Both the position numbers and the translations under genes were made by a program. Under the pieces are notes generated by a model that was given only the letters and a program-made list of their open reading frames with translations, searched no databases and was not told the origin of the DNA. From positions 20,980 to 84,979 of the forward strand of contig JAHIUA010000036.1 of NCBI GenBank assembly GCA_018817385.1: a DNA stretch of 64,000 bases. Direction: 5' to 3'. Shown piece by piece: positions 1-64,000 of the stretch (position 1 is the stretch's first letter; the number at the start of each line of letters is the position of its first letter). The DNA is from Pseudomonadota bacterium (GTDB lineage Bacteria; Desulfobacterota; Desulfobulbia; Desulfobulbales; Desulfocapsaceae).

Positions 1-159
1 GGCCAATATACCATCTTCTGGAATGTTGCCGATTGCTTGACTCCAGTCCCTGGTTCAAGTGAGTCCTATGTGAAGGCCCTTCGAGTGATTGTGCAGAGAA
101 ATGACTTAGGCTTCCAGAAAAATGTTGTTTTAAACTATCACATCCAAAAGACATTCTAA
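1..159 (+). CDS. Type IV pilus minor pilin, PilV/PilW-like (3' end only)
   Basis: The first 159 bases are an open frame with no start in the window, ending in TAA. It encodes the last 52 residues of a protein. The tail has alternating hydrophobic residues (YTIFWNVAD, ALRVIVQRN, KNVVLNYHI), as in the C-terminal beta strands of minor pilins. The stop overlaps the next gene's ATG by one base (TAATG), so the two are probably translationally coupled. The next genes are PilX-like and PilY1, and in the usual order PilV and/or PilW lie just upstream. The assignment therefore rests mostly on context; PilV and PilW cannot be told apart from this fragment. Confidence 0.6.
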   Translation, partial: GQYTIFWNVADCLTPVPGSSESYVKALRVIVQRNDLGFQKNVVLNYHIQKTF

Positions 160-818
160 TGAGATCGAACATGAGAAAGCAATTGGTCAAGGCCGGCAAC
201 GAAGAGGGGTTTGTGCTGATAACGGCCCTGATGATCATGGTGGTGATGACCATCATAGGGATTGCCGCCACCTTTAACACCACAACGGAAGTGCAAATTG
301 CCGGTAATGACCGGATCCATAAGGAAACATTCTATAGTGCAGACGGTGGTACTGAGTTTGCCGCTGAGGTTTTGGAACAAAATATAGCCTGTCTCGATTT
401 TGCCCCAAATGGAGAAGGAAGTAAACTTTTTGATGGAATCAATACCACACTGGACGGGCATATCGCTGTTTCCGGTACTTCGTTGGAACTGTGGCAGAAC
501 GTTATAGGTACCTGGAGTGCAGCTGGCACTCCCTATCCTTCAGATACGGCCCGAGATCTCTGGTATCCTCCTGTTTATGCTGCCGGTGCTGCCCATACCA
601 ACATTACCGTTGAAGGAATTGCGGATATAACCGCTGGCTCTTCCATTCTTCAGAACGCAGGTTATCTCGGACTGGGACGATCATTCGCTTCTGGTGGTGT
701 TACCCTGGATTATGAAATCTATGCCCAGCGTCTTGGGGAGAGAAACAGTGAAAGTAGAATTCGTGTTGAATGGAAACATGTGGTGGGCAGAGAAGATCCA
801 CATTGTCGATATAATTAA
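159..818 (+). CDS. pilX: PilX-like minor pilin (type IV pilus assembly)
   Basis: 219 aa. A short basic leader ends in EEG, followed by F and a ~20-residue hydrophobic helix (VLITALMIMVVMTIIGIAA). This is the prepilin-peptidase G/F site and N-terminal helix of the PilX family. A 'GNDR..ETFYSADGG' stretch after the helix is also typical of PilX N-terminal domains. The rest is a soluble pilin head. As in many PilX proteins the Glu at mature position 5 is absent (Thr here). PilX is a low-abundance pilin that, with PilV, PilW and PilY1, primes pilus assembly. The start overlaps the stop of the previous gene; an in-frame ATG 12 bases later is possible. Confidence 0.8.
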   Translation: MRSNMRKQLVKAGNEEGFVLITALMIMVVMTIIGIAATFNTTTEVQIAGNDRIHKETFYSADGGTEFAAEVLEQNIACLDFAPNGEGSKLFDGINTTLDGHIAVSGTSLELWQNVIGTWSAAGTPYPSDTARDLWYPPVYAAGAAHTNITVEGIADITAGSSILQNAGYLGLGRSFASGGVTLDYEIYAQRLGERNSESRIRVEWKHVVGREDPHCRYN

Positions 819-835
819 TAATCTATTAGTACCTC

Positions 836-938
836 AGAAATTCTTTTCGTGTTTTTTGATAAGAATTTCGTGAAGGTACTTTTACCCCAAAGGGGTTACT
901 GTACTGCGTGCCGGCTTACCGTTCATCGCCGGTGTCAG
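836..938 (+). repeat. Dispersed repeat R1, copy A
   Basis: About 100 bp between pilX and pilY1. It aligns over its whole length with the reverse strand of 61716-61823 and over its right half with 42871-42937. The best conserved part is 'GTGCCGGCTTACCGTTCATC' followed by GCCGGTGT. It contains a small perfect hairpin, ACCCC-AAA-GGGGT. A long pseudo-open frame upstream of pilY1 runs through its tail and is not the true gene start. No coding function is evident. Confidence 0.75.
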
Positions 939-1044
939 TCCAATAAAGTTGAAGGTAGGGCCAGTCTCTATTTTTGCCTGCCTTTCAAGAATAAAGATTG
1001 CATCCACCCCATACTCTTCATGCTTGCAAAGCGGAGGATTACTC

Positions 1045-4000
1045 ATGAAACACTTGTCAATTCCTACAACGAAACTGTTGCCCCTGGTCCTGCTGACTGG
1101 TTTATATTTACAGCCGGCGACGGCCCTTGCCGCTTCGTGTTCCGAAGGTGTGGGCATCCCTCCATTTCTTTCCGCCGGCGTCGATCCTAATCTGCTGCTG
1201 CTGATCGATAACTCCGGAAGTATGCTGGATATGGCCTATGTGGAAACAATTGGTGAGTGTGTCGACAATGCCTTTGATCCGACTGCTACATATACCGGCC
1301 TCTATGATCCGGATAAATGGTATCAGTGGACAGATGGGGTTCAGCAATGGCGAAGTGGTACTACCTATAGTGTTGGAGATTACGTCTATAGTGACGGGGT
1401 GTTCTATCGGGCCCACACCGTAAGTGGCGCTTCCCTTGGGTTTGAGATCGATGCAGATTCCAATGTCATCTGGGATAAGGTCTATGAGATTGAGACCTGG
1501 AGTCAAGGCACAGTGTATCCTGCCAAGAGTTTTGTCCAGTATGATCAGCAACTTTATTATACCGTTGGTGGCGGCACTGCTAACGATCCTGATCTTACAG
1601 ATGGTCTATTTATCGCTGATGATACCGGAGTGACCTGGGTGGCTGTCGAATCCACCTGGCTTGCCGGGGAAACCTATGCGAGTGGTGATATCGTAAGCGA
1701 TGATGGCATGCTTTTTCGAGCCACCAGTGGTGGAACCGCTGCCGGTACCGGAGTGTGGGATGATACCGGACTGAGCTGGGTCCGCCTTGATGAAGGCTAT
1801 TTTGCAGAAGTAGCCTATACAGCCAGCACGGCAGCTGCCGCAGCCTTTGCGAGCGAAAACGGCGACGGATACAGCCAGGACAATCTGTATGTCAAGATCG
1901 TCAGCGTGGGAGGGACTCAGTCGGGTGTGAGTGCCTTTGCGGCCTCTGGAAAATTACTCAACTGGGCCACTGCTTCTAAATTCGATATTGAGAAAAAGAT
2001 TCTCACCGGTGGAAAATATAATAGTGATGCACAACGTCTTATCACCCAGAGTCGTGGTTGTTCTTCCCATGGGTTTGTGAAAGAAGTTCCGGTGATAAAC
2101 AGTGGCGGCGTCAGTTCAGTCATTACTTTTTCCATTCAGGGACCGGAACAAGATAACTGGATCGACAGCACGGATGACACCACCAGGATATCCATTATGG
2201 GAATCTCTGATGGCTTTGTTGACTCGGATCGGGAAGAGTCCTGTCAGACGGCCATTGATGAAGTTGCCAAAGGAGATGAGGCGAATCAGGGGGTTGTCCA
2301 TACCAACCTTGTGGACTGCCTGGATTATGGCGGGACAAATAATATTATGGCTGAATCCAATTCAGCTTTTAATCATTCTGTCCATACCTGTTGGGAAATA
2401 GTCACCAAGCATTACAGCCAACCCAGTGATATCGGCCAGGTCAATGATGTGGAAGCGTCATGCGAACATATCTACGATAATGATATGCCTCCGGCCACAA
2501 TAACCTGGGATAACAGTGGCTATGTCTGCTGGGGGATTTATAACCAGGCCATACCGGATGCCAGGCTTCCTACGGGTACCGGCAGTGACCGGGAAGGCTA
2601 TGTCGGACGCTGCTGGGAACTCGGGACTCTGCCGTCAGGCTGTGAGCCTGTCTCCTGTCCAGCGGGGATGGCCTATGATACCGGTGATCCAAGATGTTTC
2701 CAGGATGGTCGTCTGTATGAGTGTAGCGGCAATTTTAATAGCAAGCAGGACTCCTGCAACAAAAGCTGGAGTCTTTTGTTGCAGGATGCCGATCCTCTTG
2801 ACGGAGTTGTCTGTGACACCTCGGCAACCGGGACACCGGGGGGCTGGACGGATGATGCCAACCCGAATAGCGCCCAGGAGTGTATCCAGGAAGCTCTGTG
2901 GGATTACTGCCAGGGGCTGACTATACCTGAAGTCATTGACCCCACCGATCAGATCTTTAATACCGGCGACACCTGGGGCATGGTGGGGGCGATGATTGAT
3001 TCGGGTATTGCCAGCATGTTTGAAACCGATCACGCCCTTATCGTCATGAAAGGGTATATCCTCCAAGACACCGCGCCTGAGGGGGTTCTTCATTCAGTGG
3101 CATCTGATCTGCGCTTAGGTGCCATGGCCTTTAATGATAACGGGGCAGAGACAGAATGTTCTGCTGTTGACGTAAATGATACCATTATCGAGTACTGTCC
3201 GCCTACCAATCAGGATGGCGCCCGTCTGATTGCTCCCCTTAAAAGCGGAGATGCGGTGACTGGTGGAACGATCGTTGATCCCATACACCACATTGATGAT
3301 TTGACAGCGGCAATTAACGATATCCGGGCCACTGCCTGGACTCCCCTTGCCGAGGCGGTTTATAATGCCCTGGGCTATTATGGCCAGGATAGCAGCCGAC
3401 GTCTGAATCCTGACGATTTTACCACCGAGGCAGAGGATTCCAATTTTCCTGACCCTGTGCAGAACTGGTGCCAGGAGAACTATCTCCTTATTGTTACCGA
3501 AGGGGCCTCCACCGCAGACCTGAATCCAGACGTTCTCGCTATGATCACCGCCATGGGCTACGAAGACGGCACGGTGGCCATAGGAGCTGAGGGAGAATGT
3601 TATGGCGAGGATGGCAGCAGTGATCTCTATGGGTCAACCTATCTGGATGATCTGACCTATTTTGGTCAGGAGGCTGCTGCCGCAGATCTGTATAAGACAC
3701 CCGCTGGTGTTGATCCAGATGGTGACGGAACTTTTGAGCATCAGGGTGAGATAGAGGACGATGATGGGGTGTGGCATGATAAACGCAATATTACCACCTA
3801 TATTGTCACCACCGGCCTGCTCCGCGATGACGGTTCGCCAACAAGTGAATGTAATCCAGCTACCATCATCACCAATGCTGCCGAAAACGGTGGTACTACG
3901 CTTCTGACCGGGGAGGATCCCGATCAACTGGAGAGCAATCTGTTGCTCATCTTCTCAGATATCCTCAGTCGAGCCTCCGCAGGCTCTGCTGCATCTGTTA

Positions 4001-6972
4001 TTTCCTCTTCCCGTAGCGGTGAAGGCGGAGTCTATCAGGCCATTTTCTGGCCGCAGATTGATCGCGCCGTAGGCGAAGAGCCCCTGGCCTGGACCGGAGA
4101 TGTGCATGCCTTTTTTATAAATGAAGATGGCTTTCTCTGGGATGATTACAGCGGGGTTGGTGCGGATCCTGACCCTGATAATCAAAAAGGGCGCTTGTGG
4201 AGCGAGGATACGAACGGGAACGGAATTCTTGATTCCGGTGAAGATGCAAATGAAAATGGGGTGTTGGACGGTGACCGGCGGATTATCACCTTTTTTAACA
4301 GTACCACAAAAACTACCCAGATTTGCTTCAATTCATCTGTTGTCGAGACCGGTGTCTGTGCAGCCTCGGATTATCTGGACACCACTGTAGCTGCTGTGGA
4401 GTTGAGGGATTTTGATCAGTACCTCTGGTCGGCAAACGAACAACTGCAAGAGATCAGTTCGGTTAATCCTTCCTTAAACCGTGGGCTGCAGGCAGACGGT
4501 ACCTGGGACTTTTCCTTCAATCGACGCTATATCTTTACCTGGAATGATCTGGATAACGATGGTGTTGTTGATTCGCCAGAGGTGCTTCCTCTGGAAAGCG
4601 GTATGAATACTGGCCTGAGCGTAGACTCATCGCGTCATGATGTCCCGGATGATTTTAACGTGGCCAGTGATGAGAAACTCAATGAATTGATCGAGTGGTT
4701 GCGGGGCAATAATACGGCGGAAACGACCAGCGATGGGACCTTTACCCCCTATGACGTGAACGAAGATGAAAATATGAATGGGGTGCAAGACTGGGTATAT
4801 CGTTGCCGAAGATATCCAAATTGTGATCTTACCTCAGTCGATCCAGTGTGGCGCCTTGGCGATGTTATCCACTCCACCCCGACCCTGGTGTCGAGTCCTG
4901 CGGAAGGGTTTCAATACGTGTATCGGGATGATTCTTATAATGAATTTTATAAAAAGTACGTTCAGCGGCGTCATGTGATTTATTTCGGTGCGAACGACGG
5001 GATGCTCCATGCGGTCAATGCCGGCTATTACGATGTTGGTGAAAGTGCATTTCTTCCCTGTGCTCCGGATGAGCGTGATGCCGACAATAACTGCAATGCT
5101 GGTACCTACGCAGATCTTGGCGATGAACTGTGGGCCTATGTGCCCTATAACCTGCAGCCTCATCTTGCTTGCTTGAGTGACCCGCTCTATAACCATAAAT
5201 ACTTTGTCGATGCCCCGCCACGTATCTTTGATGTGCGGATTTTTGAAGAGGAAGCGGCCTGCAGTACCGGCTATGAAACTGATGGCTGTGTCCACCCCGG
5301 TGGCTGGGGAACCCTTCTCGTCGGTTATATGCGGTTTGGTGGTGCGCCATTGCTTGCCGATGACAGTGCTACGCCTACAGATAACCGGGAGTTTATTTCT
5401 TCATATTTCCTCCTTGATGTTACTGATCCTGAGCGACCACCGACATTATTGGCCGAAATGACCAAGACAACGGATACCCAGGATTATGATCGCGATGGTA
5501 CAGCAGAGGCGCGGTACGTCGATCTTGGCTATACTACCTCCATGCCGACAATGGTTACCATGCGTGATGACGAAGGATACTCGGAATGGTTTCTGGTGCT
5601 GGGCAACGGCCCGACCACCCTTAAAGGAGAGAATGATCAGCAGGGCAGGGTTGCGGTTGTTCCCCTCAATGCCATCACCGGGGTAAACTGGGCGGTGAAT
5701 AAGAACGGCAGTTACGATTCAACCGCTAAAAAACCCTTCCGTATCCCCAACGAATTGCCACCATCGCTCACTGATGGCCCGACTTTTCCCAGTGTGGCTC
5801 ATTTTGGTCGATATCTGGTGGATGAGGCCAGTTCTGGAGAGCCGAGTTTTATTTCTGACCTGGTGACGGTGGACTACAATATTGACGTGGAGGGTATTGC
5901 AGGAGTGGGGGTACCTTATAAATCAGATGCCGTCTATTTTGGTACCGTTGACGGTAGCGGTTTTACCACTCCTCCTTCGGAACCGGATAAAACCATTTGG
6001 AATGGCGGCGGCAGGATGTACCGTCTGATCACCAATGTTCTCGACGTGGCGGGTGTGGAACAGTATTCGTATCCCTCTCAGTGGTATTTGGATAAATTGC
6101 TCGATGCCAAAGCACCCATTACTGCGGCAGCCAATATTGGCTATGATAATGATAATTATTGGATATATTTCGGAACCGGCCGGTTTTTTGGCCCTGAAGA
6201 CAAGACGGATGATACCCAGAACTATTTTTTCGGTATCAAGGAACCGTTTACCAGTGAGTGCGGATTTGCCTGGGGGGAGGTGAATTGGACGCCGGGTGCA
6301 GATCCGGTTGCTGCAAACAGTCCGGGGAATCAAGGTCTTCTCCGCGCCGACTCAATTCGGGTTGTGGAACGAGGCAGTAGCAGCCTGTATGGCGGTATTA
6401 TCGATTTTGTCTATTGCGAGGATACGGATGGCACTGCATGTGATCTGCCTTTCCTGACAGAGCTGCCGACTATCATTGAGCCGACGCAGAGCGACGGAAT
6501 ACACAGCTACTATGCCTATCAGGATGTGGAGAACTATGTGGTCGGTGAGGGGTGTGGAAGCACTGACAATACCAGTATTGGCATTGATGGCTGGTACAGG
6601 AATTTATATGATTCCAGGGAGCGTTCCCTTGGTATGCCGACCTTGCTCGGTGGTCTTTTGCTCTATAGCAGCTATCAACCCTATTCCGATATCTGTCAGG
6701 CAGAGGGGAACAGTAATCTATACGGAGTGTACTATACAACCGGTACAGCCTGGATTGAGAATGTTTTCGGGACCTATAATGATCAGGATAGCAAATCAAT
6801 AGTTAACGATAGAATCGGTCTTGGCAAGGGACTTACCGGCACCCCAAGTCTTGGCCTCGGTACAGGGACTACGGCCTATGTCCAGTCCAGTACCGGTGAA
6901 ATTATTGAGATTCCTTATGAGCCGCCCCTGGAAAATTATCAGAGCGGTAGAAAAAGCTGGACTGATCGATAG
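1045..6972 (+). CDS. pilY1: PilY1-type pilus tip/adhesin protein with carbohydrate-binding-like repeats
   Basis: 1975 aa from the ATG at 1045, preferred to the track start at 949 because a GGAGG site lies 7 bases upstream and a clear signal peptide follows (KLLPLVLLTGLYLQPATALAA). At about residues 50-65 is a von Willebrand A-type metal site (LLIDNSGSM). Residues ~90-265 hold three W-x-Y-x2-GD-x-V / Y-R-A units resembling CBM5/12 carbohydrate-binding modules. Several Asp/Asn-rich loops (NGNGILDSGEDANENG, DLDNDGVVD) look like calcium sites. The C-terminal half carries the PilY1 beta-propeller hallmark YFGANDGMLHAV near residue 1307 and a DRDGTAEARYVDLG calcium loop near 1480. PilY1 sits at the pilus tip and acts in adhesion and pilus biogenesis. 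Strong family call; the ligand is unknown. Confidence 0.9.
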   Translation: MKHLSIPTTKLLPLVLLTGLYLQPATALAASCSEGVGIPPFLSAGVDPNLLLLIDNSGSMLDMAYVETIGECVDNAFDPTATYTGLYDPDKWYQWTDGVQQWRSGTTYSVGDYVYSDGVFYRAHTVSGASLGFEIDADSNVIWDKVYEIETWSQGTVYPAKSFVQYDQQLYYTVGGGTANDPDLTDGLFIADDTGVTWVAVESTWLAGETYASGDIVSDDGMLFRATSGGTAAGTGVWDDTGLSWVRLDEGYFAEVAYTASTAAAAAFASENGDGYSQDNLYVKIVSVGGTQSGVSAFAASGKLLNWATASKFDIEKKILTGGKYNSDAQRLITQSRGCSSHGFVKEVPVINSGGVSSVITFSIQGPEQDNWIDSTDDTTRISIMGISDGFVDSDREESCQTAIDEVAKGDEANQGVVHTNLVDCLDYGGTNNIMAESNSAFNHSVHTCWEIVTKHYSQPSDIGQVNDVEASCEHIYDNDMPPATITWDNSGYVCWGIYNQAIPDARLPTGTGSDREGYVGRCWELGTLPSGCEPVSCPAGMAYDTGDPRCFQDGRLYECSGNFNSKQDSCNKSWSLLLQDADPLDGVVCDTSATGTPGGWTDDANPNSAQECIQEALWDYCQGLTIPEVIDPTDQIFNTGDTWGMVGAMIDSGIASMFETDHALIVMKGYILQDTAPEGVLHSVASDLRLGAMAFNDNGAETECSAVDVNDTIIEYCPPTNQDGARLIAPLKSGDAVTGGTIVDPIHHIDDLTAAINDIRATAWTPLAEAVYNALGYYGQDSSRRLNPDDFTTEAEDSNFPDPVQNWCQENYLLIVTEGASTADLNPDVLAMITAMGYEDGTVAIGAEGECYGEDGSSDLYGSTYLDDLTYFGQEAAAADLYKTPAGVDPDGDGTFEHQGEIEDDDGVWHDKRNITTYIVTTGLLRDDGSPTSECNPATIITNAAENGGTTLLTGEDPDQLESNLLLIFSDILSRASAGSAASVISSSRSGEGGVYQAIFWPQIDRAVGEEPLAWTGDVHAFFINEDGFLWDDYSGVGADPDPDNQKGRLWSEDTNGNGILDSGEDANENGVLDGDRRIITFFNSTTKTTQICFNSSVVETGVCAASDYLDTTVAAVELRDFDQYLWSANEQLQEISSVNPSLNRGLQADGTWDFSFNRRYIFTWNDLDNDGVVDSPEVLPLESGMNTGLSVDSSRHDVPDDFNVASDEKLNELIEWLRGNNTAETTSDGTFTPYDVNEDENMNGVQDWVYRCRRYPNCDLTSVDPVWRLGDVIHSTPTLVSSPAEGFQYVYRDDSYNEFYKKYVQRRHVIYFGANDGMLHAVNAGYYDVGESAFLPCAPDERDADNNCNAGTYADLGDELWAYVPYNLQPHLACLSDPLYNHKYFVDAPPRIFDVRIFEEEAACSTGYETDGCVHPGGWGTLLVGYMRFGGAPLLADDSATPTDNREFISSYFLLDVTDPERPPTLLAEMTKTTDTQDYDRDGTAEARYVDLGYTTSMPTMVTMRDDEGYSEWFLVLGNGPTTLKGENDQQGRVAVVPLNAITGVNWAVNKNGSYDSTAKKPFRIPNELPPSLTDGPTFPSVAHFGRYLVDEASSGEPSFISDLVTVDYNIDVEGIAGVGVPYKSDAVYFGTVDGSGFTTPPSEPDKTIWNGGGRMYRLITNVLDVAGVEQYSYPSQWYLDKLLDAKAPITAAANIGYDNDNYWIYFGTGRFFGPEDKTDDTQNYFFGIKEPFTSECGFAWGEVNWTPGADPVAANSPGNQGLLRADSIRVVERGSSSLYGGIIDFVYCEDTDGTACDLPFLTELPTIIEPTQSDGIHSYYAYQDVENYVVGEGCGSTDNTSIGIDGWYRNLYDSRERSLGMPTLLGGLLLYSSYQPYSDICQAEGNSNLYGVYYTTGTAWIENVFGTYNDQDSKSIVNDRIGLGKGLTGTPSLGLGTGTTAYVQSSTGEIIEIPYEPPLENYQSGRKSWTDR

Positions 6973-6998
6973 GCGATCAGCTCGTTGACTTATATGTT

Positions 6999-7043
6999 GC
7001 AAGCTGAACCGGGCTCCATCGGCCCGGTTCAGCTTGCCTTTTC
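6999..7043 (+). terminator. Rho-independent terminator after pilY1
   Basis: A perfect 16-bp stem, GCAAGCTGAACCGGGC paired with GCCCGGTTCAGCTTGC, with a 7-base loop, 26 bases after the pilY1 stop and followed by CTTTTC. It should end the pilus operon. Confidence 0.85.
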
Positions 7044-7166
7044 AATAGGCATAGGCGCCTCAAAACAGAATCATTCTTGAAGGTGATTGGTGCAGGGACT
7101 CAGATTACACCCCTCTTGGTGGGTGCGGCCCAGGATGCTTGAGCTATTGAAAAAGGACCATCTCCT

Positions 7167-7361
7167 TCAGGAAACCACCTCGAAGCCGATTTTAGCAATG
7201 GCCTCTTTGAGCACTTTCGCCTCCACTTCGCCCTCATAGCTGGCCTCTTTTTTCTCGAGGTCCACTTCTATATTTGTCAGCCCTGGAATGCCTTCCAGGG
7301 CCTTTTTTGTTGCCGCTACGCAGTGCTGGCAGCTCATTCCTTTTATTGATACGGTAGCCAT
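7167..7361 (-). CDS. copZ: Heavy-metal-associated (HMA) domain protein, CopZ-like copper chaperone
   Basis: 64 aa, one complete HMA ferredoxin-like fold. The metal site is GMSCQHC near the N-terminus (M-x-C-x2-C), followed by the usual beta-alpha-beta pattern. Such small cytosolic proteins deliver Cu(I) to CopA ATPases. The gene is divergent from copA at 7729, which supports the copper role. A GGAG ribosome site lies about 8 bases before the ATG. Oddity: a 15/19 match to the Fur box lies 55-73 bases upstream of the start, so iron may affect its expression. A mercury or other soft-metal chaperone is possible but less likely next to copA. Confidence 0.85.
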   Translation of the reverse strand: MATVSIKGMSCQHCVAATKKALEGIPGLTNIEVDLEKKEASYEGEVEAKVLKEAIAKIGFEVVS

Positions 7362-7415
7362 TGTTTTTCTCCATGGGTTGAATTAATGTTCTGCTACAGA
7401 GTGGTAAATATATCT

Positions 7416-7434
7416 GATACTGATTACCATTATG
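7416..7434 (-). promoter_or_regulatory. Fur-box-like 19-mer upstream of copZ
   Basis: GATACTGATTACCATTATG matches the classical Fur consensus GATAATGATAATCATTATC at 15 of 19 positions. It lies 55-73 bases before the copZ start, where a promoter is expected. Function is inferred from the match only. Confidence 0.45.
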
Positions 7435-7524
7435 TATACACTCCAAGAGAGAATTCAAGAGTGAGGGGGGCGTAAAAAATTGTTTCTGCCTGCTTCTCGC
7501 GAACTATCATTCGCCGCGGTGACC

Positions 7525-7564
7525 AGGAGTCTGTCGCATTTATGTCTCATTCCAACAGACTCCT
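7525..7564 (-). repeat. Perfect inverted repeat; probable internally deleted R2 element
   Basis: AGGAGTCTGT and ACAGACTCCT form a perfect 10-bp stem around a 20-base spacer in the copZ/copA divergent region. Read on the minus strand it begins GGAGTCTGTTGG-aa-TGAGACATAAAT, nearly the same as the left end of the ~160-bp R2 element at 18267. It then goes straight to a closing terminal repeat. It could also act as an operator or cruciform for the copper genes. The rest of the 367-bp gap shows nothing else I can name. Confidence 0.55.
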
Positions 7565-7728
7565 CGGCTTTGGTGTGTTTCGGCAATTGCAGACGCCTGA
7601 GATGTGAAGTTTTTCGAAGTCTTGTGAGCAGTTGTTTTGGCATCTTGGATCTTGATTGGGTACGAGGGGAACAAGAGTAAAACAAGAGGTTGTCTTTTCT
7701 TGTGACGTGCTGGAGAGGAGGAAGCGGT

Positions 7729-10206
7729 ATGCGGATGAAAAAACTCAAACTGACTGTCAATGGAATGCACTGTGCCGCTTGCTCCAGCCGTATCGAACGG
7801 GTTGTCGGGGCCATGGCAGGAGTGGAGAAGGCCTCGGTGAACCTGGCTGCCGAGACGATGGAGTTGGTCTGGGATGAGGAGATGCAGAGTTTTCCCGCGA
7901 TAGCAGAGGGCGTCAAGAGCCTGGGCTTTGAACTGGTACAAGAAGATGAGGATGAAGAGGTTCGTCTTGATCTCAGTATCAGTGGCATGAATTGTGCGGC
8001 ATGTTCGACGAGGATAGAGAAGGTGCTGTCCACCAAGCCCGGAGTCCTTTCTGTTGCCATTAACCTGGCCACAGAATCAGGAACTGTTGTCTATGCAAAG
8101 AGTGCGATCAATCAGCGTCAGATCCGGGAGGTGATCAGCGGGCTCGGTTTTGCGGCCAGGCCCATGAGTGCCCAACAGGATCATTTTGAAAAAAAACGGG
8201 CTGCAACGGTTGCTCGTCTGGCGGCCATGAAAAAGAAACTCGTCCTCTCCATGCTCCTGGCAATCCCCCTCTTTACTCTCTCCATGGGGGAGATGATGGG
8301 GCTGCCTTTGCCGGATATTTTAAGTCCTCACAGTCATCCGGCCAATTTTGCCTCTGTTCAGTTTCTTCTGGTGCTGGCCATCATGTTTCTGGGTCGCAAT
8401 TTTTATCTTCTTGGTATCCCGGCCCTGCTCCGTCGCGTTCCGAATATGGATTCTCTTATTGCGGTGGGAACTGGTGCCGCCTTTATCTACTCCACCTGGA
8501 ATTTGATCGAGATCTATTTAGGGGTTGATGTCCACATAAAGGTCATGGATCTCTACTTCGAATCGGCAGGTGTTTTGATTGCCCTGGTCTCCCTGGGGAA
8601 ATATATGGAGACCCGCTCAAAGTCCCATACCTCTGATGCCATTGCCAAATTGATGCAGCTTACTCCTGAAACAGCGCTTCTTCTTGAGGGGGAGGAGCAG
8701 AAAGAGATTCCTGCCGAAGAGATAGAAACAGACGATATTCTTCTGGTTCGTCCTGGGGACAGGATTCCTGTGGATGGCTTGGTGATCAAGGGGCGGACCG
8801 TGGTGGACGAATCAATGCTTACCGGGGAGAGTCTTCCCGTAACCAAGGAAGAGGGGGATACTGTTATTGGCGGCACCCTGAACAAAAATGGGGTCCTTCA
8901 TGTCCGCGCCCAGCAGGTGGGGCAGGATACCATGCTCTCCCGCATTGTTCGCCTGGTCCAGGATGCCCAGGGCTCAAAGGCCCCCATTGCCGGGATGGCA
9001 GATAGGATCAGTCTTTATTTTGTACCGGTGGTCATGGTCTTTGCCGTTCTCACAGGACTTACCTGGTATTTTTCCGGAGGGGCTGATTTCTCTACCTCAC
9101 TCCGTTTTTTTATTGCCGTCATGGTTATTGCCTGTCCCTGTGCCATGGGATTGGCAACCCCCACCTCGATTATGGTGGGAACTGGTCGAGGAGCCCAGCT
9201 TGGAGTTCTGATTAAGGGTGGTGAATCCTTAGAGATGGCAGAAAAAACAGAGGTGGTGGTCTTTGACAAGACCGGAACGCTGACCCATGGCAGGCCTCGA
9301 TTGACTGATTTTATCACTATCTCCGAAGCGAGCGATGAAGACGAGCTCCTCTTGCTGGCTGCATCCTGTGAACAGAGCTCGGAACATCCCCTGGCTGAGG
9401 CCCTTGTGGCAGGAGCTGTGGAACGGGGACTCCAGCCGGTACAGCCGCAATTGTTTGAGGCGATCTTGGGCAAGGGGATACGAGGGCGGGTGCAGGGGCG
9501 AAAAATCCTCCTTGGCAACAAACAGCTCCTGGAGGGTGATGGTCTTGGTGTGAGTGCAATGGAAGGTTCTGCCGCCGAGCTTTCAGCTCAGGGAAAGACT
9601 GTCCTCTTCCTGGCCGTTGATGGTAGCCTCGCCGCTGTTTTAGGGATTGCCGACACCCTGAAGGCTGAAGTGCCGGCAGCCATCTCCCGTATGCAGGAAA
9701 TGGGGTTGCGGCTTATTATGCTCACCGGCGATCATGAAATAACTGCCCGTGCCATTGCCGGCCAGGCGGGAATTGACGAGGTGATCGCGGGAGTGCTGCC
9801 GGAAAAAAAGGCAGATGTCATTGCCGACCTGCAGGCCAGGGGAAAGAAAGTCGCAATGGTGGGTGACGGCATCAACGATGCACCGGCCCTGGCCCGGGCC
9901 GACGTCGGCATTGCCATGGGCACTGGTATCGATATTGCCATTGAATCCGGTGATATTGTTATCATGCAGGGCAATCTTGACGGGGTGATTACGGCGCTCA
10001 GGCTCTCAAGGGCAGTGATGCGTAATATCCGCCAGAATCTTTTCTGGGCTTTTGCCTATAATGTAGTAGGTATCCCTGTCGCCGCTGGACTTCTTACCCT
10101 CTTTGGCGGTCCGTCTCTGAATCCTATGATTGCCGGGGCAGCCATGGCACTGAGCTCGGTGTCAGTGGTCTCCAATGCCCTCCGACTGCGATTTTTTAAG
10201 CCTTGA
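7729..10206 (+). CDS. copA: Copper-exporting P1B-type ATPase CopA
   Basis: 825 aa from the ATG at 7729, which has GGAGAGGAGG about 8 bases upstream; the track start at 7690 is a TTG without such a site. Two HMA domains carry GMHCAAC (residue ~12) and GMNCAAC (~86). Then follow membrane helices, the actuator TGES (~365), the transmembrane metal site CPC (~468-470), phosphorylation site DKTGTLT (~513), SEHP (~551) and GDGINDAP (~712). This complete motif set defines a Cu(I)-exporting P1B-1 ATPase of the inner membrane. It is divergently paired with the CopZ-like chaperone. Nothing is missing. Confidence 0.95.
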
Positions 10207-10211
10207 GGGTG

Positions 10212-10256
10212 AAAGAATTCTTCTTCAAGTTTTTTGACCTCGAAGAGGAATTCTTT
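10212..10256 (+). terminator. Terminator-like hairpin after copA
   Basis: AAAGAATTCTTCTTC pairs with GAAGAGGAATTCTTT (15 bp with one G-T pair) just after the copA stop. There is no long T run. A second compact hairpin (GGCCTCCGC-GTCTG-GCGG..AGGCC) lies at 10271-10295. Both precede the sat promoter. Confidence 0.5.
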
Positions 10257-10360
10257 TGCAGAGCCACCCTGGCCTCCGCGTCTGGCGGTCAGGCCTTAAG
10301 CGCTGGATGAAATACAGGCCCCGCAGGAAAAAATGGCGAGAGGGGCGTGAATCTTTTCCC

Positions 10361-10390
10361 TTGACTTTTCTTCCCACAGATTTATATATA
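10361..10390 (+). promoter_or_regulatory. Sigma-70-type promoter of sat
   Basis: TTGACT (10361-10366) and TATATA (10383-10388 or 10385-10390) are separated by 16-18 bases, inside the A/T-rich stretch about 90 bases before the sat start. It suits a strongly expressed gene. The leader would be about 85 bases. Confidence 0.65.
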
Positions 10391-10480
10391 TGCATGTTTT
10401 ACTGAATGGTTGTTCATTTCATTGCCGTTTCATTTTTCTTGGTTCGGTACTTTTTGAAAATTAACTAAGAGGGAGTAAAT

Positions 10481-11755
10481 ATGTTTTCGAAATTGGTTGC
10501 ACCACATGGCGGAAGAGGTTTGGTTTGTGCATTGCTGCATGGTAATGAGCGTACTGCAGAGCTTGAAAAAGCAAAAGGTATGAAACAACTTGAAATCTCC
10601 GATCGCGCCAAAGGTGATCTGATCATGCTGGGTATCGGTGGGTTCAGTCCTCTCGATGGTTTCATGACCAAAGCTGATTGGAAAGGCGTATGTGAGAAAT
10701 TTCAGATGGCAGATGGAACTTTCTGGCCTGTACCCATTACTCTCGACGTTGACAAATCAGAAGGTATTCAGGCTGGTGATGAGATTGCCCTCGTAAGAAA
10801 AGGTGTAGTCTTTGCCACCATGAAGATTGTTGAAGCCTATGAGATGACTGAAGCAGACAAGAAATGGGAATGTGAGAAAGTCTTCATGGGTCAAGGAGAA
10901 GAGTCTGTAGGTGGAAACTTCTGGAAGATCGCTCCCGAAGATCATCCCGGCGTTATCATGGTTATGAACCAGAAAAACATGAACATTGCCGGTCCTGTTA
11001 AAGTACTGTCCGAGGGTGAGTATCCCAAAGAGTATCCTGGAGTATACCTGACCCCTGCTCAGACCCGTCGTATGTTCGACGAGCGTGGTTGGGCCAACGT
11101 TGCTGCCCTGCAGCTGCGTAACCCCATGCATCGTTCCCATGAGTACCTTGCCAAGATCGCTGTTGAGGTATGTGACGGCGTTCTGATTCACTCCCTGATC
11201 GGTAATCTTAAAGCTGGAGATATCGCTGCTGAGACTCGTGTCCAGGCCATTGAAATTCTGATTGATAACTACTTTGTCAGAGAGAACGTAATCAATGCTG
11301 GATATCCCCTTGATATGCGTTATGCCGGTCCTCGTGAAGGTCTCCTTCATGCTACCTTCCGTCAGAACTATGGTATCAACAACATGCTGATTGGTCGTGA
11401 CCATGCTGGTGTTGGTGATTTCTATGGTCTGTTCGAGGCTCAGGAGATCTTTGACCGCATCCCCACAACTGGCGATGCTTCTAAAGACCTGCAGTGTAAA
11501 CCAATGAAGATCGACTGGACCTTCTACTGCTCTGAGTGTGATGGTATGGCTTCTCTGCGTACCTGTCCGCATGACAAAGCTTCCCGTGTTATCCTCTCCG
11601 GTACCAAACTGCGTAAGGCCCTCTCTGAAGGCGCCGAGATCGTAGACCATTTTGGTCGTAATGAGGTTCTGGATCACCTCAAGAAGTACTATGCAGGTTT
11701 GACTGAGAAAGTTGAAGTCAAGATGCAGGGTGCTGCTTCTGGCGAATCCATGTAA
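10481..11755 (+). CDS. sat: Sulfate adenylyltransferase (ATP sulfurylase), dissimilatory type
   Basis: 424 aa. It makes adenosine 5'-phosphosulfate and pyrophosphate from ATP and sulfate, the activating step of dissimilatory sulfate reduction, and runs in reverse in sulfur disproportionation. The nucleotide site [10 protein letters not shown] (~214) and GRDHAG (~305) are present, as is the cysteine motif CSECDG...CPHDKASR (~350-367) seen in sulfate-reducer enzymes. The GGGAG ribosome site is well placed. Its codons are far more uniform than those of its neighbours (GGT, GCT, CGT, CTG), a sign of very high expression. It is monocistronic, with its own promoter and terminator; aprAB and dsrAB are not in the window. 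Confidence 0.97.
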
Positions 11756-11785
11756 TCTGTTCGAAGGACTTGTCTAAGTCTTATA

Positions 11786-11825
11786 GGGAGATGCTGCCGT
11801 AAGGCAGTATCTCCCTTTTTTTTTC
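11786..11825 (+). terminator. Rho-independent terminator of sat
   Basis: GGGAGATGCTGCC and GGCAGTATCTCCC form a 13-bp stem with one G-T pair and a GTAA loop, followed by nine or more T residues. A textbook terminator. Confidence 0.93.
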
Positions 11826-11912
11826 TCTTATGATATCTCTTGCGGTATATCAGGTGGGTGGGCTTCTGCAGCTACTCAAGTTTCTGAATTTTAATCGTTA
11901 TACAATATTCTT

Positions 11913-12995
11913 ATGTCTCCATATCAATTAGACGTCGGTCTTGGTGAACGCAGCTATCCTATCTTTATTGAAGACGGGATCATGGCCCAGATCGGTGCTG
12001 ATCTGGCCAAAAGAGATATCGCCTCTCGTTATGCGGTCATCTCTGATGATTATGTGGCCAAATTGTATGGCTCCACCCTCATGGCCGCCCTTAAAGAGGC
12101 TGGCATCCAAGCAGAGCTTGTTACCTTTCCCAGAGGAGAGGCCTCAAAGAATCTTCAGGTCTTTGCAGAACTCTCCAGTCGCCTGGCGCAGATTGGGATT
12201 GACCGGAAGAGTGGACTCATAGCCCTTGGCGGCGGAGTAACCGGTGATCTTACCGGGTTTCTGGCCGCATCTTATCTGCGTGGTATTCCCTTTGTTCAGG
12301 TTCCCACCACTCTCCTTTCCCAGGTGGATAGCTCGGTGGGTGGAAAAACAGGAGTTGATATCCCGGAGGGAAAGAATCTGGTTGGAGCTTTTTACCAGCC
12401 TAAGGCCGTCTATATAGACACCGCCGTCCTCACCACTCTTCCGCTTGAAGAATATCTTGGCGGCATAGCCGAGGTGATCAAGTATGGAGTGATCAGGGAT
12501 TTCGAGTTTTATTGTTTTCTAGAGAGAAATCTGGACGGTATCCTGGGACTCAATCCGGCGCTTGTTCAGGAGATGATTTACACCTGCTGTCGAATTAAGG
12601 CTGAGGTCGTGGCTCAAGATGAGAGGGAATCTGACCTGAGACGGATCCTCAATTTTGGCCATACCATAGGCCATGCCGTAGAGGCAGCCTCGGATTTTTC
12701 CATCATCCATGGCCATGCCGTGGCCATCGGCATGGTGGCAGCCTTGCGTCTGGCAGTTGCTTCAGGACTCTGTAAACGGAAAGAGGCGGGCAGGGTAGCA
12801 ACTCTGATTCACGCCTATGGTTTGCCCACCGAAATTCCCGCAGAACTGGATCGCCAGCGAATCAAGTCCTACATCAAAAAAGACAAAAAAAGTGTTGGCG
12901 GCTCAGTCTTCTATGTCCTCGCCACCACCATAGGCCAAGTCATCATCACCAACGAAATAACAGAAGAACAGGTGGACAGCATCTTGCAAAGATAA
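11913..12995 (+). CDS. aroB: 3-Dehydroquinate synthase
   Basis: 360 aa, normal length. Second step of the shikimate pathway: DAHP to 3-dehydroquinate, cytoplasmic, NAD- and zinc-dependent. Visible signatures are the nucleotide loop LGGGVTGDLTGFLAASYLRG, the PTTLLSQVDSSVGGKTGVD block, and the zinc-binding region with NFGHTIGHAVE and HGHAVAIGM. No ribosome site is clear before the ATG, and a TATACAATATTC stretch lies close upstream, so initiation may be weak or leaderless. The next gene starts 53 bases downstream, probably on the same transcript. Confidence 0.96.
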   Translation: MSPYQLDVGLGERSYPIFIEDGIMAQIGADLAKRDIASRYAVISDDYVAKLYGSTLMAALKEAGIQAELVTFPRGEASKNLQVFAELSSRLAQIGIDRKSGLIALGGGVTGDLTGFLAASYLRGIPFVQVPTTLLSQVDSSVGGKTGVDIPEGKNLVGAFYQPKAVYIDTAVLTTLPLEEYLGGIAEVIKYGVIRDFEFYCFLERNLDGILGLNPALVQEMIYTCCRIKAEVVAQDERESDLRRILNFGHTIGHAVEAASDFSIIHGHAVAIGMVAALRLAVASGLCKRKEAGRVATLIHAYGLPTEIPAELDRQRIKSYIKKDKKSVGGSVFYVLATTIGQVIITNEITEEQVDSILQR

Positions 12996-13047
12996 GCGCA
13001 GAGTCTTAACCACAAACCGTACACCTCAAACCGCATACCGCCTATCC

Positions 13048-13554
13048 ATGCCCATATACGAATTCTATTGCGATCACTGTCATGTCATCTTTAACTTTCT
13101 CTCCAGCCGAATCAATACCACAAGTCGGCCGGATTGTCCCCGCTGTGGCAAAAAGAAGATCAGTCGCCAGATGTCTACCTTCGCCACCCTGGGAAAGGCC
13201 ACAAAGGATGGTGAGGAGAGGGCTGCCGGAATGGATGAGACCAGGATGGAGGAAGCCTTTGTCTCCTTGATGCAGGACTCTGAGGGCATGAATGAGGACG
13301 ATCCACGGCAAATGGCAACACTGATGCGAAAATTTACGGAAAAGACCGGTCTGCATCTGGGCGATAGCATGGAAGAGGCCATTTCCCGTATGGAAAAAGG
13401 GGAAGATCCCGATACCATTGAACAGGAGATGGGGGAGCGTCTGCAAGGAGATGACCTCTTTTCTTTTGAAGCCATGAAAAAGAAGGTGTTGGGCCCAGAG
13501 AAACCGCTTCCCAGTCATGATGAAAAACTTTATGAACTGAAGGTTGAAGATTGA
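13048..13554 (+). CDS. FmdB-type zinc-ribbon regulatory protein
   Basis: 168 aa. The N-terminus MPIYEFYCDHCH with C8-x2-C11 and C30-PR-C33 is the FmdB putative regulatory zinc ribbon. Most family members are 60-110 aa; this one adds an acidic, Met/Glu-rich helical tail of about 110 residues with 'FGxx'-free, low-complexity composition. Function is unknown for the family beyond the name. It follows aroB by 53 bases without a visible ribosome site, so operonic expression is likely. A short CTCTGC-TTTTTT-GCAGAG hairpin lies downstream at 13602-13619. Confidence 0.8.
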   Translation: MPIYEFYCDHCHVIFNFLSSRINTTSRPDCPRCGKKKISRQMSTFATLGKATKDGEERAAGMDETRMEEAFVSLMQDSEGMNEDDPRQMATLMRKFTEKTGLHLGDSMEEAISRMEKGEDPDTIEQEMGERLQGDDLFSFEAMKKKVLGPEKPLPSHDEKLYELKVED

Positions 13555-13633
13555 AGGCAGGAAAAGATCACTGCCAGCTCTTCAATATCCCTCCTATTCT
13601 CCTCTGCTTTTTTGCAGAGTAGGGGAGGCCTTT

Positions 13634-13981
13634 TTACTGAATCTTCATCGTGTCCTCCTCATCGATAAAGTGATGAATGTGGTGGGCTTTCTCTTTTCTC
13701 TTCAGCATTTCTCGGGCCTCATCTTCACTGATTTCCAGAGCATTGGCCATATCCGCAACACGGTAGCAGGGTTGGCCATCCGGGGCGTATCCTTTGGCCT
13801 CCAGATCGGGAAAGCAATTATAGGTAGCCGTACCAGATGAGTCGAGGAGGAGTTCCCTGATCTTCTCCGGGCCATAGAGGATGAGCCACTCCACTGCCTC
13901 TGCCCATATTTTGGCATCTATTGTCTGGTGTTTTAAAACCTCTAACGCTGATTGAAGATCCCACTGTTCTCGCAAGTCCAT
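13634..13981 (-). CDS. Conserved-looking hypothetical protein, 115 aa
   Basis: I do not recognise this family. The 115-aa acidic protein has a GAGGAG ribosome site well placed before its ATG. The N-terminal half is helical (WDLQSALEVLKH, AKIWAEAVEWLILYGPEKIRELLL). The C-terminal half contains a short helix-turn-helix-like stretch (YRVADMANALEISEDEAREML) that resembles excisionase/MerR-like or small DNA-binding helices. It ends in a His-rich HHIHHFIDEED tail. It converges with the FmdB gene and is divergent from the SPFH gene at 14155. A regulatory role is a guess. Confidence 0.65.
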   Translation of the reverse strand: MDLREQWDLQSALEVLKHQTIDAKIWAEAVEWLILYGPEKIRELLLDSSGTATYNCFPDLEAKGYAPDGQPCYRVADMANALEISEDEAREMLKRKEKAHHIHHFIDEEDTMKIQ

Positions 13982-14099
13982 TTCTTTCTCCTCTCACTGT
14001 ACAAGCCTCTCCATAGAAAGATAGAGCGATTTGTAGCTGCTCTTATCGTCTTATCTGTCAGGTGCTGAGTTTTTTCTTTTCTGTAGCAATTTGCTGTAC

Positions 14100-14105
14100 T
14101 ATAAT
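14100..14105 (+). promoter_or_regulatory. Possible -10 element upstream of the SPFH gene
   Basis: A perfect TATAAT lies 50 bases before the start at 14155, in the divergent gap with the 115-aa gene. The -35 position (TTTTCT-like) is poor, so this promoter may need an activator. Confidence 0.35.
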
Positions 14106-14154
14106 TCTTCAAGAAGATGATGCAACGGTATAGAATTTTTGGGGGAGTAATTTT

Positions 14155-15288
14155 ATGAACCGATTTGACAGTGCTATATTCCTGGAAAACATCGAATGGT
14201 TTGATGAAACCGGGGAAGAGCTGGTCCACCGACTTCCAGAGACAGGTTCTGGAGAGATCAAATGGGGTGCTCAGCTCACGGTCCGTGAAAGCCAGGCTGC
14301 GGTCCTGTTTTACAAGGGGAAGGCCTGTGATGCCTTTGCCCCTGGGCGCTATACCCTGAAAACGGCTAATCTGCCCATTTTGACCAAGATTCTCTCCATT
14401 CCCTGGGGTGGCAACAGCCCTCTGCGGGCCGAAGTGTATATGGCCAATCTCAAATATTTCACTAATCTCAAATGGGGAACTCGCAACCCGGTTGCCTTCC
14501 GGGACAGCGAATTGGGGTTGATTCGTCTTCGGGCCCACGGTGTTTTTAATATTCAGATTGTCCAGCCGGTCCTTTTTATCAACTCCATGGTGGGAACCAT
14601 GGGCAAAATTACCACTGATGAGATAGGAGGCTATCTCAAACGGGTAATCGTTTCCCGCTTTAATGACTATCTCGGTGAAAATCTTGATAGTCTCTTCAAT
14701 CTCCCGGGTAAATTTGATGAGATTTCAGTGGGACTGCAGAAACGTCTGGTGGGGGACTTTGGTCATTTTGGCCTTCATCTCAGCCATCTCTATATTACCT
14801 CCATTACCCCACCCGAGGAGGTGCAGAAGGCCATTGATGATACGAGCCGGCTCAGCGTGATCACAGATATTGATAAGCTGGTCAAGATGAAGGCCGCCAT
14901 GGCCATGGAAAAAGCAGCAGAAAATCAGGGGGAGGCAGGTGCCGGGATTGGTATGGGAATGGGGATGATGATGCCGGCCATGTTTGCTGCTGGCGGAGGA
15001 ATACAACGTACTGACGCAGTGACATCTCCTGAACGCAGAGTCGCCTGTCCGGACTGTCAGAATATGATATCGGCTGATGCCAGGTTTTGTCCACTCTGCG
15101 GCCATCAGCAGCTGGTACTCAGTCAGTGCGGGAACTGCGGGAAAAACCTTGGTCCCAATGCCAGGTTTTGTTCCAAATGCGGGCATCCAACCAGTGAAAA
15201 ACCGCATGGGATGGTCTGCTCTTTTTGTCGGGCCGAGAATCTGCCGGGAGCCATGTTTTGTAATCAGTGCGGTCAGCGGCTTGCTTGA
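14155..15288 (+). CDS. SPFH-domain protein with C-terminal zinc ribbons (YdjI/'virion core'-like)
   Basis: 377 aa. Residues ~25-250 look like an SPFH (stomatin/prohibitin) domain of the YdjI type: GAQLTVRESQAAVLFYKGKA, then GRYTLKTANLPILTKI and ...LRAHGVFNIQI. A Gly/Met-rich linker follows. Three double-Cys zinc ribbons then lie in tandem: CPDC..FCPLCG, CGNCG..FCSKCG and CSFC..FCNQCG. There is no transmembrane segment, so it is probably a cytosolic scaffold; the family has been linked to membrane-stress responses in other bacteria. GGGGGAG lies 8 bases upstream. It is followed 34 bases later by another zinc-ribbon gene, so the pair is likely co-transcribed and may act together. Confidence 0.85.
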   Translation: MNRFDSAIFLENIEWFDETGEELVHRLPETGSGEIKWGAQLTVRESQAAVLFYKGKACDAFAPGRYTLKTANLPILTKILSIPWGGNSPLRAEVYMANLKYFTNLKWGTRNPVAFRDSELGLIRLRAHGVFNIQIVQPVLFINSMVGTMGKITTDEIGGYLKRVIVSRFNDYLGENLDSLFNLPGKFDEISVGLQKRLVGDFGHFGLHLSHLYITSITPPEEVQKAIDDTSRLSVITDIDKLVKMKAAMAMEKAAENQGEAGAGIGMGMGMMMPAMFAAGGGIQRTDAVTSPERRVACPDCQNMISADARFCPLCGHQQLVLSQCGNCGKNLGPNARFCSKCGHPTSEKPHGMVCSFCRAENLPGAMFCNQCGQRLA

Positions 15289-15322
15289 ATTGTTCTCCTC
15301 ACAGGACTGCCCCTGACTCTCC

Positions 15323-16570
15323 ATGGATCTGACTATTCAGCAAAACTGTCCTTCCTGTGGTGCCGAAATCGAACTGCACGAGGCCGACCGGCTGATCCAA
15401 TGTCCCTATTGTGAAGTCAGGAATTTCATGGTGGACAGGGGGCCGCTCCGCTTTGTCCTTCCGGACAGGGCCCCGGCTCATATAGATCGCCGGGAGATGT
15501 TTTATGCTCCCTATCTTCGTTTCAAGGGCAATCTTTATTACTGCAAGGGGAAGTACCTGAAATACCGGGTGGTGGATACCACCGAGAGAGGAGTGAACAG
15601 CAATGTCCTGCCTCCATCCCTGGGGCTCAGGCCCCAGGCCATGCCCATCTCCCTGGTGACGGATGTGGTGAGTGGTTGTTTCTTTCGGCAAACAGTCAAG
15701 GCCAGCACCCTGCTAGCAAAGGCATCTCAGCTCACAGACATCGATTCAGAGAATATCCATGCCTCCTTTTATAACCGGGCCTATATTGGAGAAACACTGA
15801 GTTGTATCTACCTGCCGCTCTATATAGAAGACGGCGTACTCTACGATGCAGTAATCAACACCCCCCTCGCCCATGGTGGTTCTGCGGAGAACCTGGAAGA
15901 GAAAAGTGATCGTTATCAGCAGGCTTGGAAACCGCATTTCCTTGCAACTCTGTGTCCGCACTGTGGCGATACGCTTACCGGGGAGCATGACAGTCTGGTC
16001 CTTTCCTGTCAGAATTGTCATAGCTCCTGGGAGGAAAAAGAGGGAGGATTTCATTCCATCAACTGGCAGCGGGTGGTATCGCCTCATGATCATATGGTTT
16101 ACCTTCCTTTCTGGAAACTGCGGGTTCGCTCAACCGGGGTAGAGATGAATCAATTTGCAGATTTTCTGCGAATGACCAATCAGCCCTTGGTGGTTCAAGC
16201 GGTCCATGAACAGATGGAACTTGTGTTCTGGATTCCAGCCTTTAAACTCAAGCCGAAGACCTTTATTCAGCTGGCCAAAAATATGACTGTGAGCCAGGCT
16301 AAACTCCCTGTCGGTGAACAGACCATGATCAAGGGGATGCATCCGGTGACCCTGGAGAGGGGAGAGGCGGTTCAGGCCCTGAAGAGTGTTCTGGCCGCGG
16401 CAGCCCTGAATAAACAGCGGCTTCTTCCGAGGTTACCCGGGATGACCTTTCATACCCTGGCCAGTGATCTTGCCTATCTGCCTTTTTTTGACAGGGGCCA
16501 TGATTTTGTTCAGGAACAGAGCGGTCTTTCCCTGGCAAAATCCATATTACGTTTTGGCCGCAGCCTCTAA
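15323..16570 (+). CDS. Zinc-ribbon protein of unknown function, partner of the SPFH protein
   Basis: 415 aa, soluble. Two zinc-ribbon-like Cys sets are visible: CPSCGAEIEL...CPYC at the N-terminus (~9-32) and CPHCGDTL...CQNC in the middle (~212-233). Between and after them are beta-rich stretches with conserved-looking aromatic patterns (YLPLYIEDG, VYLPFWKLRV, LVFWIPAFKLK, LAYLPFF). Such 'PF' repeats resemble uncharacterised zinc-ribbon proteins found beside SPFH/YdjI genes. It starts 34 bases after the SPFH gene and runs close to the deaminase gene (13-base gap). The role is unknown; a shared complex with the SPFH protein is inference. Confidence 0.7.
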   Translation: MDLTIQQNCPSCGAEIELHEADRLIQCPYCEVRNFMVDRGPLRFVLPDRAPAHIDRREMFYAPYLRFKGNLYYCKGKYLKYRVVDTTERGVNSNVLPPSLGLRPQAMPISLVTDVVSGCFFRQTVKASTLLAKASQLTDIDSENIHASFYNRAYIGETLSCIYLPLYIEDGVLYDAVINTPLAHGGSAENLEEKSDRYQQAWKPHFLATLCPHCGDTLTGEHDSLVLSCQNCHSSWEEKEGGFHSINWQRVVSPHDHMVYLPFWKLRVRSTGVEMNQFADFLRMTNQPLVVQAVHEQMELVFWIPAFKLKPKTFIQLAKNMTVSQAKLPVGEQTMIKGMHPVTLERGEAVQALKSVLAAAALNKQRLLPRLPGMTFHTLASDLAYLPFFDRGHDFVQEQSGLSLAKSILRFGRSL

Positions 16571-16583
16571 AAGAGAAACAAGG

Positions 16584-17096
16584 ATGATGAACAAACACGA
16601 ACACTTTATGCACATTGCCCTGGAGCAGGCTGCGGAGGCACTGGCTCAAGGCGAATTTCCTGTGGGGGCTGTTATTGTCCACCAGGGTCGTGTTGTTGCC
16701 AGTGGTCAACGGCTCCATACTCTGGAACAGAAGGAGTCGGTCAATGAAATTGATCATGCCGAGGTTCTGGCCCTGCGTACTCTCCTCGCCCAGGAGACGG
16801 CCATTGATCCCGCAGGGCTGGTTGTCTATGCCACTATGGAGCCCTGTCTTATGTGCTACTCTACTCTTCTTTTAAACGGTATTCGTCGTATCTTCTATGC
16901 TTACGAGGATGTCATGGGAGGCGGTACCAATCTGCCGCTGGCCCAATTGAATCCACTCTATGCCGAGATGGAGGTGATGGTTACTCCCCATGTCTTGCGC
17001 CAACAGAGCCTGGAATTGTTTCAACGTTTTTTTGCCAATCCCGAAAACCAGTATTGGAAAGATTCCCTTCTTGCTAACTACACCCTGAGCCAGTAA
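16584..17096 (+). CDS. Zinc-dependent nucleoside/tRNA deaminase family protein
   Basis: 170 aa from the ATG at 16584; the track start at 16464 lies inside the previous gene. The cytidine/deoxycytidylate deaminase fold is shown by the zinc site DHAEV (His plus catalytic Glu) and MEPCLMC (two Cys ligands), and by a GEFPVGAVIV core. It resembles TadA, which makes inosine at tRNA-Arg wobble position 34. However, the usual TLEPCxMCAGA / GAxDPKxGA features are altered (CLMCYSTLLLNG, YEDVMGGG) and the tail is longer, so another nucleoside deaminase is possible. It closely follows the zinc-ribbon gene. Confidence 0.78.
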   Translation: MMNKHEHFMHIALEQAAEALAQGEFPVGAVIVHQGRVVASGQRLHTLEQKESVNEIDHAEVLALRTLLAQETAIDPAGLVVYATMEPCLMCYSTLLLNGIRRIFYAYEDVMGGGTNLPLAQLNPLYAEMEVMVTPHVLRQQSLELFQRFFANPENQYWKDSLLANYTLSQ

Positions 17097-17229
17097 AGTT
17101 GATGGCGTTGTAAAACATATTGATCTGCTTTGTTGTTGCCAATTTCGTATCCCTCGCAGAGGAAGTTTTTTTAAGTTAGCCTTCGTAGCCATCGGGAAAC
17201 GTGTATCTTAACAGCCTTCAGCCTATATT

Positions 17230-18237
17230 ATGACCACTACAGCCAGAACCGTCGGATTCCAATCAGGGGAACGTAATATCTTTTTTCATATTCTTACCGC
17301 CTGTAACCTTTCCTGTCGCCATTGTTATATCAATACCAGTCAGCACGGAACCGGGATGTTAGACCGTGCCACCATGGAGAAATGGTTGGAGCTTTTTGTT
17401 GATCCAGATAAGAAATCAAATGTTATTTTTCTGGGTGGAGAACCGACCATGCATCCTGATCTCGCCCATGGTATCGCCAAGGCCAAAGCCCTGGGTTTTA
17501 CCGTGACCGTGGATTCCAACGGCTATCTTTTTCATGATATTCTTGACAGGACCAGTCCTGATCTCCTCGATTACCTGAGCTTCAGCCTCGACGGGCCGGA
17601 CAGGAAGGTCAATGATCCCATCCGTGGTGAAGGTGTTTTTGATGTCTGCACTGCCAACATGCATAAAGCCGTATCCAGAGGCTACAACGTATCGGTAATC
17701 TACACGGTATCAAGCCTGAATATTGAGCACCTGCATCGAATGATCCCTCTCCTGACCGAGATTGGGGTAAAACGTTTCTTTATTCAGGTGATCGGTCTGC
17801 GTGGCAAGTCTGCCCAGGGCAGCGTCGGGGAACAGGGATGGCAGGTGAGTCCGGAACAGTGGCTTGAAGTCGTGCCTGCTGTTGCCAGGCAGGCGGCGGA
17901 GGCGGGTATCCATGTTACCTTTCCCAAGGTCTTTCTTGATCCTCTGGAAAAATTTGAGTGTGCGGGGCTTGTTTCCGATAATTTCTTTATCTTTCCCAAT
18001 GGCAGAGTGTATCGCTGCCCCCTCTGCGAGGATCATCCCATTCATGCCCTGCGTATCGAAGATGATATCCTCCTTGCTAATGAAGGATTGACCGAGGATA
18101 ATTTTTTCCAGCTGAACATCGCCGAGGGCTGTGTCATGAATAAGCTGTTGCAGCCTGACACCATTTCCTATGATGGCCAAGGAAAGCCGCTTCACAGGAT
18201 TTCCTGTTGTCTTTTGAAACAGGAAATCCTGCCTTAA
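17230..18237 (+). CDS. Radical SAM protein with C-terminal SPASM-like cysteines
   Basis: 335 aa. The radical SAM cluster motif C-x3-C-x2-C is seen as CNLSCRHCY (C25, C29, C32), followed by the SAM-binding LGGEPTMHPDL. The C-terminal part has grouped cysteines (FECAG, YRCPLCEDH, EGCVMN, ISCCLL) that could bind one or two auxiliary iron-sulfur clusters, as in SPASM/twitch enzymes. The substrate is unknown; no precursor peptide gene is evident beside it. There is a 133-base gap after the deaminase and no clear ribosome site. Confidence 0.85.
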   Translation: MTTTARTVGFQSGERNIFFHILTACNLSCRHCYINTSQHGTGMLDRATMEKWLELFVDPDKKSNVIFLGGEPTMHPDLAHGIAKAKALGFTVTVDSNGYLFHDILDRTSPDLLDYLSFSLDGPDRKVNDPIRGEGVFDVCTANMHKAVSRGYNVSVIYTVSSLNIEHLHRMIPLLTEIGVKRFFIQVIGLRGKSAQGSVGEQGWQVSPEQWLEVVPAVARQAAEAGIHVTFPKVFLDPLEKFECAGLVSDNFFIFPNGRVYRCPLCEDHPIHALRIEDDILLANEGLTEDNFFQLNIAEGCVMNKLLQPDTISYDGQGKPLHRISCCLLKQEILP

Positions 18238-18266
18238 GGAGCCGGGAGGCAGGAGGGCGGGGCTGG

Positions 18267-18426
18267 GAGTCTGTTGGGCTGAGACATAACTCTGCTGCAG
18301 ATTTGACAAATCGGCCCATAGTTCTACGGCGTTTCGTTTAAGCGTTCTGCTCTTCGGCTCAAATCTATGAAAATCCGGTCTTGATTTCTCTAATTTTCGC
18401 TACAATTCTCTCAATCCGCCAGACTC
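18267..18426 (+). repeat. Dispersed repeat R2, copy D (full, 160 bp, MITE-like)
   Basis: 160 bp bounded by GAGTCTGTTGG and CCGCCAGACTC, terminal inverted repeats matching at 9 of 11 positions. It aligns along its length with the reverse strand of 42671-42829 and with 63865-64000. The right end touches the stop codon of the SH3 gene. It fills the gap after the radical SAM gene. There is no open frame of note. Confidence 0.75.
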
Positions 18427-19130
18427 TAAAGTAATGATTTTTTTCTGCGAGACTGGCCTGACATCTTCCCGAGAAGCATTCCGACAAGAAGTACCCCTCC
18501 ACCGGCAAGAAACCACTTGATGGTAGTATTCTTTTTCAAGCGCTTGTTTTCTTCTCTGATCGAAGCCAGTTCTTTTATCAGTGATTCCTTTTCTGCTGTT
18601 GCCTGCCCCAGGTCCGCTTTTGTTTGAACCACGTCTGTGGTATCTCTCTGCAGGGTCTGGTAGTTCGTTGTGATCAGATTCTTTTCGGCAAGGGTTGAAT
18701 CAAGTTCCATCTCGGTTCGGGCAAGGGTGGAAGAAACTTCTTCTAATTTTTGGGTCAGGTCGTTTGCTTTTTGCTCTATTTTTTCTTTTTCCGAACGCAG
18801 AGAAATAACAGTTTCTTCGAGAGGAGGGTCTGTGCTCAAAAATCTTTTCAGCATCCACCCTTCTTTGCCGTCAGCAAGGCGTACCTTTGCATAAGACTCA
18901 TCTTCCTCCAGCAATTCCACAGAAACACCGTTCCTTACCATACCGGTAACTTTATAATCATTGCCTTGACCTCTTCTTATGACTACCTCCGAGCTGGGCT
19001 TTACATACCAGGTTTTGGCAAAGAGCGGAGTTCCTGAAAACAAAATTGTATTGAAGGGGATAAAAAGAGTGAGGAACAAGAGGAAAAAAGAGAGAGAACC
19101 GGATGGCTTTGTTAGTTGTCTGATGATCAT
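18426..19130 (-). CDS. SH3-domain, coiled-coil, membrane-anchored protein (TIGR04211-like)
   Basis: 234 aa from the ATG at 19130, which has AAGGAG 10 bases upstream; the track start at 19226 has none. A signal peptide/N-terminal helix (FFLLFLTLFIPFNTILFSG) is followed by a bacterial SH3 domain (~45-105: WYVKPSSEVVIRRGQGNDYKV ... GKEGWMLKRFL). A long Glu/Lys-rich coiled coil (~115-200) leads to a C-terminal transmembrane helix (WFLAGGGVLLVGMLLG) with a basic tail. This order matches the 'SH3 and anchor' family: the SH3 domain faces the periplasm and probably contacts the cell wall. Function is otherwise unknown. Confidence 0.85.
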   Translation of the reverse strand: MIIRQLTKPSGSLSFFLLFLTLFIPFNTILFSGTPLFAKTWYVKPSSEVVIRRGQGNDYKVTGMVRNGVSVELLEEDESYAKVRLADGKEGWMLKRFLSTDPPLEETVISLRSEKEKIEQKANDLTQKLEEVSSTLARTEMELDSTLAEKNLITTNYQTLQRDTTDVVQTKADLGQATAEKESLIKELASIREENKRLKKNTTIKWFLAGGGVLLVGMLLGKMSGQSRRKKSLL

Positions 19131-19267
19131 AATGTTGTATCTCCTTAATCTGGGACCTTTTTTACACCGGGCTGGTGGCTGGTAAAGAAATGCTTCTCTT
19201 TCGCCAGGCTCGGGGGAAGTAATCACTTTCTAGAGTAGCCCATCGGACGATCGGGGGCTGTTTTGGG

Positions 19268-19366
19268 TCAGTAGGTTTGATTCAATCTCAGGCCAACATC
19301 CTCGCTGGTAAGTCTCTTGGTGGCCATGGGGCACAATTTTAGAGGTAGTAGTATCTTTTTAGTCAT
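19268..19366 (-). CDS. Possible small protein, 32 aa
   Basis: A 33-codon frame, below the ORF-track cutoff, starting MTKKILLPLKLCPMATKRLT. It is preceded by GAGGAAG at a fair distance from the ATG. It sits alone in the ~500-bp gap between tatC and the SH3 gene. No domain or membrane helix is visible. Coding status is doubtful. The rest of 19131-19625 shows no gene I can support. Confidence 0.25.
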   Translation of the reverse strand: MTKKILLPLKLCPMATKRLTSEDVGLRLNQTY

Positions 19367-19625
19367 CTTGACTTCCTCTAATTTTGAGCAGAATAGAATA
19401 ACTACTACAAAACAGCATGAGGAAAGTCAATGACTTGTCACTCTATCTATGAAAAGTGTTATCCTCCTATGAACTCCAGATCAGCAATGGTGAGGTTCGT
19501 CGATAAGAGCATCTGTAGAGAATGTTCGCTTGGCCTCGTGTTCTCACGGTTCGCTGCTGTTGTTTTTACATTGTGGACGTCAGAATCAGGCATTGATTTT
19601 CTGAAGGGTGAAGGGAGAGGCTTCG

Positions 19626-20351
19626 TTATTTTTTCCCAAAAAGGATGGTCAGGAAGATGCCTGCCTCGTAGAGAGCAAAGAGCGGAATGGCGAGGAGGCC
19701 GGTGGCCATGAAATCACCGGCGGTGAGAAGAAAGGAGAGGAAAACAATGGCTGCGTAGAAGTAGAGTCGTTTGCTGCGGAAATAGTGTGCCTTAATAAAG
19801 CCAGCCTTGCCGGCCATGACCATGAGAAAAGGGATTTCGAAGGAAAGACCGAAAGCGAGGATGGTTCTGGCAACAAAGGTGAGGTATTTTCCGAATTTAG
19901 GCAGGGGCTCCAGCTTGTCGCCTGCGTAGCTCATAAAGTAGACAAGCATTCTTGGCAAGACACCCCAAAAGGCAAAAGAGGCTCCTAGTGCAAAGAGGAG
20001 GCTGGCCCAGAAGACTACCGTCAGCGCAAATTTTTTTTCAGTGTTTTTGAGTCCTGGGGCAATAAACATCCAAATCTGGTAGAGGGTGACCGGAAAACTG
20101 ATCACCAGTCCAATCAGCAAGGAAAGTTTCAGGTAGGAGAGAAAGGCTTCAGGTAGGTTGGTGTAGACCAGACGGTCCAGGTAAGGGCTGGCTTTGAACA
20201 GGGGAGCTATGAAAAAATGGGCAATGTCTTCTGAAAAAACATAGGTTATGCCGGTACAGATAATAATGGCCAGAAACACCTTGATGAGTCGTTGCCGCAG
20301 TTCCATATGGTGTGGCCGGAACTGTTCAAGGCTTCTGACAATGAGTGACAC
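19626..20351 (-). CDS. tatC: Twin-arginine translocase subunit TatC
   Basis: 241 aa with six hydrophobic segments, the usual TatC length and topology. It starts with the family pattern LEQFRPHHMELRQRLIKVFLA, and has FYLSYLK-like and YQIWMFIAPGLKNTEKKF blocks with the conserved Pro and Glu of the periplasmic loop region. TatC is the receptor for twin-arginine signal peptides and exports folded, often cofactor-bearing, proteins. The start is GTG, overlapping the tatB stop by one base (TAGTG), so translation is coupled. Redox proteins of sulfate reducers, such as periplasmic hydrogenases, are typical cargo. Confidence 0.95.
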   Translation of the reverse strand: MSLIVRSLEQFRPHHMELRQRLIKVFLAIIICTGITYVFSEDIAHFFIAPLFKASPYLDRLVYTNLPEAFLSYLKLSLLIGLVISFPVTLYQIWMFIAPGLKNTEKKFALTVVFWASLLFALGASFAFWGVLPRMLVYFMSYAGDKLEPLPKFGKYLTFVARTILAFGLSFEIPFLMVMAGKAGFIKAHYFRSKRLYFYAAIVFLSFLLTAGDFMATGLLAIPLFALYEAGIFLTILFGKK

Positions 20352-20800
20352 TAGCTTTGCTGCCCCGGAGTGTTATTTTTTTGGGAGCTCTCTTCCAGGC
20401 GTGGATCTTTTTCTTTCTTTTCTCCTCTCTCGGTTTCCCGGTCTTTTTCCTGGAGGGAATGGTCGTCTTTATCAGGTTCGATATCAATGATTGGTGACGT
20501 CTCTGGGGCTGACATGGAGGGCTTGGCAGGTGGGGACGAGTCCTTGTCTCGCCAAGTCTGGTTGCTGACGTCCAGGACATGGTCCTTGATGGAACGGGCG
20601 GCTTCTTCCAGTTCCGGTTTGATCTCATCTAAGGGGTTTCCTTCTGCTGTCAGGTTTTCTTTCAGCGTATTAGCTGTTTTTTTCAGCTCAAGGATTCCTT
20701 TGGCCACAGAGCGGGCAAGATCCGGCAGTTTGTCCGGACCGACCACGATCAGAGCCAGGGCCATTATCAGAATAAATTCAGGTAAACCGATACCAAACAT
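20351..20800 (-). CDS. tatB: Sec-independent translocase subunit TatB (TatA/B family)
   Basis: 149 aa. The N-terminal helix FGIGLPEFILIMALALIVVGPDKLP, with Glu at position 8 and the GPDKLP hinge, is the TatB signature; an amphipathic helix (LARSVAKGILELKKTAN) follows. The acidic, low-complexity C-terminal tail (from ~85) is typical of TatB and longer than in TatA. A GAGG ribosome site lies 8 bases before the ATG. It is coupled to tatC downstream. TatB binds the signal peptide with TatC; a separate tatA is not in the window, and this protein could serve both roles. Confidence 0.92.
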   Translation of the reverse strand: MFGIGLPEFILIMALALIVVGPDKLPDLARSVAKGILELKKTANTLKENLTAEGNPLDEIKPELEEAARSIKDHVLDVSNQTWRDKDSSPPAKPSMSAPETSPIIDIEPDKDDHSLQEKDRETERGEKKEKDPRLEESSQKNNTPGQQS

Positions 20801-20824
20801 GGAGATAACCTCATTTCAGGCAGA

Positions 20825-20859
20825 ATCGTTGCCACACATCCGAATATGGTGGCAACGAT
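20825..20859 (-). promoter_or_regulatory. Perfect 11-bp inverted repeat upstream of tatB
   Basis: ATCGTTGCCAC and GTGGCAACGAT flank a 13-base loop, ending 25 bases before the tatB start. No T run follows on either strand, which argues against a simple terminator. It could be an operator, a leader hairpin, or the terminator of the ferredoxin gene upstream. Confidence 0.45.
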
Positions 20860-20924
20860 CTCTGCAGCGCAAATGTACGGCATTTACCTGGGGGTGTCAA
20901 GATTGTCACACCCTTAAGAACCCA

Positions 20925-21932
20925 TCAAGGATGTCCGACGCTACTTACCTGCTGGTAAAGTTGGCGAAAGACCTCTACTGTGATCTCAGTTTGCCAGTGA
21001 CCTGTGATTCTGGCCGTCAGGTAACAGAGAAAAAACAGAGCCAGAATGAAAACAGGCAAAAGAAAGGAGGGGACCCGTCTTCTTCCGGGTATGCTCAATG
21101 TCAGGCAATCTTTAACAGGACAAACGGGAAGACAGTCCAGGCATCCGATACATTCGGCATTGCGAACTGTTTGTCTGTTCGTAATGCGAATGGAGGAGGG
21201 ACAGATTTCTTCGCATTTTTTACAGTTGATGCAAGCCTCTGGGGTACGCTTGATCTGGAAGGGGCTTGCCAGGGCAAGTAAGCCCAGAAGTCCACCGTAT
21301 GGACAGAGATAGCGACACCAGAAATTTTTAATAACAAAGGAAAGCAGGAGCAAAAAGAGCATGATGGATCCGGCCAGGAGACTTGGGTGAAGAAAAAAGT
21401 GCAGCATCTTGGCATCGGAGATCAGGTTGTAGGCAGAGTGGTGGAAGGCAGTGAGTGATTCCAGGTCCATCTGCCAGAGGATGAGATAGGCAAAAAAACC
21501 AAGGAGTATATACTTCAGGCTGAGTAACGGCAGATCTAGCCAGGGAGGCAGGGTAAGGGAGAGGTGTAATTTTTTTCCGAACCTCTCGGCCAGGTTGGAG
21601 GCAAAACCCACCGGACAGATCCAGCCACAAAAACCTTTACGGAGAAAAAAAGCGATAAGGAGCGCAGCAATAAAGATTGTCAATCCGGCAGGATGGATGG
21701 TGTCATATCCTCCGCCCAGAATGAGTCGCTTGGTGCTGACCAGAGCCCCTAACGGGAGGAATCCTTCTACGGCAGGAGGCCTGGATGTGAATGTCATGCC
21801 AGGCTCAGTCGTCCAGAGATAAAAGGTATAGAACTGCCAGCCTATATAGAGACAGAAGGCAGCAAAGAGAGACTGACAGAGTAAACGCAGTCGACTAAGA
21901 TTGTTTTGTAATAGCTGAGTGATTGAGTTCAT
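20925..21932 (-). CDS. NapH/MauN-like membrane polyferredoxin
   Basis: 335 aa, about five transmembrane segments. Two membrane-flanking CxxxCP motifs (FCGWICPVG and WCRYLCPYG) are the NapH/NosR/RdxA hallmark. Two ferredoxin-type Cys sets follow at ~240-280 (CINCKKCEEICP and CIGCLDCLPVCP), binding two 4Fe-4S clusters. Such proteins pass electrons between the quinone pool and periplasmic or cytoplasmic acceptors. No NapA, NosZ or other partner enzyme is adjacent, so the acceptor is unknown; neighbouring tat genes suggest an exported redox enzyme elsewhere. A final transmembrane helix (~300-320) follows the clusters. Confidence 0.85.
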   Translation of the reverse strand: MNSITQLLQNNLSRLRLLCQSLFAAFCLYIGWQFYTFYLWTTEPGMTFTSRPPAVEGFLPLGALVSTKRLILGGGYDTIHPAGLTIFIAALLIAFFLRKGFCGWICPVGFASNLAERFGKKLHLSLTLPPWLDLPLLSLKYILLGFFAYLILWQMDLESLTAFHHSAYNLISDAKMLHFFLHPSLLAGSIMLFLLLLSFVIKNFWCRYLCPYGGLLGLLALASPFQIKRTPEACINCKKCEEICPSSIRITNRQTVRNAECIGCLDCLPVCPVKDCLTLSIPGRRRVPSFLLPVFILALFFLCYLTARITGHWQTEITVEVFRQLYQQVSSVGHP

Positions 21933-22134
21933 ATCAGGTCCCGGAGAGTGTGTGTTAGAGTCGGAGAGTGCTTTTTTGGCCAGAAAATTACAAGATTTTC
22001 TCTCTCAGGAGAAAGCATATTTGAAAAAGATATCAGGTTATGCAAGAATATCTTTGATTCAAGTCAAGCAGCGGAAAAAAAAGACTCTATTTCCTGTTTT
22101 GAATGGTGCTTTTGCACTATCGATTTGCAAATGA

Positions 22135-22163
22135 TTGACTTTCATCGGTGATTTGACTATATT
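22135..22163 (+). promoter_or_regulatory. Promoter of purA
   Basis: TTGACT (22135-22140), a 17-base spacer and TATATT (22158-22163), a near-ideal sigma-70 promoter, about 104 bases before the purA start. The rest of the 334-bp divergent gap (21933-22266) is A/T-rich and shows no gene. Confidence 0.8.
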
Positions 22164-22233
22164 GACGCGGTTGTCGTGGTGACATAAGGATTGGTGCGCT
22201 GTTATAGTTATAAGCCTATTGGTAATATGATAG

Positions 22234-23565
<1,332 letters not shown>

Positions 23566-23605
23566 AAGCAACGAGCAAAATAAAATAGGTGTTAGGCTGC
23601 AGTCT

Positions 23606-23658
23606 AAAGGTCGAAGGGAAAGGAGACTCCGGTACTCTGTTTTTTTCCTTCGACCTTT
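23606..23658 (+). terminator. Hairpin after purA (probable terminator)
   Basis: AAAGGTCGAAGG pairs perfectly with CCTTCGACCTTT (12 bp) around a 29-base loop that contains a run of T residues. It lies 40 bases after the purA stop. Because the T run is inside the loop, termination is probable but not certain. Confidence 0.6.
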
Positions 23659-23715
23659 GAATTTAGGTCTAGTTTCATTAGCAATTGTAACTAACTGACA
23701 AATTGAGGGGTATTA

Positions 23716-23988
23716 ATGGCAAGAATTACTGTTGAAGATTGTCTGCAAACCATTGGTGAAAGCAAACGTTTTGATCTGGTTCACCTTACCGTGGAGCGGA
23801 TTCGACAGCACAGGCATGGTGAGCCCTATCTGGTGGATGGGAAAAATAAAGAGGTAGTCATGACTCTCAGAGAAATAGCTGCTGGGAAGGTTACCTTTGA
23901 GAATCTTTGGACCCTTCCTGATGCTTTTGCTAAGAAGTCGGAAAAGAAGGAAACTGAAGGTCAGCAAGACACTGAAATAGCTGCATAG
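23716..23988 (+). CDS. rpoZ: DNA-directed RNA polymerase omega subunit
   Basis: 90 aa. MARITVEDCL at the start and the RFDLVHLTVERIRQ stretch are typical of omega, the small subunit that helps assemble beta-prime. Family members run 60-100 aa. A GAGGGG site lies about 6 bases before the ATG. The next gene, dnaJ, starts 15 bases downstream, suggesting one transcript. A variable acidic C-terminal tail is normal. Confidence 0.93.
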   Translation: MARITVEDCLQTIGESKRFDLVHLTVERIRQHRHGEPYLVDGKNKEVVMTLREIAAGKVTFENLWTLPDAFAKKSEKKETEGQQDTEIAA

Positions 23989-24003
23989 GTTGCAGGGTAG
24001 GAA

Positions 24004-25137
24004 ATGCAAAGAGACTATTACGAAATACTCTCTGTGAGTAGGAATGCAGATGGTAGTGAAATAAAGAAGAGTTACCGTAAGCTTGCCATGAAATATCATC
24101 CGGATCGGAATCCGGATGATAAAGAGGCTGAATCAGTCTTTAAAGAGTGTACAGAGGCTTACGAGGTTCTTGGCGATCCCAAAAAGAGACAGATTTATGA
24201 TACATACGGTCATGAAGGACTGAAAAACAGCGGCTATCAAGGTCCAGGGAATTTCGAGGACATGTTTTCCGGCCTTGGCGACCTTTTTGGCGATCTCTTT
24301 GGTGGAGGTGGAAGGGGGCGTTCTCGTCGTGGTGGTCCTCAGCCTGGCAATGATCTTCGCTATGATATGGAAATCACCTTCATGGAGGCCATGCGGGGCG
24401 TAGCCAAAGAGGTGACCATCAAACGACGTGATACTTGTTGGACATGCGAGGGCAACGGCTGTCGTCCTGGATATAAACGAGAGACCTGTCCCAGTTGTCA
24501 TGGCCGAGGTCAGGTGATTCGTTCTCAGGGTTTTTTCCAGGTCTCTTCAACCTGTCCCCAATGTCATGGTGAAGGTGAAATAGTAACAGAACCCTGCCAT
24601 GACTGCGCCGGGAGTGGCTTGGTGGAGAAGAGGAAAAAGGTCTCTCTCAAGATTCCGGCAGGTGTCGACACCGGTGCCCAGATGCGCCTGCGAGGTGAGG
24701 GGGAAGGTGGACGACGGGGCGGTCCTCCAGGAGACCTTTATGTGGTTATCCATGTTCAGGAGCATGAGTTTTTTAAGCGCGAGGGAGAGACGATTTACTG
24801 TCAGTTCCCTGTTTCCATGGTTCAGGCAGCCCTGGGTTGTAAGGTTGATGTTCCTACAATCTATGGGAAAAAAAAGTTATCTATTCCGGCAGGCAGTCAG
24901 TCTGGAGAAATATTTACCCTGAAAAAACAAGGGGTAACCAGTCTGCGTGGCGGAAATGTTGGAAACATGGTTGTGCAACTGCAGGTAAAAACCCCGACCG
25001 GCCTCTGTGATGAACAGAAAAAAGTCTTAGAAAATTTTGATGAGCTTTGCCATAAACATGGTCAGCATGAGGAGCAGGAAGGTTTTTTTTCCAGGCTCTA
25101 CCATGAAGTGATTGGAAAGAAAGGAAAAGAGAGCTAA
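24004..25137 (+). CDS. dnaJ: Chaperone DnaJ
   Basis: 377 aa. J domain at residues 4-70 with the HPD tripeptide ([10 protein letters not shown]), a Gly/Phe-rich region (~75-115), and a zinc-finger domain with four CxxCxGxG units: [24 protein letters not shown] and CHDCAGSG. The C-terminal substrate-binding domain follows ([18 protein letters not shown]). It stimulates the ATPase of DnaK. dnaK is not in the window, so this may be one of several DnaJ copies or separated from dnaK. The AGGGTAGG ribosome site is good. Confidence 0.96.
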
Positions 25138-25177
25138 GAAGGTTCTTCACGGCCTCAATGTTTCTCTATATGAAACT

Positions 25178-25675
25178 ATGACTGAAAAACAAAATAGCAA
25201 AGGATTTACCCATTTTGATGCTGACGGCAATGCCATAATGGTCGATGTCAGTAAGAAAAATGAGACGGAGCGTGTAGCAACGGCCAGTGGTCGTATCACT
25301 CTGTCTGAAGAGGCCTATGACCTGGTGAAAAGTGGCTCTATGGCCAAGGGGGATGTCTTGGGAGTTGCGCGAGTGGCTGGTATTATGGCCGCCAAAAAGG
25401 TCGACAATCTCATTCCCCTGTGCCATCCTCTCCTCATCAGCAAGATTAGTGTTGATTTTGTCTATTGCGATGAGCAAAATCAGATTGAGATCCTTGCTAC
25501 GGTTGGTATAACTGGTAAGACAGGGGTGGAGATGGAAGCCTTGACAGCTGTCTCAGTTGCGGCATTGACCATTTATGATATGTGTAAGGCCGTTGATAAG
25601 GCTATGGTTATAAGTGATATTTGTTTGCAGAAAAAGACTGGAGGAAAAAGCGGAACCTTTATTCGACCTGAATAA
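25178..25675 (+). CDS. moaC: Cyclic pyranopterin monophosphate synthase MoaC
   Basis: 165 aa from the ATG at 25178; the track start at 25112 lies in the end of dnaJ and its N-terminal extension is unlike MoaC. It makes cyclic pyranopterin monophosphate in molybdenum cofactor synthesis, after MoaA. Signatures: [34 protein letters not shown] (substrate site), [26 protein letters not shown] and the catalytic KAVDKAMVI region. No ribosome site is obvious. Other moa genes are not adjacent. Confidence 0.96.
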
Positions 25676-25721
25676 TAACCGTCAATCTATAGAGTAATCT
25701 ACTTAAGTCAAGAGGATTTTG

Positions 25722-26084
25722 ATGGAGCAGAACGTACTGGATAACTTTAAGAAGCAGCTTGAGCAAAAACGGGAAGATATCCTGAAAGGTGCAGATAGGA
25801 CACTCTCTGAATTGACAGATCAGCATGGGAATATTCCTGACCCCAATGATCGTGCCACTGCAGAATCTGATCGTAATTTTGAGTTGCGTATTCGCAATCG
25901 TGAGAGGAAATTATTCGCTAAGATTGAAGCTGCCCTGCAAAGGATAGAAGATGGAGAGTATGGCGAATGTACAAGTTGCGGAGAGCTTATTGGCCTAAAA
26001 CGGCTTGAGGCCAGGCCGGTCACGACCCTTTGTATCGAGTGTAAAACGCTCCAGGAATCAAAGGAAAAATCTATTGGGAAGTGA
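25722..26084 (+). CDS. dksA: DksA/TraR-family RNA polymerase-binding protein
   Basis: 120 aa from the ATG at 25722, with AGAGGA upstream. It has an N-terminal coiled-coil (NFKKQLEQKREDILKGAD), an acidic tip region (DPNDRATAESDRN), and a four-Cys zinc finger (CTSCGELIGLKRLEARPVTTLCIECK). DksA enters the RNA polymerase secondary channel and, with ppGpp, adjusts transcription in stress. The tip reads 'DPNDRATAESD'; the family often has DxxDxA, and here both acidic positions look present. The gene ends just before galT (GTGA overlap region). Confidence 0.93.
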   Translation: MEQNVLDNFKKQLEQKREDILKGADRTLSELTDQHGNIPDPNDRATAESDRNFELRIRNRERKLFAKIEAALQRIEDGEYGECTSCGELIGLKRLEARPVTTLCIECKTLQESKEKSIGK

Positions 26085-26089
26085 GGCAA

Positions 26090-27097
26090 ATGCCTGAATT
26101 AAGAAAAGATCCTGTCCTTGGTCGTTGGATTATTATTTCCAGGGAGCGGGGAAAACGACCCTCTGATTTTGTTATTGCCGAGGCACCTACTATCGGAGGC
26201 TTCTGCCCCCTTTGTCCCGGCAATGAAAACACCACGCCTCATGAGGTTCTTGCCTATGGAAGGGAGGGCGGTGTCCCTAATTCACCTGGCTGGAAGGTTC
26301 GCGTGGTTCCCAACAAGTATCCGGCTCTGGTCATTGAAGGTGATCTCAACCGTGAGGCGGAGGGGTTGTATGACAAAATGAACGGTATTGGTGCCCATGA
26401 GGTCATTATCGAAAGTCCACGACACGATGACACCTTCGCCGATTTACCGCCTGAACACATGGTCCTGATATTTCTGGCATTCCAAAATCGCATTTGTGAT
26501 CTGGAACATGATGACCGGTTTCGTTACGTCCTCGTGTTTAAAAATTTCGGAAAGGCCGCCGGTGCATCCTTAGAGCATTCACATTCCCAGCTGGTGGCTT
26601 TGCCCGTCCTGCCTCGAAAAATTTATTCGGAGCTCGCCGGCTCCTCTACTTATTTTAATTATAAGGAACGTTGTGTTTACTGCGATATTATTCATCAGGA
26701 GTTGAAGCAGGATGTTCGGGTGGTGTGTAAGAATGATTATTTTATCACTATTACCCCCTTTGCTCCCCGAACTCCTTTTGAGATGTGGATTCTTCCTATC
26801 AAGCACTCATCAGCTTACCACGAGCAGAGTTATGAGCAAATGATTGCCCTGGCTGAGATCTTTTCAGAGAGTCTCTGTCGTCTCGATGCCTGCATCCCCA
26901 ATGTCCCTTATAATTTTGTTTTGCATACCCAGCCCCTGCGTTCCAAATCCTTGGAACACTTTCACTGGCATTTCGAAATTGTACCGAAACTCACTTCCAT
27001 TGCAGGGTTTGAATGGGGATCAGGTTTTTATATTAATCCCATGCCTCCAGAAGAAGCGGCTACCTATCTGCGTGATTCTCTGGAACGAATATCATAG
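26090..27097 (+). CDS. galT: Galactose-1-phosphate uridylyltransferase (GalT family)
   Basis: 335 aa from the ATG at 26090. Exchanges UMP between UDP-glucose and galactose-1-phosphate. The zinc ligands CPLC (~43-46), the nucleotide signature, and the catalytic HSHSQ (His-x-His-x-Gln, ~165) are visible, then HFHWHFEIVPK near the C-terminus. The start overlaps the GAGG ribosome site closely; a GTG at 26081 is an alternative. Some GalT-like proteins are ADP-glucose phosphorylases, so substrate is not certain. galK and galE are not adjacent. The response-regulator gene follows after 8 bases. Confidence 0.9.
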   Translation: MPELRKDPVLGRWIIISRERGKRPSDFVIAEAPTIGGFCPLCPGNENTTPHEVLAYGREGGVPNSPGWKVRVVPNKYPALVIEGDLNREAEGLYDKMNGIGAHEVIIESPRHDDTFADLPPEHMVLIFLAFQNRICDLEHDDRFRYVLVFKNFGKAAGASLEHSHSQLVALPVLPRKIYSELAGSSTYFNYKERCVYCDIIHQELKQDVRVVCKNDYFITITPFAPRTPFEMWILPIKHSSAYHEQSYEQMIALAEIFSESLCRLDACIPNVPYNFVLHTQPLRSKSLEHFHWHFEIVPKLTSIAGFEWGSGFYINPMPPEEAATYLRDSLERIS

Positions 27098-27105
27098 AGG
27101 GCCCT

Positions 27106-27456
27106 ATGAAGAAAATTTTACTTGTTGACGATGAAGAAGGTATCCAGATGCTCTATCGAGAGGAGCTGGAAGAAGAGGGATATGAGGTGATTTCTGCCTA
27201 CACCGGTGAGGAGGGCCTTGAAAAATTCAAGGCTGAGTCCCCGGATCTCGTTATTCTTGATATTCAAATGCCCGGGATCAACGGAATAGAAACCCTGCGG
27301 CAGATGAAGATGGAAAACCCGAAGCTTCCTGTCATACTCAGTTCTGCCTATAATGAGTATAAGCAGGATCTCGGCGCCTGGGCTTCTGATGAGTATGTGG
27401 TCAAATCATCCAACATCAATGAGTTGAAACAAGCTGTTCGCAAACATCTGGCATAG
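27106..27456 (+). CDS. Single-domain (CheY-like) response regulator
   Basis: 116 aa, a receiver domain only. Acidic pocket DDEE near the N-terminus, phospho-acceptor Asp in VILDIQMPGING (~52), the Ser switch (VILSSAY) and the Lys in YVVKSSN are all present. With no output domain it must act through protein contact, or as a phosphate relay. No histidine kinase is nearby. It starts 8 bases after galT with a GAGGG site, so it is likely in the same transcript. Confidence 0.92.
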   Translation: MKKILLVDDEEGIQMLYREELEEEGYEVISAYTGEEGLEKFKAESPDLVILDIQMPGINGIETLRQMKMENPKLPVILSSAYNEYKQDLGAWASDEYVVKSSNINELKQAVRKHLA

Positions 27457-27641
27457 TCATCTGACATTGTCCAGACTTTTGTGATCCGTTTCCAGGTCAA
27501 CGTCCAGCGCTTTTCTGAAAAGGCTGAATTGAAGATGTTGATGCAGGGTTTCTCTGCTCTGGCTACCTTGTTGATTATTCTGGACAAAGGATGCATTTTG
27601 CCTAGCACTCACTCATTCTCCACATTCTCCCTATTCTCACT

Positions 27642-28370
27642 ATGAAAGACATCCAGAACCAGGAGGACCACCGGCGTATTAATATCAAGAAGGTGGGGGT
27701 CAAGACCATTTCCTATCCTATCACTGTCCTTGATAAGGCCCGCTCGAAGCAGCACACCATAGCGACTGTTAATATGTATGTAAATCTGCCTCATCATTTC
27801 AAGGGCACCCATATGAGCCGGTTTGTTGAGATTCTTAACCGTTTTCATGGAGCCATTGATATCAGCAACTTCCATTATATATTGGAGGAGATGAAGGATA
27901 AACTTGAGGCAGAGGCGGCCCATATCGAGATGTCTTTTGCCTATTTTCTCCCTGCCAAGGAAGGTCTTGAAACTCTGAAGAGCAGTCGTTATGAATGCAG
28001 TATGCATGGTTCTTTGGAAGAAGCTAATGAGCTTGAAGTTCAGGTTATTGTTCCTGTCTCTCTTCCTCTTGCGGAAAAGAGAGGACAGGGGCTGCCTCGT
28101 TCTCTCGGAGATTGGGGGCGAGCTCTGGTATCTGTTAAGTTTAGAAACTTTCTCTGGATTGAGGACCTGATTTTTCTCATTAAAGACGCCATTGACTGGG
28201 AACAGCACAACGTACCCAGCCATGGAGAGAATAGCCTTTCTGTGGAATCCCTCATTCGTAGAATTGCCAAGAGCCTGAAGGAAGAGGAGACCATCAAGTG
28301 GTTTTCTGTGAAAGTTGAAAATCTTGCTGAGGGATATTCAACCTTTGCCATTATGGAGTCTGGCTCATAA
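27642..28370 (+). CDS. FolE2-family (GTP cyclohydrolase IB) protein lacking canonical metal ligands
   Basis: 242 aa. The N-terminal half is a clear FolE2 match (DIQNQEDHRRINIKKVGVK, NLPHHFKGTHMSRFVEIL). FolE2 normally makes dihydroneopterin triphosphate from GTP. But the LCPCSKxIS...GAHNQR segment, which holds a Cys and a His metal ligand, is replaced here by VPVSLPLAEKRGQGLPRSL and GDWGRA. The C-terminal ESIHxHxA ligands are replaced by ENLAEGYSTFA. Only the Glu of WIEDL remains. It may be an inactive or re-purposed paralog. It is alone between the receiver gene and glyS, with a 185-base gap upstream, and no clear ribosome site. Confidence 0.85.
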   Translation: MKDIQNQEDHRRINIKKVGVKTISYPITVLDKARSKQHTIATVNMYVNLPHHFKGTHMSRFVEILNRFHGAIDISNFHYILEEMKDKLEAEAAHIEMSFAYFLPAKEGLETLKSSRYECSMHGSLEEANELEVQVIVPVSLPLAEKRGQGLPRSLGDWGRALVSVKFRNFLWIEDLIFLIKDAIDWEQHNVPSHGENSLSVESLIRRIAKSLKEEETIKWFSVKVENLAEGYSTFAIMESGS

Positions 28371-28469
28371 GAGAAAGAATACAGGATTGAATAGAGGGTA
28401 CCTCAACTAATATCGCCGCCAAGTTTAGCCTGGCTACACTTTTCTTTATAACATCTAATTGATACCATT

Positions 28470-30545
28470 ATGTCTGAACTACTTTTTGAGATTGGAACTG
28501 AAGAACTTCCTGCAGGGTTTCAGAAACCGGCACTTGACCAACTAAAGTCGAACTTTATCAGTCGTGCAAAAGAGCTTGATCTGAGCCATGGTTCTGTTGT
28601 GACCATTGGGACTCCCCGTCGCCTGGCCCTGTTGGTTGAAGAGCTAGCTGACAGGCAACCGGATTCTCGTGAAGAGGTCATGGGGCCATCAAAAAAGGCC
28701 GGATTTGATAAAGAGGGAAAGCCAACCAAGGCTGCCATGGGTTTTGCCCGTTCCAAAGGGGCGGAAGTTTCTCAACTGCAGATCGTAAATACAGAAAAAG
28801 GGGAATACCTGATGCTCGTTCAAGAGCGTAAGGGGGTGGCCACGGCAGAACTGTTGCCTGGACTTCTGACAGACTTGATGCAAGGTTTCTCTTTTGCCAA
28901 GTCCATGCATTGGGGCGCCCAAACCTATACCTTTGCCCGGCCTATCCAGTGGATTGTCGCCCTCTATGAGAGAGAGGTTATACCGTTTGTCTATCAAGGG
29001 ATGAGTGCAGGCAGGGTCACCAGAGGTCACCGTTTTATGGCAAATGGCGCCCTTGAGATAAAAGGAATCGCAGAGTATCGCCAATGTCTTCAGGATGCGC
29101 ATGTTTTGGTAGATCCTGAAGAGCGTCGGAGAGCCGTATTGGTAGAGATAGAAAAGGCTGCGGCGGCTCGTCTGGACCCGGCCCATGCACATGTCGCTGT
29201 TGATGAAGACCTTGTCGAGACGGTATGTAACCTGGTGGAGCAACCCTTTGGAGTCTGTGGCAGTTTCGATGAGCGCTTTCTCCAGCTTCCCGATGAGGCC
29301 CTCATCACCTCTATGCGTGAGCATCAAAAATATTTTCCTGTTGTGGATAATGATGAGAAACTGCTCCCCTACTTTGTGGCTGTCAATAATACCAAAGTGA
29401 AGGATCTGGCCCTGACTCGAACCGGCCATGAACGAGTTCTGAGAGCACGGCTGGAAGATGCCTATTTCTTTTTTGGTGCAGATAAAAAGACCAAACTTGA
29501 TGATCGATATGAGGCTCTTACCGGTATCATTTTTCAGGCAAAACTGGGGACTATGCTTGAAAAAAGCGAGCGTATTATTAAGTTGGCCAGGCTGCTCGCA
29601 GAGAAATTTATCCCTGAAGCCGTTGCTGAGGCCTGCCGGGCGGCACGTTTGTGTAAAACAGACCTGTTAACCGATATGGTAGGCGAATTTCCTTCTCTGC
29701 AAGGGAATATGGGCTGTGCCTATGCCCTCCATGACGGAGAATCTTCGGCCGTGGCCCAGGCCATCCATGAACATTATCTCCCTAAAAGGGCGGGAGCGGA
29801 ACTCCCCTCTTCTGCCCTGGGCGCAGTTGTTGGCCTCGCCGATCGAGTCGATACGCTGTGCGGTTGTTTCGGCATCGGACAAGTCCCTACTGGTACAACT
29901 GATCCTTTTGGCCTGCGCAGGATAGCCCTGGCCATCCTCCATATCCTCGAACATTTTGACTGGAGTCTTTCTCTGCGCGAGGTGGTGCATAAATCGCTCT
30001 CCCTTTACGGTGATAAGGTCAATGGCAGCAGTGATACTGTGGAACAGGTGCTTGCCTTCATTCGTGGTCGTTTTGTCAATGATCAGCTTGCTGCAGGAGT
30101 GGATGGAGAAGCCGTGGAGGCTGTGACTTCGGTTCATTTTGATGATGTGAACGATTCACTGCAGAAAATACAGTCTCTGGTCGAGATCCGCGGTGAGGAG
30201 GCTTTTTCTCTGCTGGCTGCCTCTTTTAAACGTATTCGCAATATCATCAAAGAGAATACCGAGACAGCGGTGGATGATTTGCTCCTCAAGGAACCTGCAG
30301 AAAAAGAGCTGGCAGCTGTCTGTAAGGATGTCTCTGCTGCGGTTCTTCCTCTCCTTGAGAAACGCGATTACAGTGGAGCACTTTCAGCCATGTTGGCTCT
30401 CAAGGGTCCGGTGGATGCCTTTTTTAATGAGGTAATGGTTATGGACGAGGACCCTGCAGTACGGGCCAATCGACTGAATCTTCTCACCGCAATTTCAACC
30501 CTTTTTCTCAGGGTAGGGGATATTTCAAAGATGCAGAGGAGTTGA
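28470..30545 (+). CDS. glyS: Glycyl-tRNA synthetase, beta subunit
   Basis: 691 aa, normal length for the beta chain of the alpha2-beta2 bacterial enzyme. Starts MSELLFEIGTEELPAGF, then TPRRLALLVEEL, an EVMGPSKKAGFD stretch, and MREHQKYFPV in the HD-like central part. The C-terminal portion contains the anticodon-binding DALR-like helix bundle. The beta subunit needs GlyQ (alpha, catalytic). GlyQ is usually encoded just upstream, but here the upstream gene is the FolE2-like one, so glyQ must lie elsewhere. YceH follows after 16 bases. Confidence 0.97.
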   Translation: MSELLFEIGTEELPAGFQKPALDQLKSNFISRAKELDLSHGSVVTIGTPRRLALLVEELADRQPDSREEVMGPSKKAGFDKEGKPTKAAMGFARSKGAEVSQLQIVNTEKGEYLMLVQERKGVATAELLPGLLTDLMQGFSFAKSMHWGAQTYTFARPIQWIVALYEREVIPFVYQGMSAGRVTRGHRFMANGALEIKGIAEYRQCLQDAHVLVDPEERRRAVLVEIEKAAAARLDPAHAHVAVDEDLVETVCNLVEQPFGVCGSFDERFLQLPDEALITSMREHQKYFPVVDNDEKLLPYFVAVNNTKVKDLALTRTGHERVLRARLEDAYFFFGADKKTKLDDRYEALTGIIFQAKLGTMLEKSERIIKLARLLAEKFIPEAVAEACRAARLCKTDLLTDMVGEFPSLQGNMGCAYALHDGESSAVAQAIHEHYLPKRAGAELPSSALGAVVGLADRVDTLCGCFGIGQVPTGTTDPFGLRRIALAILHILEHFDWSLSLREVVHKSLSLYGDKVNGSSDTVEQVLAFIRGRFVNDQLAAGVDGEAVEAVTSVHFDDVNDSLQKIQSLVEIRGEEAFSLLAASFKRIRNIIKENTETAVDDLLLKEPAEKELAAVCKDVSAAVLPLLEKRDYSGALSAMLALKGPVDAFFNEVMVMDEDPAVRANRLNLLTAISTLFLRVGDISKMQRS

Positions 30546-30561
30546 GAGGGAGAATATTGTG

Positions 30562-31242
30562 ATGGATTTATTACTCCTTGATGCCGAGCAACGGGTACTT
30601 GGGGCCTTGTTGGAAAAAGAGCTGACGACTCCCGAATATTACCCTCTTTCTCTCAACAGTCTGGTAAGTGCCTGTAACCAGAAATCGAGTCGTGATCCAG
30701 TGGTGGAATATGATGACACTACTGTTCTGAGAGTTCTTACTGAATTGAAGGGCCGCTCCTTTGTCCGCTCCACCCATTTGGGAAGGGTGGTCAAATATGA
30801 GCAGTGTTTTACAGATCGTTTTAATCTCTTACGGGCGGAATCCGCATTGCTTGCCGTTCTCCTCCTCCGAGGTCCGCAGACTCCGGGAGAATTGCGGAGC
30901 CGGACCAGCCGCATGGCTTCTTTTGACAGTACAGAAATTCTCCAGGAGCGCCTGGAAGTTCTGGTTGATGCCGGATTGATTCAACGATTATCCCGGCAAC
31001 CAGGACAGAAAGAGAGTCGTTATTGTCATCTCCTTGGTGGTGAGCCAGAAACGAGTTCTTCCTTGCCGGAAGGTCCGGGAGCAACTGTGGTGTTGCGACG
31101 TTCATCTCCGAGGTCGTCGCCCACAGAAGCAGAGACATTAGAGGGGAGAGTCAAAATACTGGAAGACACGGTCCAGAGCCTGGAAGATGCAATGAAGCAG
31201 CTGCAGAGTGATCTGCTTCGTTTTCGGGAAGAATTTGACTAA
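30562..31242 (+). CDS. yceH: YceH-family protein (DUF480), winged-helix fold
   Basis: 226 aa from the ATG at 30562; the GTG at 30559 could also be used. GGGAG lies about 9 bases upstream. The start (LLLDAEQRVLGALLEKELTTPEYYPLSLNSLVSACNQKSSRDP) is the YceH signature. Two winged-helix domains follow, with VLRVLTELKGRSFVR and LLLRGPQTPGELRSR. A C-terminal coiled-coil tail (LEGRVKILEDTVQSLEDAMKQL) is present. The function is not established; a regulatory role is supposed from the fold. It shares a likely transcript with glyS. Confidence 0.9.
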   Translation: MDLLLLDAEQRVLGALLEKELTTPEYYPLSLNSLVSACNQKSSRDPVVEYDDTTVLRVLTELKGRSFVRSTHLGRVVKYEQCFTDRFNLLRAESALLAVLLLRGPQTPGELRSRTSRMASFDSTEILQERLEVLVDAGLIQRLSRQPGQKESRYCHLLGGEPETSSSLPEGPGATVVLRRSSPRSSPTEAETLEGRVKILEDTVQSLEDAMKQLQSDLLRFREEFD

Positions 31243-31251
31243 TATTTCTCT

Positions 31252-31402
31252 ACCTGTTCAGGTCATGGTCAAATTTATGGCAAACAACCGCTCTGTAACT
31301 GATTACCAGTCTATTATAATTCGTTCAGTCCGGACTTCGAAGCATACGAATGCTATTTCGAGAAGACCTGAATGGACGAAGAGGCAGTGCTGCTGAACAG
31401 GT
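31252..31402. repeat. 10-bp inverted repeat spanning the yceH downstream gap
   Basis: ACCTGTTCAG (31252-31261) and CTGAACAGGT (31393-31402) are perfect inverted copies 151 bp end to end. The interior holds an AAGCAT/ATGCTT-like hairpin and a 43-codon open frame without a ribosome site. It may be chance or a degraded small element. Confidence 0.35.
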
Positions 31403-31432
31403 TTCATTTTTTTAAGCTGGCGCTATAAAAAG

Positions 31433-31474
31433 AAAAAGGGCTCGTCTTTACCATGTAAAGACGAGCCCTTTTTT
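31433..31474. terminator. Bidirectional terminator between yceH and cytochrome c3
   Basis: AAAAAGGGCTCGTCTTTAC pairs with GTAAAGACGAGCCCTTTTT, a perfect 18-19-bp stem with a 3-base loop. A and T runs at both sides let it serve both converging genes. Confidence 0.92.
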
Positions 31475-31516
31475 GCTCATGTGACGCTAGACTAGATGTA
31501 ACGCCTTTACCCTAGA

Positions 31517-31930
31517 CTATTCACTCTTTTTGGGATGACATGCTTCACATTTCTTTTTATCTACTTCTGGTGCATTCTCTTTGTGACATCCCTTGCAGTT
31601 CGCGTGGCCTGCGTCTTTGAAGGTTTTCAGTTTGTCTGGCATACCAGCAGCTTTGTTGTGGCAGGACTCACATTTCTCAATCTTCATGTCATCGGTGTAG
31701 GCAACTTGTTTGCCCTCGGCATCTTGTCCATGATGGCAGTCAGCGCAGGTCAGGGTTTCCTGATGCTTGGCATGCGGAAAGACGGCAGGCTTTGCCTTTT
31801 TGGCCGGATCAATGGTGGATTCAAGGATTAAGTCTGCACCACCCTTGTCTACTTCAGCAATGGCAGCTCCGGTAAAACAGAGTCCAAATACCATGGCAGT
31901 TGCTACAGCGAACGTTGAAATCTTCCTCAT
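31517..31930 (-). CDS. Periplasmic tetraheme cytochrome c3 (class III)
   Basis: 137 aa. A signal peptide ends near AIA-E (residue 25). Four CxxCH haem sites are at 62-66 (CADCH), 87-91 (CESCH), 112-116 (CKGCH) and 128-132 (CEACH). The protein has exactly eight histidines: four proximal, and H53, H56, H67 and H109, which fit the bis-His coordination of cytochrome c3. It shuttles electrons between periplasmic hydrogenases or formate dehydrogenases and membrane complexes. Strong AAGGAGGAG ribosome site, near-ideal promoter, and an adjacent cytochrome c maturation pair fit high expression. Confidence 0.95.
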   Translation of the reverse strand: MRKISTFAVATAMVFGLCFTGAAIAEVDKGGADLILESTIDPAKKAKPAVFPHAKHQETLTCADCHHGQDAEGKQVAYTDDMKIEKCESCHNKAAGMPDKLKTFKDAGHANCKGCHKENAPEVDKKKCEACHPKKSE

Positions 31931-31944
31931 TTTTTTCTCCTCCT

Positions 31945-31960
31945 TTTGTTGATTAACAAA
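31945..31960 (-). promoter_or_regulatory. Possible operator in the cytochrome c3 leader
   Basis: TTTGTT-gatt-AACAAA is a perfect 6-bp inverted repeat between the predicted transcription start and the ribosome site. It resembles half-sites of the redox regulator Rex (TTGTTAA...TTAACAA) but with a shorter spacing. The regulator is not identifiable. Confidence 0.35.
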
Positions 31961-31996
31961 CAGCTTGAGCTGAATGACTATTCACTCAAATTTGTT

Positions 31997-32025
31997 TCTA
32001 TACCTTTTTTGCGCAGGTTTGTCAA
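31997..32025 (-). promoter_or_regulatory. Promoter of the cytochrome c3 gene
   Basis: On the minus strand, TTGACA (32025-32020), a 17-base spacer and TATAGA (32002-31997). The -35 is perfect and the -10 is 5 of 6. It lies about 67 bases before the start codon. Confidence 0.82.
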
Positions 32026-32035
32026 GAAACCAACA

Positions 32036-32890
32036 TCAACTAGAACCATAACTGTGCAGGCCGGAAAGCAGAAAGTTCACACCGTAGTAGGTGAAGATAA
32101 CGGAGATAAATCCAAAAATAGCCAGCCAGGCAATTCGTGTTCCTCCCCAGCCCCGGGTGTAACGGGCATGGAGGGTGATGGCATAGATGAACCAGGTGAT
32201 GAGTGACCAGGTTTCCTTGGGATCCCAACTCCAGTAGGTACCCCAGGCAGAGTTGGCCCAGATGGCTCCGGTAATAATGCCCACCGAGAGCCAGAGAAAA
32301 CCGAAAACCATGGTTTTGTGAGTGATATCATCGAGAACTTTCAGGGCCGGCAAGGTACCAAGTATACTTTGGTCGTTGGTGGTTTGTCTGCTTTCACTCA
32401 TGTTTTTGATGAGATACATGACGCCCAGGCCTGCGGCTACGGCAAAGGCAGCGTAACCGATAAAGCAGGTGACTACGTGGGCTATAAGCCAGTTGGATTG
32501 CAGAGCGGGCACCAGCGGGTTGATTTCTTTGCTGAACTCTGTGGAAAATGAGGCATAGGCCATGGCGAGAAAGGCAAAAGGGACAGCAAAGGCACCGATA
32601 ATCCTGGTCTTGAATTTCCATTCGATAATGAGGTAGATGAGGATAATGGACCAGGCAAAAAAGATCAGGGATTCATACATGTTGGTCAGTGGAGCATGGC
32701 CGTATCCCATCTGGTAGGATTCTTGCCAACGGATAATGAGTCCTGCTGTCTGTACCAAAAAAGCGACAAGGGTAAAAACAGTGGCCACCGGCCCAAAGCG
32801 TTTGGCTTTAAAAATAAAGATTACAGCATAGAGGATGGTTGAAAAAAGATAGGTAAATGTCGTTATTCCTAATAATTGTGAGCTGTCCAT
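32036..32890 (-). CDS. ccsA: Cytochrome c biogenesis protein CcsA/ResC
   Basis: 284 aa, about eight transmembrane segments. The haem-handling WWD domain WGTYWSWDPKETWSLITWF (~218-236) is clear, as are flanking histidines (WLIAHVVTC, TLHARY). CcsA and ResB (Ccs1) together form the system II haem-export and c-type cytochrome ligation complex. A GGAG site lies 6 bases before the ATG. The gene is downstream of resB with a 175-bp gap, so they are probably one operon. Its natural client here is the cytochrome c3 encoded next. Confidence 0.95.
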   Translation of the reverse strand: MDSSQLLGITTFTYLFSTILYAVIFIFKAKRFGPVATVFTLVAFLVQTAGLIIRWQESYQMGYGHAPLTNMYESLIFFAWSIILIYLIIEWKFKTRIIGAFAVPFAFLAMAYASFSTEFSKEINPLVPALQSNWLIAHVVTCFIGYAAFAVAAGLGVMYLIKNMSESRQTTNDQSILGTLPALKVLDDITHKTMVFGFLWLSVGIITGAIWANSAWGTYWSWDPKETWSLITWFIYAITLHARYTRGWGGTRIAWLAIFGFISVIFTYYGVNFLLSGLHSYGSS

Positions 32891-32994
32891 GTCGAACTCC
32901 GTTTAGATTCTTACTCGGATGGGTTGAAAAATTATTTTTCAGAGTAATAATAGCTTGAAATCATAAAGTTACCTTCTGTCACCTCGTATCATAT

Positions 32995-33014
32995 ACCCCC
33001 TCAAGGGGGGACTG
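32995..33014. repeat. Short hairpin resembling the R1 core
   Basis: CCCCC-tcaa-GGGGG followed by GACTG between resB and ccsA. The CTCAAGGGGGGACTG portion equals the R1 centre, but the flanks do not match, so it may be a remnant or coincidence. Confidence 0.3.
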
Positions 33015-33065
33015 AAAAGAGTTTTTGTGGACTCGTGTCTTCTAAAGTGACAGGGGCGGCAGCTG

Positions 33066-34403
33066 TTACTGTTTGTCTTCTTTTCCAGTTTGGGCTGCAA
33101 GCTGTTCCGCAAGAATGGTAAAGGTTTTCTCGAAACCATTTTTGTTCTTGTTGGCACTTCCAGTCATCAAGACCGTAGTGGTGTCACCCCGGTTGTCAAG
33201 TATCAGCCAGATTCGGCGGTGGGACATGAAAAAAGCAATGAAAAGACCAAGTATCATCATGGTGCAGCCGAGATAGACAACCCATACACCAGGGTCCTTG
33301 GCGATCTGGAGACCGGTGGCGTACATCTGTTTCCCGGTAACGGTGTATTTTTTGTCCTGCCGTTCTACTGTCACCTGCGTATCGGCATCCAGCCAGAAGA
33401 TGGATGGAGGGCCCTGCTCGTCATCAAACCAGACCTTCATGCTGCTGACGGCTTGCCCCTTGGCCTGGGCATTGACAATACCGATTTTGGCACTGTGTGC
33501 TGTCAGATCCTGCGGCTTCTGAAAAGGAACAGCGACTGTCTCCCTGGCACCTGTTTGCTGGTCTGTGACGGTGAGCAGGAAATCATCGTAGCTTTGGTAG
33601 CTGGATTGGTAAAAGGTGATGCCCTTATAGGTCAGTGGGTCGTTGACGACGATCTGTTTTTCAAGGACTATCTGTCCCTTTTCGAGCACTGTGAGATGAG
33701 ATCGGTAGGCCTTAGGCATTCCGCTGTCATAAAAATCAATTCCAAAATGATCGCAACGTACCTCAAACCCCAGAGGAATGGACTCCTGGGTGTTAAAGGC
33801 ATAAATTTTGTTGGTGGATTTGGTTTCCGGGAGCATGACGGATCCCTTGAATCCATAGAGCTCACCGATGATGGCACCAAGAAAGATCATCAGGATAGAG
33901 GCATGAACAATGTATACACCGGTTCGGGTCATGGCTCCTTTTTGGGCAAAGAGGAGGAGGACATTGTCATGTTCGCGCTGTTTGGTCTTCCATCCCTTGG
34001 CTGCAAGAGACTGGCTGAGTTGGCCTGCAAGGGTGGTTTGGGCTATCGTGGAGGCCCAATTCCGGGACAGGTTCATTTTTTCCAGTCGAGAGAGGGCAGT
34101 GGCCAGGTTGTCTGCAGTGATCTGTCGCCAGACAGTAGGAAATCTGTTTATGGAACAGATAATCAGATTGACACTGAGAAGAGTAAGGAGGCCGAGAAAC
34201 CACCAGGAGTTATACATATCGGGAATAGAAAGGACCTGAAAGATGTTTGCGGTAGTTTCGCTGTAATTCTGGGCGTACCACTGGAAACTTTCTTTTTGAG
34301 GAATAACTGTTCCTATAATAGAGGTCACTGCAAGCAGGAAGAGGGTGAAAAGGGCGAGTTTAACAGACGAGAAAAAGGCTAAAATGGGATTTTTACTGTT
34401 CAT
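33066..34403 (-). CDS. resB: Cytochrome c biogenesis protein ResB/Ccs1
   Basis: 445 aa, similar to ResB. It has an N-terminal pair of transmembrane helices (LAFFSSVKLALFTLFLLAVTSIIGTVIPQ), and the SSVKLALFTL...IGTVIPQ block is typical. A third helix lies near 150-170 (VYIVHASILMIFLGAIIGELYG) with a His. A large periplasmic domain follows (~200-375), and a last helix at ~380-400 (VVYLGCTMMILGLFIAFFMSHRRIW). Partner of CcsA in haem delivery. A 430-aa antisense frame on the plus strand is a shadow. No clear ribosome site. Confidence 0.93.
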   Translation of the reverse strand: MNSKNPILAFFSSVKLALFTLFLLAVTSIIGTVIPQKESFQWYAQNYSETTANIFQVLSIPDMYNSWWFLGLLTLLSVNLIICSINRFPTVWRQITADNLATALSRLEKMNLSRNWASTIAQTTLAGQLSQSLAAKGWKTKQREHDNVLLLFAQKGAMTRTGVYIVHASILMIFLGAIIGELYGFKGSVMLPETKSTNKIYAFNTQESIPLGFEVRCDHFGIDFYDSGMPKAYRSHLTVLEKGQIVLEKQIVVNDPLTYKGITFYQSSYQSYDDFLLTVTDQQTGARETVAVPFQKPQDLTAHSAKIGIVNAQAKGQAVSSMKVWFDDEQGPPSIFWLDADTQVTVERQDKKYTVTGKQMYATGLQIAKDPGVWVVYLGCTMMILGLFIAFFMSHRRIWLILDNRGDTTTVLMTGSANKNKNGFEKTFTILAEQLAAQTGKEDKQ

Positions 34404-34844
34404 AGTTTGTGAGGGATAATGGTTGTTGTTATTGATAGTTTTCTATCGCATTTGAGTCTGAAAAGCAAGAGGTTTGTCAGGTATGTTCTTTTAAAAAGGA
34501 GTGAAAGACATTATTATAAAATTTGCTTATCCTACTCTGTGATAACAGTGACTGGAAGGAAAAAATAGATACATCTGTATCGAGATGGCAAAAACCTAAT
34601 CGTCATGATCCTGCCTGTCAATATAAGCTTTAATGAATATATTTCTCTAACTTTCGTCTCCCTGACCTGTTTTCTTGCAGCGGTCAAAGAGGAGGTCGGA
34701 TCCTTTGGAAAAGTCCTTGCCATTCCTGGAAAAAACAGGTATAAAAAGAAGTTTGTCGTTTGTCGATCAAAAAAACAAAGAAATTTTTTTATGATATCCG
34801 AAAGTTGTATAATCTTCGGAAGAAAACAATATCAGGAGTAAGTC
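34404..34844. other. Gap upstream of rpmB
   Basis: About 440 bases between resB and rpmB, divergent. A/T-rich with no supported gene or tRNA. A perfect TATAAT at 34808-34813 could be the -10 of rpmB, but it lies only ~30 bases before the start and has a poor -35. Confidence 0.4.
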
Positions 34845-35039
34845 ATGGCAAAAGTATGTCAGATTTGTGGAAAAGGGCCTGTTACAGGAAATAATGTCTC
34901 TCATGCCCACAATAAAACACGGCGTCGTTGGTTGCCAAATTTGAAGAGGGTTCGTATGCTTTCTGAGAACGGAAGTCGGGTAAGGGCACGTGTGTGTACC
35001 CGATGTATACGGTCTGGAGCAGTTGTTAAACCGGCCTGA
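34845..35039 (+). CDS. rpmB: Ribosomal protein bL28
   Basis: 64 aa. [33 protein letters not shown] is the L28 signature. Both zinc pairs are kept: C-x2-C at the N-terminus and CTRC near the C-terminus, so this is the zinc-binding (C+) form. AGGAGT lies 8 bases upstream. It stands alone, with a terminator-like hairpin downstream. Confidence 0.97.
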
Positions 35040-35073
35040 AGGTGTGTCGAGAAGGTGTAGAATGTGTATGAAA

Positions 35074-35111
35074 GGGTGAATCGGACCAGATCCGGATTGC
35101 CCTTTTTTTTT
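35074..35111 (+). terminator. Terminator after rpmB
   Basis: GGGTGAATCGGA and TCCGGATTGCCC form an imperfect stem (with three G-T pairs and one mismatch) around a 5-base loop, followed by eight or nine T residues. It ends just ahead of the next gene's ribosome site. Confidence 0.7.
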
Positions 35112-35124
35112 AAGGTAGTGAGAA

Positions 35125-35379
35125 ATGAGTGAAGAAGAAATTAAATTTTTGCCCTTTGCAGAAGCTGCTCGACTGGTTGCAGCCATCCAGGAAGAAGAAG
35201 ATATTCATCGCCATGACAAGCAAATATTGACCGTCTACAATCACGACGATCGTGAAATATGCTGGTTTGATTTTGAAGATTTGCAAGAGGCTGTAGGACC
35301 TGTCAATAAAGAACAGCAGAAGGAAGCTATTCAGGATTATATCTTACATCATATACCGGAATGGGCTTTGGATATTTGA
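35125..35379 (+). CDS. Hypothetical protein, 84 aa, acidic
   Basis: I do not recognise this family. The 84-aa acidic protein has an AAGGTAGTGAG ribosome-like site before the ATG. It has an N-terminal helix (FAEAARLVAAIQEEED), a central KQILTVYNHDDREICWFDFEDLQ portion and a hydrophobic end (ILHHIPEWALDI). No signal peptide or membrane segment. It sits after the rpmB terminator and before a hairpin at 35442-35469. It is likely real given length and ribosome site, but its role is unknown. Confidence 0.65.
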   Translation: MSEEEIKFLPFAEAARLVAAIQEEEDIHRHDKQILTVYNHDDREICWFDFEDLQEAVGPVNKEQQKEAIQDYILHHIPEWALDI

Positions 35380-35441
35380 GAAATTGAGGTTGTTCTGCCT
35401 CAATGCTCTTTCCTGAAAAGAACGAATGGCGATGGCAGTAG

Positions 35442-35469
35442 GAAGAAGTAAACAAGTGCTTACTTCTTC
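35442..35469 (+). terminator. Hairpin after the 84-aa gene
   Basis: GAAGAAGTAA and TTACTTCTTC form a perfect 10-bp stem with an 8-base loop between two converging genes. There is no T run, so it may be a weak terminator. Confidence 0.45.
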
Positions 35470-35528
35470 GACGATATTCCTCGGTGTCTGCGCTTCGCCG
35501 TTCGACATGTTCCTGTTCATATGTTTCG

Positions 35529-36365
35529 TTATTCCCTTCCCAGGACTCCCTGGGGCATTGGAGGGACTTTCTCGTTCCCCAGCACGAACCCCCCATCCAT
35601 TCTCAAAATACTTCCTGTCATGTAGTCAGCATCTTTGATGAGAAAAAGTGTTGCTGCTGCGACCTCTTCTGGAGTACCAGTTCGTTGCAGCAGGCATTGC
35701 TCCTGTATTTTTGATTTTTCTTCAGTGCTCATTGCTGCCCATCCCCTTGTTCCTTCTCCGTGGCGATGACGTATGAGTCCCAGTTGAAGTTCGTTGACTC
35801 GTATGGAGGGGGCTGCTTCCCTGGCCCACGTTTCAGTAAAAGAGGAGATTGCCCGATTTGCTGCACTGTAGGCATCATTAAAGAAAGGAGCGGCTGTTCC
35901 ACTGCGCCCGGTAGTCCCTGATATGGAAGAAATGTTCACCACTGCTCCACTCCCTGATTCACGCATGAGGGGCAGACAGTGGTGAAAAAGAAGCCATTTG
36001 GCTTTGAGGGTTGTGGCAATTTCCAGATCCCATTGTTCCCTGTTGTGGGGGAGGTCATAGCTCCCGTGAAGCACAGGCATTCCCCCACGTTCGATATTGT
36101 TCACCAGGATATGGAGAGAAGCAAAGCGTTCCTGGACAATTGCGATCATCTCTTGTACAGCTTCCTCAGACCTGAGATCCACAGGAAGGGAGAGAAAGGA
36201 ATATCCTTGTTGTTGAAATTCCTTGTCCATTTCTGTAATGGATTCGGGCCAATCAAAGGTGGGGAGAATCAGGTTGACACCATTTTCGGCCAGTTTTCTG
36301 GCTATGGCTCTGCCAATGGGACGAGATGCCCCGGGAACGATAGCTGTTTTTCCTGTAAGGTTCAT
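35529..36365 (-). CDS. Short-chain dehydrogenase/reductase-like protein with YxxxN in place of YxxxK
   Basis: 278 aa, SDR fold. The nucleotide-binding loop reads VPGASRPIGRAIARKL (TGxxxGxG variant), the NNAG position reads NNIERGG, and the catalytic Ser lies in VVNISSISG. The catalytic Tyr is in DAYSAANRAISSF, so the normal Lys of YxxxK is Asn. Most such substitutions abolish standard dehydrogenase chemistry, so it may bind NAD(P) without reducing carbonyls or have altered activity. It ends in GSILRMDGGFVLG, the usual SDR tail. An AAGGAAATGGAG ribosome site is well placed. The substrate is unknown. Confidence 0.88.
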   Translation of the reverse strand: MNLTGKTAIVPGASRPIGRAIARKLAENGVNLILPTFDWPESITEMDKEFQQQGYSFLSLPVDLRSEEAVQEMIAIVQERFASLHILVNNIERGGMPVLHGSYDLPHNREQWDLEIATTLKAKWLLFHHCLPLMRESGSGAVVNISSISGTTGRSGTAAPFFNDAYSAANRAISSFTETWAREAAPSIRVNELQLGLIRHRHGEGTRGWAAMSTEEKSKIQEQCLLQRTGTPEEVAAATLFLIKDADYMTGSILRMDGGFVLGNEKVPPMPQGVLGRE

Positions 36366-36504
36366 GCTCCATTTCCTTTTCTATATTTTAGTCAGTAACA
36401 GTTTGGCGCTGAGATAAATCGCTTGTCCAAAAACACATTGCTTCGCTCACAGTTTCCCTGTTGTCCTGTTTGATATGATCAGTTTGGTGAATCGTAAGCC
36501 AGCT

Positions 36505-37272
36505 CTATGGGTCGGGGGTGCGTTGTCCTCTTGTCTGCGCTGCTTTGGCTTTATTCAGCGGCAAGGTGAAAGGGGATTGCTTAATTGTTTGGCTGTGGTT
36601 CTGAATGGTATTGAGGCTGGCCTGTAATGGATTCTCTTTGACCTGAGAGGCTGCACAGAGGCGGGTACAGCCAAAAAAATGGGGTGCTATTAAAATGGTT
36701 TTCCCAGGATTTTCTCGCTCAAGAAATCCTTTCAGGGCCCCGTTTTTCATCCAGTCTCGATAGTTATGGTAGTGATTCATACCTGCCAATCGTTCAATGG
36801 CAGGTATGATTATTTTGCCAAGCAACAGAGGACTCAATCCGTAAGGAGTTTGAGAATAATCGGCGATAATGATATGCCCGTCAGCTCTGAGGAGCCTGCA
36901 GGCCTCCTGAAAGATAGCTGTATGTTGGCGAGCGGTTTTTTCATGGAGGGCAAAACTGATAATGATTGCGTCATAACTCGCATCAGGGAACGGTAAGCGA
37001 CTGGCGTCTGCTTCCAGGTAATGAATGCTTTCCGGTCCTTGTCGCCTGGCCCGGGCCAGCATAGCCGGAGAAATATCGACTCCGGTGAGTCGTACGTTGT
37101 CACAGCTGAGCATGCGAAGTTGTTCACCTGTACCGCAGCAGAGATCAATGATGTTTTGGGCTCTGCAGTGGCGGGTAAAGGTGCAGATATTGGTGCGGAT
37201 GGCTCTCAGGGCGCGAGAGAAGAGGAGGTCGTACAGGGCGGCACAGTTTTGGTAGTCGTCTCTCGATTGCAT
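36505..37272 (-). CDS. Class I SAM-dependent methyltransferase (UbiE/MenG-like fold)
   Basis: 255 aa from the ATG at 37272; the open frame continues without stop to 37653, and ATG 37341 is an alternative, but the upstream part looks non-coding. Motif I is IIDLCCGTGEQL, followed by GVDISPAMLARARR, LEADASRLPFPDASYDAIIISFALHE, and LRADGHIIIADYS. This is a complete Rossmann methyltransferase. The substrate is unknown; a YDLLFS start and the ADYS motif resemble UbiE-type enzymes. The end has an odd Gln/Lys-rich tail. No clear ribosome site. Confidence 0.85.
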   Translation of the reverse strand: MQSRDDYQNCAALYDLLFSRALRAIRTNICTFTRHCRAQNIIDLCCGTGEQLRMLSCDNVRLTGVDISPAMLARARRQGPESIHYLEADASRLPFPDASYDAIIISFALHEKTARQHTAIFQEACRLLRADGHIIIADYSQTPYGLSPLLLGKIIIPAIERLAGMNHYHNYRDWMKNGALKGFLERENPGKTILIAPHFFGCTRLCAASQVKENPLQASLNTIQNHSQTIKQSPFTLPLNKAKAAQTRGQRTPDP

Positions 37273-37778
37273 GGGACTCTGCCTGCAAAGATTGCCTGTC
37301 TGTTGTCGATCTGATTGTAAGGTGCTCTCCAGCGATGTCATCGACCGAGGACAGTAAGTACATAGAGCACCTTCTAACGGTTCATCTCTGTTCCAACATC
37401 TTTTGTAACGCTGCCAAGGCAGTGTCAAGAGAAGGATGTGCGAACGTGAATGTAGCACATTCTCATTGACCGTTCCACCTTCCTGTGCAGATTGCCTTTG
37501 GAAAGGGAAGTTGATACCAAATAATGAAAGAGTGGCGAAATGAGGTATCTGACTTATACTGTTCAGATATGTTGGTAACGTATGGCACAGCCCTTCACTG
37601 GGAGCCCGTCCGAGAATGCCATTTCCTTTTAACCTACTGGAAATATTAAACAAATTAATGATAGTAATGCCAAACAGATGGCTGTGCTGGTTTTTTTGAG
37701 GATTTTTCGAATTGTGAAAAATACCTATTCCCGGACACGCTTTTTGAGAATTTTGCCATTATTGGATCTGGAGGATTT
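37273..37778. other. Gap with a 10-bp inverted repeat (37319-37383)
   Basis: About 500 bases between divergent genes. AAGGTGCTCT (37319-37328) and AGAGCACCTT (37374-37383) are perfect inverted copies with a 45-base loop. No supported gene. A GGAGG ribosome site serves the peptidase at 37779. Confidence 0.4.
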
Positions 37779-40664
37779 ATGATTTTATATAAAAAAATTA
37801 CAGGTAGCCTGGTTGTTCTTTATCTGCTCTTCAGTTGTTTGTTCTCCCCGGTACTCCTGGGCGCGAAAGAGTGTTTCTCTCCTGTCTGGCCCCATGAGAA
37901 CAGTGATCTGCAGCCGGATCCTTCTCTGATCTTTGGCCAGCTGGACAACGGTTTTCGCTATCTCCTCAAAAAAAACCAGGAGCCCAAGGACAGGGTGGCC
38001 ATATATCTTGATATCCAGGCAGGCTCATTAAATGAAAGTGATACGGAGCGAGGGTATGCTCATTTCCTTGAGCACATGCTCTTTAATGGTTCCACCCATT
38101 TTCCTCCTGGAAAGCTGGTGGAGTATTTTCAGTCCATTGGCATGAGTTTTGGCGGTGATATCAATGCTCATACCGGTTTTAACGAGACCGTTTATGATAT
38201 TATTCTGCCTGCGGGAGGCAAAAAGGATATTGAACAGGGGCTGCTGGTCCTTTCTGACTATGCTCGTGGTGCCCTGTTGCTTGATGAAGAGGTGACCCGG
38301 GAACTTGGTGTGATTCTTGCCGAGAAACGGAGTCGGGATTCGGCAGGGTATCGAAGCCAAGTAAAAGAAATAGAATTTTCCATGAGTGGGACCCTGCTCC
38401 CGGAGCGGATGCCCATCGGTACCGTGGAAACGCTGGAAAAAACAGATCATGCAGCAATAAAAAAATTTTATGATTCCTGGTACCGTCCTGAAAATATGGT
38501 GCTGGTGATGGTTGGTGATTTTGAAGTCGATCTGGCCCGTACCCTGGTGGAGAAACAATTTTCTCAGCTTGTTGGAGAGGGACCGATTCCAAAGTGTCCT
38601 GACTTTGGTCTGCTGGAGCACAACCGTGCTGAATTTTATTACCACCATGAGTCAGAGATGGGAGTTACGGAGACGGCCATCGAAACTATATGGAACCAGG
38701 AGCTGGAAGATGATTCCTTTGCCCTTCAGGTCGAAAATTTGAAGGAATATCTTGGGGCCAATATTGTCCAGTATCGTCTTGATGAGTTATCCCAGAAGAG
38801 TGAAACTCCTTTCACCTCAGCTCAGATCTATTCTGGCGTCTTTCTTGACCGTATAGGGTATGGAGAGGTGAGTGCCAAGAGTGCCCCGGAAAAATGGCAA
38901 CAGAGTCTGACGCTTTTGGAAAATACTCTCCGTCAAGCCCTGCAGTTTGGCTTCAGGAAAGAGGAATTAGAACGGGTGAAGAAAGAACTGCTGGCCAGTA
39001 TGGATTCCGATGTCCTTACCGCAAGCAGTCGTGATTCTAAGGAGCTGGCCTCCAGCTTTATTCAAACAATAAACAGAAACAGGGTGATACGCTCACCGGA
39101 ACAGGAAAAGGAACAATTCGGGCCGATCATTACCAGGCTGGGTCTTGATGAGGTGGAAACGGCTTTTCGCCGGGTGTGGGAGCATCCGACTCGTCTGGTA
39201 AAGGTGAGCGGCAATGCGCTTATTTCGGCAACTGATCCTCTGGCAACAGTACAGGGTGTCTATCAGGCTGCAGTAGAAGAGAAAGTGGCATCTTATCAAG
39301 TGACGCATCTCCTCGATTTTCCTTATTTGCAGCTGCAGGGGGGGGCGCAAGCGCCTGTCAGTCAGGAGCAGTTTGCAGCTATCGATAGTAAACGTTTCCT
39401 CTTTGCTAACGGAGTAGTGTTAAATCTGAAAAAAACCACTTTCCAGGAAAACGAGGTGCGGCTTTCTGCTGATTTTGGCCTTGGCAAGGCAAGCGAACCG
39501 TTACCTGGCCTTTCTCTGCTCACTGAAAGTGTGGTCAATAACTCAGGGACAGCAACATTGAGCAAGGAAGATTTGGACAGGATCCTTGCCGGCAGCAGTG
39601 TGAAAATGAATTTCAGGGTTGCTCCTGCAGCCTTCAGCTGGCAGGGAAAGGCGCTGAATAAGGACTTGGAACTTCTTTTTCAGGTCTTGCAGAGTCTGCT
39701 TGTTGATCCGGGAGTAGATGAAGAGGCATTTAAGGTAGGGATGGGTCGTTTTACTCAAATGTATGAGGAAATAGCTGTTAATGTGGATGGGGTGATGAAA
39801 CTCCATGGGGAGTCCTTCCTGGCTGCCGGGAATGCGTTTTTTGGTCTTCCTTCCCAGGCTGATTTTTCCCGGTTAACGGTGGCTCAAATCCAGGAGTGGT
39901 TGTTGCCGGCGGCTCTTAAGGACGCCTTGGAGATCTCTCTTGTGGGAGATTTTGACGAAAAAGAAGTCCTTGCTCTTGTCGGAAGATATTTTTCTGTTTT
40001 GCCTCCAAGGAGTGAAAAACATGCCCAGGAGGTAAAGGTCGACTTTCCCAAGGGACAAGCTTTAGCGCTTACCGTTCCTTCCTCTATCGATAAGGGGATG
40101 CTGGTTATTGCCTGGAAGAGTGATGACTTTTGGGACATAACGCGAACCAGAGGATTGCACATGCTGGCAGAGATTTTTTCCGATAAACTGCGACGAGTGG
40201 TGCGGGAACGATTGGGTGCCACCTATTCTCCTCAGGTTTTTAATCTTTCCAGCAGGATATATCCGGGGTATGGCGTAATCCAGGCCAGGTTGATTGTTGA
40301 TCCCGGTCAGATCGAGGTCTTGGAAAAAGAGGTCCTGGCCATTGCCAAAGAGTTGTGGCAGGGGAAGATAAGTATTGAGGAGCTGGAACGGGCAAAGGGC
40401 CCCATGCTGACAGCCTTAAAAGATATGGTGCGCAGCAACGATTACTGGCTGCAATCTGTGCTGACACTCTCAAAAAGATACCCACAGCAATTGGATTGGC
40501 CCTCTACCATCCTTTCCGGCTTTGGACGGTTTACAGTCGAGGAGTTACAGGCCTTGAGCCGTTCCTACCTGGATCCGAAACAGGCGGCTGTTATTACCGT
40601 AATTCCAGAGAAGACAAAGGGATCTGTTCTCCTCGTACCGTCAGCCAACAATCCAGAGAGCTAA
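37779..40664 (+). CDS. M16-family zinc metallopeptidase (pitrilysin/PqqL-like)
   Basis: 961 aa with an N-terminal signal peptide (LVVLYLLFSCLFSPVLLGA). The inverted zinc motif HFLEHMLF (His95) and the distant Glu in GVILAEKR (~182) are present. There are four domains of the M16 fold; the C-terminal half lacks the zinc site, as is normal for the inactive half. Periplasmic M16 enzymes trim peptides. GGAGG lies 6-7 bases before the ATG. It converges with and overlaps the Usp gene by 24 bases. No pqq genes are nearby, so PqqL here only indicates the fold. Confidence 0.92.
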   Translation: MILYKKITGSLVVLYLLFSCLFSPVLLGAKECFSPVWPHENSDLQPDPSLIFGQLDNGFRYLLKKNQEPKDRVAIYLDIQAGSLNESDTERGYAHFLEHMLFNGSTHFPPGKLVEYFQSIGMSFGGDINAHTGFNETVYDIILPAGGKKDIEQGLLVLSDYARGALLLDEEVTRELGVILAEKRSRDSAGYRSQVKEIEFSMSGTLLPERMPIGTVETLEKTDHAAIKKFYDSWYRPENMVLVMVGDFEVDLARTLVEKQFSQLVGEGPIPKCPDFGLLEHNRAEFYYHHESEMGVTETAIETIWNQELEDDSFALQVENLKEYLGANIVQYRLDELSQKSETPFTSAQIYSGVFLDRIGYGEVSAKSAPEKWQQSLTLLENTLRQALQFGFRKEELERVKKELLASMDSDVLTASSRDSKELASSFIQTINRNRVIRSPEQEKEQFGPIITRLGLDEVETAFRRVWEHPTRLVKVSGNALISATDPLATVQGVYQAAVEEKVASYQVTHLLDFPYLQLQGGAQAPVSQEQFAAIDSKRFLFANGVVLNLKKTTFQENEVRLSADFGLGKASEPLPGLSLLTESVVNNSGTATLSKEDLDRILAGSSVKMNFRVAPAAFSWQGKALNKDLELLFQVLQSLLVDPGVDEEAFKVGMGRFTQMYEEIAVNVDGVMKLHGESFLAAGNAFFGLPSQADFSRLTVAQIQEWLLPAALKDALEISLVGDFDEKEVLALVGRYFSVLPPRSEKHAQEVKVDFPKGQALALTVPSSIDKGMLVIAWKSDDFWDITRTRGLHMLAEIFSDKLRRVVRERLGATYSPQVFNLSSRIYPGYGVIQARLIVDPGQIEVLEKEVLAIAKELWQGKISIEELERAKGPMLTALKDMVRSNDYWLQSVLTLSKRYPQQLDWPSTILSGFGRFTVEELQALSRSYLDPKQAAVITVIPEKTKGSVLLVPSANNPES

Positions 40665-41570
40665 GTTCTGGGCGCGCTTTATGGTTCTGTCTGAGACGCC
40701 GCCGAAAAGGCCTTTGGCCAGACCCGCCCTCCTGCGGCCCATAACGATGGTGCCGCAGTCCTCTTTCTGGGCCTCGCGGATAATTCCACGGGCCTCTTCC
40801 AGATTTGCAGCTTCGGCTAGGATGTGAATTTGTCTTGCCGGGATTCCGGCTTCCATGAGGAGGGTACGTGGACCTTCAAAGAGACAGCCTGTCCCGGAAA
40901 GATGGGCATCACACCACTCTTTTCCCCATTTGTGATAGAAATCCTCCGGTCTGCACTCCACCTTTTTGCCAAACAGGGAGCTGCAGTGGAAGAAAGAAAT
41001 ATGGATATCTTCTCTACCGGCAAGGATATGGGCTAGGTGATCCACTGCCATAAGTGAGTACAGCGATCCATCCAGGGGAACCAGGAATTTTTTTGAATGG
41101 ACCTCTCCGTCGATGATCCATAGGGGGGTGGCATGGCACTTTTGGAAGAGGTTGGCCGAGACCGAACCCATGAGCATTTCGCTGATACCATTTAAACCGC
41201 GTCGGCCGACTAGAATGGCATCCACCAGGTCTTTTCCCGCCTGTCGCTGGATAGTGGCGGCAATATTATACCCGGAAACTTCGATCGAAGTCCGAATGCG
41301 TTCCTTGTCAATACCGTATCTGATCAGTTTTTCCTGGGCCTTGGCCAGATACCGTTTGCCTGTCTCGCCTTTTTTGTCCAGGCCGGGTGCGTTCGGGATC
41401 AGAGAATCCTTGGGGTTTGCCGAAGAGGGCATGATCGATGCGGTGGTTGTAACCCAGGAGCAGAGATGAAAGTTGATGTCAGGTTGTTTGCTGAAGAGGT
41501 CGGCAAGGTAGGAAAGGGATTGATCCGAATAGACAGAACCGTCAATGGCCACGAGTATTTCTTTCTGCAT
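40641..41570 (-). CDS. Tandem universal stress protein
   Basis: 309 aa, two Usp domains. Domain 1 (~3-150) has the ATP-binding pattern G-x2-G-x9-GS (GRRGLNGISEMLMGSVSANL). Domain 2 (~160-309) has GRRRAGLAKGLFGGVSDRT, a weakened version. Usp proteins bind ATP and are induced in stress; the target is unknown. Its last 24 bases overlap the end of the M16 gene in the opposite direction. No terminator separates the two, so read-through could give antisense RNA. Confidence 0.93.
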   Translation of the reverse strand: MQKEILVAIDGSVYSDQSLSYLADLFSKQPDINFHLCSWVTTTASIMPSSANPKDSLIPNAPGLDKKGETGKRYLAKAQEKLIRYGIDKERIRTSIEVSGYNIAATIQRQAGKDLVDAILVGRRGLNGISEMLMGSVSANLFQKCHATPLWIIDGEVHSKKFLVPLDGSLYSLMAVDHLAHILAGREDIHISFFHCSSLFGKKVECRPEDFYHKWGKEWCDAHLSGTGCLFEGPRTLLMEAGIPARQIHILAEAANLEEARGIIREAQKEDCGTIVMGRRRAGLAKGLFGGVSDRTIKRAQNLALWIVG

Positions 41571-41751
41571 AAGTCACCGTTGGTCAAAAAAAAAGTTAAC
41601 TCTACTTGATCATAGAAAATGCGAAGACGAAAAGTCAAAATAAAATTGCTACTGTTGGAATTTATACAGAAAAATCTTGCCCAATTTCCTTTTCCCGGTT
41701 TTATTGAAATTTCATAGGCTAAATTGGAATTATTATTTTTTGGAGTGATGC

Positions 41752-42096
41752 ATGGTCCCACAATTTGCTGACAGACGACAGTGTACCCGGACTCATTTTA
41801 TGACGATGGCTCTGATCCGTGTCGAGCTGGAAGATTTAGAAGTACAGGCAGATCTGCAGGATATCAGCATCACCGGTATGTATGTTGGCTTGGAGAAAAG
41901 CCTCTCTCCGGGGACTATCTGTTCTATTCAGATTTTCATTAAGGGCAAACATAGCGACCTGATCCTTGATGATATTGAAGGAGAAGTGGTTCGTGAAGGA
42001 GAAGGGGGAATGGCTATTCGTTTTACCTCAAACATGGAATGGTTCGTGCTCTTTACAATATACAGCCAATATGCCAGGAATCGCCTTCATGCTTAA
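41752..42096 (+). CDS. PilZ-domain protein
   Basis: 114 aa, one PilZ domain. The c-di-GMP binding features are present: the RRQCTRTHF box (RxxxR type) at the start and DISITGMYVG (D/NxSxxG) at ~38. A GGAG site lies 6 bases before the ATG at 41752. It probably senses c-di-GMP, perhaps that degraded by the HD-GYP regulator at 47436, or acts on motility/pili. Its stop codon overlaps the convergent 49-aa gene by 4 bases. Confidence 0.88.
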   Translation: MVPQFADRRQCTRTHFMTMALIRVELEDLEVQADLQDISITGMYVGLEKSLSPGTICSIQIFIKGKHSDLILDDIEGEVVREGEGGMAIRFTSNMEWFVLFTIYSQYARNRLHA

Positions 42097-42242
42097 CAGG
42101 CTCCAACCTTTTTTTTGGCGGTCGTTTTTCGCTTTTTTTTCAGTACAGTCTCTTTTTTGGGTGGGTCAAAAAACGTAACCATGTACTGAAGAAGAAGGAC
42201 GAAAATAAAGACGACAGTATATACCAGTATCCAATCCAACAT
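42093..42242 (-). CDS. Small membrane protein, 49 aa, not in the ORF track
   Basis: A 50-codon minus-strand frame: one hydrophobic helix (WILVYTVVFIFVLLLQYMV) then a Lys-rich tail (KKETVLKKKRKTTAKKK) ending in VGAC. GGAG lies 9 bases before the ATG, and the codons look normal. The charged tail would sit in the cytoplasm by the positive-inside rule. It overlaps the PilZ stop convergently by 4 bases. It may be a membrane anchor or regulator. No known family is recognised; coding status is likely from composition and ribosome site. Confidence 0.6.
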   Translation of the reverse strand: MLDWILVYTVVFIFVLLLQYMVTFFDPPKKETVLKKKRKTTAKKKVGAC

Positions 42243-42670
42243 CCTGTTTTTCTCCTAGGGCAGCAGCAGCGCTCTCTTACCTTTTTGTGCATATGGTTAA
42301 TAGCTGTAGCGCAACAGAGGGGCTTTGTAAAGGGTGAAAAATTATTTTTCCGTTTGGCTTCTTTCAGAAAGATGCACTCACAAGACACTATTCTGTTTTG
42401 AAAACAGTCGATCTTGCAGGATTGACGGTCATTGCCGATGATGTGAGGGAGGTGGATATGCTGAATTCGTCGTTGCCATCATCACCTCTCTACCATTTGG
42501 CAAACATCCACCCTGTTTGGTATTGACATGTGAAAGACCTGGTCGTTCCGGCCTGCTCGAATTGAAGCGGCTCAGCCGTTTTTATGCTGTAGCTCCGGGG
42601 GAGTCTCAGCTCCCCGTGCGGAGAAAACAGACATCCGGATTACCGTACACCCTGTCTGCTGCTGAAGCCC
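42243..42670. other. Non-coding stretch before the R2/R1 repeats
   Basis: About 430 bases with no supported gene. A palindrome CTGTTTT-G-AAAACAG lies at 42393-42407; it is close to but one base shorter in spacing than the E. coli LexA box, so no SOS role is claimed. Confidence 0.4.
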
Positions 42671-42829
42671 TCTTTGGCGAGGTGAGAGAATCGTAGCGAA
42701 AATGAGAGAAATCGAGACCAGATTTCCATGGCTTTGAGGCGAAGAGCAGGACTCTTTAACGAAAAGCCATGGAAAGCTAGGTAGAGTTGGCATATTTGCA
42801 CTAGATTTATGTCTCAGTCCGGCAGGCTT
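42671..42829 (-). repeat. Dispersed repeat R2, copy F
   Basis: 159 bp on the minus strand, aligned along its length with R2 copies at 18267 and 63865. The internal stem TTTCCATGGCTTT / AAAGCCATGGAAA is a perfect 13 bp (42723-42735, 42763-42775) with an inner AAGAG/CTCTT stem. The terminal repeats are weaker than in copy D. Confidence 0.75.
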
Positions 42830-42870
42830 TGAGGGGCATAAGTACGCCTTTTTTTTCCACCTCTTTGGCG

Positions 42871-42937
42871 CAGGTACTTTCACACCTCAAGGGGGGACTC
42901 TACTGAGTGCCGGCTTACCGTTTATTGCCGGTGTTAG
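42871..42937 (+). repeat. Dispersed repeat R1, copy B (core only)
   Basis: Matches the right half of R1 copies A and C: CAGGTACTTTCAC..CTCAAGGGGGGACT, then GTGCCGGCTTACCG and GCCGGTGTT. It lies 41 bases after R2 copy F, in the gap before the 1406-aa gene. Its left flank is not alike. Confidence 0.7.
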
Positions 42938-43003
42938 ATTGTCTGCGCCAATCTCTGCAGTAAGAAATCGGGCCGTCTGTCTGGGGGGCATTCCTCAGGG
43001 TTG

Positions 43004-46000
43004 TCATGGTTTCACAGACTCCTGTTTTTGAGGTGGAGCAGTGGTCTGTGCTGCTGCCTTTTTTTTCGGAGCAGGATCGCTGGCAGGAGACTTCATTTCC
43101 TGACCTTTTGCGAGGGGCTTCTTTTGAGGGGGCGGCTGTTTCCAGGTGGTCGTGTCACTGAAACAGTCCCACCCCCAGCGTAGCCAGTTGAGGAGGGCCA
43201 GGGCCAACCAGAGGGCCCAGAGCAGCATACTGATACGGTAGGCCAGAAGTGGGACGCTGATAACCCAGGCGGTTGGCAGTATGGAAACGTTTCTGTCTTG
43301 ATACCAGCGCAGGGTATGGCCGCTGGAACCATTGCCGCCGATCTGCATATCCGGATGTCCGAGCAGGCCTTGCTGGATGGCGTAAAAGAGGGCCGCAAGG
43401 GCCGAAAAGGTGATGAGAACCAGGAGAATCTGGACGATATTGAAGGTGGTGGCCTGAGTAATCTCACCACCCTTTTTCTTGCGGAGGCCCAGAAGAATGA
43501 GCCAGATGACCACCAAGGCGGCTAGTGGGGCCGGAATCTGGCTCAGTCCCAGGCTGAGAAGCAACCACTGCAAGGTGGAGAGGGGGGTGAGTTTTATTCT
43601 CCCAAGGAGGAGGGCAATGAGAATGATCACCAGCAGTTCACCCCAGAAAAGGACTGCCGGCCCGATGCGTGGCCCTCCGCTGAGGAGGATCCAGCGCGAT
43701 GAGGGGAGGGTCATTTCAATGGATGTATTGACGTTTTCCATACCAAGATCCACAGGTTGGGTGATCAGTTTCAGGGGGATGTCCTGTTCGCTGCGCCAGC
43801 TGATTTCTATATCCTGTTTCCCTGGCCGTACCGGAATGATGAGTTTGTTGTTGTCCAGTTGCAGGGGGAACTCCTGATTATTGATCAAGGTCTTCTGGAG
43901 ATCAATATCAGGCGGCAGGGTGACTGTGTGACGCAGGCCCCGACTTGCTGTTAGGGAAAAGAAGAGAGAAACATCGCTTGCCCGTTGCCCAGGTTTGATT
44001 GTCATTCGGCTTTTGGTGATGGTCATGGTTGGACCAGTAACCCCTTCGGGACGACTGACATCCAGTTGCAGGGATTCACCGGGGTAGGGATGGTATTCCG
44101 GATAGCGTTTGCCCGCAGGATCGGTCTGGTTTATTTCAGGAAAGCCTTGGCTCTGGACATGCCAGATCGGGCTGACATCGAGAAACCAGACCTCTGTCCA
44201 GGAACTGGTTGCTGATGCTGTAAATGTCAGAGTATCCACCGGCTGCATGGCAGAATGCCAGCTGACGTTCTGCTCTTCAGGTCCCATACTGATTTTGACT
44301 CGGTTCTCTTTGATCTGCAATGAGTCTGTGGTAACCCGTTCTCCAGGAAGAAGAGGGATGTCGAGGCTGATAACAGTTCCGGGACTACGACGAATCACCT
44401 TGGTTGTGACTTTCCATTCCAGGCCCATGTGAAGAGTACGTTCCACCTCCACAAAGGCAGGAATGTGGACCCTGTTTGCATCCCGTTTTTTTTCATTGTC
44501 CTCTGGAGTTGTCGGTTTGATCCTGCTCAGGGTGATCTGTTTGTCCAGGGCCCCATTTTCACGGAGTCCACTCAGCGACCAGTCCTCCAATTTCGCTTCC
44601 GCATGCTGGGGCAGGAGAGGGAAGGTGAAGGAGAGTTCGCTTTCGCCCTGGAGATCTTTTTTCAGTATCACTACATGGCTTCCCGGTTCGAGACGAACAA
44701 GAGTGATGCCTTCGCCGTTCAGGCGAAAGATTTTGGCCGTTTGGCCATCAAGGAGAATCTGATCAAAGAATCGGTTTTGTCCTGGGAGAGGAATTGCACC
44801 TCGGATAAGCGAGTCCACTCGCAGTTCCACCTCCAACAAGTCCTTGCTGACCTGGACGGAGCAGGAATTGATGGCGGCGCAGTCTTCTCCGCATTCCGCT
44901 GGCGCAAGCAGACGTTGCTGTAACTCCTGCAGGAGTTCAGGGGGCGGTACCTCTGCACCTGCTGGCTGGGGCAGGGAGAGAAAGGCCATGGGAAGGAGGA
45001 GGCAGAGAAGGAGTGAGGGGACGCTTGTCGCAGGTGTCTGCCATTTTCCAATGCCTGTGAGCAGGCATTGGCGGAGAAATCCGCTGATGAGCAGGCTCAG
45101 AAGGAGTACCCTGGTAAAGGAGAGGGCTGTGTTGACCATGGGGGAGAGCAAAAAGAAAGAGATTTTTTGCTCGGGTCTGACCGGACCGTTCCAGGTCAGA
45201 GGCAGTTTTTGCCAGCTCCAATCCGGTAAGCCGGGGCCTGTCTGGATCAGAGCCTGTGGGTCAACCTCTATACTTTGGGGGGGGCTGGGAGCCGCTTGTG
45301 AACTGTACAGTCCCTTGCCGCCAGATTGCATCTTGGCTTGACGCCTGACAAGAGAAGATTGCACTGTAGCCTCGCTCTCCATGAGGAGGGCATCTTCTTG
45401 AGGGGAAGGTGTCTCCTCGTCATACTCCTGGCTGACCCTGTGGTAGCGACCGTATTCCAGCTGGGGGTAGAGTCCAGTCTGGATTTCATTGACCATGTAT
45501 GGAAGGGAGCTTACGATAATTGCGACCAGGAAGAGCAAGGCGCTGATTTGACAGATTCGCCCCCCGTTTTTGGCTGTGATCAGTTTCTGCAGGGCGAGGA
45601 GGCCGAGTAGAGGTAACCAGAGAGAGCGCGGTGCCCCGGGTTGGTGATAGGTGAGTACCAGGGTGAGGAGGGCGACAGCACCCCACCCCCAGCCAAGGAT
45701 CTTGCCGGCAGCCAGACCAATGATTAAAACGAGAAAGATGTCAAGCAGGGTCCAGCGGTTCAGCCAGGTGGGGACCTTGTCAATGCCTGAGGCTGTGAGC
45801 AGCTTCCAGCCGGGAGGGAGATTTAATTCGCCAGAAAGCTTCTGAAAGGTATGCTTCCAACCGAGGGCCGGAAGCATAATCCGGCCGTTATTGACGGGGC
45901 GCTCAAGCCGAGATTCGGCGCTGAGGGAAAGGGCACCCTGACGCACTTCAACCCCGATCTCTTGTGAACCGGGAAGTCTGGTGATCAGTCTATTGCTTCC

Positions 46001-47224
46001 TGCCACTTCTACCTTGCCGAGACTCTGCTCGCTATCCACATTGAGACGCCATCCCCTGGTCATGGTGCCACTAATGTTGTCGAGGACGGTGAGGCCGGTC
46101 CCTTTTTCATCCAGCCAGAATTTACGATGCAGTTGTAAGCGGTTAGGGACAGGGGTGGAGTTTCCCCGGTTTTTTTCAGTCAGGATCATCTGCTCACCTG
46201 TCTTGATCAGGTAGGCGGGAAATTTCTTCCATTCTTGGGGAAGGGAGGTGCGAGAGGGCTCCACAGGGGAGAGACCTTCGATCTCGACCTGGCGTAATTT
46301 TGGTTCTGCGGCAAAAACCCATATCTCCTCACCGGGCCAGGGGCCTTCAATGGTACCAAGGCTCAGATGCTGCGGAGAGAGGGGAGTGGTGTTCCGGAGA
46401 GCGAGGTCAATCTGCCATTGACCTGGACGCACCTGGAACTGAAGCCTGTCGCTCTTGTCCAGACGTACTGGAAGGGGGGAATGAATTTGCAGGGGAACAA
46501 AATTCTCTCCAGTACGCAGGCCCAGAGTGACCTCGCGGGGAGGACCGGAAACGATGAGGAGGATACGCAACTGTTGCCGCATAGGGACCCCGTCTTCAAT
46601 CTTGCGAAAAACCTGAATAGTCAGGCTTTCCTCTTCTTCCTTCTTGTCTTTCTTTGCCTGTTTGAACCAGAGTCGGCCTTGTTCATCGAGTTGTAAGTCT
46701 GTTACCTTCTTTCCCTGGAGGGTCAGGCTGACAAGACCTGTCTCCGGGGGAAGAGAGAGGTGCTCGGGAAGCTCTTTCCAGGAAAATTTCCCTGTCAGGA
46801 GCTGTTTTCCCGGGTTGAGCCAGACTGCAGGATGCCCCTGATGTTCAATCACTAAAATATCCTTGCCGTTGGCCTGCACCTCTCGAGGCCAGAAAGGGGC
46901 CTTTCCAGGCAGAGGGACAAGGCTCCGGGTCTCAATAAACCACTCTTGTTTGAATTCAGCACCACTCTTGGAGGCGTTCAGGTCAAGTTGAGACGGCCAG
47001 GTGCAGTATCGTCTTGTCACCTCTGTCGTTTCCAGGGAGCACATTTTTTCTTCCTGTTCATAAAGAACCCAGGGAATCCATTGCTCCAGTTCGGCAGGGA
47101 TTTTTGGCCCCTGGGCCTGGGCCGTGTTGCTGACTCCAGGGGGGCAACTGAGAAGGAGTAAGCTCAGCAGGGGAAGAAGAAAAAAAACATTCTTGCTATG
47201 CAAGCAGGTGGTCATATTGTGCAT
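43004..47224 (-). CDS. Very large multi-domain membrane protein, 1406 aa, unknown function
   Basis: 1406 aa; I do not recognise the family. An N-terminal lipoprotein-like signal (FFLLPLLSLLLLSCPPG) is followed by ~450 residues of Ig/beta-sandwich-like periplasmic sequence. Then come several membrane helices (~520-620), another periplasmic beta-rich block with a Cys-containing segment (AECGEDCAAINSCSVQV, ~820), more beta domains (~900-1180), and four or five C-terminal helices (~1190-1350). A Lys/Pro-rich cytoplasmic tail (PKKKAAAQT) ends it. The layout suggests an envelope sensor, transporter-like scaffold or secretion component, but no motif decides. The start could be the second Met. No clear ribosome site. 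Confidence 0.75.
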   Translation of the reverse strand: MHNMTTCLHSKNVFFLLPLLSLLLLSCPPGVSNTAQAQGPKIPAELEQWIPWVLYEQEEKMCSLETTEVTRRYCTWPSQLDLNASKSGAEFKQEWFIETRSLVPLPGKAPFWPREVQANGKDILVIEHQGHPAVWLNPGKQLLTGKFSWKELPEHLSLPPETGLVSLTLQGKKVTDLQLDEQGRLWFKQAKKDKKEEEESLTIQVFRKIEDGVPMRQQLRILLIVSGPPREVTLGLRTGENFVPLQIHSPLPVRLDKSDRLQFQVRPGQWQIDLALRNTTPLSPQHLSLGTIEGPWPGEEIWVFAAEPKLRQVEIEGLSPVEPSRTSLPQEWKKFPAYLIKTGEQMILTEKNRGNSTPVPNRLQLHRKFWLDEKGTGLTVLDNISGTMTRGWRLNVDSEQSLGKVEVAGSNRLITRLPGSQEIGVEVRQGALSLSAESRLERPVNNGRIMLPALGWKHTFQKLSGELNLPPGWKLLTASGIDKVPTWLNRWTLLDIFLVLIIGLAAGKILGWGWGAVALLTLVLTYHQPGAPRSLWLPLLGLLALQKLITAKNGGRICQISALLFLVAIIVSSLPYMVNEIQTGLYPQLEYGRYHRVSQEYDEETPSPQEDALLMESEATVQSSLVRRQAKMQSGGKGLYSSQAAPSPPQSIEVDPQALIQTGPGLPDWSWQKLPLTWNGPVRPEQKISFFLLSPMVNTALSFTRVLLLSLLISGFLRQCLLTGIGKWQTPATSVPSLLLCLLLPMAFLSLPQPAGAEVPPPELLQELQQRLLAPAECGEDCAAINSCSVQVSKDLLEVELRVDSLIRGAIPLPGQNRFFDQILLDGQTAKIFRLNGEGITLVRLEPGSHVVILKKDLQGESELSFTFPLLPQHAEAKLEDWSLSGLRENGALDKQITLSRIKPTTPEDNEKKRDANRVHIPAFVEVERTLHMGLEWKVTTKVIRRSPGTVISLDIPLLPGERVTTDSLQIKENRVKISMGPEEQNVSWHSAMQPVDTLTFTASATSSWTEVWFLDVSPIWHVQSQGFPEINQTDPAGKRYPEYHPYPGESLQLDVSRPEGVTGPTMTITKSRMTIKPGQRASDVSLFFSLTASRGLRHTVTLPPDIDLQKTLINNQEFPLQLDNNKLIIPVRPGKQDIEISWRSEQDIPLKLITQPVDLGMENVNTSIEMTLPSSRWILLSGGPRIGPAVLFWGELLVIILIALLLGRIKLTPLSTLQWLLLSLGLSQIPAPLAALVVIWLILLGLRKKKGGEITQATTFNIVQILLVLITFSALAALFYAIQQGLLGHPDMQIGGNGSSGHTLRWYQDRNVSILPTAWVISVPLLAYRISMLLWALWLALALLNWLRWGWDCFSDTTTWKQPPPQKKPLAKGQEMKSPASDPAPKKKAAAQTTAPPQKQESVKP

Positions 47225-47435
47225 GAGTTATGTCCGGTTTTCTGGTTGGTGGGTGGTGCCAAAGGTGAGGAATGCTTCCTTCTTTAGTATAGCGAGGAAG
47301 AAAAACGTTTGTCAAATTTCCTTTTCTGAAATGGTGTTGTTCCACAACGGGCTTGACTTTTCTTGTTGAGTCATTCACAATAGCCAACCTGTGCCGTAGC
47401 TTGATCTTATTTATCTATTTTGCCGGTATTTGTGC

Positions 47436-48560
47436 ATGAATAAAACTTCACCAGTCATCTTAAGTATTGAAGACGAGAGTCTGGTCCGTCAGTCGTTTCG
47501 CTTCTATTTGGAAAATTGCGGCTACCAGGTGCAGGAGGCGGAGGATGGGCGTATTGGGCTTGACCTGGTCCACAGAAAACTGCCGGACCTTGTGTTGCTG
47601 GACCTTAGATTGCCTGAGGTTGATGGTCTTGATGTCTTGCAGGAACTCCATGAAAAGTATCCTGATCTTCCTATTATTGTAATTTCCGGAACAGAGTTTA
47701 TCGGTGATGCCGTGGAGGCCATGAAGCGAGGGGCCTGGAGTTATCTACTGAAGCCCATTACCGACTTTAATGTCTTGCGCTATGCAGTGGCCCAGACCCT
47801 GGAAAAGGTCAGGTTTGTCGAGGAGCAACGGAACTATTGCCAAAAATTGGAGGAAATGGTGCAGTTACGGGCTAGGGCTCTGGAGCGCTCCAATCAACTT
47901 TTACGCGATACCAGAATGGAGGTTGTCCTGCGCCTGGGCAAGGCCTCGGAATTTCGCGATAAGGCGACTGGTCGTCATGCCATCCGGGTGAGTTCCTATA
48001 CCAAAATTTTGGCAAACTGCATGGGATTCAGCGAGGAAGATGCCGATATCATCGCCCTGGGCAGTGCTCTCCATGATGTGGGGAAGATCGGCATCAGTGA
48101 TGGTATACTGCTCAAACCAGGCAAGCTTTCTTCAGAAGAGTGGAGTGAGATGCAGAAGCATTGTCTCTTCGGAAGAGATCTCCTTACTCCCATTAATCTG
48201 AAGGATGGGGGCGGATTTAGTAGTGATGTGAGCGGGGCTTTGGAAGAAATCGTCTCTGACTCCGATCTGTTGCAGCTCTCAAGGGTTGTTGCCTACTCTC
48301 ACCATGAACGTTGGGATGGTTCCGGTTATCCGGAAGGGCTGAAGGGAGATGAGATCCCGGTAGTTGCACGGATTGTCACAGCCGTGGATATCTATGATGC
48401 CATTGGCAGCAAGCGCCCGTATAAGGAAGCGTTTTCCGAAGAAGAGTGTCTGCAGATTATGCGTGAGGCATCTGGTACGATCCTTGATCCAGAGGTCGTG
48501 GAAACGTTCTTTAGTTCCTTGGGTCTGTTTCAGGAGGTTAAAGAGAAATGGGCCGATTAA
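47436..48560 (+). CDS. Response regulator with HD-GYP c-di-GMP phosphodiesterase domain
   Basis: 374 aa from the ATG at 47436. A receiver domain (1-120) has the acidic pair EDE and phospho-acceptor Asp56 in LLDLRLPEVDG, plus the KPIT switch lysine. A coiled-coil linker (~125-160) leads to the HD-GYP domain: RHAIRVSSY, ALHDVGKIG (~213), YSHHERWDGSGYPEGLKGDEIP (~285-305). It should hydrolyse c-di-GMP under phosphorylation control. The cognate kinase is not in the window. The PilZ protein at 41752 is a possible reader of the same signal. Confidence 0.95.
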   Translation: MNKTSPVILSIEDESLVRQSFRFYLENCGYQVQEAEDGRIGLDLVHRKLPDLVLLDLRLPEVDGLDVLQELHEKYPDLPIIVISGTEFIGDAVEAMKRGAWSYLLKPITDFNVLRYAVAQTLEKVRFVEEQRNYCQKLEEMVQLRARALERSNQLLRDTRMEVVLRLGKASEFRDKATGRHAIRVSSYTKILANCMGFSEEDADIIALGSALHDVGKIGISDGILLKPGKLSSEEWSEMQKHCLFGRDLLTPINLKDGGGFSSDVSGALEEIVSDSDLLQLSRVVAYSHHERWDGSGYPEGLKGDEIPVVARIVTAVDIYDAIGSKRPYKEAFSEEECLQIMREASGTILDPEVVETFFSSLGLFQEVKEKWAD

Positions 48561-48839
48561 TTTTCACAAAGTGTCTGGGCCGCCCCAGATAAGAGAGCGC
48601 GACGAGATTACGCTGCCCAAGAACCGTTGCGAGGCCCAATTTCTCGGGAAAAATTCCTGCTAAGGCTGCAAGCGCAATCTTTCCATGCCTTCAGGGATAA
48701 AAATATTCTCGCCATACTGACGGGTCTCTGCGAGTGTTTTTGTCCCTCTGCCTTGAGTCTGCATTCCTTTCCAGTATCTTTGAACGACCTTGGTGAGAAA
48801 AGGGGCTCCGTTTTTTTTCATTTCCAGATTACCGCTTGC
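48561..48839. other. Gap without a supported gene
   Basis: About 280 bases between the HD-GYP gene and cbiL (convergent). No hairpin with a clear T run; no gene. A T-rich tract at ~48810-48820 may help stop transcription. Confidence 0.4.
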
Positions 48840-49577
48840 TTACCTTTTCCAGCCGGATCTTTTCCTGACGATTATTGTTGAAAAGTAGTGGACCTGCTCA
48901 GTGATGCTGCTAAGATCGGTGCGAATGTTTTCTTCCTTCATCCCCGCCTTCTCGACAAGCACGGCTTTCTCCAGGAGATTGAGTTCGCTCAGAAGAGCGA
49001 TAATTCGATCCAGAACCCGATGCACCTTCATCAGGACAATAGTGTCGAAGCTCTCAAGGGTTTGGCGAAGCTGCTCCCCTGAAAAGGTGGCCGGGATCAC
49101 AGCCAGTTTGTCGTCGCCAAGACAGATAGGTATAGACGTGGCTGCCGAGCAGGAGGACATGGCAGAGATACCGGGGATAAATTTCACCCTGGTCTCTGGT
49201 TGCAGGGAGAGGATGGTCTCATAGAGGTAATAGCCGGTGGAATAGATTGCTGGATCACCCAGGGTGGGGAAGACGACATCTTTGCCCTCTGCCATAAAAC
49301 GGAGAATCTGGAGAGCGGCCTTTTCCCATGCCTCTTGTACCTCTTCTGCCGGCGCACTGTCCAGGTGGATTTTTTTCATGGGGAAATAGAGTTCGATGAT
49401 CTCTTTACCATTGAGGGGCAGGGCCTGTTTGACAATGGAGAGGGCCGTGGAAGATCCGTCTTGCGATCCTTTAGGGGTGGCAATGACAGGGCACTCTTCC
49501 AGGGTACGGAGTGCTTTTCGGGTAAGGAGGTCAGGATCTCCAGGGCCTACGCCGATAATATGGAGTGTTGCATTCAT
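48840..49577 (-). CDS. cbiL: Precorrin-2/cobalt-factor-2 C20-methyltransferase
   Basis: 245 aa. The tetrapyrrole methylase fold: IIGVGPGDPDLLTRKALR at the start, VVFPTLGDPAIYSTGYYLYE, and PGISAMSSCSAATSIPICLGDDKL. These blocks are typical of CbiL/CobI, which methylates C20 of cobalt-factor II or precorrin-2. It is the last gene of the cobalamin-riboswitch operon, 28 bases after the substrate-binding protein. Anaerobic synthesis (CbiL) is expected in this lineage, but the oxidative/reductive form cannot be told from this gene alone. Confidence 0.92.
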   Translation of the reverse strand: MNATLHIIGVGPGDPDLLTRKALRTLEECPVIATPKGSQDGSSTALSIVKQALPLNGKEIIELYFPMKKIHLDSAPAEEVQEAWEKAALQILRFMAEGKDVVFPTLGDPAIYSTGYYLYETILSLQPETRVKFIPGISAMSSCSAATSIPICLGDDKLAVIPATFSGEQLRQTLESFDTIVLMKVHRVLDRIIALLSELNLLEKAVLVEKAGMKEENIRTDLSSITEQVHYFSTIIVRKRSGWKR

Positions 49578-49605
49578 GCGATTTTATGTATGGAAAAGGT
49601 GTGGG

Positions 49606-50550
49606 TTAATGGTTTAAGGCCGGTTGGGTATCGGTCTTGTGAGTCGGATAGAGAATTTTTTGTATCTCCCTGATTCCTTCGAGGATGCGTGGGGTCGGAC
49701 GGGAAACGAGTTGCTCATCAACGAGAAATATTTTTCCTTCACGCACTGCCTTGATGGCCTGGAAACCCGGTTCTACAGCAATTTCTTCTTTGCTGATTCG
49801 ATTCATTCTCCCCTCTTGGGCAAGAAAGATGTCAATTTCAGCGGCATGGGCAAGAATTTGTTCTTTGCCATAGGCGGCAATGTTACTTCCTCGCCTAGCC
49901 TGGGCATCGGTTGCAATGTTTCTTCCTCCTGCCTGAAGGAGGGCAAAGACAGCAATGGAGGAGGGGGAAAAGGTCTTCATCTTGGCGTGAATGGATTCAA
50001 AGTAGACCTTGGGACGTTTTGAGAACGGCACAGATGCTGTGCTCCCTTGGATGCGAGCCAGTTCCTCCTCAAAAAGAGAGATCATCCGGCTGGCCTCTTC
50101 TTCTCTACCGCTGATCCGGCCCAGTTCTCGCCAGTAGTCGAACATCTCATCTATGGTACGCGGTTGGAGAGAGATGACTGCGATTCCTGCCCCTTTTAAT
50201 TGGGCAAGAAGCTGTGGTGCTGCATGGGCGATCATGGGACGGATGAGGACCAGGTCAGGGCGGGCGGCGATAAATTTTTCCGGGTTGTCGTGGAGGCTGA
50301 ACTTCGGTTTTGTCAGGATTGCCGGCGGGTAGGTGTCACTTGCGGCTATCCCGATCAGTTCCTCAACCAGGCCCAGGGCGGCCAGATTTTCGGTGTGGGC
50401 CGGATAGAGAGAGATGATACGTTTAAAGGGGGCCTGTCCTTCTCCTGCATAGAGGGAGGAGGAGGAAAAAATGGTGCTGACTAGAAGGGTGAGGAAGAGA
50501 GCGGCCAGATTGTCTGACCAGGAGTGAGTATTCATCGTGGCATTTCTCAT
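49606..50550 (-). CDS. btuF: ABC transporter substrate-binding protein (BtuF/iron-siderophore type), likely corrinoid
   Basis: 314 aa from the ATG at 50550, which overlaps the ATPase stop (ATGA). A signal peptide (LAALFLTLLVSTIFSSSSLYAGE) is followed by RIISLYPAHTENLAALGLVEELIGIA, the BtuF/FecB-type class III binding fold, and RPDLVLIRPM. The ligand is inferred from the cobalamin riboswitch and the cbiL neighbour: a corrinoid or cobalt complex. Iron-siderophore binders look alike, so the call rests on context. Confidence 0.85.
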   Translation of the reverse strand: MRNATMNTHSWSDNLAALFLTLLVSTIFSSSSLYAGEGQAPFKRIISLYPAHTENLAALGLVEELIGIAASDTYPPAILTKPKFSLHDNPEKFIAARPDLVLIRPMIAHAAPQLLAQLKGAGIAVISLQPRTIDEMFDYWRELGRISGREEEASRMISLFEEELARIQGSTASVPFSKRPKVYFESIHAKMKTFSPSSIAVFALLQAGGRNIATDAQARRGSNIAAYGKEQILAHAAEIDIFLAQEGRMNRISKEEIAVEPGFQAIKAVREGKIFLVDEQLVSRPTPRILEGIREIQKILYPTHKTDTQPALNH

Positions 50551-51338
50551 TGATACCTGAATTGAATTTGAGGACGACCATGGTTCCCATGGTGATGGAC
50601 TGTGGCTTCTACGGCAAAGGCCCTGTGGAGGAGCTCGCTGGTGAAGAGCTGTTGCACAGGTCCATGGGCGAAAAGTTGTCCCTCTTTGAGGACAAGACAC
50701 TCATCGCAAAAGGCAGCAGCCAGATTCAGGTCATGAATGGCGGCAATGACGGTCAGCCCTTTTTCTGTAACCCGTTTCCGCATCACCTGCATGATGGCAA
50801 TGGTATGATGGATGTCGAGATTGGAGGTGGCCTCGTCAAGGATCAATACCTCGGTTTCCTGGGCCAGGGCCCTGGCCATGACCACCCGCTGCAGCTCTCC
50901 GCCTGAAAGGGCACAGACAGGACGAGAACGGAGGTGGCTTATATCCATGGTCTGCATGGCGTCTGCAACTGCTTCTCTGTCGGTCTTTGCCGGGGAGGAG
51001 AATCGGGGGATATGAGGATGACGGCCCATGAGAACCACATCGCTGACCTGGTATTCAAAACTCATGGCAAAGTTCTGGGGGACCAATGCTAACTGGGTGG
51101 CCAGCTCCTGACGCGAATAACTCTCTATTGATTTGTTTTTGTAGAGGATTGTGCCTGCCAGCGCTTTGTGTCCGCCCATGATCAGTTCAATGAGTGTGGA
51201 TTTGCCGCTGCCATTGGCGCCCAGGAGACCATAGAACCTGCCGCTGCAGAGTTGGAGGTCGATTCCTTCCAGTACCTTGGTATGACGGTAGCTGAAGGAG
51301 ACATCGGAGAGTTGAAAGAGGAGGGGGGGCTGAGTCAT
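50547..51338 (-). CDS. btuD: ABC transporter ATP-binding protein (BtuD/FecE type)
   Basis: 263 aa. Walker A LLGANGSGKSTL (~38-49), Q-loop LVPQNFAMSF, the signature LSGGELQRVVMARALAQE, Walker B VLILDEATSNLD and the switch His (AAIHDLNLA) are all intact. It energises the FecCD permease encoded upstream. The start overlaps the permease stop (ATGA), so translation is coupled. A His-rich C-terminus (HHHGNHG) is present. Confidence 0.95.
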   Translation of the reverse strand: MTQPPLLFQLSDVSFSYRHTKVLEGIDLQLCSGRFYGLLGANGSGKSTLIELIMGGHKALAGTILYKNKSIESYSRQELATQLALVPQNFAMSFEYQVSDVVLMGRHPHIPRFSSPAKTDREAVADAMQTMDISHLRSRPVCALSGGELQRVVMARALAQETEVLILDEATSNLDIHHTIAIMQVMRKRVTEKGLTVIAAIHDLNLAAAFCDECLVLKEGQLFAHGPVQQLFTSELLHRAFAVEATVHHHGNHGRPQIQFRYQ

Positions 51339-52366
51339 GATGCCGCCGCCAGCTGTTTTTTACGGAAGATGTAACAGAAAAATGGTCCGCCGATAAGAGA
51401 GGTGAGAACCCCGATGGGAATCTCCGCAGGCAGCCAGGCCCGGGTAATGGTATCTGCGCCGAGGAGGAGGATGGCGCCACCAAGAAAACAGGCCGGTAGC
51501 AGCATTCGGTTGTCGGGACCGAGAATGAGGCGCAGGAGATGGGGGATGATCAGGCCGATAAAGCCGATGATCCCGGACACGGAGACACAGATCGCGGTAA
51601 TAAGGGAGGCACAGAGGAGGAGCATCTTTTTGACCCGTGCCGTTTCCACCCCCAGGGTGTCGGCGGTACGTTCTCCAAGGGCCATTACATTGAGATCACG
51701 GGCAAAGTAGAGAATAAAGAGCAGGCCGGGGAGCACCACTACAGTGGTTGACAGGACATCGGCCCAGGTTCTGCCGACAAAGCTGCCCATGAGCCAGAAG
51801 ATGATGACGCTCACCTGTTCGTCTGCCAGATATTTAATGAATCCGATGCCTGCCGAAAGGATGGCCGCAACGATCACTCCAGAGAGAATGAGGGTGTTGG
51901 ATGAGAGTCGATTGTCCGGCGCTGCCAGGGAAAAGACCCCAATCAGGGTCGCCATGGCTCCGAGAAAGGCAAAGACAGGTATGGATAACCAGGCAGGGAC
52001 AAAAATACCAAAGAGTGACAAAACAATAGCCAGAGATGCACCAAAGGCTGCTCCTGAAGAAATGCCAAGGGTGTAAGGGTCGGCCAGGGGGTTGAGGAGG
52101 ATGGCCTGAAAAACGGCCCCGGCAACCGCCAGTCCGCCACCTACCAGGGCTGCGGTGAGGATGCGGGGCAGTCGTACTTCCATGACCACAAAGGGAAATG
52201 TGGGGTCTATGCCGCTTACTTTGTGGTTGCCGGCCTGCGACCAGAGTATTTTGATGACTTCCAGAGGGGCAATCTCTAAGAACCCCATCCCGGTGGCAAG
52301 AATAATGGTTGCGCAGAGGGTGAGGAAGAGAAGCATTATCAGAAGAATGGGTCTGGAGCTTGTCAT
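51335..52366 (-). CDS. btuC: FecCD-family ABC permease (BtuC type)
   Basis: 343 aa from the ATG at 52366. The track start at 52429 falls inside the terminator hairpin of the riboswitch leader and is rejected. There are about ten hydrophobic helices, with the RLPRILTAALVGGGLAVAGAVFQAILLNPLADP motif near the N-terminus, and GFIGLIIPHLLRLILGPDNRMLLP near the C-terminus, the FecCD/BtuC signatures. It forms the membrane channel of the uptake system with the downstream ATPase and binding protein. Confidence 0.95.
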   Translation of the reverse strand: MTSSRPILLIMLLFLTLCATIILATGMGFLEIAPLEVIKILWSQAGNHKVSGIDPTFPFVVMEVRLPRILTAALVGGGLAVAGAVFQAILLNPLADPYTLGISSGAAFGASLAIVLSLFGIFVPAWLSIPVFAFLGAMATLIGVFSLAAPDNRLSSNTLILSGVIVAAILSAGIGFIKYLADEQVSVIIFWLMGSFVGRTWADVLSTTVVVLPGLLFILYFARDLNVMALGERTADTLGVETARVKKMLLLCASLITAICVSVSGIIGFIGLIIPHLLRLILGPDNRMLLPACFLGGAILLLGADTITRAWLPAEIPIGVLTSLIGGPFFCYIFRKKQLAAAS

Positions 52367-52411
52367 GAGCGGCTGTGGTTCAGGGTGTTCTTGATTTTGT
52401 GTCCCCGGAAT

Positions 52412-52452
52412 AAAAAAATCCCGGATCAATTATTGGAATTGATCCGGGATTT
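52412..52452 (-). terminator. Attenuator terminator between the riboswitch and btuC
   Basis: A perfect 16-bp stem (AAATCCCGGATCAATT / AATTGATCCGGGATTT) with a 5-base loop, followed on the minus strand by seven T residues. It lies after the riboswitch and 46 bases before the permease start. This fits transcriptional attenuation when cobalamin binds. Confidence 0.92.
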
Positions 52453-52504
52453 CCCTTGGTATCCACAAATCTGTACTCCCCAACTGTCCACGATGGAAAG
52501 CAGC

Positions 52505-52660
52505 AATTTTCCGGCAGGTCTTCTGACTTCCGGATCATCCTCCCCCAGCGCCTTCCCTTTCCCGTGATTGGGAAAAGTGGCATTTGTGCTGAGATTGTCC
52601 CCGGTTACAGCGGCGGGCCCGTCTTCGATTTACACGAAGTTCCCTTTTAAACCCGTGATG
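52505..52660 (-). promoter_or_regulatory. Cobalamin (AdoCbl) riboswitch
   Basis: On the minus strand the leader holds the conserved blocks of the cobalamin aptamer: GGGAAcTTCGTGtAAaTC, GGCCCGCCGCTGTAA, GCCACTTTTCCCAAT and GGGAAGGCG, and the 3' block AGTCAGAAGACCTGCCGG. Order and spacing fit the family. It lies between the promoter and the attenuator of the btuCDF-cbiL operon. High cobalamin should shut the operon down. Confidence 0.95.
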
Positions 52661-52725
52661 ATGGCCTTGAGAATGGTTTCCTGATGACTTGCATCGGCCC
52701 GGGTACCTGAAAAATATCTCTGAAT

Positions 52726-52754
52726 ATATTACTGGAAATGGTATTATTTGTCAA
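52726..52754 (-). promoter_or_regulatory. Promoter of the riboswitch-controlled operon
   Basis: On the minus strand, TTGACA (52754-52749), a 17-base spacer and TAATAT (52731-52726). The start of RNA would be near 52718, about 60 bases before the aptamer. The remainder of the divergent gap toward hslO has no gene. Confidence 0.75.
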
Positions 52755-53038
52755 TCCTCTGCGGATTGGAGAAATTGTCTTTTTGCTCAATTGCTCGGTT
52801 ATATAATGGTGTTTATCCTCGAAATAGCAGGGAAATGCATCCCGAGGCGCCTGTACCTGGATGTTGGGGCTGTTACGAGGGGGCAGTGCTGAAGTTTTTC
52901 CCTGCCTCCACTCTCGTAGGCTCACTGAGCGGATCTTGGATGTCAGTTCTGCTCGTGTTCAGGCGTCACCTCTCAGGCCAGCGAGCTGAACGGCTAAAGA
53001 AAAACCATGCCGGAAAAGAACCTTTTTGGTCAGGTAAA

Positions 53039-53067
53039 TTGACTGACAATGAAAGTGCTACTATAGT
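53039..53067 (+). promoter_or_regulatory. Promoter of hslO
   Basis: TTGACT (53039-53044), 17 bases, TATAGT (53062-53067). Both boxes match at five of six positions. It lies about 80 bases before the hslO start. Confidence 0.75.
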
Positions 53068-53144
53068 GAAAGAGGATATGATTTTTTTGATATGCACGAA
53101 GCCTTTCTCGTCCCCTCTCGATCTTTCTTGATGGAAAAAAACTC

Positions 53145-54035
53145 ATGGATCAATCTCCACCAGCTGATACGCTTTGTCATGTAATTTCCGAGTCTGGTAA
53201 ATTTTTCGGGATTGCCTGTGACACCACTGCCATAGTCGGTGAAGCCTGTCGTCGTCATAACACTGGACCCACAGCGGCGGCGGCCTTGGGACGTGCCCTG
53301 ACAGGGGCTGTTCTCCTTGCTGCCCTGATGAAAGATGGGCAGAGTGTCTTGCTTCGTTTTGAGGGCAATGGCGCGCTCAGGAAAGTGGTGACAGAGGCAG
53401 GCTATGACGGCTGGGTCAGGGGCTATGTGGCTGAGCCCCTTGCCGATGTTCCTCTCCATAACGGTCAGATTGATGTGGCTGCAGGGATTGGTCGGCTGGG
53501 ATTTCTGACGGTTGTCAAAGATATCGGATTATCAAATAAATATAAGGGAATGATCCAGCTGTGCAGTGGTGAGGTGGGGGAGGATATTGCCTTGTATCTC
53601 AGCGAGTCTGAGCAGATTCCATCTGCTGTCAGTCTGGGCGTAAAATTCGGGGCCGATGGAAAGGTTCTGGCTGCAGGCGGATTTCTTATCCAGTCCCTTC
53701 CTCCGGCAGACGAATCAGTGATCGTAGAACTGGAGAAGCGTATGGAAATGCTCTCTTCGGTGTCCACTCTCCTGGCATCCGGAAAGCAACCGGAAGAAAT
53801 CCTGCAAGCCCTCTTTGTCAATATTCCTCATAAGACTCTTGCCAGTCGTTCTCTTTCCTACCAGTGCAGCTGCAGCAGAAAAAAGATGGAATCAGCTCTG
53901 ATTTCATTGGGGCGTAATGATTTGAGGGATCTGCTGAAGAAAGAGGGGAGTGTCCAGGTGAATTGTGAATTTTGTGGTGATACGTATCGATTTAATGAAG
54001 ATGAGTTGACCGAACTTATCCAACATATGGAGTAA
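53145..54035 (+). CDS. hslO: Redox-regulated chaperone Hsp33
   Basis: 296 aa. The fold core has LGRALTGAVLLAALMKDGQSVLLRFEGNGALRKVV, a typical Hsp33 N-terminal portion. The C-terminal zinc switch keeps all four cysteines: CSC (~241, 243) and CEFC (~275, 278). Oxidation by peroxide or hypochlorite with heat releases zinc and turns on holdase activity. It fits an anaerobe that meets oxidants. It starts its own transcript ahead of the lemA cluster. Confidence 0.95.
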   Translation: MDQSPPADTLCHVISESGKFFGIACDTTAIVGEACRRHNTGPTAAAALGRALTGAVLLAALMKDGQSVLLRFEGNGALRKVVTEAGYDGWVRGYVAEPLADVPLHNGQIDVAAGIGRLGFLTVVKDIGLSNKYKGMIQLCSGEVGEDIALYLSESEQIPSAVSLGVKFGADGKVLAAGGFLIQSLPPADESVIVELEKRMEMLSSVSTLLASGKQPEEILQALFVNIPHKTLASRSLSYQCSCSRKKMESALISLGRNDLRDLLKKEGSVQVNCEFCGDTYRFNEDELTELIQHME

Positions 54036-54175
54036 TCTCTCTGTGAGAAGATACAAATGGGTTTCCTGTTGTGACAGTGTTGGAGGCAATGTCATGGGTT
54101 TTTTTCTCCGAATTGAATGTGATCTCCTTGCTTTGGCAGAAGGAATCTGAAAGCTAACTTTTATGTGGAGCTGAT

Positions 54176-54760
54176 ATGAAACGAATTGTCTTACTGGTTC
54201 TTGTCGTCCTTGTCTCGATGGTTCTTTCCGGTTGCGGCTATAATACCCTGCAGACCAAGGAAGAAGGGGTGTTCAAGGCATGGGCCGATGTTGAGTCTAC
54301 CCTGCAGCGGCGTGCGGATCTGATCCCCAATCTGGTGGAAACCGTGAAAGGTTATGCCAAACATGAGCAGGAGACCTTGCAGGGTGTTATTGAAGCCCGG
54401 GCCAAGGCGAGTTCTGTGCAGATTTCTCCAGCAGACCTCAGTAATCCAGCGGCCATGCAGCAGTTGCAGGAAGCTCAGGGAGGTCTCTCCTCTGCCCTTT
54501 CTCGACTCCTCCTGGTGGTGGAACGTTATCCTGACTTGAAGGCCAATCAGAACTTCCTTGATCTGCAGAGCCAGCTGGAAGGGACAGAAAACCGTATTAA
54601 TGTGGCTCGGCAGCGTTATAATGAGGCAGTCTCCGGTTTTAATGGCTCTATCCGCCGATTTCCCGCAAACCTGACCAATAACTTCATCCTCCATCTGGAA
54701 CGGAAAGAGTATTTTAAGGCAGAAGAGGGGGCAAAGGAGGTCCCGAAGGTGAGTTTTTAG
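54176..54760 (+). CDS. lemA: LemA family lipoprotein
   Basis: 194 aa. A signal peptide ends at the lipobox LSGC (Cys20), so it is probably lipid-anchored. Then comes the LemA signature [32 protein letters not shown], and [43 protein letters not shown], the helical bundle. LemA is often next to TPM-domain genes, as here. GGAG lies close before the ATG. The function in bacteria is unclear. A short hairpin overlapping the stop (GAGGTCC/GGACCTC) and a T run follow at 54737-54791, a possible weak attenuator. Confidence 0.94.
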
Positions 54761-54878
54761 GACCTCTCTTGGAGGGAGGATTTTTTTTTTAAAAAACGAA
54801 GCGCAGGCTAGAGAAATAGATCTTCTTTTTTCTGCTCTTCCACATGTGTACTTTCCTTTAACCGTAGATGAAACTGTG

Positions 54879-55772
54879 ATGAAATCCGTATCCGCTTTTC
54901 TCTGGTTTAAGCTCTTTGTGGTCCTCTCGCTCCTGGCTGGACTTCCCTGCTTTGCCCCACCACTGGCTGCCCTGAATGTCCCGACCCTTAAGGGGCGGGT
55001 GAACGATACAGCTGCAATGCTTTCGCAGGAGACCATTGCTAATCTCAACAGAACGCTTGCCTCTTTTGAGACCAGTGATTCGACCCAGATTGTGGTTTTG
55101 ACCATTCCCTCCCTTGAGGGGGAGGTCCTGGAAGAGTTTGCCATAAAGGTTGTTGAAGCATGGAAAATCGGCCAGAAGGACCTGGATAATGGAGCCCTGC
55201 TTCTAGTTTCCCGGGATGATCGAAAGATTCGCATTGAGGTAGGGTATGGATTGGAAGGGAGGTTGACCGACCTTGTATCCGGACGAATTATCAGCGGAGT
55301 GATTGTGCCAATGTTCAAAAAGGGGAGGTTCGATCAGGGAATAAGCGATGGCGTCACGGCCATGATGCAGGCGGTGAAGGGTGAGTTTACGGCCTCGGCA
55401 TCTCCGGCAGGTGCCAAGAACGCTAAAAACGACCCGGCAGGACTCTTTTTCCTGTTGTTTTTTGCCTATACCTTCATTGGCAATGCATTTCGCAAGAAAA
55501 ATATTCTGGCAGCCGGAGCAGGAGGATTGGCCTCTCCCCTGTTGGGGGTGATGTTTCTGCCCCAGCTGGGCCTCTGGCTGTTGGCCCTGATTCCCCTGGG
55601 GATGGTGGGCGGTCTGGTAGCCGCTGCCCTGGCCTTGCCTGCCGGGAAAAGCAGCGGCAGGTCTGGTGGCTTTTATATGGGGTCGGGGGGGGGTGGTTCT
55701 TCGGGAGGTTTTGGCGGATTTTCAGGAGGTGGAGGCGGTTTTGGTGGCGGTGGCGCTTCAGGGAGGTGGTAG
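54879..55772 (+). CDS. TPM-domain protein with Gly-rich C-terminus
   Basis: 297 aa from the ATG at 54879; the GTG at 54846 gives a poor N-terminus. A signal peptide (FKLFVVLSLLAGLPCFAPPLAA), then a TPM (YgcG/TLP18.3) domain: VPTLKGRVNDTAAMLSQ, IVVLTIPSLEG, GALLLVSRDDRKIRIEVGYGLEG. Two transmembrane helices and a Gly/Ser-rich tail (GGGGSSGGFGGFSGGG) end it. The family is thought to act in envelope or photosystem repair in other organisms. It sits between lemA and another TPM gene, the usual cluster. Confidence 0.9.
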   Translation: MKSVSAFLWFKLFVVLSLLAGLPCFAPPLAALNVPTLKGRVNDTAAMLSQETIANLNRTLASFETSDSTQIVVLTIPSLEGEVLEEFAIKVVEAWKIGQKDLDNGALLLVSRDDRKIRIEVGYGLEGRLTDLVSGRIISGVIVPMFKKGRFDQGISDGVTAMMQAVKGEFTASASPAGAKNAKNDPAGLFFLLFFAYTFIGNAFRKKNILAAGAGGLASPLLGVMFLPQLGLWLLALIPLGMVGGLVAAALALPAGKSSGRSGGFYMGSGGGGSSGGFGGFSGGGGGFGGGGASGRW

Positions 55773-55774
55773 CA

Positions 55775-56425
55775 GTGAAGAACGTATCTCAAAGTTGTTT
55801 AAGTAGCGATGAACAGCAGTTTGTCACAGATGCAGTGCATAAGGCCGAACTCCGTACCTCGGGGGAGATTGTGCCCATGATCGTTTCCCAGAGCGATTCC
55901 TATCCGTTGGCCAAGATCAGGGGCAGTTTCCTTTTTGCCCTGCCTGTATCCCTGCTCGTGACGGCTCCGGTGGCCAGTATGTTTTGGCTTGAATCCACGA
56001 ATATGTGGGTTTTCCTCAGCCTGTTCCTCCCTCTCTTCTGGGGAGCCATGCAGGTGATTCATTTTTTCCCCGCCATAAAACGATACCTGCTCTCCCGTGA
56101 AGACATGGAGACCGAGGTGCAGGAAACAGCCCTTGCCGCTTTTTTTACTGAACGGCTTTATAAGACAAAGGATGCAAACGGGATTCTTATTTTTATCTCT
56201 CTTCTCGAACGCAGGGTATGGGTTATTGCCGATAGCGGGATCAGTGACAGGATCCCTCAGGAGCGTTGGCAGGAGGCAGTTTCTGTCATCACCCTTGGTA
56301 TGCGGCAAAAGAAACGGTGTCAGGCCCTCTGTCAGGCCATTGGCATGATTGGCGATATCCTGGAGAAAGAGTTTCCCATTGGCGATGATGATCATAACGA
56401 ACTCCACGATCTCATTATCCGCTGA
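55775..56425 (+). CDS. Second TPM-domain membrane protein
   Basis: 216 aa from a GTG at 55775, with GGGAGG 8 bases upstream and just 2 bases after the preceding stop. The track start at 55766 overlaps that ribosome site. TPM-like stretches (VTDAVHKAELRTSGEIVPMIV near 20-40; GILIFISLLERRVWVIADSGI near 140-160) surround two transmembrane helices (~55-105). It looks like a membrane-anchored partner of the previous TPM protein. The final region is His/Asp-rich (DDDHNELHDL). Confidence 0.85.
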   Translation: MKNVSQSCLSSDEQQFVTDAVHKAELRTSGEIVPMIVSQSDSYPLAKIRGSFLFALPVSLLVTAPVASMFWLESTNMWVFLSLFLPLFWGAMQVIHFFPAIKRYLLSREDMETEVQETALAAFFTERLYKTKDANGILIFISLLERRVWVIADSGISDRIPQERWQEAVSVITLGMRQKKRCQALCQAIGMIGDILEKEFPIGDDDHNELHDLIIR

Positions 56426-56442
56426 GGAGTGATGCTGACCCT

Positions 56443-56472
56443 CTTCCCAGGCTGAACGGGAAGGTTTTTTTT
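56443..56472 (+). terminator. Hairpin with T run overlapping the ribosome site of the DUF3047 gene
   Basis: CTTCCC and GGGAAG, 9-base loop, then GTTTTTTTT reaching the ATG at 56473. The right arm is also the likely ribosome-binding sequence, so the hairpin could terminate or hide the site. Confidence 0.5.
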
Positions 56473-57195
56473 ATGATGGGTGGTGGTGTGATAAAAATGG
56501 TCTTTATGGTGTTGACCCTCCTCTGTTCAGGGGCTTCGTTTATCCAGGCAGAAGAGGTTTTTCTTGACGAACAGTTTACCGCTCTTACCCGCTGGCAACC
56601 ATTTTATTTTCCAAAGATCGAAAGCCATTCCTCCTACAGGGTGCTTAGCAAAGATGGTGTATCATGCCTGGAGGCAACAAGCAATAACTCGGCCTCGGCC
56701 ATACTCCTCAAGGAGCCCTTCAATGTCTATACGTTTTCCACCCTTGCCTGGCGCTGGAAGGTGAGTAATGTGTACACGAAGGGGGACAGCAGCAGCAAAG
56801 ATGGCGATGATTACCCTCTTCGACTCTATGTGATGTTTGCGTATGCCCCTGAAAAGGCGTCTTTCGGCGAAAAAATACAGTATGGAATAGCAAAGCTGCT
56901 CTATGGCACCTATCCACCCCACAGCTCCCTGAACTACATCTGGGCCAATAAAAAAGAGACAGCGCCCTTTATCCCGAATCCGTACACCAGTCTGGCCATG
57001 ATGATCCCTGTTGCCTCCGGGCAGGAAAAAGTTGGTACATGGCAGGAACACAGGGTGGATATTGTCCGTGATTATCGCGTCGCCTTTGGCGAAGATCCTC
57101 CAGCCGTGGCCTCTCTTGCCGTTATGAGTGATTCTGATAATACCGGGGAGTCGGCCACAGCATACATCGATTATATCAGGCTCTATAAGGAATAA
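56473..57195 (+). CDS. DUF3047 family secreted protein
   Basis: 240 aa. A signal peptide (MVFMVLTLLCSGASFIQA) then EEVFLDEQFTALTRWQPFYFPKIESHSSYRV, WRWKVSNVYTKGDSSSKDGDDYPLRLYVMF, LNYIWANKK, and SLAMMIPVASGQEKVGTWQEHRVDIVRDYRVAFGEDPP. These are the DUF3047 blocks, a beta-sandwich family of unknown function. The N-terminus is uncertain: Met 1, 2 or 9 (56497). It probably ends the lemA-TPM cluster and converges with the next gene. Confidence 0.85.
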   Translation: MMGGGVIKMVFMVLTLLCSGASFIQAEEVFLDEQFTALTRWQPFYFPKIESHSSYRVLSKDGVSCLEATSNNSASAILLKEPFNVYTFSTLAWRWKVSNVYTKGDSSSKDGDDYPLRLYVMFAYAPEKASFGEKIQYGIAKLLYGTYPPHSSLNYIWANKKETAPFIPNPYTSLAMMIPVASGQEKVGTWQEHRVDIVRDYRVAFGEDPPAVASLAVMSDSDNTGESATAYIDYIRLYKE

Positions 57196-57217
57196 GAAAA
57201 AGTCTTCTCCAGCGCGC

Positions 57218-58195
57218 TTAGAGAGTAACAAAAAAATAAATGGAGCCCATGAGGATCAGGCTTCCAATGCGGAAGATTTGACTGAACAGGATAAGCTCTA
57301 TTGCCATTTTTGGCTGGAAGATCCCAGCGTAATAGGGGAATTGATGGCGAATGGCCCGTACCGGGGAGGAAAGGACGTTGCCCACAAGCAGAGCGAGGAT
57401 GACTTCCCGATAACTCATAGTCCCTTCCTGGAGCAAGGCCCCTGCTGCTGCCAGACCGGCAGTGAACTCTGCCGCAATATGGAGGGTGATGATACCCATG
57501 GATTGGGGGGAGAGCCAGGGGAGAAAGGAGAGATAGGTGGCCATGAGTTCTTCTAGGATGGTGAAAATGCCAGCCCGTTGCATAAAGAAGACAAGGATGT
57601 AGATGGGAACAGTGAAGAGAATGATCTTGCGAATACGCTTTTTAAATCGTTTCCAACTTTTTTTCAGTGCTCCCCGCCAAACGCCCTTTTCTGTTTGCTC
57701 ACAGGGTGTTTCTGGAACCGTTGCCGTTGTCTCTTTCCGGGGAGGAAGGAAAAAACGGCTGAGGATGATGATCAAAAAAGTGCGCAAGATGGCGGCGCCA
57801 AAGGTCAGTCCGACGTAGATAATTGCCGCCCCTTTGATGAGAGGCGCAGTGATGAAAAACACGGTGGGAAGGTGGAGGAAATATGTGGGCAGACTGTTGA
57901 AGAGGTTGGCCAGGATCAGTTCTCTTCTCCCCATTTTCCCCTGTGCATAGGCTTCAGAAAGCATGGTGTTTGCGGTAACACCTGAGAAGAGGGCCATGGA
58001 GAAGGAAGCACCTGCAGTGTCAGAGAGGTTGCCAAACCTGAGCAACGGCTTGGCGAGAGCAGCAATTTTGCTGGTCCAGTTCAGAGATTCGATGAAATTG
58101 GCCACCAGCAGGCCGATGGAAATAAAACAGATCAGGCGAATCAGAGGCCAGGCCAGGCTGGTCCAGAGTTGAGGAATGATGGTCGTGAGGTCCAT
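57218..58195 (-). CDS. Membrane protein with nucleoside-recognition (Gate) domains
   Basis: 325 aa with about eight hydrophobic segments and two 'Gate'-like blocks: GNLSDTAGASFSMALFSGVTANTMLSEAYAQGKM near the N-terminus, and an Ala/Gly-rich AEFTAGLAAAGALLQEGTMSYREVILALLVGNVLSSPVRAIRHQFPYYAGIF block near the C-terminus. This family includes spore-maturation SpmA/B-like and YjiH-like proteins and is called nucleoside recognition only by similarity. The substrate is unknown. It stands alone with a 305-bp gap upstream. Confidence 0.85.
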   Translation of the reverse strand: MDLTTIIPQLWTSLAWPLIRLICFISIGLLVANFIESLNWTSKIAALAKPLLRFGNLSDTAGASFSMALFSGVTANTMLSEAYAQGKMGRRELILANLFNSLPTYFLHLPTVFFITAPLIKGAAIIYVGLTFGAAILRTFLIIILSRFFLPPRKETTATVPETPCEQTEKGVWRGALKKSWKRFKKRIRKIILFTVPIYILVFFMQRAGIFTILEELMATYLSFLPWLSPQSMGIITLHIAAEFTAGLAAAGALLQEGTMSYREVILALLVGNVLSSPVRAIRHQFPYYAGIFQPKMAIELILFSQIFRIGSLILMGSIYFFVTL

Positions 58196-58501
58196 GAGGA
58201 AGGAAGTAATCTTGAGATAATGATGAATCTTGAGACGTATTCTGCCCTGGCAGACAGGCCCTGGTGAGTAATAAGAATGAGATTACCGAGGCTCTCTTTT
58301 TCGTCGGTGTCTTGAGCCTTCTTATCTTCCTGATATTCCAGGTTCCGGATAGAGGCATCTGCTATGGAAAATTCCCAACATTTTCACGGCACCTCGATTG
58401 GCAGTCTCTGGGATTGGTTTAAAAAAAGAATCAGCCCAGAGAAAAGCAAAGCTTTTGCAGGAATCAGGTATCCATGACACTGTACTGCACAGGCTAACCA
58501 G
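58196..58501. other. Gap without a supported gene
   Basis: About 305 bases between the gate-domain gene and sppA (both minus strand). No T-run hairpin, no repeat of the R1 or R2 type and no ribosome site with a convincing frame. Confidence 0.4.
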
Positions 58502-60364
58502 TTAAAGAGAAAGATCGTGAATCAGACAGTGCGCGTATAATCCCTTTGGATCGTTGAAAAAGAGGATTTCCCGGATTGGGGCCAGTAAACGGCTGAGGGC
58601 TGTCAGCAGGGATGGAGGAACGATTGCCGAGCTTAACCAGTCACTGATGGTCCCTGAAAAGAGTTGGAGAATTTCATCTTTGACAGTGAGGGGCTTACGA
58701 ATATAGCGTCCTGAATAGTTCTCAAGTCCTGCCAGGCCGGCAGCAGAGGCAATGGCATCTTTCATGGTGCCAAGGTTATCGACAAGTCCCAGTCGTTGTG
58801 CGGTGGCACCGTCAAAAACCCGCCCTTCAGCAACTTGTTCTACTTCTTCTCGACTCATGGCTCTCCCCTTGCCAACGATCCCGAGAAACTGGTCATAGCC
58901 ATGGAGAAGAGTGATTTGGATGGACTCTTTCAACGGAGGCGACAGGGGCTGGGTCAAATCCAGGGCCGCTGCCAGGCTGGTGGTTCCCACGCCATCATTG
59001 TAAATTCCTAACTCCGAGAGGCTTTTTTCAAAGGTGGGAATGGCTGCAAAGATGCCGATGGAGCCTGTCAGCGTCACCGGAGAGGCCCAGATTTCATCGG
59101 CATCGGCAGCAATCCAGTATCCTCCGGAAGCAGCCATGGAACCCATGGAAATGACCAGAGGCTTTCCACTTTTCTTGTATTCCAGAATCTCCTGTCGTAT
59201 TACCTCTGAGGCAAACACAGAGCCCCCGCCTGAATTGATTCGCAGAACCAGTGCCTTGATGTCGCTGTCCTGACCAGCTTTGCGAATCAGTTCTCCGGTC
59301 GTGTCGCCACCGATGACGCCAATGGGTTGTTCTCCGTTTAAAATGGTTCCCTCAGCGATGATAATGCCAATGGAACTTCCTGGGCCCGGAGAATCGATAT
59401 AGGAGCGGGGAATGATCTTCAAGTAGTCGTTCATCTTGATTTGTTTGAAACCACCGCTGGGGTCTTTTCCTGTCAGCTGAGCAAGATAGTTACGTAATTC
59501 TTCCCGTGTCTTCAGTCCGTCGACAAGTTTGGTTTCCAGGGCGAGCAGGGCGGTGTCTCCCTTGGTCATAGCCAGTTCAGAGGCGATATTTTCGGTATAT
59601 CCCCTCAGGGTTTCTTTGCTCAGTTTCCGTTCCCGGGCAATATCAGTAATGATGGTATCCCAGAGTGCTGTCAACCATGCCATGTTCTGGGACTTGGCAT
59701 CATCAGACATGGAGTTGCGCATTATCGGTTCCATTGCTGATTTGAATGTCCCCACACGAAAGATGTGGTAGTTGATTTTCAGCCTGTTGATGGCATCCTT
59801 GAAATAGAGTCTGTAGGCCCCCAGGCCATGTAAGTCAACAGCACCCATGGGGTTGAGATAGATCTCGTCCGCAAAGCTGGCCAGGTAATAGGCTTTTTGC
59901 TGGTAATAATCCTCGGCCGCGATAATTTTTTTGCCGCTGGTCTTAAAGTCTGTAAGGGCATTTCCTATGATCTGCAGTTGGTTCAGGCCAACTGTACCCA
60001 GTTCACTGAGATCAAGAAGGATACAGGTAACCTTTTCATCACTGCCTGCCGCGCCAATGATGTCGAGGATGTCTTGAAACAGAGTTTCTGAGGGCCCGGT
60101 ATTGAGACCGAGCTTGTCGTTGAGTATTGAAGAAACAGGGTCGGTAGCACGTTTTTCTTCAACAATATCGCCAGACAGTTTGAGAATCAGGGCCCCGCTG
60201 CTGGAAACTTTCACCTCTTTTTGGGGAGGATAGGAAGAGAGTGAAGAAAAGAGAAAGAAAAGTACTACCAGGAAGGCCAGATTGAGAGTTAGAATTCTGA
60301 ATCCTGTGAGAACTTTTCCAATCCAGCGAAAAATGTTGACAATTGAATGAATGAGATCTTTCAT
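58502..60364 (-). CDS. sppA: Signal peptide peptidase SppA, long (67K) type
   Basis: 620 aa, the double-domain form. One N-terminal membrane helix (LAFLVVLFFLFSSL). The catalytic Lys lies in the ~185-190 region (LGAYRLYFKDAIN) and the Ser in GSMAASGGYWIAA (~408). These match the Lys/Ser dyad split across two S49 domains. It degrades signal peptides left in the membrane. A TATAAT sits only a few bases before the ATG and no ribosome site is visible, so start choice is uncertain. Confidence 0.95.
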   Translation of the reverse strand: MKDLIHSIVNIFRWIGKVLTGFRILTLNLAFLVVLFFLFSSLSSYPPQKEVKVSSSGALILKLSGDIVEEKRATDPVSSILNDKLGLNTGPSETLFQDILDIIGAAGSDEKVTCILLDLSELGTVGLNQLQIIGNALTDFKTSGKKIIAAEDYYQQKAYYLASFADEIYLNPMGAVDLHGLGAYRLYFKDAINRLKINYHIFRVGTFKSAMEPIMRNSMSDDAKSQNMAWLTALWDTIITDIARERKLSKETLRGYTENIASELAMTKGDTALLALETKLVDGLKTREELRNYLAQLTGKDPSGGFKQIKMNDYLKIIPRSYIDSPGPGSSIGIIIAEGTILNGEQPIGVIGGDTTGELIRKAGQDSDIKALVLRINSGGGSVFASEVIRQEILEYKKSGKPLVISMGSMAASGGYWIAADADEIWASPVTLTGSIGIFAAIPTFEKSLSELGIYNDGVGTTSLAAALDLTQPLSPPLKESIQITLLHGYDQFLGIVGKGRAMSREEVEQVAEGRVFDGATAQRLGLVDNLGTMKDAIASAAGLAGLENYSGRYIRKPLTVKDEILQLFSGTISDWLSSAIVPPSLLTALSRLLAPIREILFFNDPKGLYAHCLIHDLSL

Positions 60365-60439
60365 ATTATATACGGTGTTAAGAAAAGGAGTGGTTACTTT
60401 TTAGAGAAAGCGGTCCAGACAAAGAAAACAATAGCAAGC

Positions 60440-61618
60440 CTATATATAGAAGTAAACAGTCTTTTCTCTTTGTAAAGTGCTGAGAGTGATTATCATTTCA
60501 GGTTGAGTCTGCTCTTCTGTGCTGATTGACTGCTGCTTTTTCCGTAAAAGGGAGATGCAGCTGGACAGGTTTTTTCTCTGGCATGTTGTCAGATTGGAAA
60601 TAGTGATTCCCAGGAGACGTATTCGTCTTTTGCCCGCTTCTGTGGAACGGAGAAGGTGCGGGGTGTGATGGAGGATCTCCCTGGCGTCATAAAGGGGAGA
60701 GGAAAGGCTGAGTGAACGGGTGACGGTGGTGAAGTCGTGATAGCGCACTTTAAGGGTTATGGTATGCCCTCCCATTCCCTTGCTCCGCAGGCCCTGGGCC
60801 ACTTTCTGGGCAAGGTCCTCGACAATCTGCCGTATCAGGTCAAGGTCAAGGATATCGGTTTGGAGGGTGGTTTCCGTGCCCATGGATTTGCGTGTCCGTT
60901 TCCTCTGTACCGGACGAGTGTCAATTCCTCTGGCTATGTCATGGAAGTAGGCCCCAGCCTTTCCGAAAAGGACAAGCAGCTCTTTTTTGCTAAAGCGCAA
61001 GAGATCCTGTCCTGTCCGGATGCCTAAGGTGTGCATCTTTTGCTCGGTGACTTTTCCCACACCGTAAAATTTTCCAATTGCAAGAGAAGCGATAAAGCTT
61101 TTTGCTTCTTTGTGGGAAATAACAGTCAGGCCATCGGGTTTGTTGATATCCGATGCTGTTTTTGCCAGGAACTTATTATAGGAAACGCCGGCAGAACCGG
61201 TGAGGCCTGTTTCCTGGAAGATTTGACTGCGGATGGATTCGGCTGTCTGGGCAGCGGCGGCAAAAGAGTGATGGTCGGCGCTGATATCAAGAAAGGCCTC
61301 GTCCAGAGAGAGGGGCTCTACCAGTGCCGTGGAGCGTCGAAAGATCTCCATGATATGGGTGGATATTTCATGATAGCGCTCTATTCTCGGGCGGACAAAG
61401 ATTGCCTGGGGACAGAGTCTAAAGGCCTTGGCACCGGCCATTGCTGAATGGATGCCGTATCTTCTCGCCTCATATGAGCAGGCTGCCACCACTCCCCGGC
61501 TTTTGGGGTTGCCCCCGACAATGAGGGGTCTGCCAGCCAGCTTTGGGTTGTCCAGTTGTTCCACCGAGGCAAAAAAGGCATCCATGTCGATGTGGAGTAT
61601 GTAGCGTTGGTCTCTCAT
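60440..61618 (-). CDS. dinB: DNA polymerase IV (Y family)
   Basis: 392 aa. The catalytic motifs of Y-family polymerases are present: HIDMDAFFASVEQ (Asp pair), YEARRYGIHSAMAGAKA, and LSLDEAFLDISA (SLDE acidic pair). Helix-hairpin-helix YGVGKVTEQKM and a little-finger domain follow. The C-terminus ends in EKTVYFYI, lacking an obvious QLxLF-type clamp motif at the extreme end. It copies past damaged bases with low fidelity. No LexA box is clear upstream. R1 copy C lies between it and the Crp gene. Confidence 0.95.
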   Translation of the reverse strand: MRDQRYILHIDMDAFFASVEQLDNPKLAGRPLIVGGNPKSRGVVAACSYEARRYGIHSAMAGAKAFRLCPQAIFVRPRIERYHEISTHIMEIFRRSTALVEPLSLDEAFLDISADHHSFAAAAQTAESIRSQIFQETGLTGSAGVSYNKFLAKTASDINKPDGLTVISHKEAKSFIASLAIGKFYGVGKVTEQKMHTLGIRTGQDLLRFSKKELLVLFGKAGAYFHDIARGIDTRPVQRKRTRKSMGTETTLQTDILDLDLIRQIVEDLAQKVAQGLRSKGMGGHTITLKVRYHDFTTVTRSLSLSSPLYDAREILHHTPHLLRSTEAGKRRIRLLGITISNLTTCQRKNLSSCISLLRKKQQSISTEEQTQPEMIITLSTLQREKTVYFYI

Positions 61619-61715
61619 ATCTCTCTGTTCTTACGCTGCTCAAAGAGAAAAAGCAATCGACAGTTTTGGAAGGTCGTAAAGAAGAGAAAAAATCAGGGGA
61701 AGAGGTTCAGGGAAT

Positions 61716-61823
61716 GGCCAACACCGGTGATGAACGGTAAGCCGGCACTCAGTACAGTCCCCCCTTGAGAGGTGAAAGTACCTGTACGAATTTTTTTGCA
61801 AAAAAACACGAAAAGAATTTCTA
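61716..61823 (-). repeat. Dispersed repeat R1, copy C
   Basis: About 108 bp on the minus strand, matching copy A (836-938) nearly end to end, and sharing AGAAATTCTTTTCGTGTTTTT at the left and GTGCCGGCTTACCGTTCATC at the right. A GTACAG...CTGTAC pair brackets the central hairpin. It fills the dinB/Crp divergent gap. Confidence 0.78.
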
Positions 61824-61840
61824 AGAGACTAAAGAGCGTG

Positions 61841-61868
61841 TTGCGATGAGGCATTTCATGCCTACACT
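61841..61868 (+). promoter_or_regulatory. Possible promoter and operator of the Crp/Fnr gene
   Basis: TTGCGA (61841) and TACACT (61863-61868) with a 16-base spacer form a weak promoter. A perfect palindrome AGGCAT-TTC-ATGCCT (61849-61863) sits between the boxes, a good place for autoregulation. Confidence 0.35.
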
Positions 61869-61921
61869 ATAGGATAGTAGAGCGAACTGGTTGAATCAGG
61901 GCGGTATATCTGGAGAAGTTG

Positions 61922-62581
61922 ATGCGGCAAGTGTTAGCAGAAAGTGAATTGTTTGGCGGGCTCCCGCCACAATATCTGGATGAAATAGAAAAGATCACGG
62001 TCAGGAAAGAGTATGGGCGGGGCGAGAGTATCTTTTTTGAAGGTGATCCAGGAATCGGCTTTTATATGGTGGCTAAGGGGCGAGTAAAAATATTTAAGAC
62101 GTCCCTTTCCGGAAAAGAGCAGATACTGCATATCTTCGGTGCAGGTGAGCCATTTGGTGAGGTGCCTGTTTTTCATGGTCAGCCTTTCCCGGCAAATGCC
62201 TTGGCTCTGGAAAAGACGAGCCTGCTTTTTTTCCCGCGGAAAGATTTTGTCAACCTTATCGAATCGATGCCGTCCCTTGCTTTGAATATGCTGGCCATAC
62301 TCTCCATGCGCCTGCGTCGTTTTACCGCCCAGATTGAGAATCTTTCTCTGAAAGAGGTTCCGGCCAGACTTGCAGATTATCTGCTCTATCTCTCTGAGGA
62401 GCAGGGAAGTGAAAAGTATGTGACGCTGGAGATATCCAAGGGCCAGTTGGCCAGCCTTCTGGGGACCATCCCTGAGACACTCTCCCGGATATTTGCCAAA
62501 ATGAGTGACGAGGGTCTGATCCGGGTGGAAGGGAAAAAGATCAGTCTCCTGGATCGGGAGGGGCTGGAGTCAAAAGAGTAG
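61922..62581 (+). CDS. Crp/Fnr family transcriptional regulator
   Basis: 219 aa from the ATG at 61922, with GGAG 6 bases upstream; the TTG at 61919 is the track start. A cNMP-binding beta-roll (~10-120: YGRGESIFFEGDPGIGFYMVAKGRVKI...GEPFGEVPVFHG) and a Crp-type helix-turn-helix (~165-200: ISKGQLASLLGTIPETLSRIFAKMSDEGLI) are clear. There is no cysteine at all, so it cannot hold an Fnr-type iron-sulfur cluster. A haem- or ligand-sensing relative such as HcpR or Dnr is possible. The target genes are unknown. Confidence 0.93.
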   Translation: MRQVLAESELFGGLPPQYLDEIEKITVRKEYGRGESIFFEGDPGIGFYMVAKGRVKIFKTSLSGKEQILHIFGAGEPFGEVPVFHGQPFPANALALEKTSLLFFPRKDFVNLIESMPSLALNMLAILSMRLRRFTAQIENLSLKEVPARLADYLLYLSEEQGSEKYVTLEISKGQLASLLGTIPETLSRIFAKMSDEGLIRVEGKKISLLDREGLESKE

Positions 62582-62844
62582 CACGCTCTGGCCTCGCAGT
62601 GATGTCTTGCCTGCGGGCTGAGTTGTAAGGACTCGTTTGTTGGTGGGGGGCAGTGGTATTCAGGAGGTGTTCTCCCTTTTTCTTGAAACGGGTGAGCGGA
62701 GGAATTCCAGTTTTACAATGAGGGCAGTCTCTGGGAACCAGTGTTTCACAGTGTGCAGCGGCCCTCTTCTTTTGAAGGTTACGGTAACATATGGAGAATA
62801 TAATGTACCGTTATTCGCGGATATTTTTTTTAAAGGATTTTTCT

Positions 62845-63792
62845 ATGGGGCGAGTTTGCCGATTGTTGTTATTGCTTGTTGTCTGTTCTTCTCTTTTCCT
62901 CAGTGGCTGTGGGTCTAAGTGTGTGCAAGGGGATTGTTCCAACGGTGAGGGGACCTTTGCCCCAGACAGTGGTGACCGCTATGAGGGGGAATGGAAAAAC
63001 GGTAAAAAGCACGGACATGGCAAGTTTACCAAGGCTAATGGTGCCATGTACGTAGGACAGTGGGTCGCTGGCAAGAGACAGGGGTACGGGGTAGCCACCA
63101 GTGTCATGGGGGATCGCTACGAAGGAACCTGGAGTAAAGATGAGGTGGATGGTAAAGGCTTTGTCACTTACGCCAATGGTGATCGATTTGATGGGCTCTG
63201 GCGGAATGGTAAAAAGCAGGGACCTGGCCGGTTTATTTATATCAGCGGCAACACCTATGAAAGTGAGTGGCGTGACGATGTCGAAGTCGGCAAGGGGATC
63301 TACACAACGGTTACAGGGGAACATTATAGTGATGGCTGTATAAGCGGTGATTGTCGTAATGGGCGTGGCGTCTACACCAAGGTTAATGGCGACCACTATA
63401 AAGGAGAGTGGTTGAATGGTCGGAAACATGGTCACGGCATCCTGACGTATGGCAATGGTGATCGATATATCGGCGAGTGGAAAGATGACCGGAAGAATGG
63501 CTTCGGAAAATTTCAACAGACATGTGGAACCAGCTATGTCGGGAACTGGAAAAATGACCAATGGCATGGTCATGGGACGTATCAATCAATTGACGGGAAC
63601 CGTTTTGTTGGTGAATGGAAAAAGGGGAAGATGAACGGTAATGGAACCCTGCACCAGGCCAATGGTAATCAGTATGTGGGGAATTGGAAAAATGGTCTTA
63701 AGCATGGATTGGGAACACTTATCTATGCCAGTGGCTACAGATATGTCGGGGAATGGAGAGATAATAAGATGGTGAGAATCTATCCCAATTAA
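62845..63792 (+). CDS. MORN-repeat lipoprotein
   Basis: 315 aa from the ATG at 62845, with an AAAGGA site 7 bases upstream. The track start at 62791 adds a non-signal leader. The signal peptide ends at the lipobox LSGC. About twelve MORN repeats of 23 residues follow (Y-x-G-x-W-x-N-G-x-x-x-G-x-G). The first and sixth repeats share a Cys pair (C-x3-GDC-x-NG), so the protein may have arisen by duplication of a half. MORN repeats often bind membranes or proteins; the role here is unknown. Confidence 0.92.
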   Translation: MGRVCRLLLLLVVCSSLFLSGCGSKCVQGDCSNGEGTFAPDSGDRYEGEWKNGKKHGHGKFTKANGAMYVGQWVAGKRQGYGVATSVMGDRYEGTWSKDEVDGKGFVTYANGDRFDGLWRNGKKQGPGRFIYISGNTYESEWRDDVEVGKGIYTTVTGEHYSDGCISGDCRNGRGVYTKVNGDHYKGEWLNGRKHGHGILTYGNGDRYIGEWKDDRKNGFGKFQQTCGTSYVGNWKNDQWHGHGTYQSIDGNRFVGEWKKGKMNGNGTLHQANGNQYVGNWKNGLKHGLGTLIYASGYRYVGEWRDNKMVRIYPN

Positions 63793-63864
63793 GAAATGGT
63801 ATAAGGTGTTGCGAGATCTTGATATGCTGTTCTGAGATCTTAAGCGTACTCCATTAGACCCTAG

Positions 63865-64000
63865 GAGCCTGTCGGACTTAGACATAAATCTGCTGCAAAT
63901 TTGACAAATCGGCCCATATTTCCATGGCTTTTCGTTAAATAGACCTGCTATTCGCCTCAAATCCATGAAAATCTGGTCTCGATTTCTCTAATTTTCGCTA
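63865..64000 (+). repeat. Dispersed repeat R2, copy E (cut by the window end)
   Basis: Starts at GAGCCTGTCGG and aligns with R2 copies at 18267 and 42671 (minus). The internal stem TTTCCATGGCTTT / AAATCCATGAAAA pairs at 11 of 13 positions, and the inner AATAG/CTATT differs from AAGAG/CTCTT of copy F in a compensating way. The right end lies outside. Confidence 0.75.

Follow-up and report, generated by a model that had tools for sequence, protein, structure and literature searches.

The open reading frame at positions 27642-28370 (+ strand) of the window, as the whole stretch of 64,000 nucleotides analysed here is called, encodes a FolE2 homologue, hereafter called P, which lacks every metal ligand of the family. 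It is very likely that P is one half of an obligate heteromeric GTP cyclohydrolase IB, in which the N-terminal T-fold of P and the C-terminal T-fold of a second FolE2-like protein of the same genome, hereafter called C, form the active site. Each copy appears to retain the portion of the active site which is missing from its counterpart, and one working enzyme would probably require the two together. The original cyclohydrolase activity most likely persists in a P:C complex; the physical association of P with C, the active site formed in trans and its catalysis are what we infer from the evidence below.

The P reading frame corresponds exactly to 27642-28370, with an ATG start, 242 predicted amino acids and no internal stops, and the MKDIQ start of the protein is kept among homologues. 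Its assignment to the FolE2 family in the first-pass annotation is supported by the match to PF02649 (152.5 bits, above the curated cut-off of 25, E 2e-44) and by comparison with solved structures, among which FolE2 was closest (2r5r, E 1e-40). The AlphaFold model of P (pLDDT 81.6) has a bimodular T-fold, and its top Foldseek matches were all FolE2. The NCBIfam FolE2 equivalog cut-off is not reached by P (127.2 vs 215 bits). An identity as MptA was rejected on the scores with TIGR00294 and NF010204 (44.8 of 220 and 19.3 of 468 bits, respectively). The closest named relative is a Desulfocapsa protein with 79 % identity. The N-terminal part of the active site is retained in P: the motif KGTHMSRF (residues 54-61, 27801-27824, + strand), at the start of helix alpha1 in the N-terminal T-fold, is invariant in normal FolE2, 100 % conserved in P-type proteins and missing from every C-type protein. 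Upstream of P lies a gene for a receiver-only response regulator (27106-27456, + strand), kept in 21 of 29 loci, and downstream lies glyS (28470-30545, + strand), kept in 26 of the 29 class loci checked. The run of dnaJ, moaC, dksA, a galT-like gene, the response regulator, P and glyS (24004-30545 of the window) is preserved over much of the class.

P was aligned with the second copy of the genome and with the FolE2 of Neisseria gonorrhoeae, which is the source of the numbering. The positions C147, H159, E201 and H246, which we take to be the metal ligands of the N. gonorrhoeae enzyme, correspond to L143, L155 and two deletions in P. The segment VPVSLPLAEK (28050-28079, + strand) replaces the lost LCPCSK segment with the metal/catalytic Cys, L143 being the equivalent of Cys147, and GDWGR (28107-28121, + strand) stands where AHNQR should be. 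The LLKRPDEKYVTE segment with the Glu ligand is deleted in the region 28188-28238 (+ strand), and ENLAEGYSTFA (28317-28349, + strand) replaces ESFESIHKHSAYA, with deletion of the His ligand. The three altered segments named earlier (VPVSLPLAEK, GDWGRA and ENLAEGYSTFA) were correct by alignment, and the ligand loss was confirmed and found to be larger than first noted. The metal site is lost, as had been stated, but the deletion of KRPDEKYVTE with its Glu ligand had been overlooked, and ESIHxH, which had been listed as holding a ligand His pair, presumably provides only one. No conserved cluster of Cys, His or Glu was found when the C-terminal half of P was scanned for ligands relocated elsewhere in the protein. 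The Glu position of SVE (residues 200-202, 28239-28247, + strand), which we assume to be the purine anchor of the family, is occupied by Glu in 98 % of P-type proteins, and GxWG itself is 98-99 % conserved among them.

GAHNQR, KRxDE and ESIHxH were missing in 114 of 114 P-type ORFs, and KGTHMSRF was kept in all. The loss of the ligands is not due to chance or assembly error, since it is common to all 114 ORFs and the dN/dS of P in close relatives was 0.05-0.09 (0.011-0.021 for the N-terminal half and 0.09-0.16 for the C-terminal half). The absence of every metal ligand could by itself suggest that P is a pseudogene in decay or the product of faulty assembly, but the chance of this is practically nil, and the explanation was rejected because P is intact in 95 distinct sequences, from nearly all of the 69 genera sampled, at the dN/dS given above. 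The earlier description of the gene as intact, without stops and maintained was borne out by the same data.

The only other PF02649 gene in the genome, C (G000:C15:113622-114338), is located on another contig than P. It retains LCPCSK, GAHNQR, KRPDEKYVTE and ESIHKH, and it reaches the NCBIfam FolE2 equivalog cut-off (237 vs 215 bits). In the N-terminal half of C, RESCVHIFTSVLN is found at the place of KGTHMSRFVEILN of normal FolE2, and 12-13 residues are missing from its start, among them the conserved D.Q and D.R. All four ligand motifs were found in 130 of 130 C-type ORFs and KGTHMSRF in none. In 97 % of the C-type proteins, Cys occupies the position of the KGTHMSRF His (residue 45 of L053), a conservation that is surprising at a site expected to be dead. 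C lies close to purH-, purN- and metF-like genes in the window genome and in several relatives, according to a reading of the ORF sequences, and the P locus (moaC, dksA, galT and glyS) is unlike the C locus. The two genes lie on separate contigs here and widely apart in single-contig genomes, and are not adjacent. Type IA FolE (PF01227) was found neither in the window genome (0 of 1) nor in a set of 50 genomes (0 of 50), and in the absence of a PF01227 match this enzyme was rejected as a backup. A normal second FolE2 that would render P redundant was also rejected, since C is itself incomplete. The search for a second, canonical folE or folE2, which had been proposed in the first-pass annotation, thus yielded a folE2 with all ligands, but one that lacks the N-terminal motif, and no type IA FolE. 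Of the suggestion that P had lost cyclohydrolase activity or gained a new role, the loss of the metal site stands and P is probably inactive by itself; because the motif is lost in C and type IA FolE is absent, half of a two-gene cyclohydrolase fits better.

All five motifs were present in 51 of 52 normal FolE2-like ORFs, compared with four in the 130 C-type ORFs and KGTHMSRF without the ligand motifs in the 114 P-type ORFs. The complementary loss was measured with 95 P, 86 C and 51 normal sequences over the 85 columns whose conservation in normal FolE2 is 94 % or higher. At 50 % retention, 21 columns were lost in C only, 34 in P only, 1 in both and 29 in neither. The one-sided Fisher p value was 1.9e-5 (1.1e-7 at 90 % retention), both values being only indicative since the columns are not independent. 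Nineteen of the C-only losses were at positions 13-73 of L207 and the others at 234 and 249, and all 34 P-only losses were at positions 115-258. P and C jointly carry nearly every conserved FolE2 residue. Within-type identity in the N- and C-terminal halves was 0.74 and 0.43 for P, 0.50 and 0.73 for C, and 0.63 and 0.63 for normal FolE2, a comparison which overlaps with the column test and partly restates the same fact. When the N-terminal half of P was joined in silico to the C-terminal half of C, the median score on the normal-FolE2 profile was 418 bits (43 pairs). Normal FolE2 (the training set of the profile) reached 461 bits, whereas C by itself had 324, P 219 and the reverse join 122.

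Genomes of the same family (93) had nearly always exactly two PF02649 matches. The order sample consisted of 258 genomes from 69 genera and 15 families, the class search covering the identical 258 genomes, and the P-type and C-type profiles each matched nearly all of them. Both P and C were found in 52 of 52 genomes at least 98 % complete. Among the 253 genomes remaining when genus g38 was left out, 15 were without P and 28 without C, where incompleteness predicts 26 each, absence having been called from E-values and some of the absent genes being fragments at contig ends; no genome was without both. Outside the near-complete genomes, the missing P and C genes match assembly gaps and fit incompleteness. 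The named carriers (Desulfocapsa, Desulfobulbus, Desulfurivibrio, Desulfofustis and Candidatus Electrothrix) place the P/C group in the Desulfobulbales, class Desulfobulbia. HPPK (folK) was found in 14 of 14 genomes tested.

Genomes outside the class normally encode FolE2 in a single gene of full length. In 395 genomes over the phylum, approximately 312 of the 320 FolE2-bearing genomes outside the class had a best match with E <=1e-87, mostly single and full length where listed, whereas class members had two or three matches each, the best of them at 1e-64 to 1e-80. Of 20 outgroup genomes probed, 17 had one FolE2 and 3 had one together with a weak MptA-like match. C clusters with the full-length FolE2 of L128 and L142 with a support of 1.0; the deeper node, which bears on whether the duplication came before the split from their lineage, is weak (0.49). 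L128 (JAMOVF010000007.1) and L142 (JALVJO010000086.1) are normal full-length FolE2 from two deltaproteobacterial MAGs, and may be near the state before the split. Weak third PF02649 matches occur in other class members (e.g. G163:C1:943611-944396 and G186:C1:1550341-1551186) and also among the relatives of L128 and L142; they look MptA-like and were rejected as extra copies of P or C. A longer MptA-like protein in genome G008 (L063:4884-6359) has GVHMSRF, ACPC, SHNQR and GIHKH all in place, and its gene adjoins formylmethanofuran-dehydrogenase and tetrahydromethanopterin-type C1 genes. MptA (GTP cyclohydrolase IV) shares the Pfam family with P, and this third copy has both HMSRF and the ligand motifs.

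In the favoured reading, a homomeric folE2 ancestor was duplicated by the time class Desulfobulbia arose, or earlier. The P copy would have kept the residues of the N-terminal T-fold (D.Q..D.R and FKGTHMSR) and lost the metal/Cys site of the C-terminal T-fold, and the C copy would have kept the C-terminal site (CPC, GAHNQR, KRPDEKYVTE and ESIHxH) and lost the N-terminal motif.

The evolution of P and C is correlated beyond the species tree. Pairwise tree distances of P and C gave r 0.87 and, given glyS, a partial r of 0.78 (33 genomes), with 0.04 for the control of P against its neighbour galT given glyS (33 genomes), the P/C correlation being expressed as r alone. The class contains one genus, g38, without P and C, which instead carries a single full-length FolE2, complete in its motifs (four genomes with matches, 78-95 % complete: G164:C8:69635-70384, G166, G167 and G168; sequences L207-L210 and L307-L309). 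This FolE2 clusters with outgroup FolE2 in the tree and has unrelated gene neighbourhoods, and was therefore probably acquired by transfer, in place of P and C. A single gene substitutes for both in g38, which argues that P and C serve one function. P might alternatively have a separate new role, such as another pterin or GTP reaction or binding, apart from the activity of C, as its own conserved GxWG, the retained purine-anchor Glu and a locus (moaC, dksA, galT and glyS) unlike that of C could indicate. This is highly improbable, as the C-terminal half is the least conserved part of P (0.43), the rates of P and C co-vary, and g38 dropped the pair as a whole and carries a single normal FolE2.

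T-fold enzymes bind their substrate between T-fold domains. By analogy with urate oxidase and from what is known of FolE2 structures, the FolE2 site is expected to be formed in trans, one chain supplying its C-terminal T-fold and the adjacent chain its N-terminal T-fold. Given such a site between chains, a P:C complex would have complete sites, from the C-terminal half of C and the N-terminal half of P, and inert sites, from the C-terminal half of P and the N-terminal half of C; the observed division of P and C would then be expected. Urate oxidase, also a bimodular T-fold, is the fold most similar to both models after FolE2 itself; in its site, alpha4 and the beta5-beta6 loop come from one chain and beta1/alpha1 from the other (PMC8199477). 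In the model of normal FolE2, KGTHMSRF runs into alpha1 (68-75), CPC...GAHNQR forms the beta5-beta6 loop (155-170), and E224, the purine-anchor Glu, opens the helix 223-235. By this analogy, the division between P and C follows the segments that make up the urate oxidase site. Urate oxidase resembles the proposed P:C enzyme in drawing its active site from two chains, with the C-terminal T-fold coming from one and the N-terminal T-fold from the other (PMC8199477), but it is homomeric and tied to FolE2 by fold only. In bimodular QueF the site is inside a single chain (PMC5372742). With a one-chain site of this kind neither P nor C would be functional and the class would have no GCYH-I despite the presence of folK in all 14 genomes, which makes the heteromer with a trans site the most economical reading.

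Known GTP cyclohydrolase IB enzymes (FolE2, PF02649; N. gonorrhoeae 3d2o/5k95 and N. europaea 2r5r) have the family and the bimodular T-fold in common with P and C, but carry all motifs on one chain encoded by one gene, whereas here the motifs are split over two unlinked, incomplete genes. A literature search limited to open-licence papers gave no report of a heteromeric FolE2. The trypanosomatid deoxyhypusine synthase and AdoMetDC have full activity only with a dead paralogue (PMC3663545, PMC5201418). Following such prozymes or GFRP, C could be a sufficient cyclohydrolase which tolerates the loss of the N-terminal motif, and P a dead activator or regulator; C is above the NCBIfam FolE2 cut-off (237 vs 215 bits) with all ligands kept, and the prozymes are a precedent (PMC3663545). 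P is, however, most constrained at the motif missing from C (N-terminal half dN/dS 0.011-0.021, KGTHMSRF 100 %), a pure activator need not retain precisely the part that C has lost, and the co-occurrence of P and C looks obligate, which makes this explanation quite improbable. The prozymes resemble P and C in the duplication and the two impaired paralogues, their obligate active heteromer having been demonstrated experimentally and that of P and C being predicted. They are unrelated eukaryotic enzymes in which activation is mainly a structural or allosteric change, unlike the direct division of active-site residues predicted for P and C in a bacterial folate enzyme.

In the proposed P:C enzyme, the GxWG (28107-28121) and the purine-anchor Glu (28239-28247) of P hint at some remaining binding capacity of the dead interface. 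Since P keeps this Glu (98 %) and GxWG, and C has a near-invariant Cys (97 %), the inert interface between the C-terminal half of P and the N-terminal half of C could now be regulatory, through GTP/pterin feedback or redox/metal sensing, at sites that a homomeric FolE2 could not give up, although we consider this rather unlikely.

GTP cyclohydrolase is the first enzyme of folate synthesis, and the class concerned consists of sulfur-cycling bacteria. If the heteromeric reading is true, the whole class, including Desulfocapsa, Desulfobulbus, cable bacteria and relatives, would make folate with a two-gene cyclohydrolase. Current family models would miss the case, as C passes as a complete FolE2 without half of its site and P resembles a dead duplicate, and 'pseudoenzyme' labels on enzymes with shared sites would require a check for a partner. 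The P/C pair would be an unusually clean natural division of the shared active site of a homomeric enzyme between two paralogues, with the loss traceable residue by residue against single-gene outgroups and one genus that is single-gene again, and it would open the trans architecture, as well as what the KGTHMSRF residues do, to direct tests.
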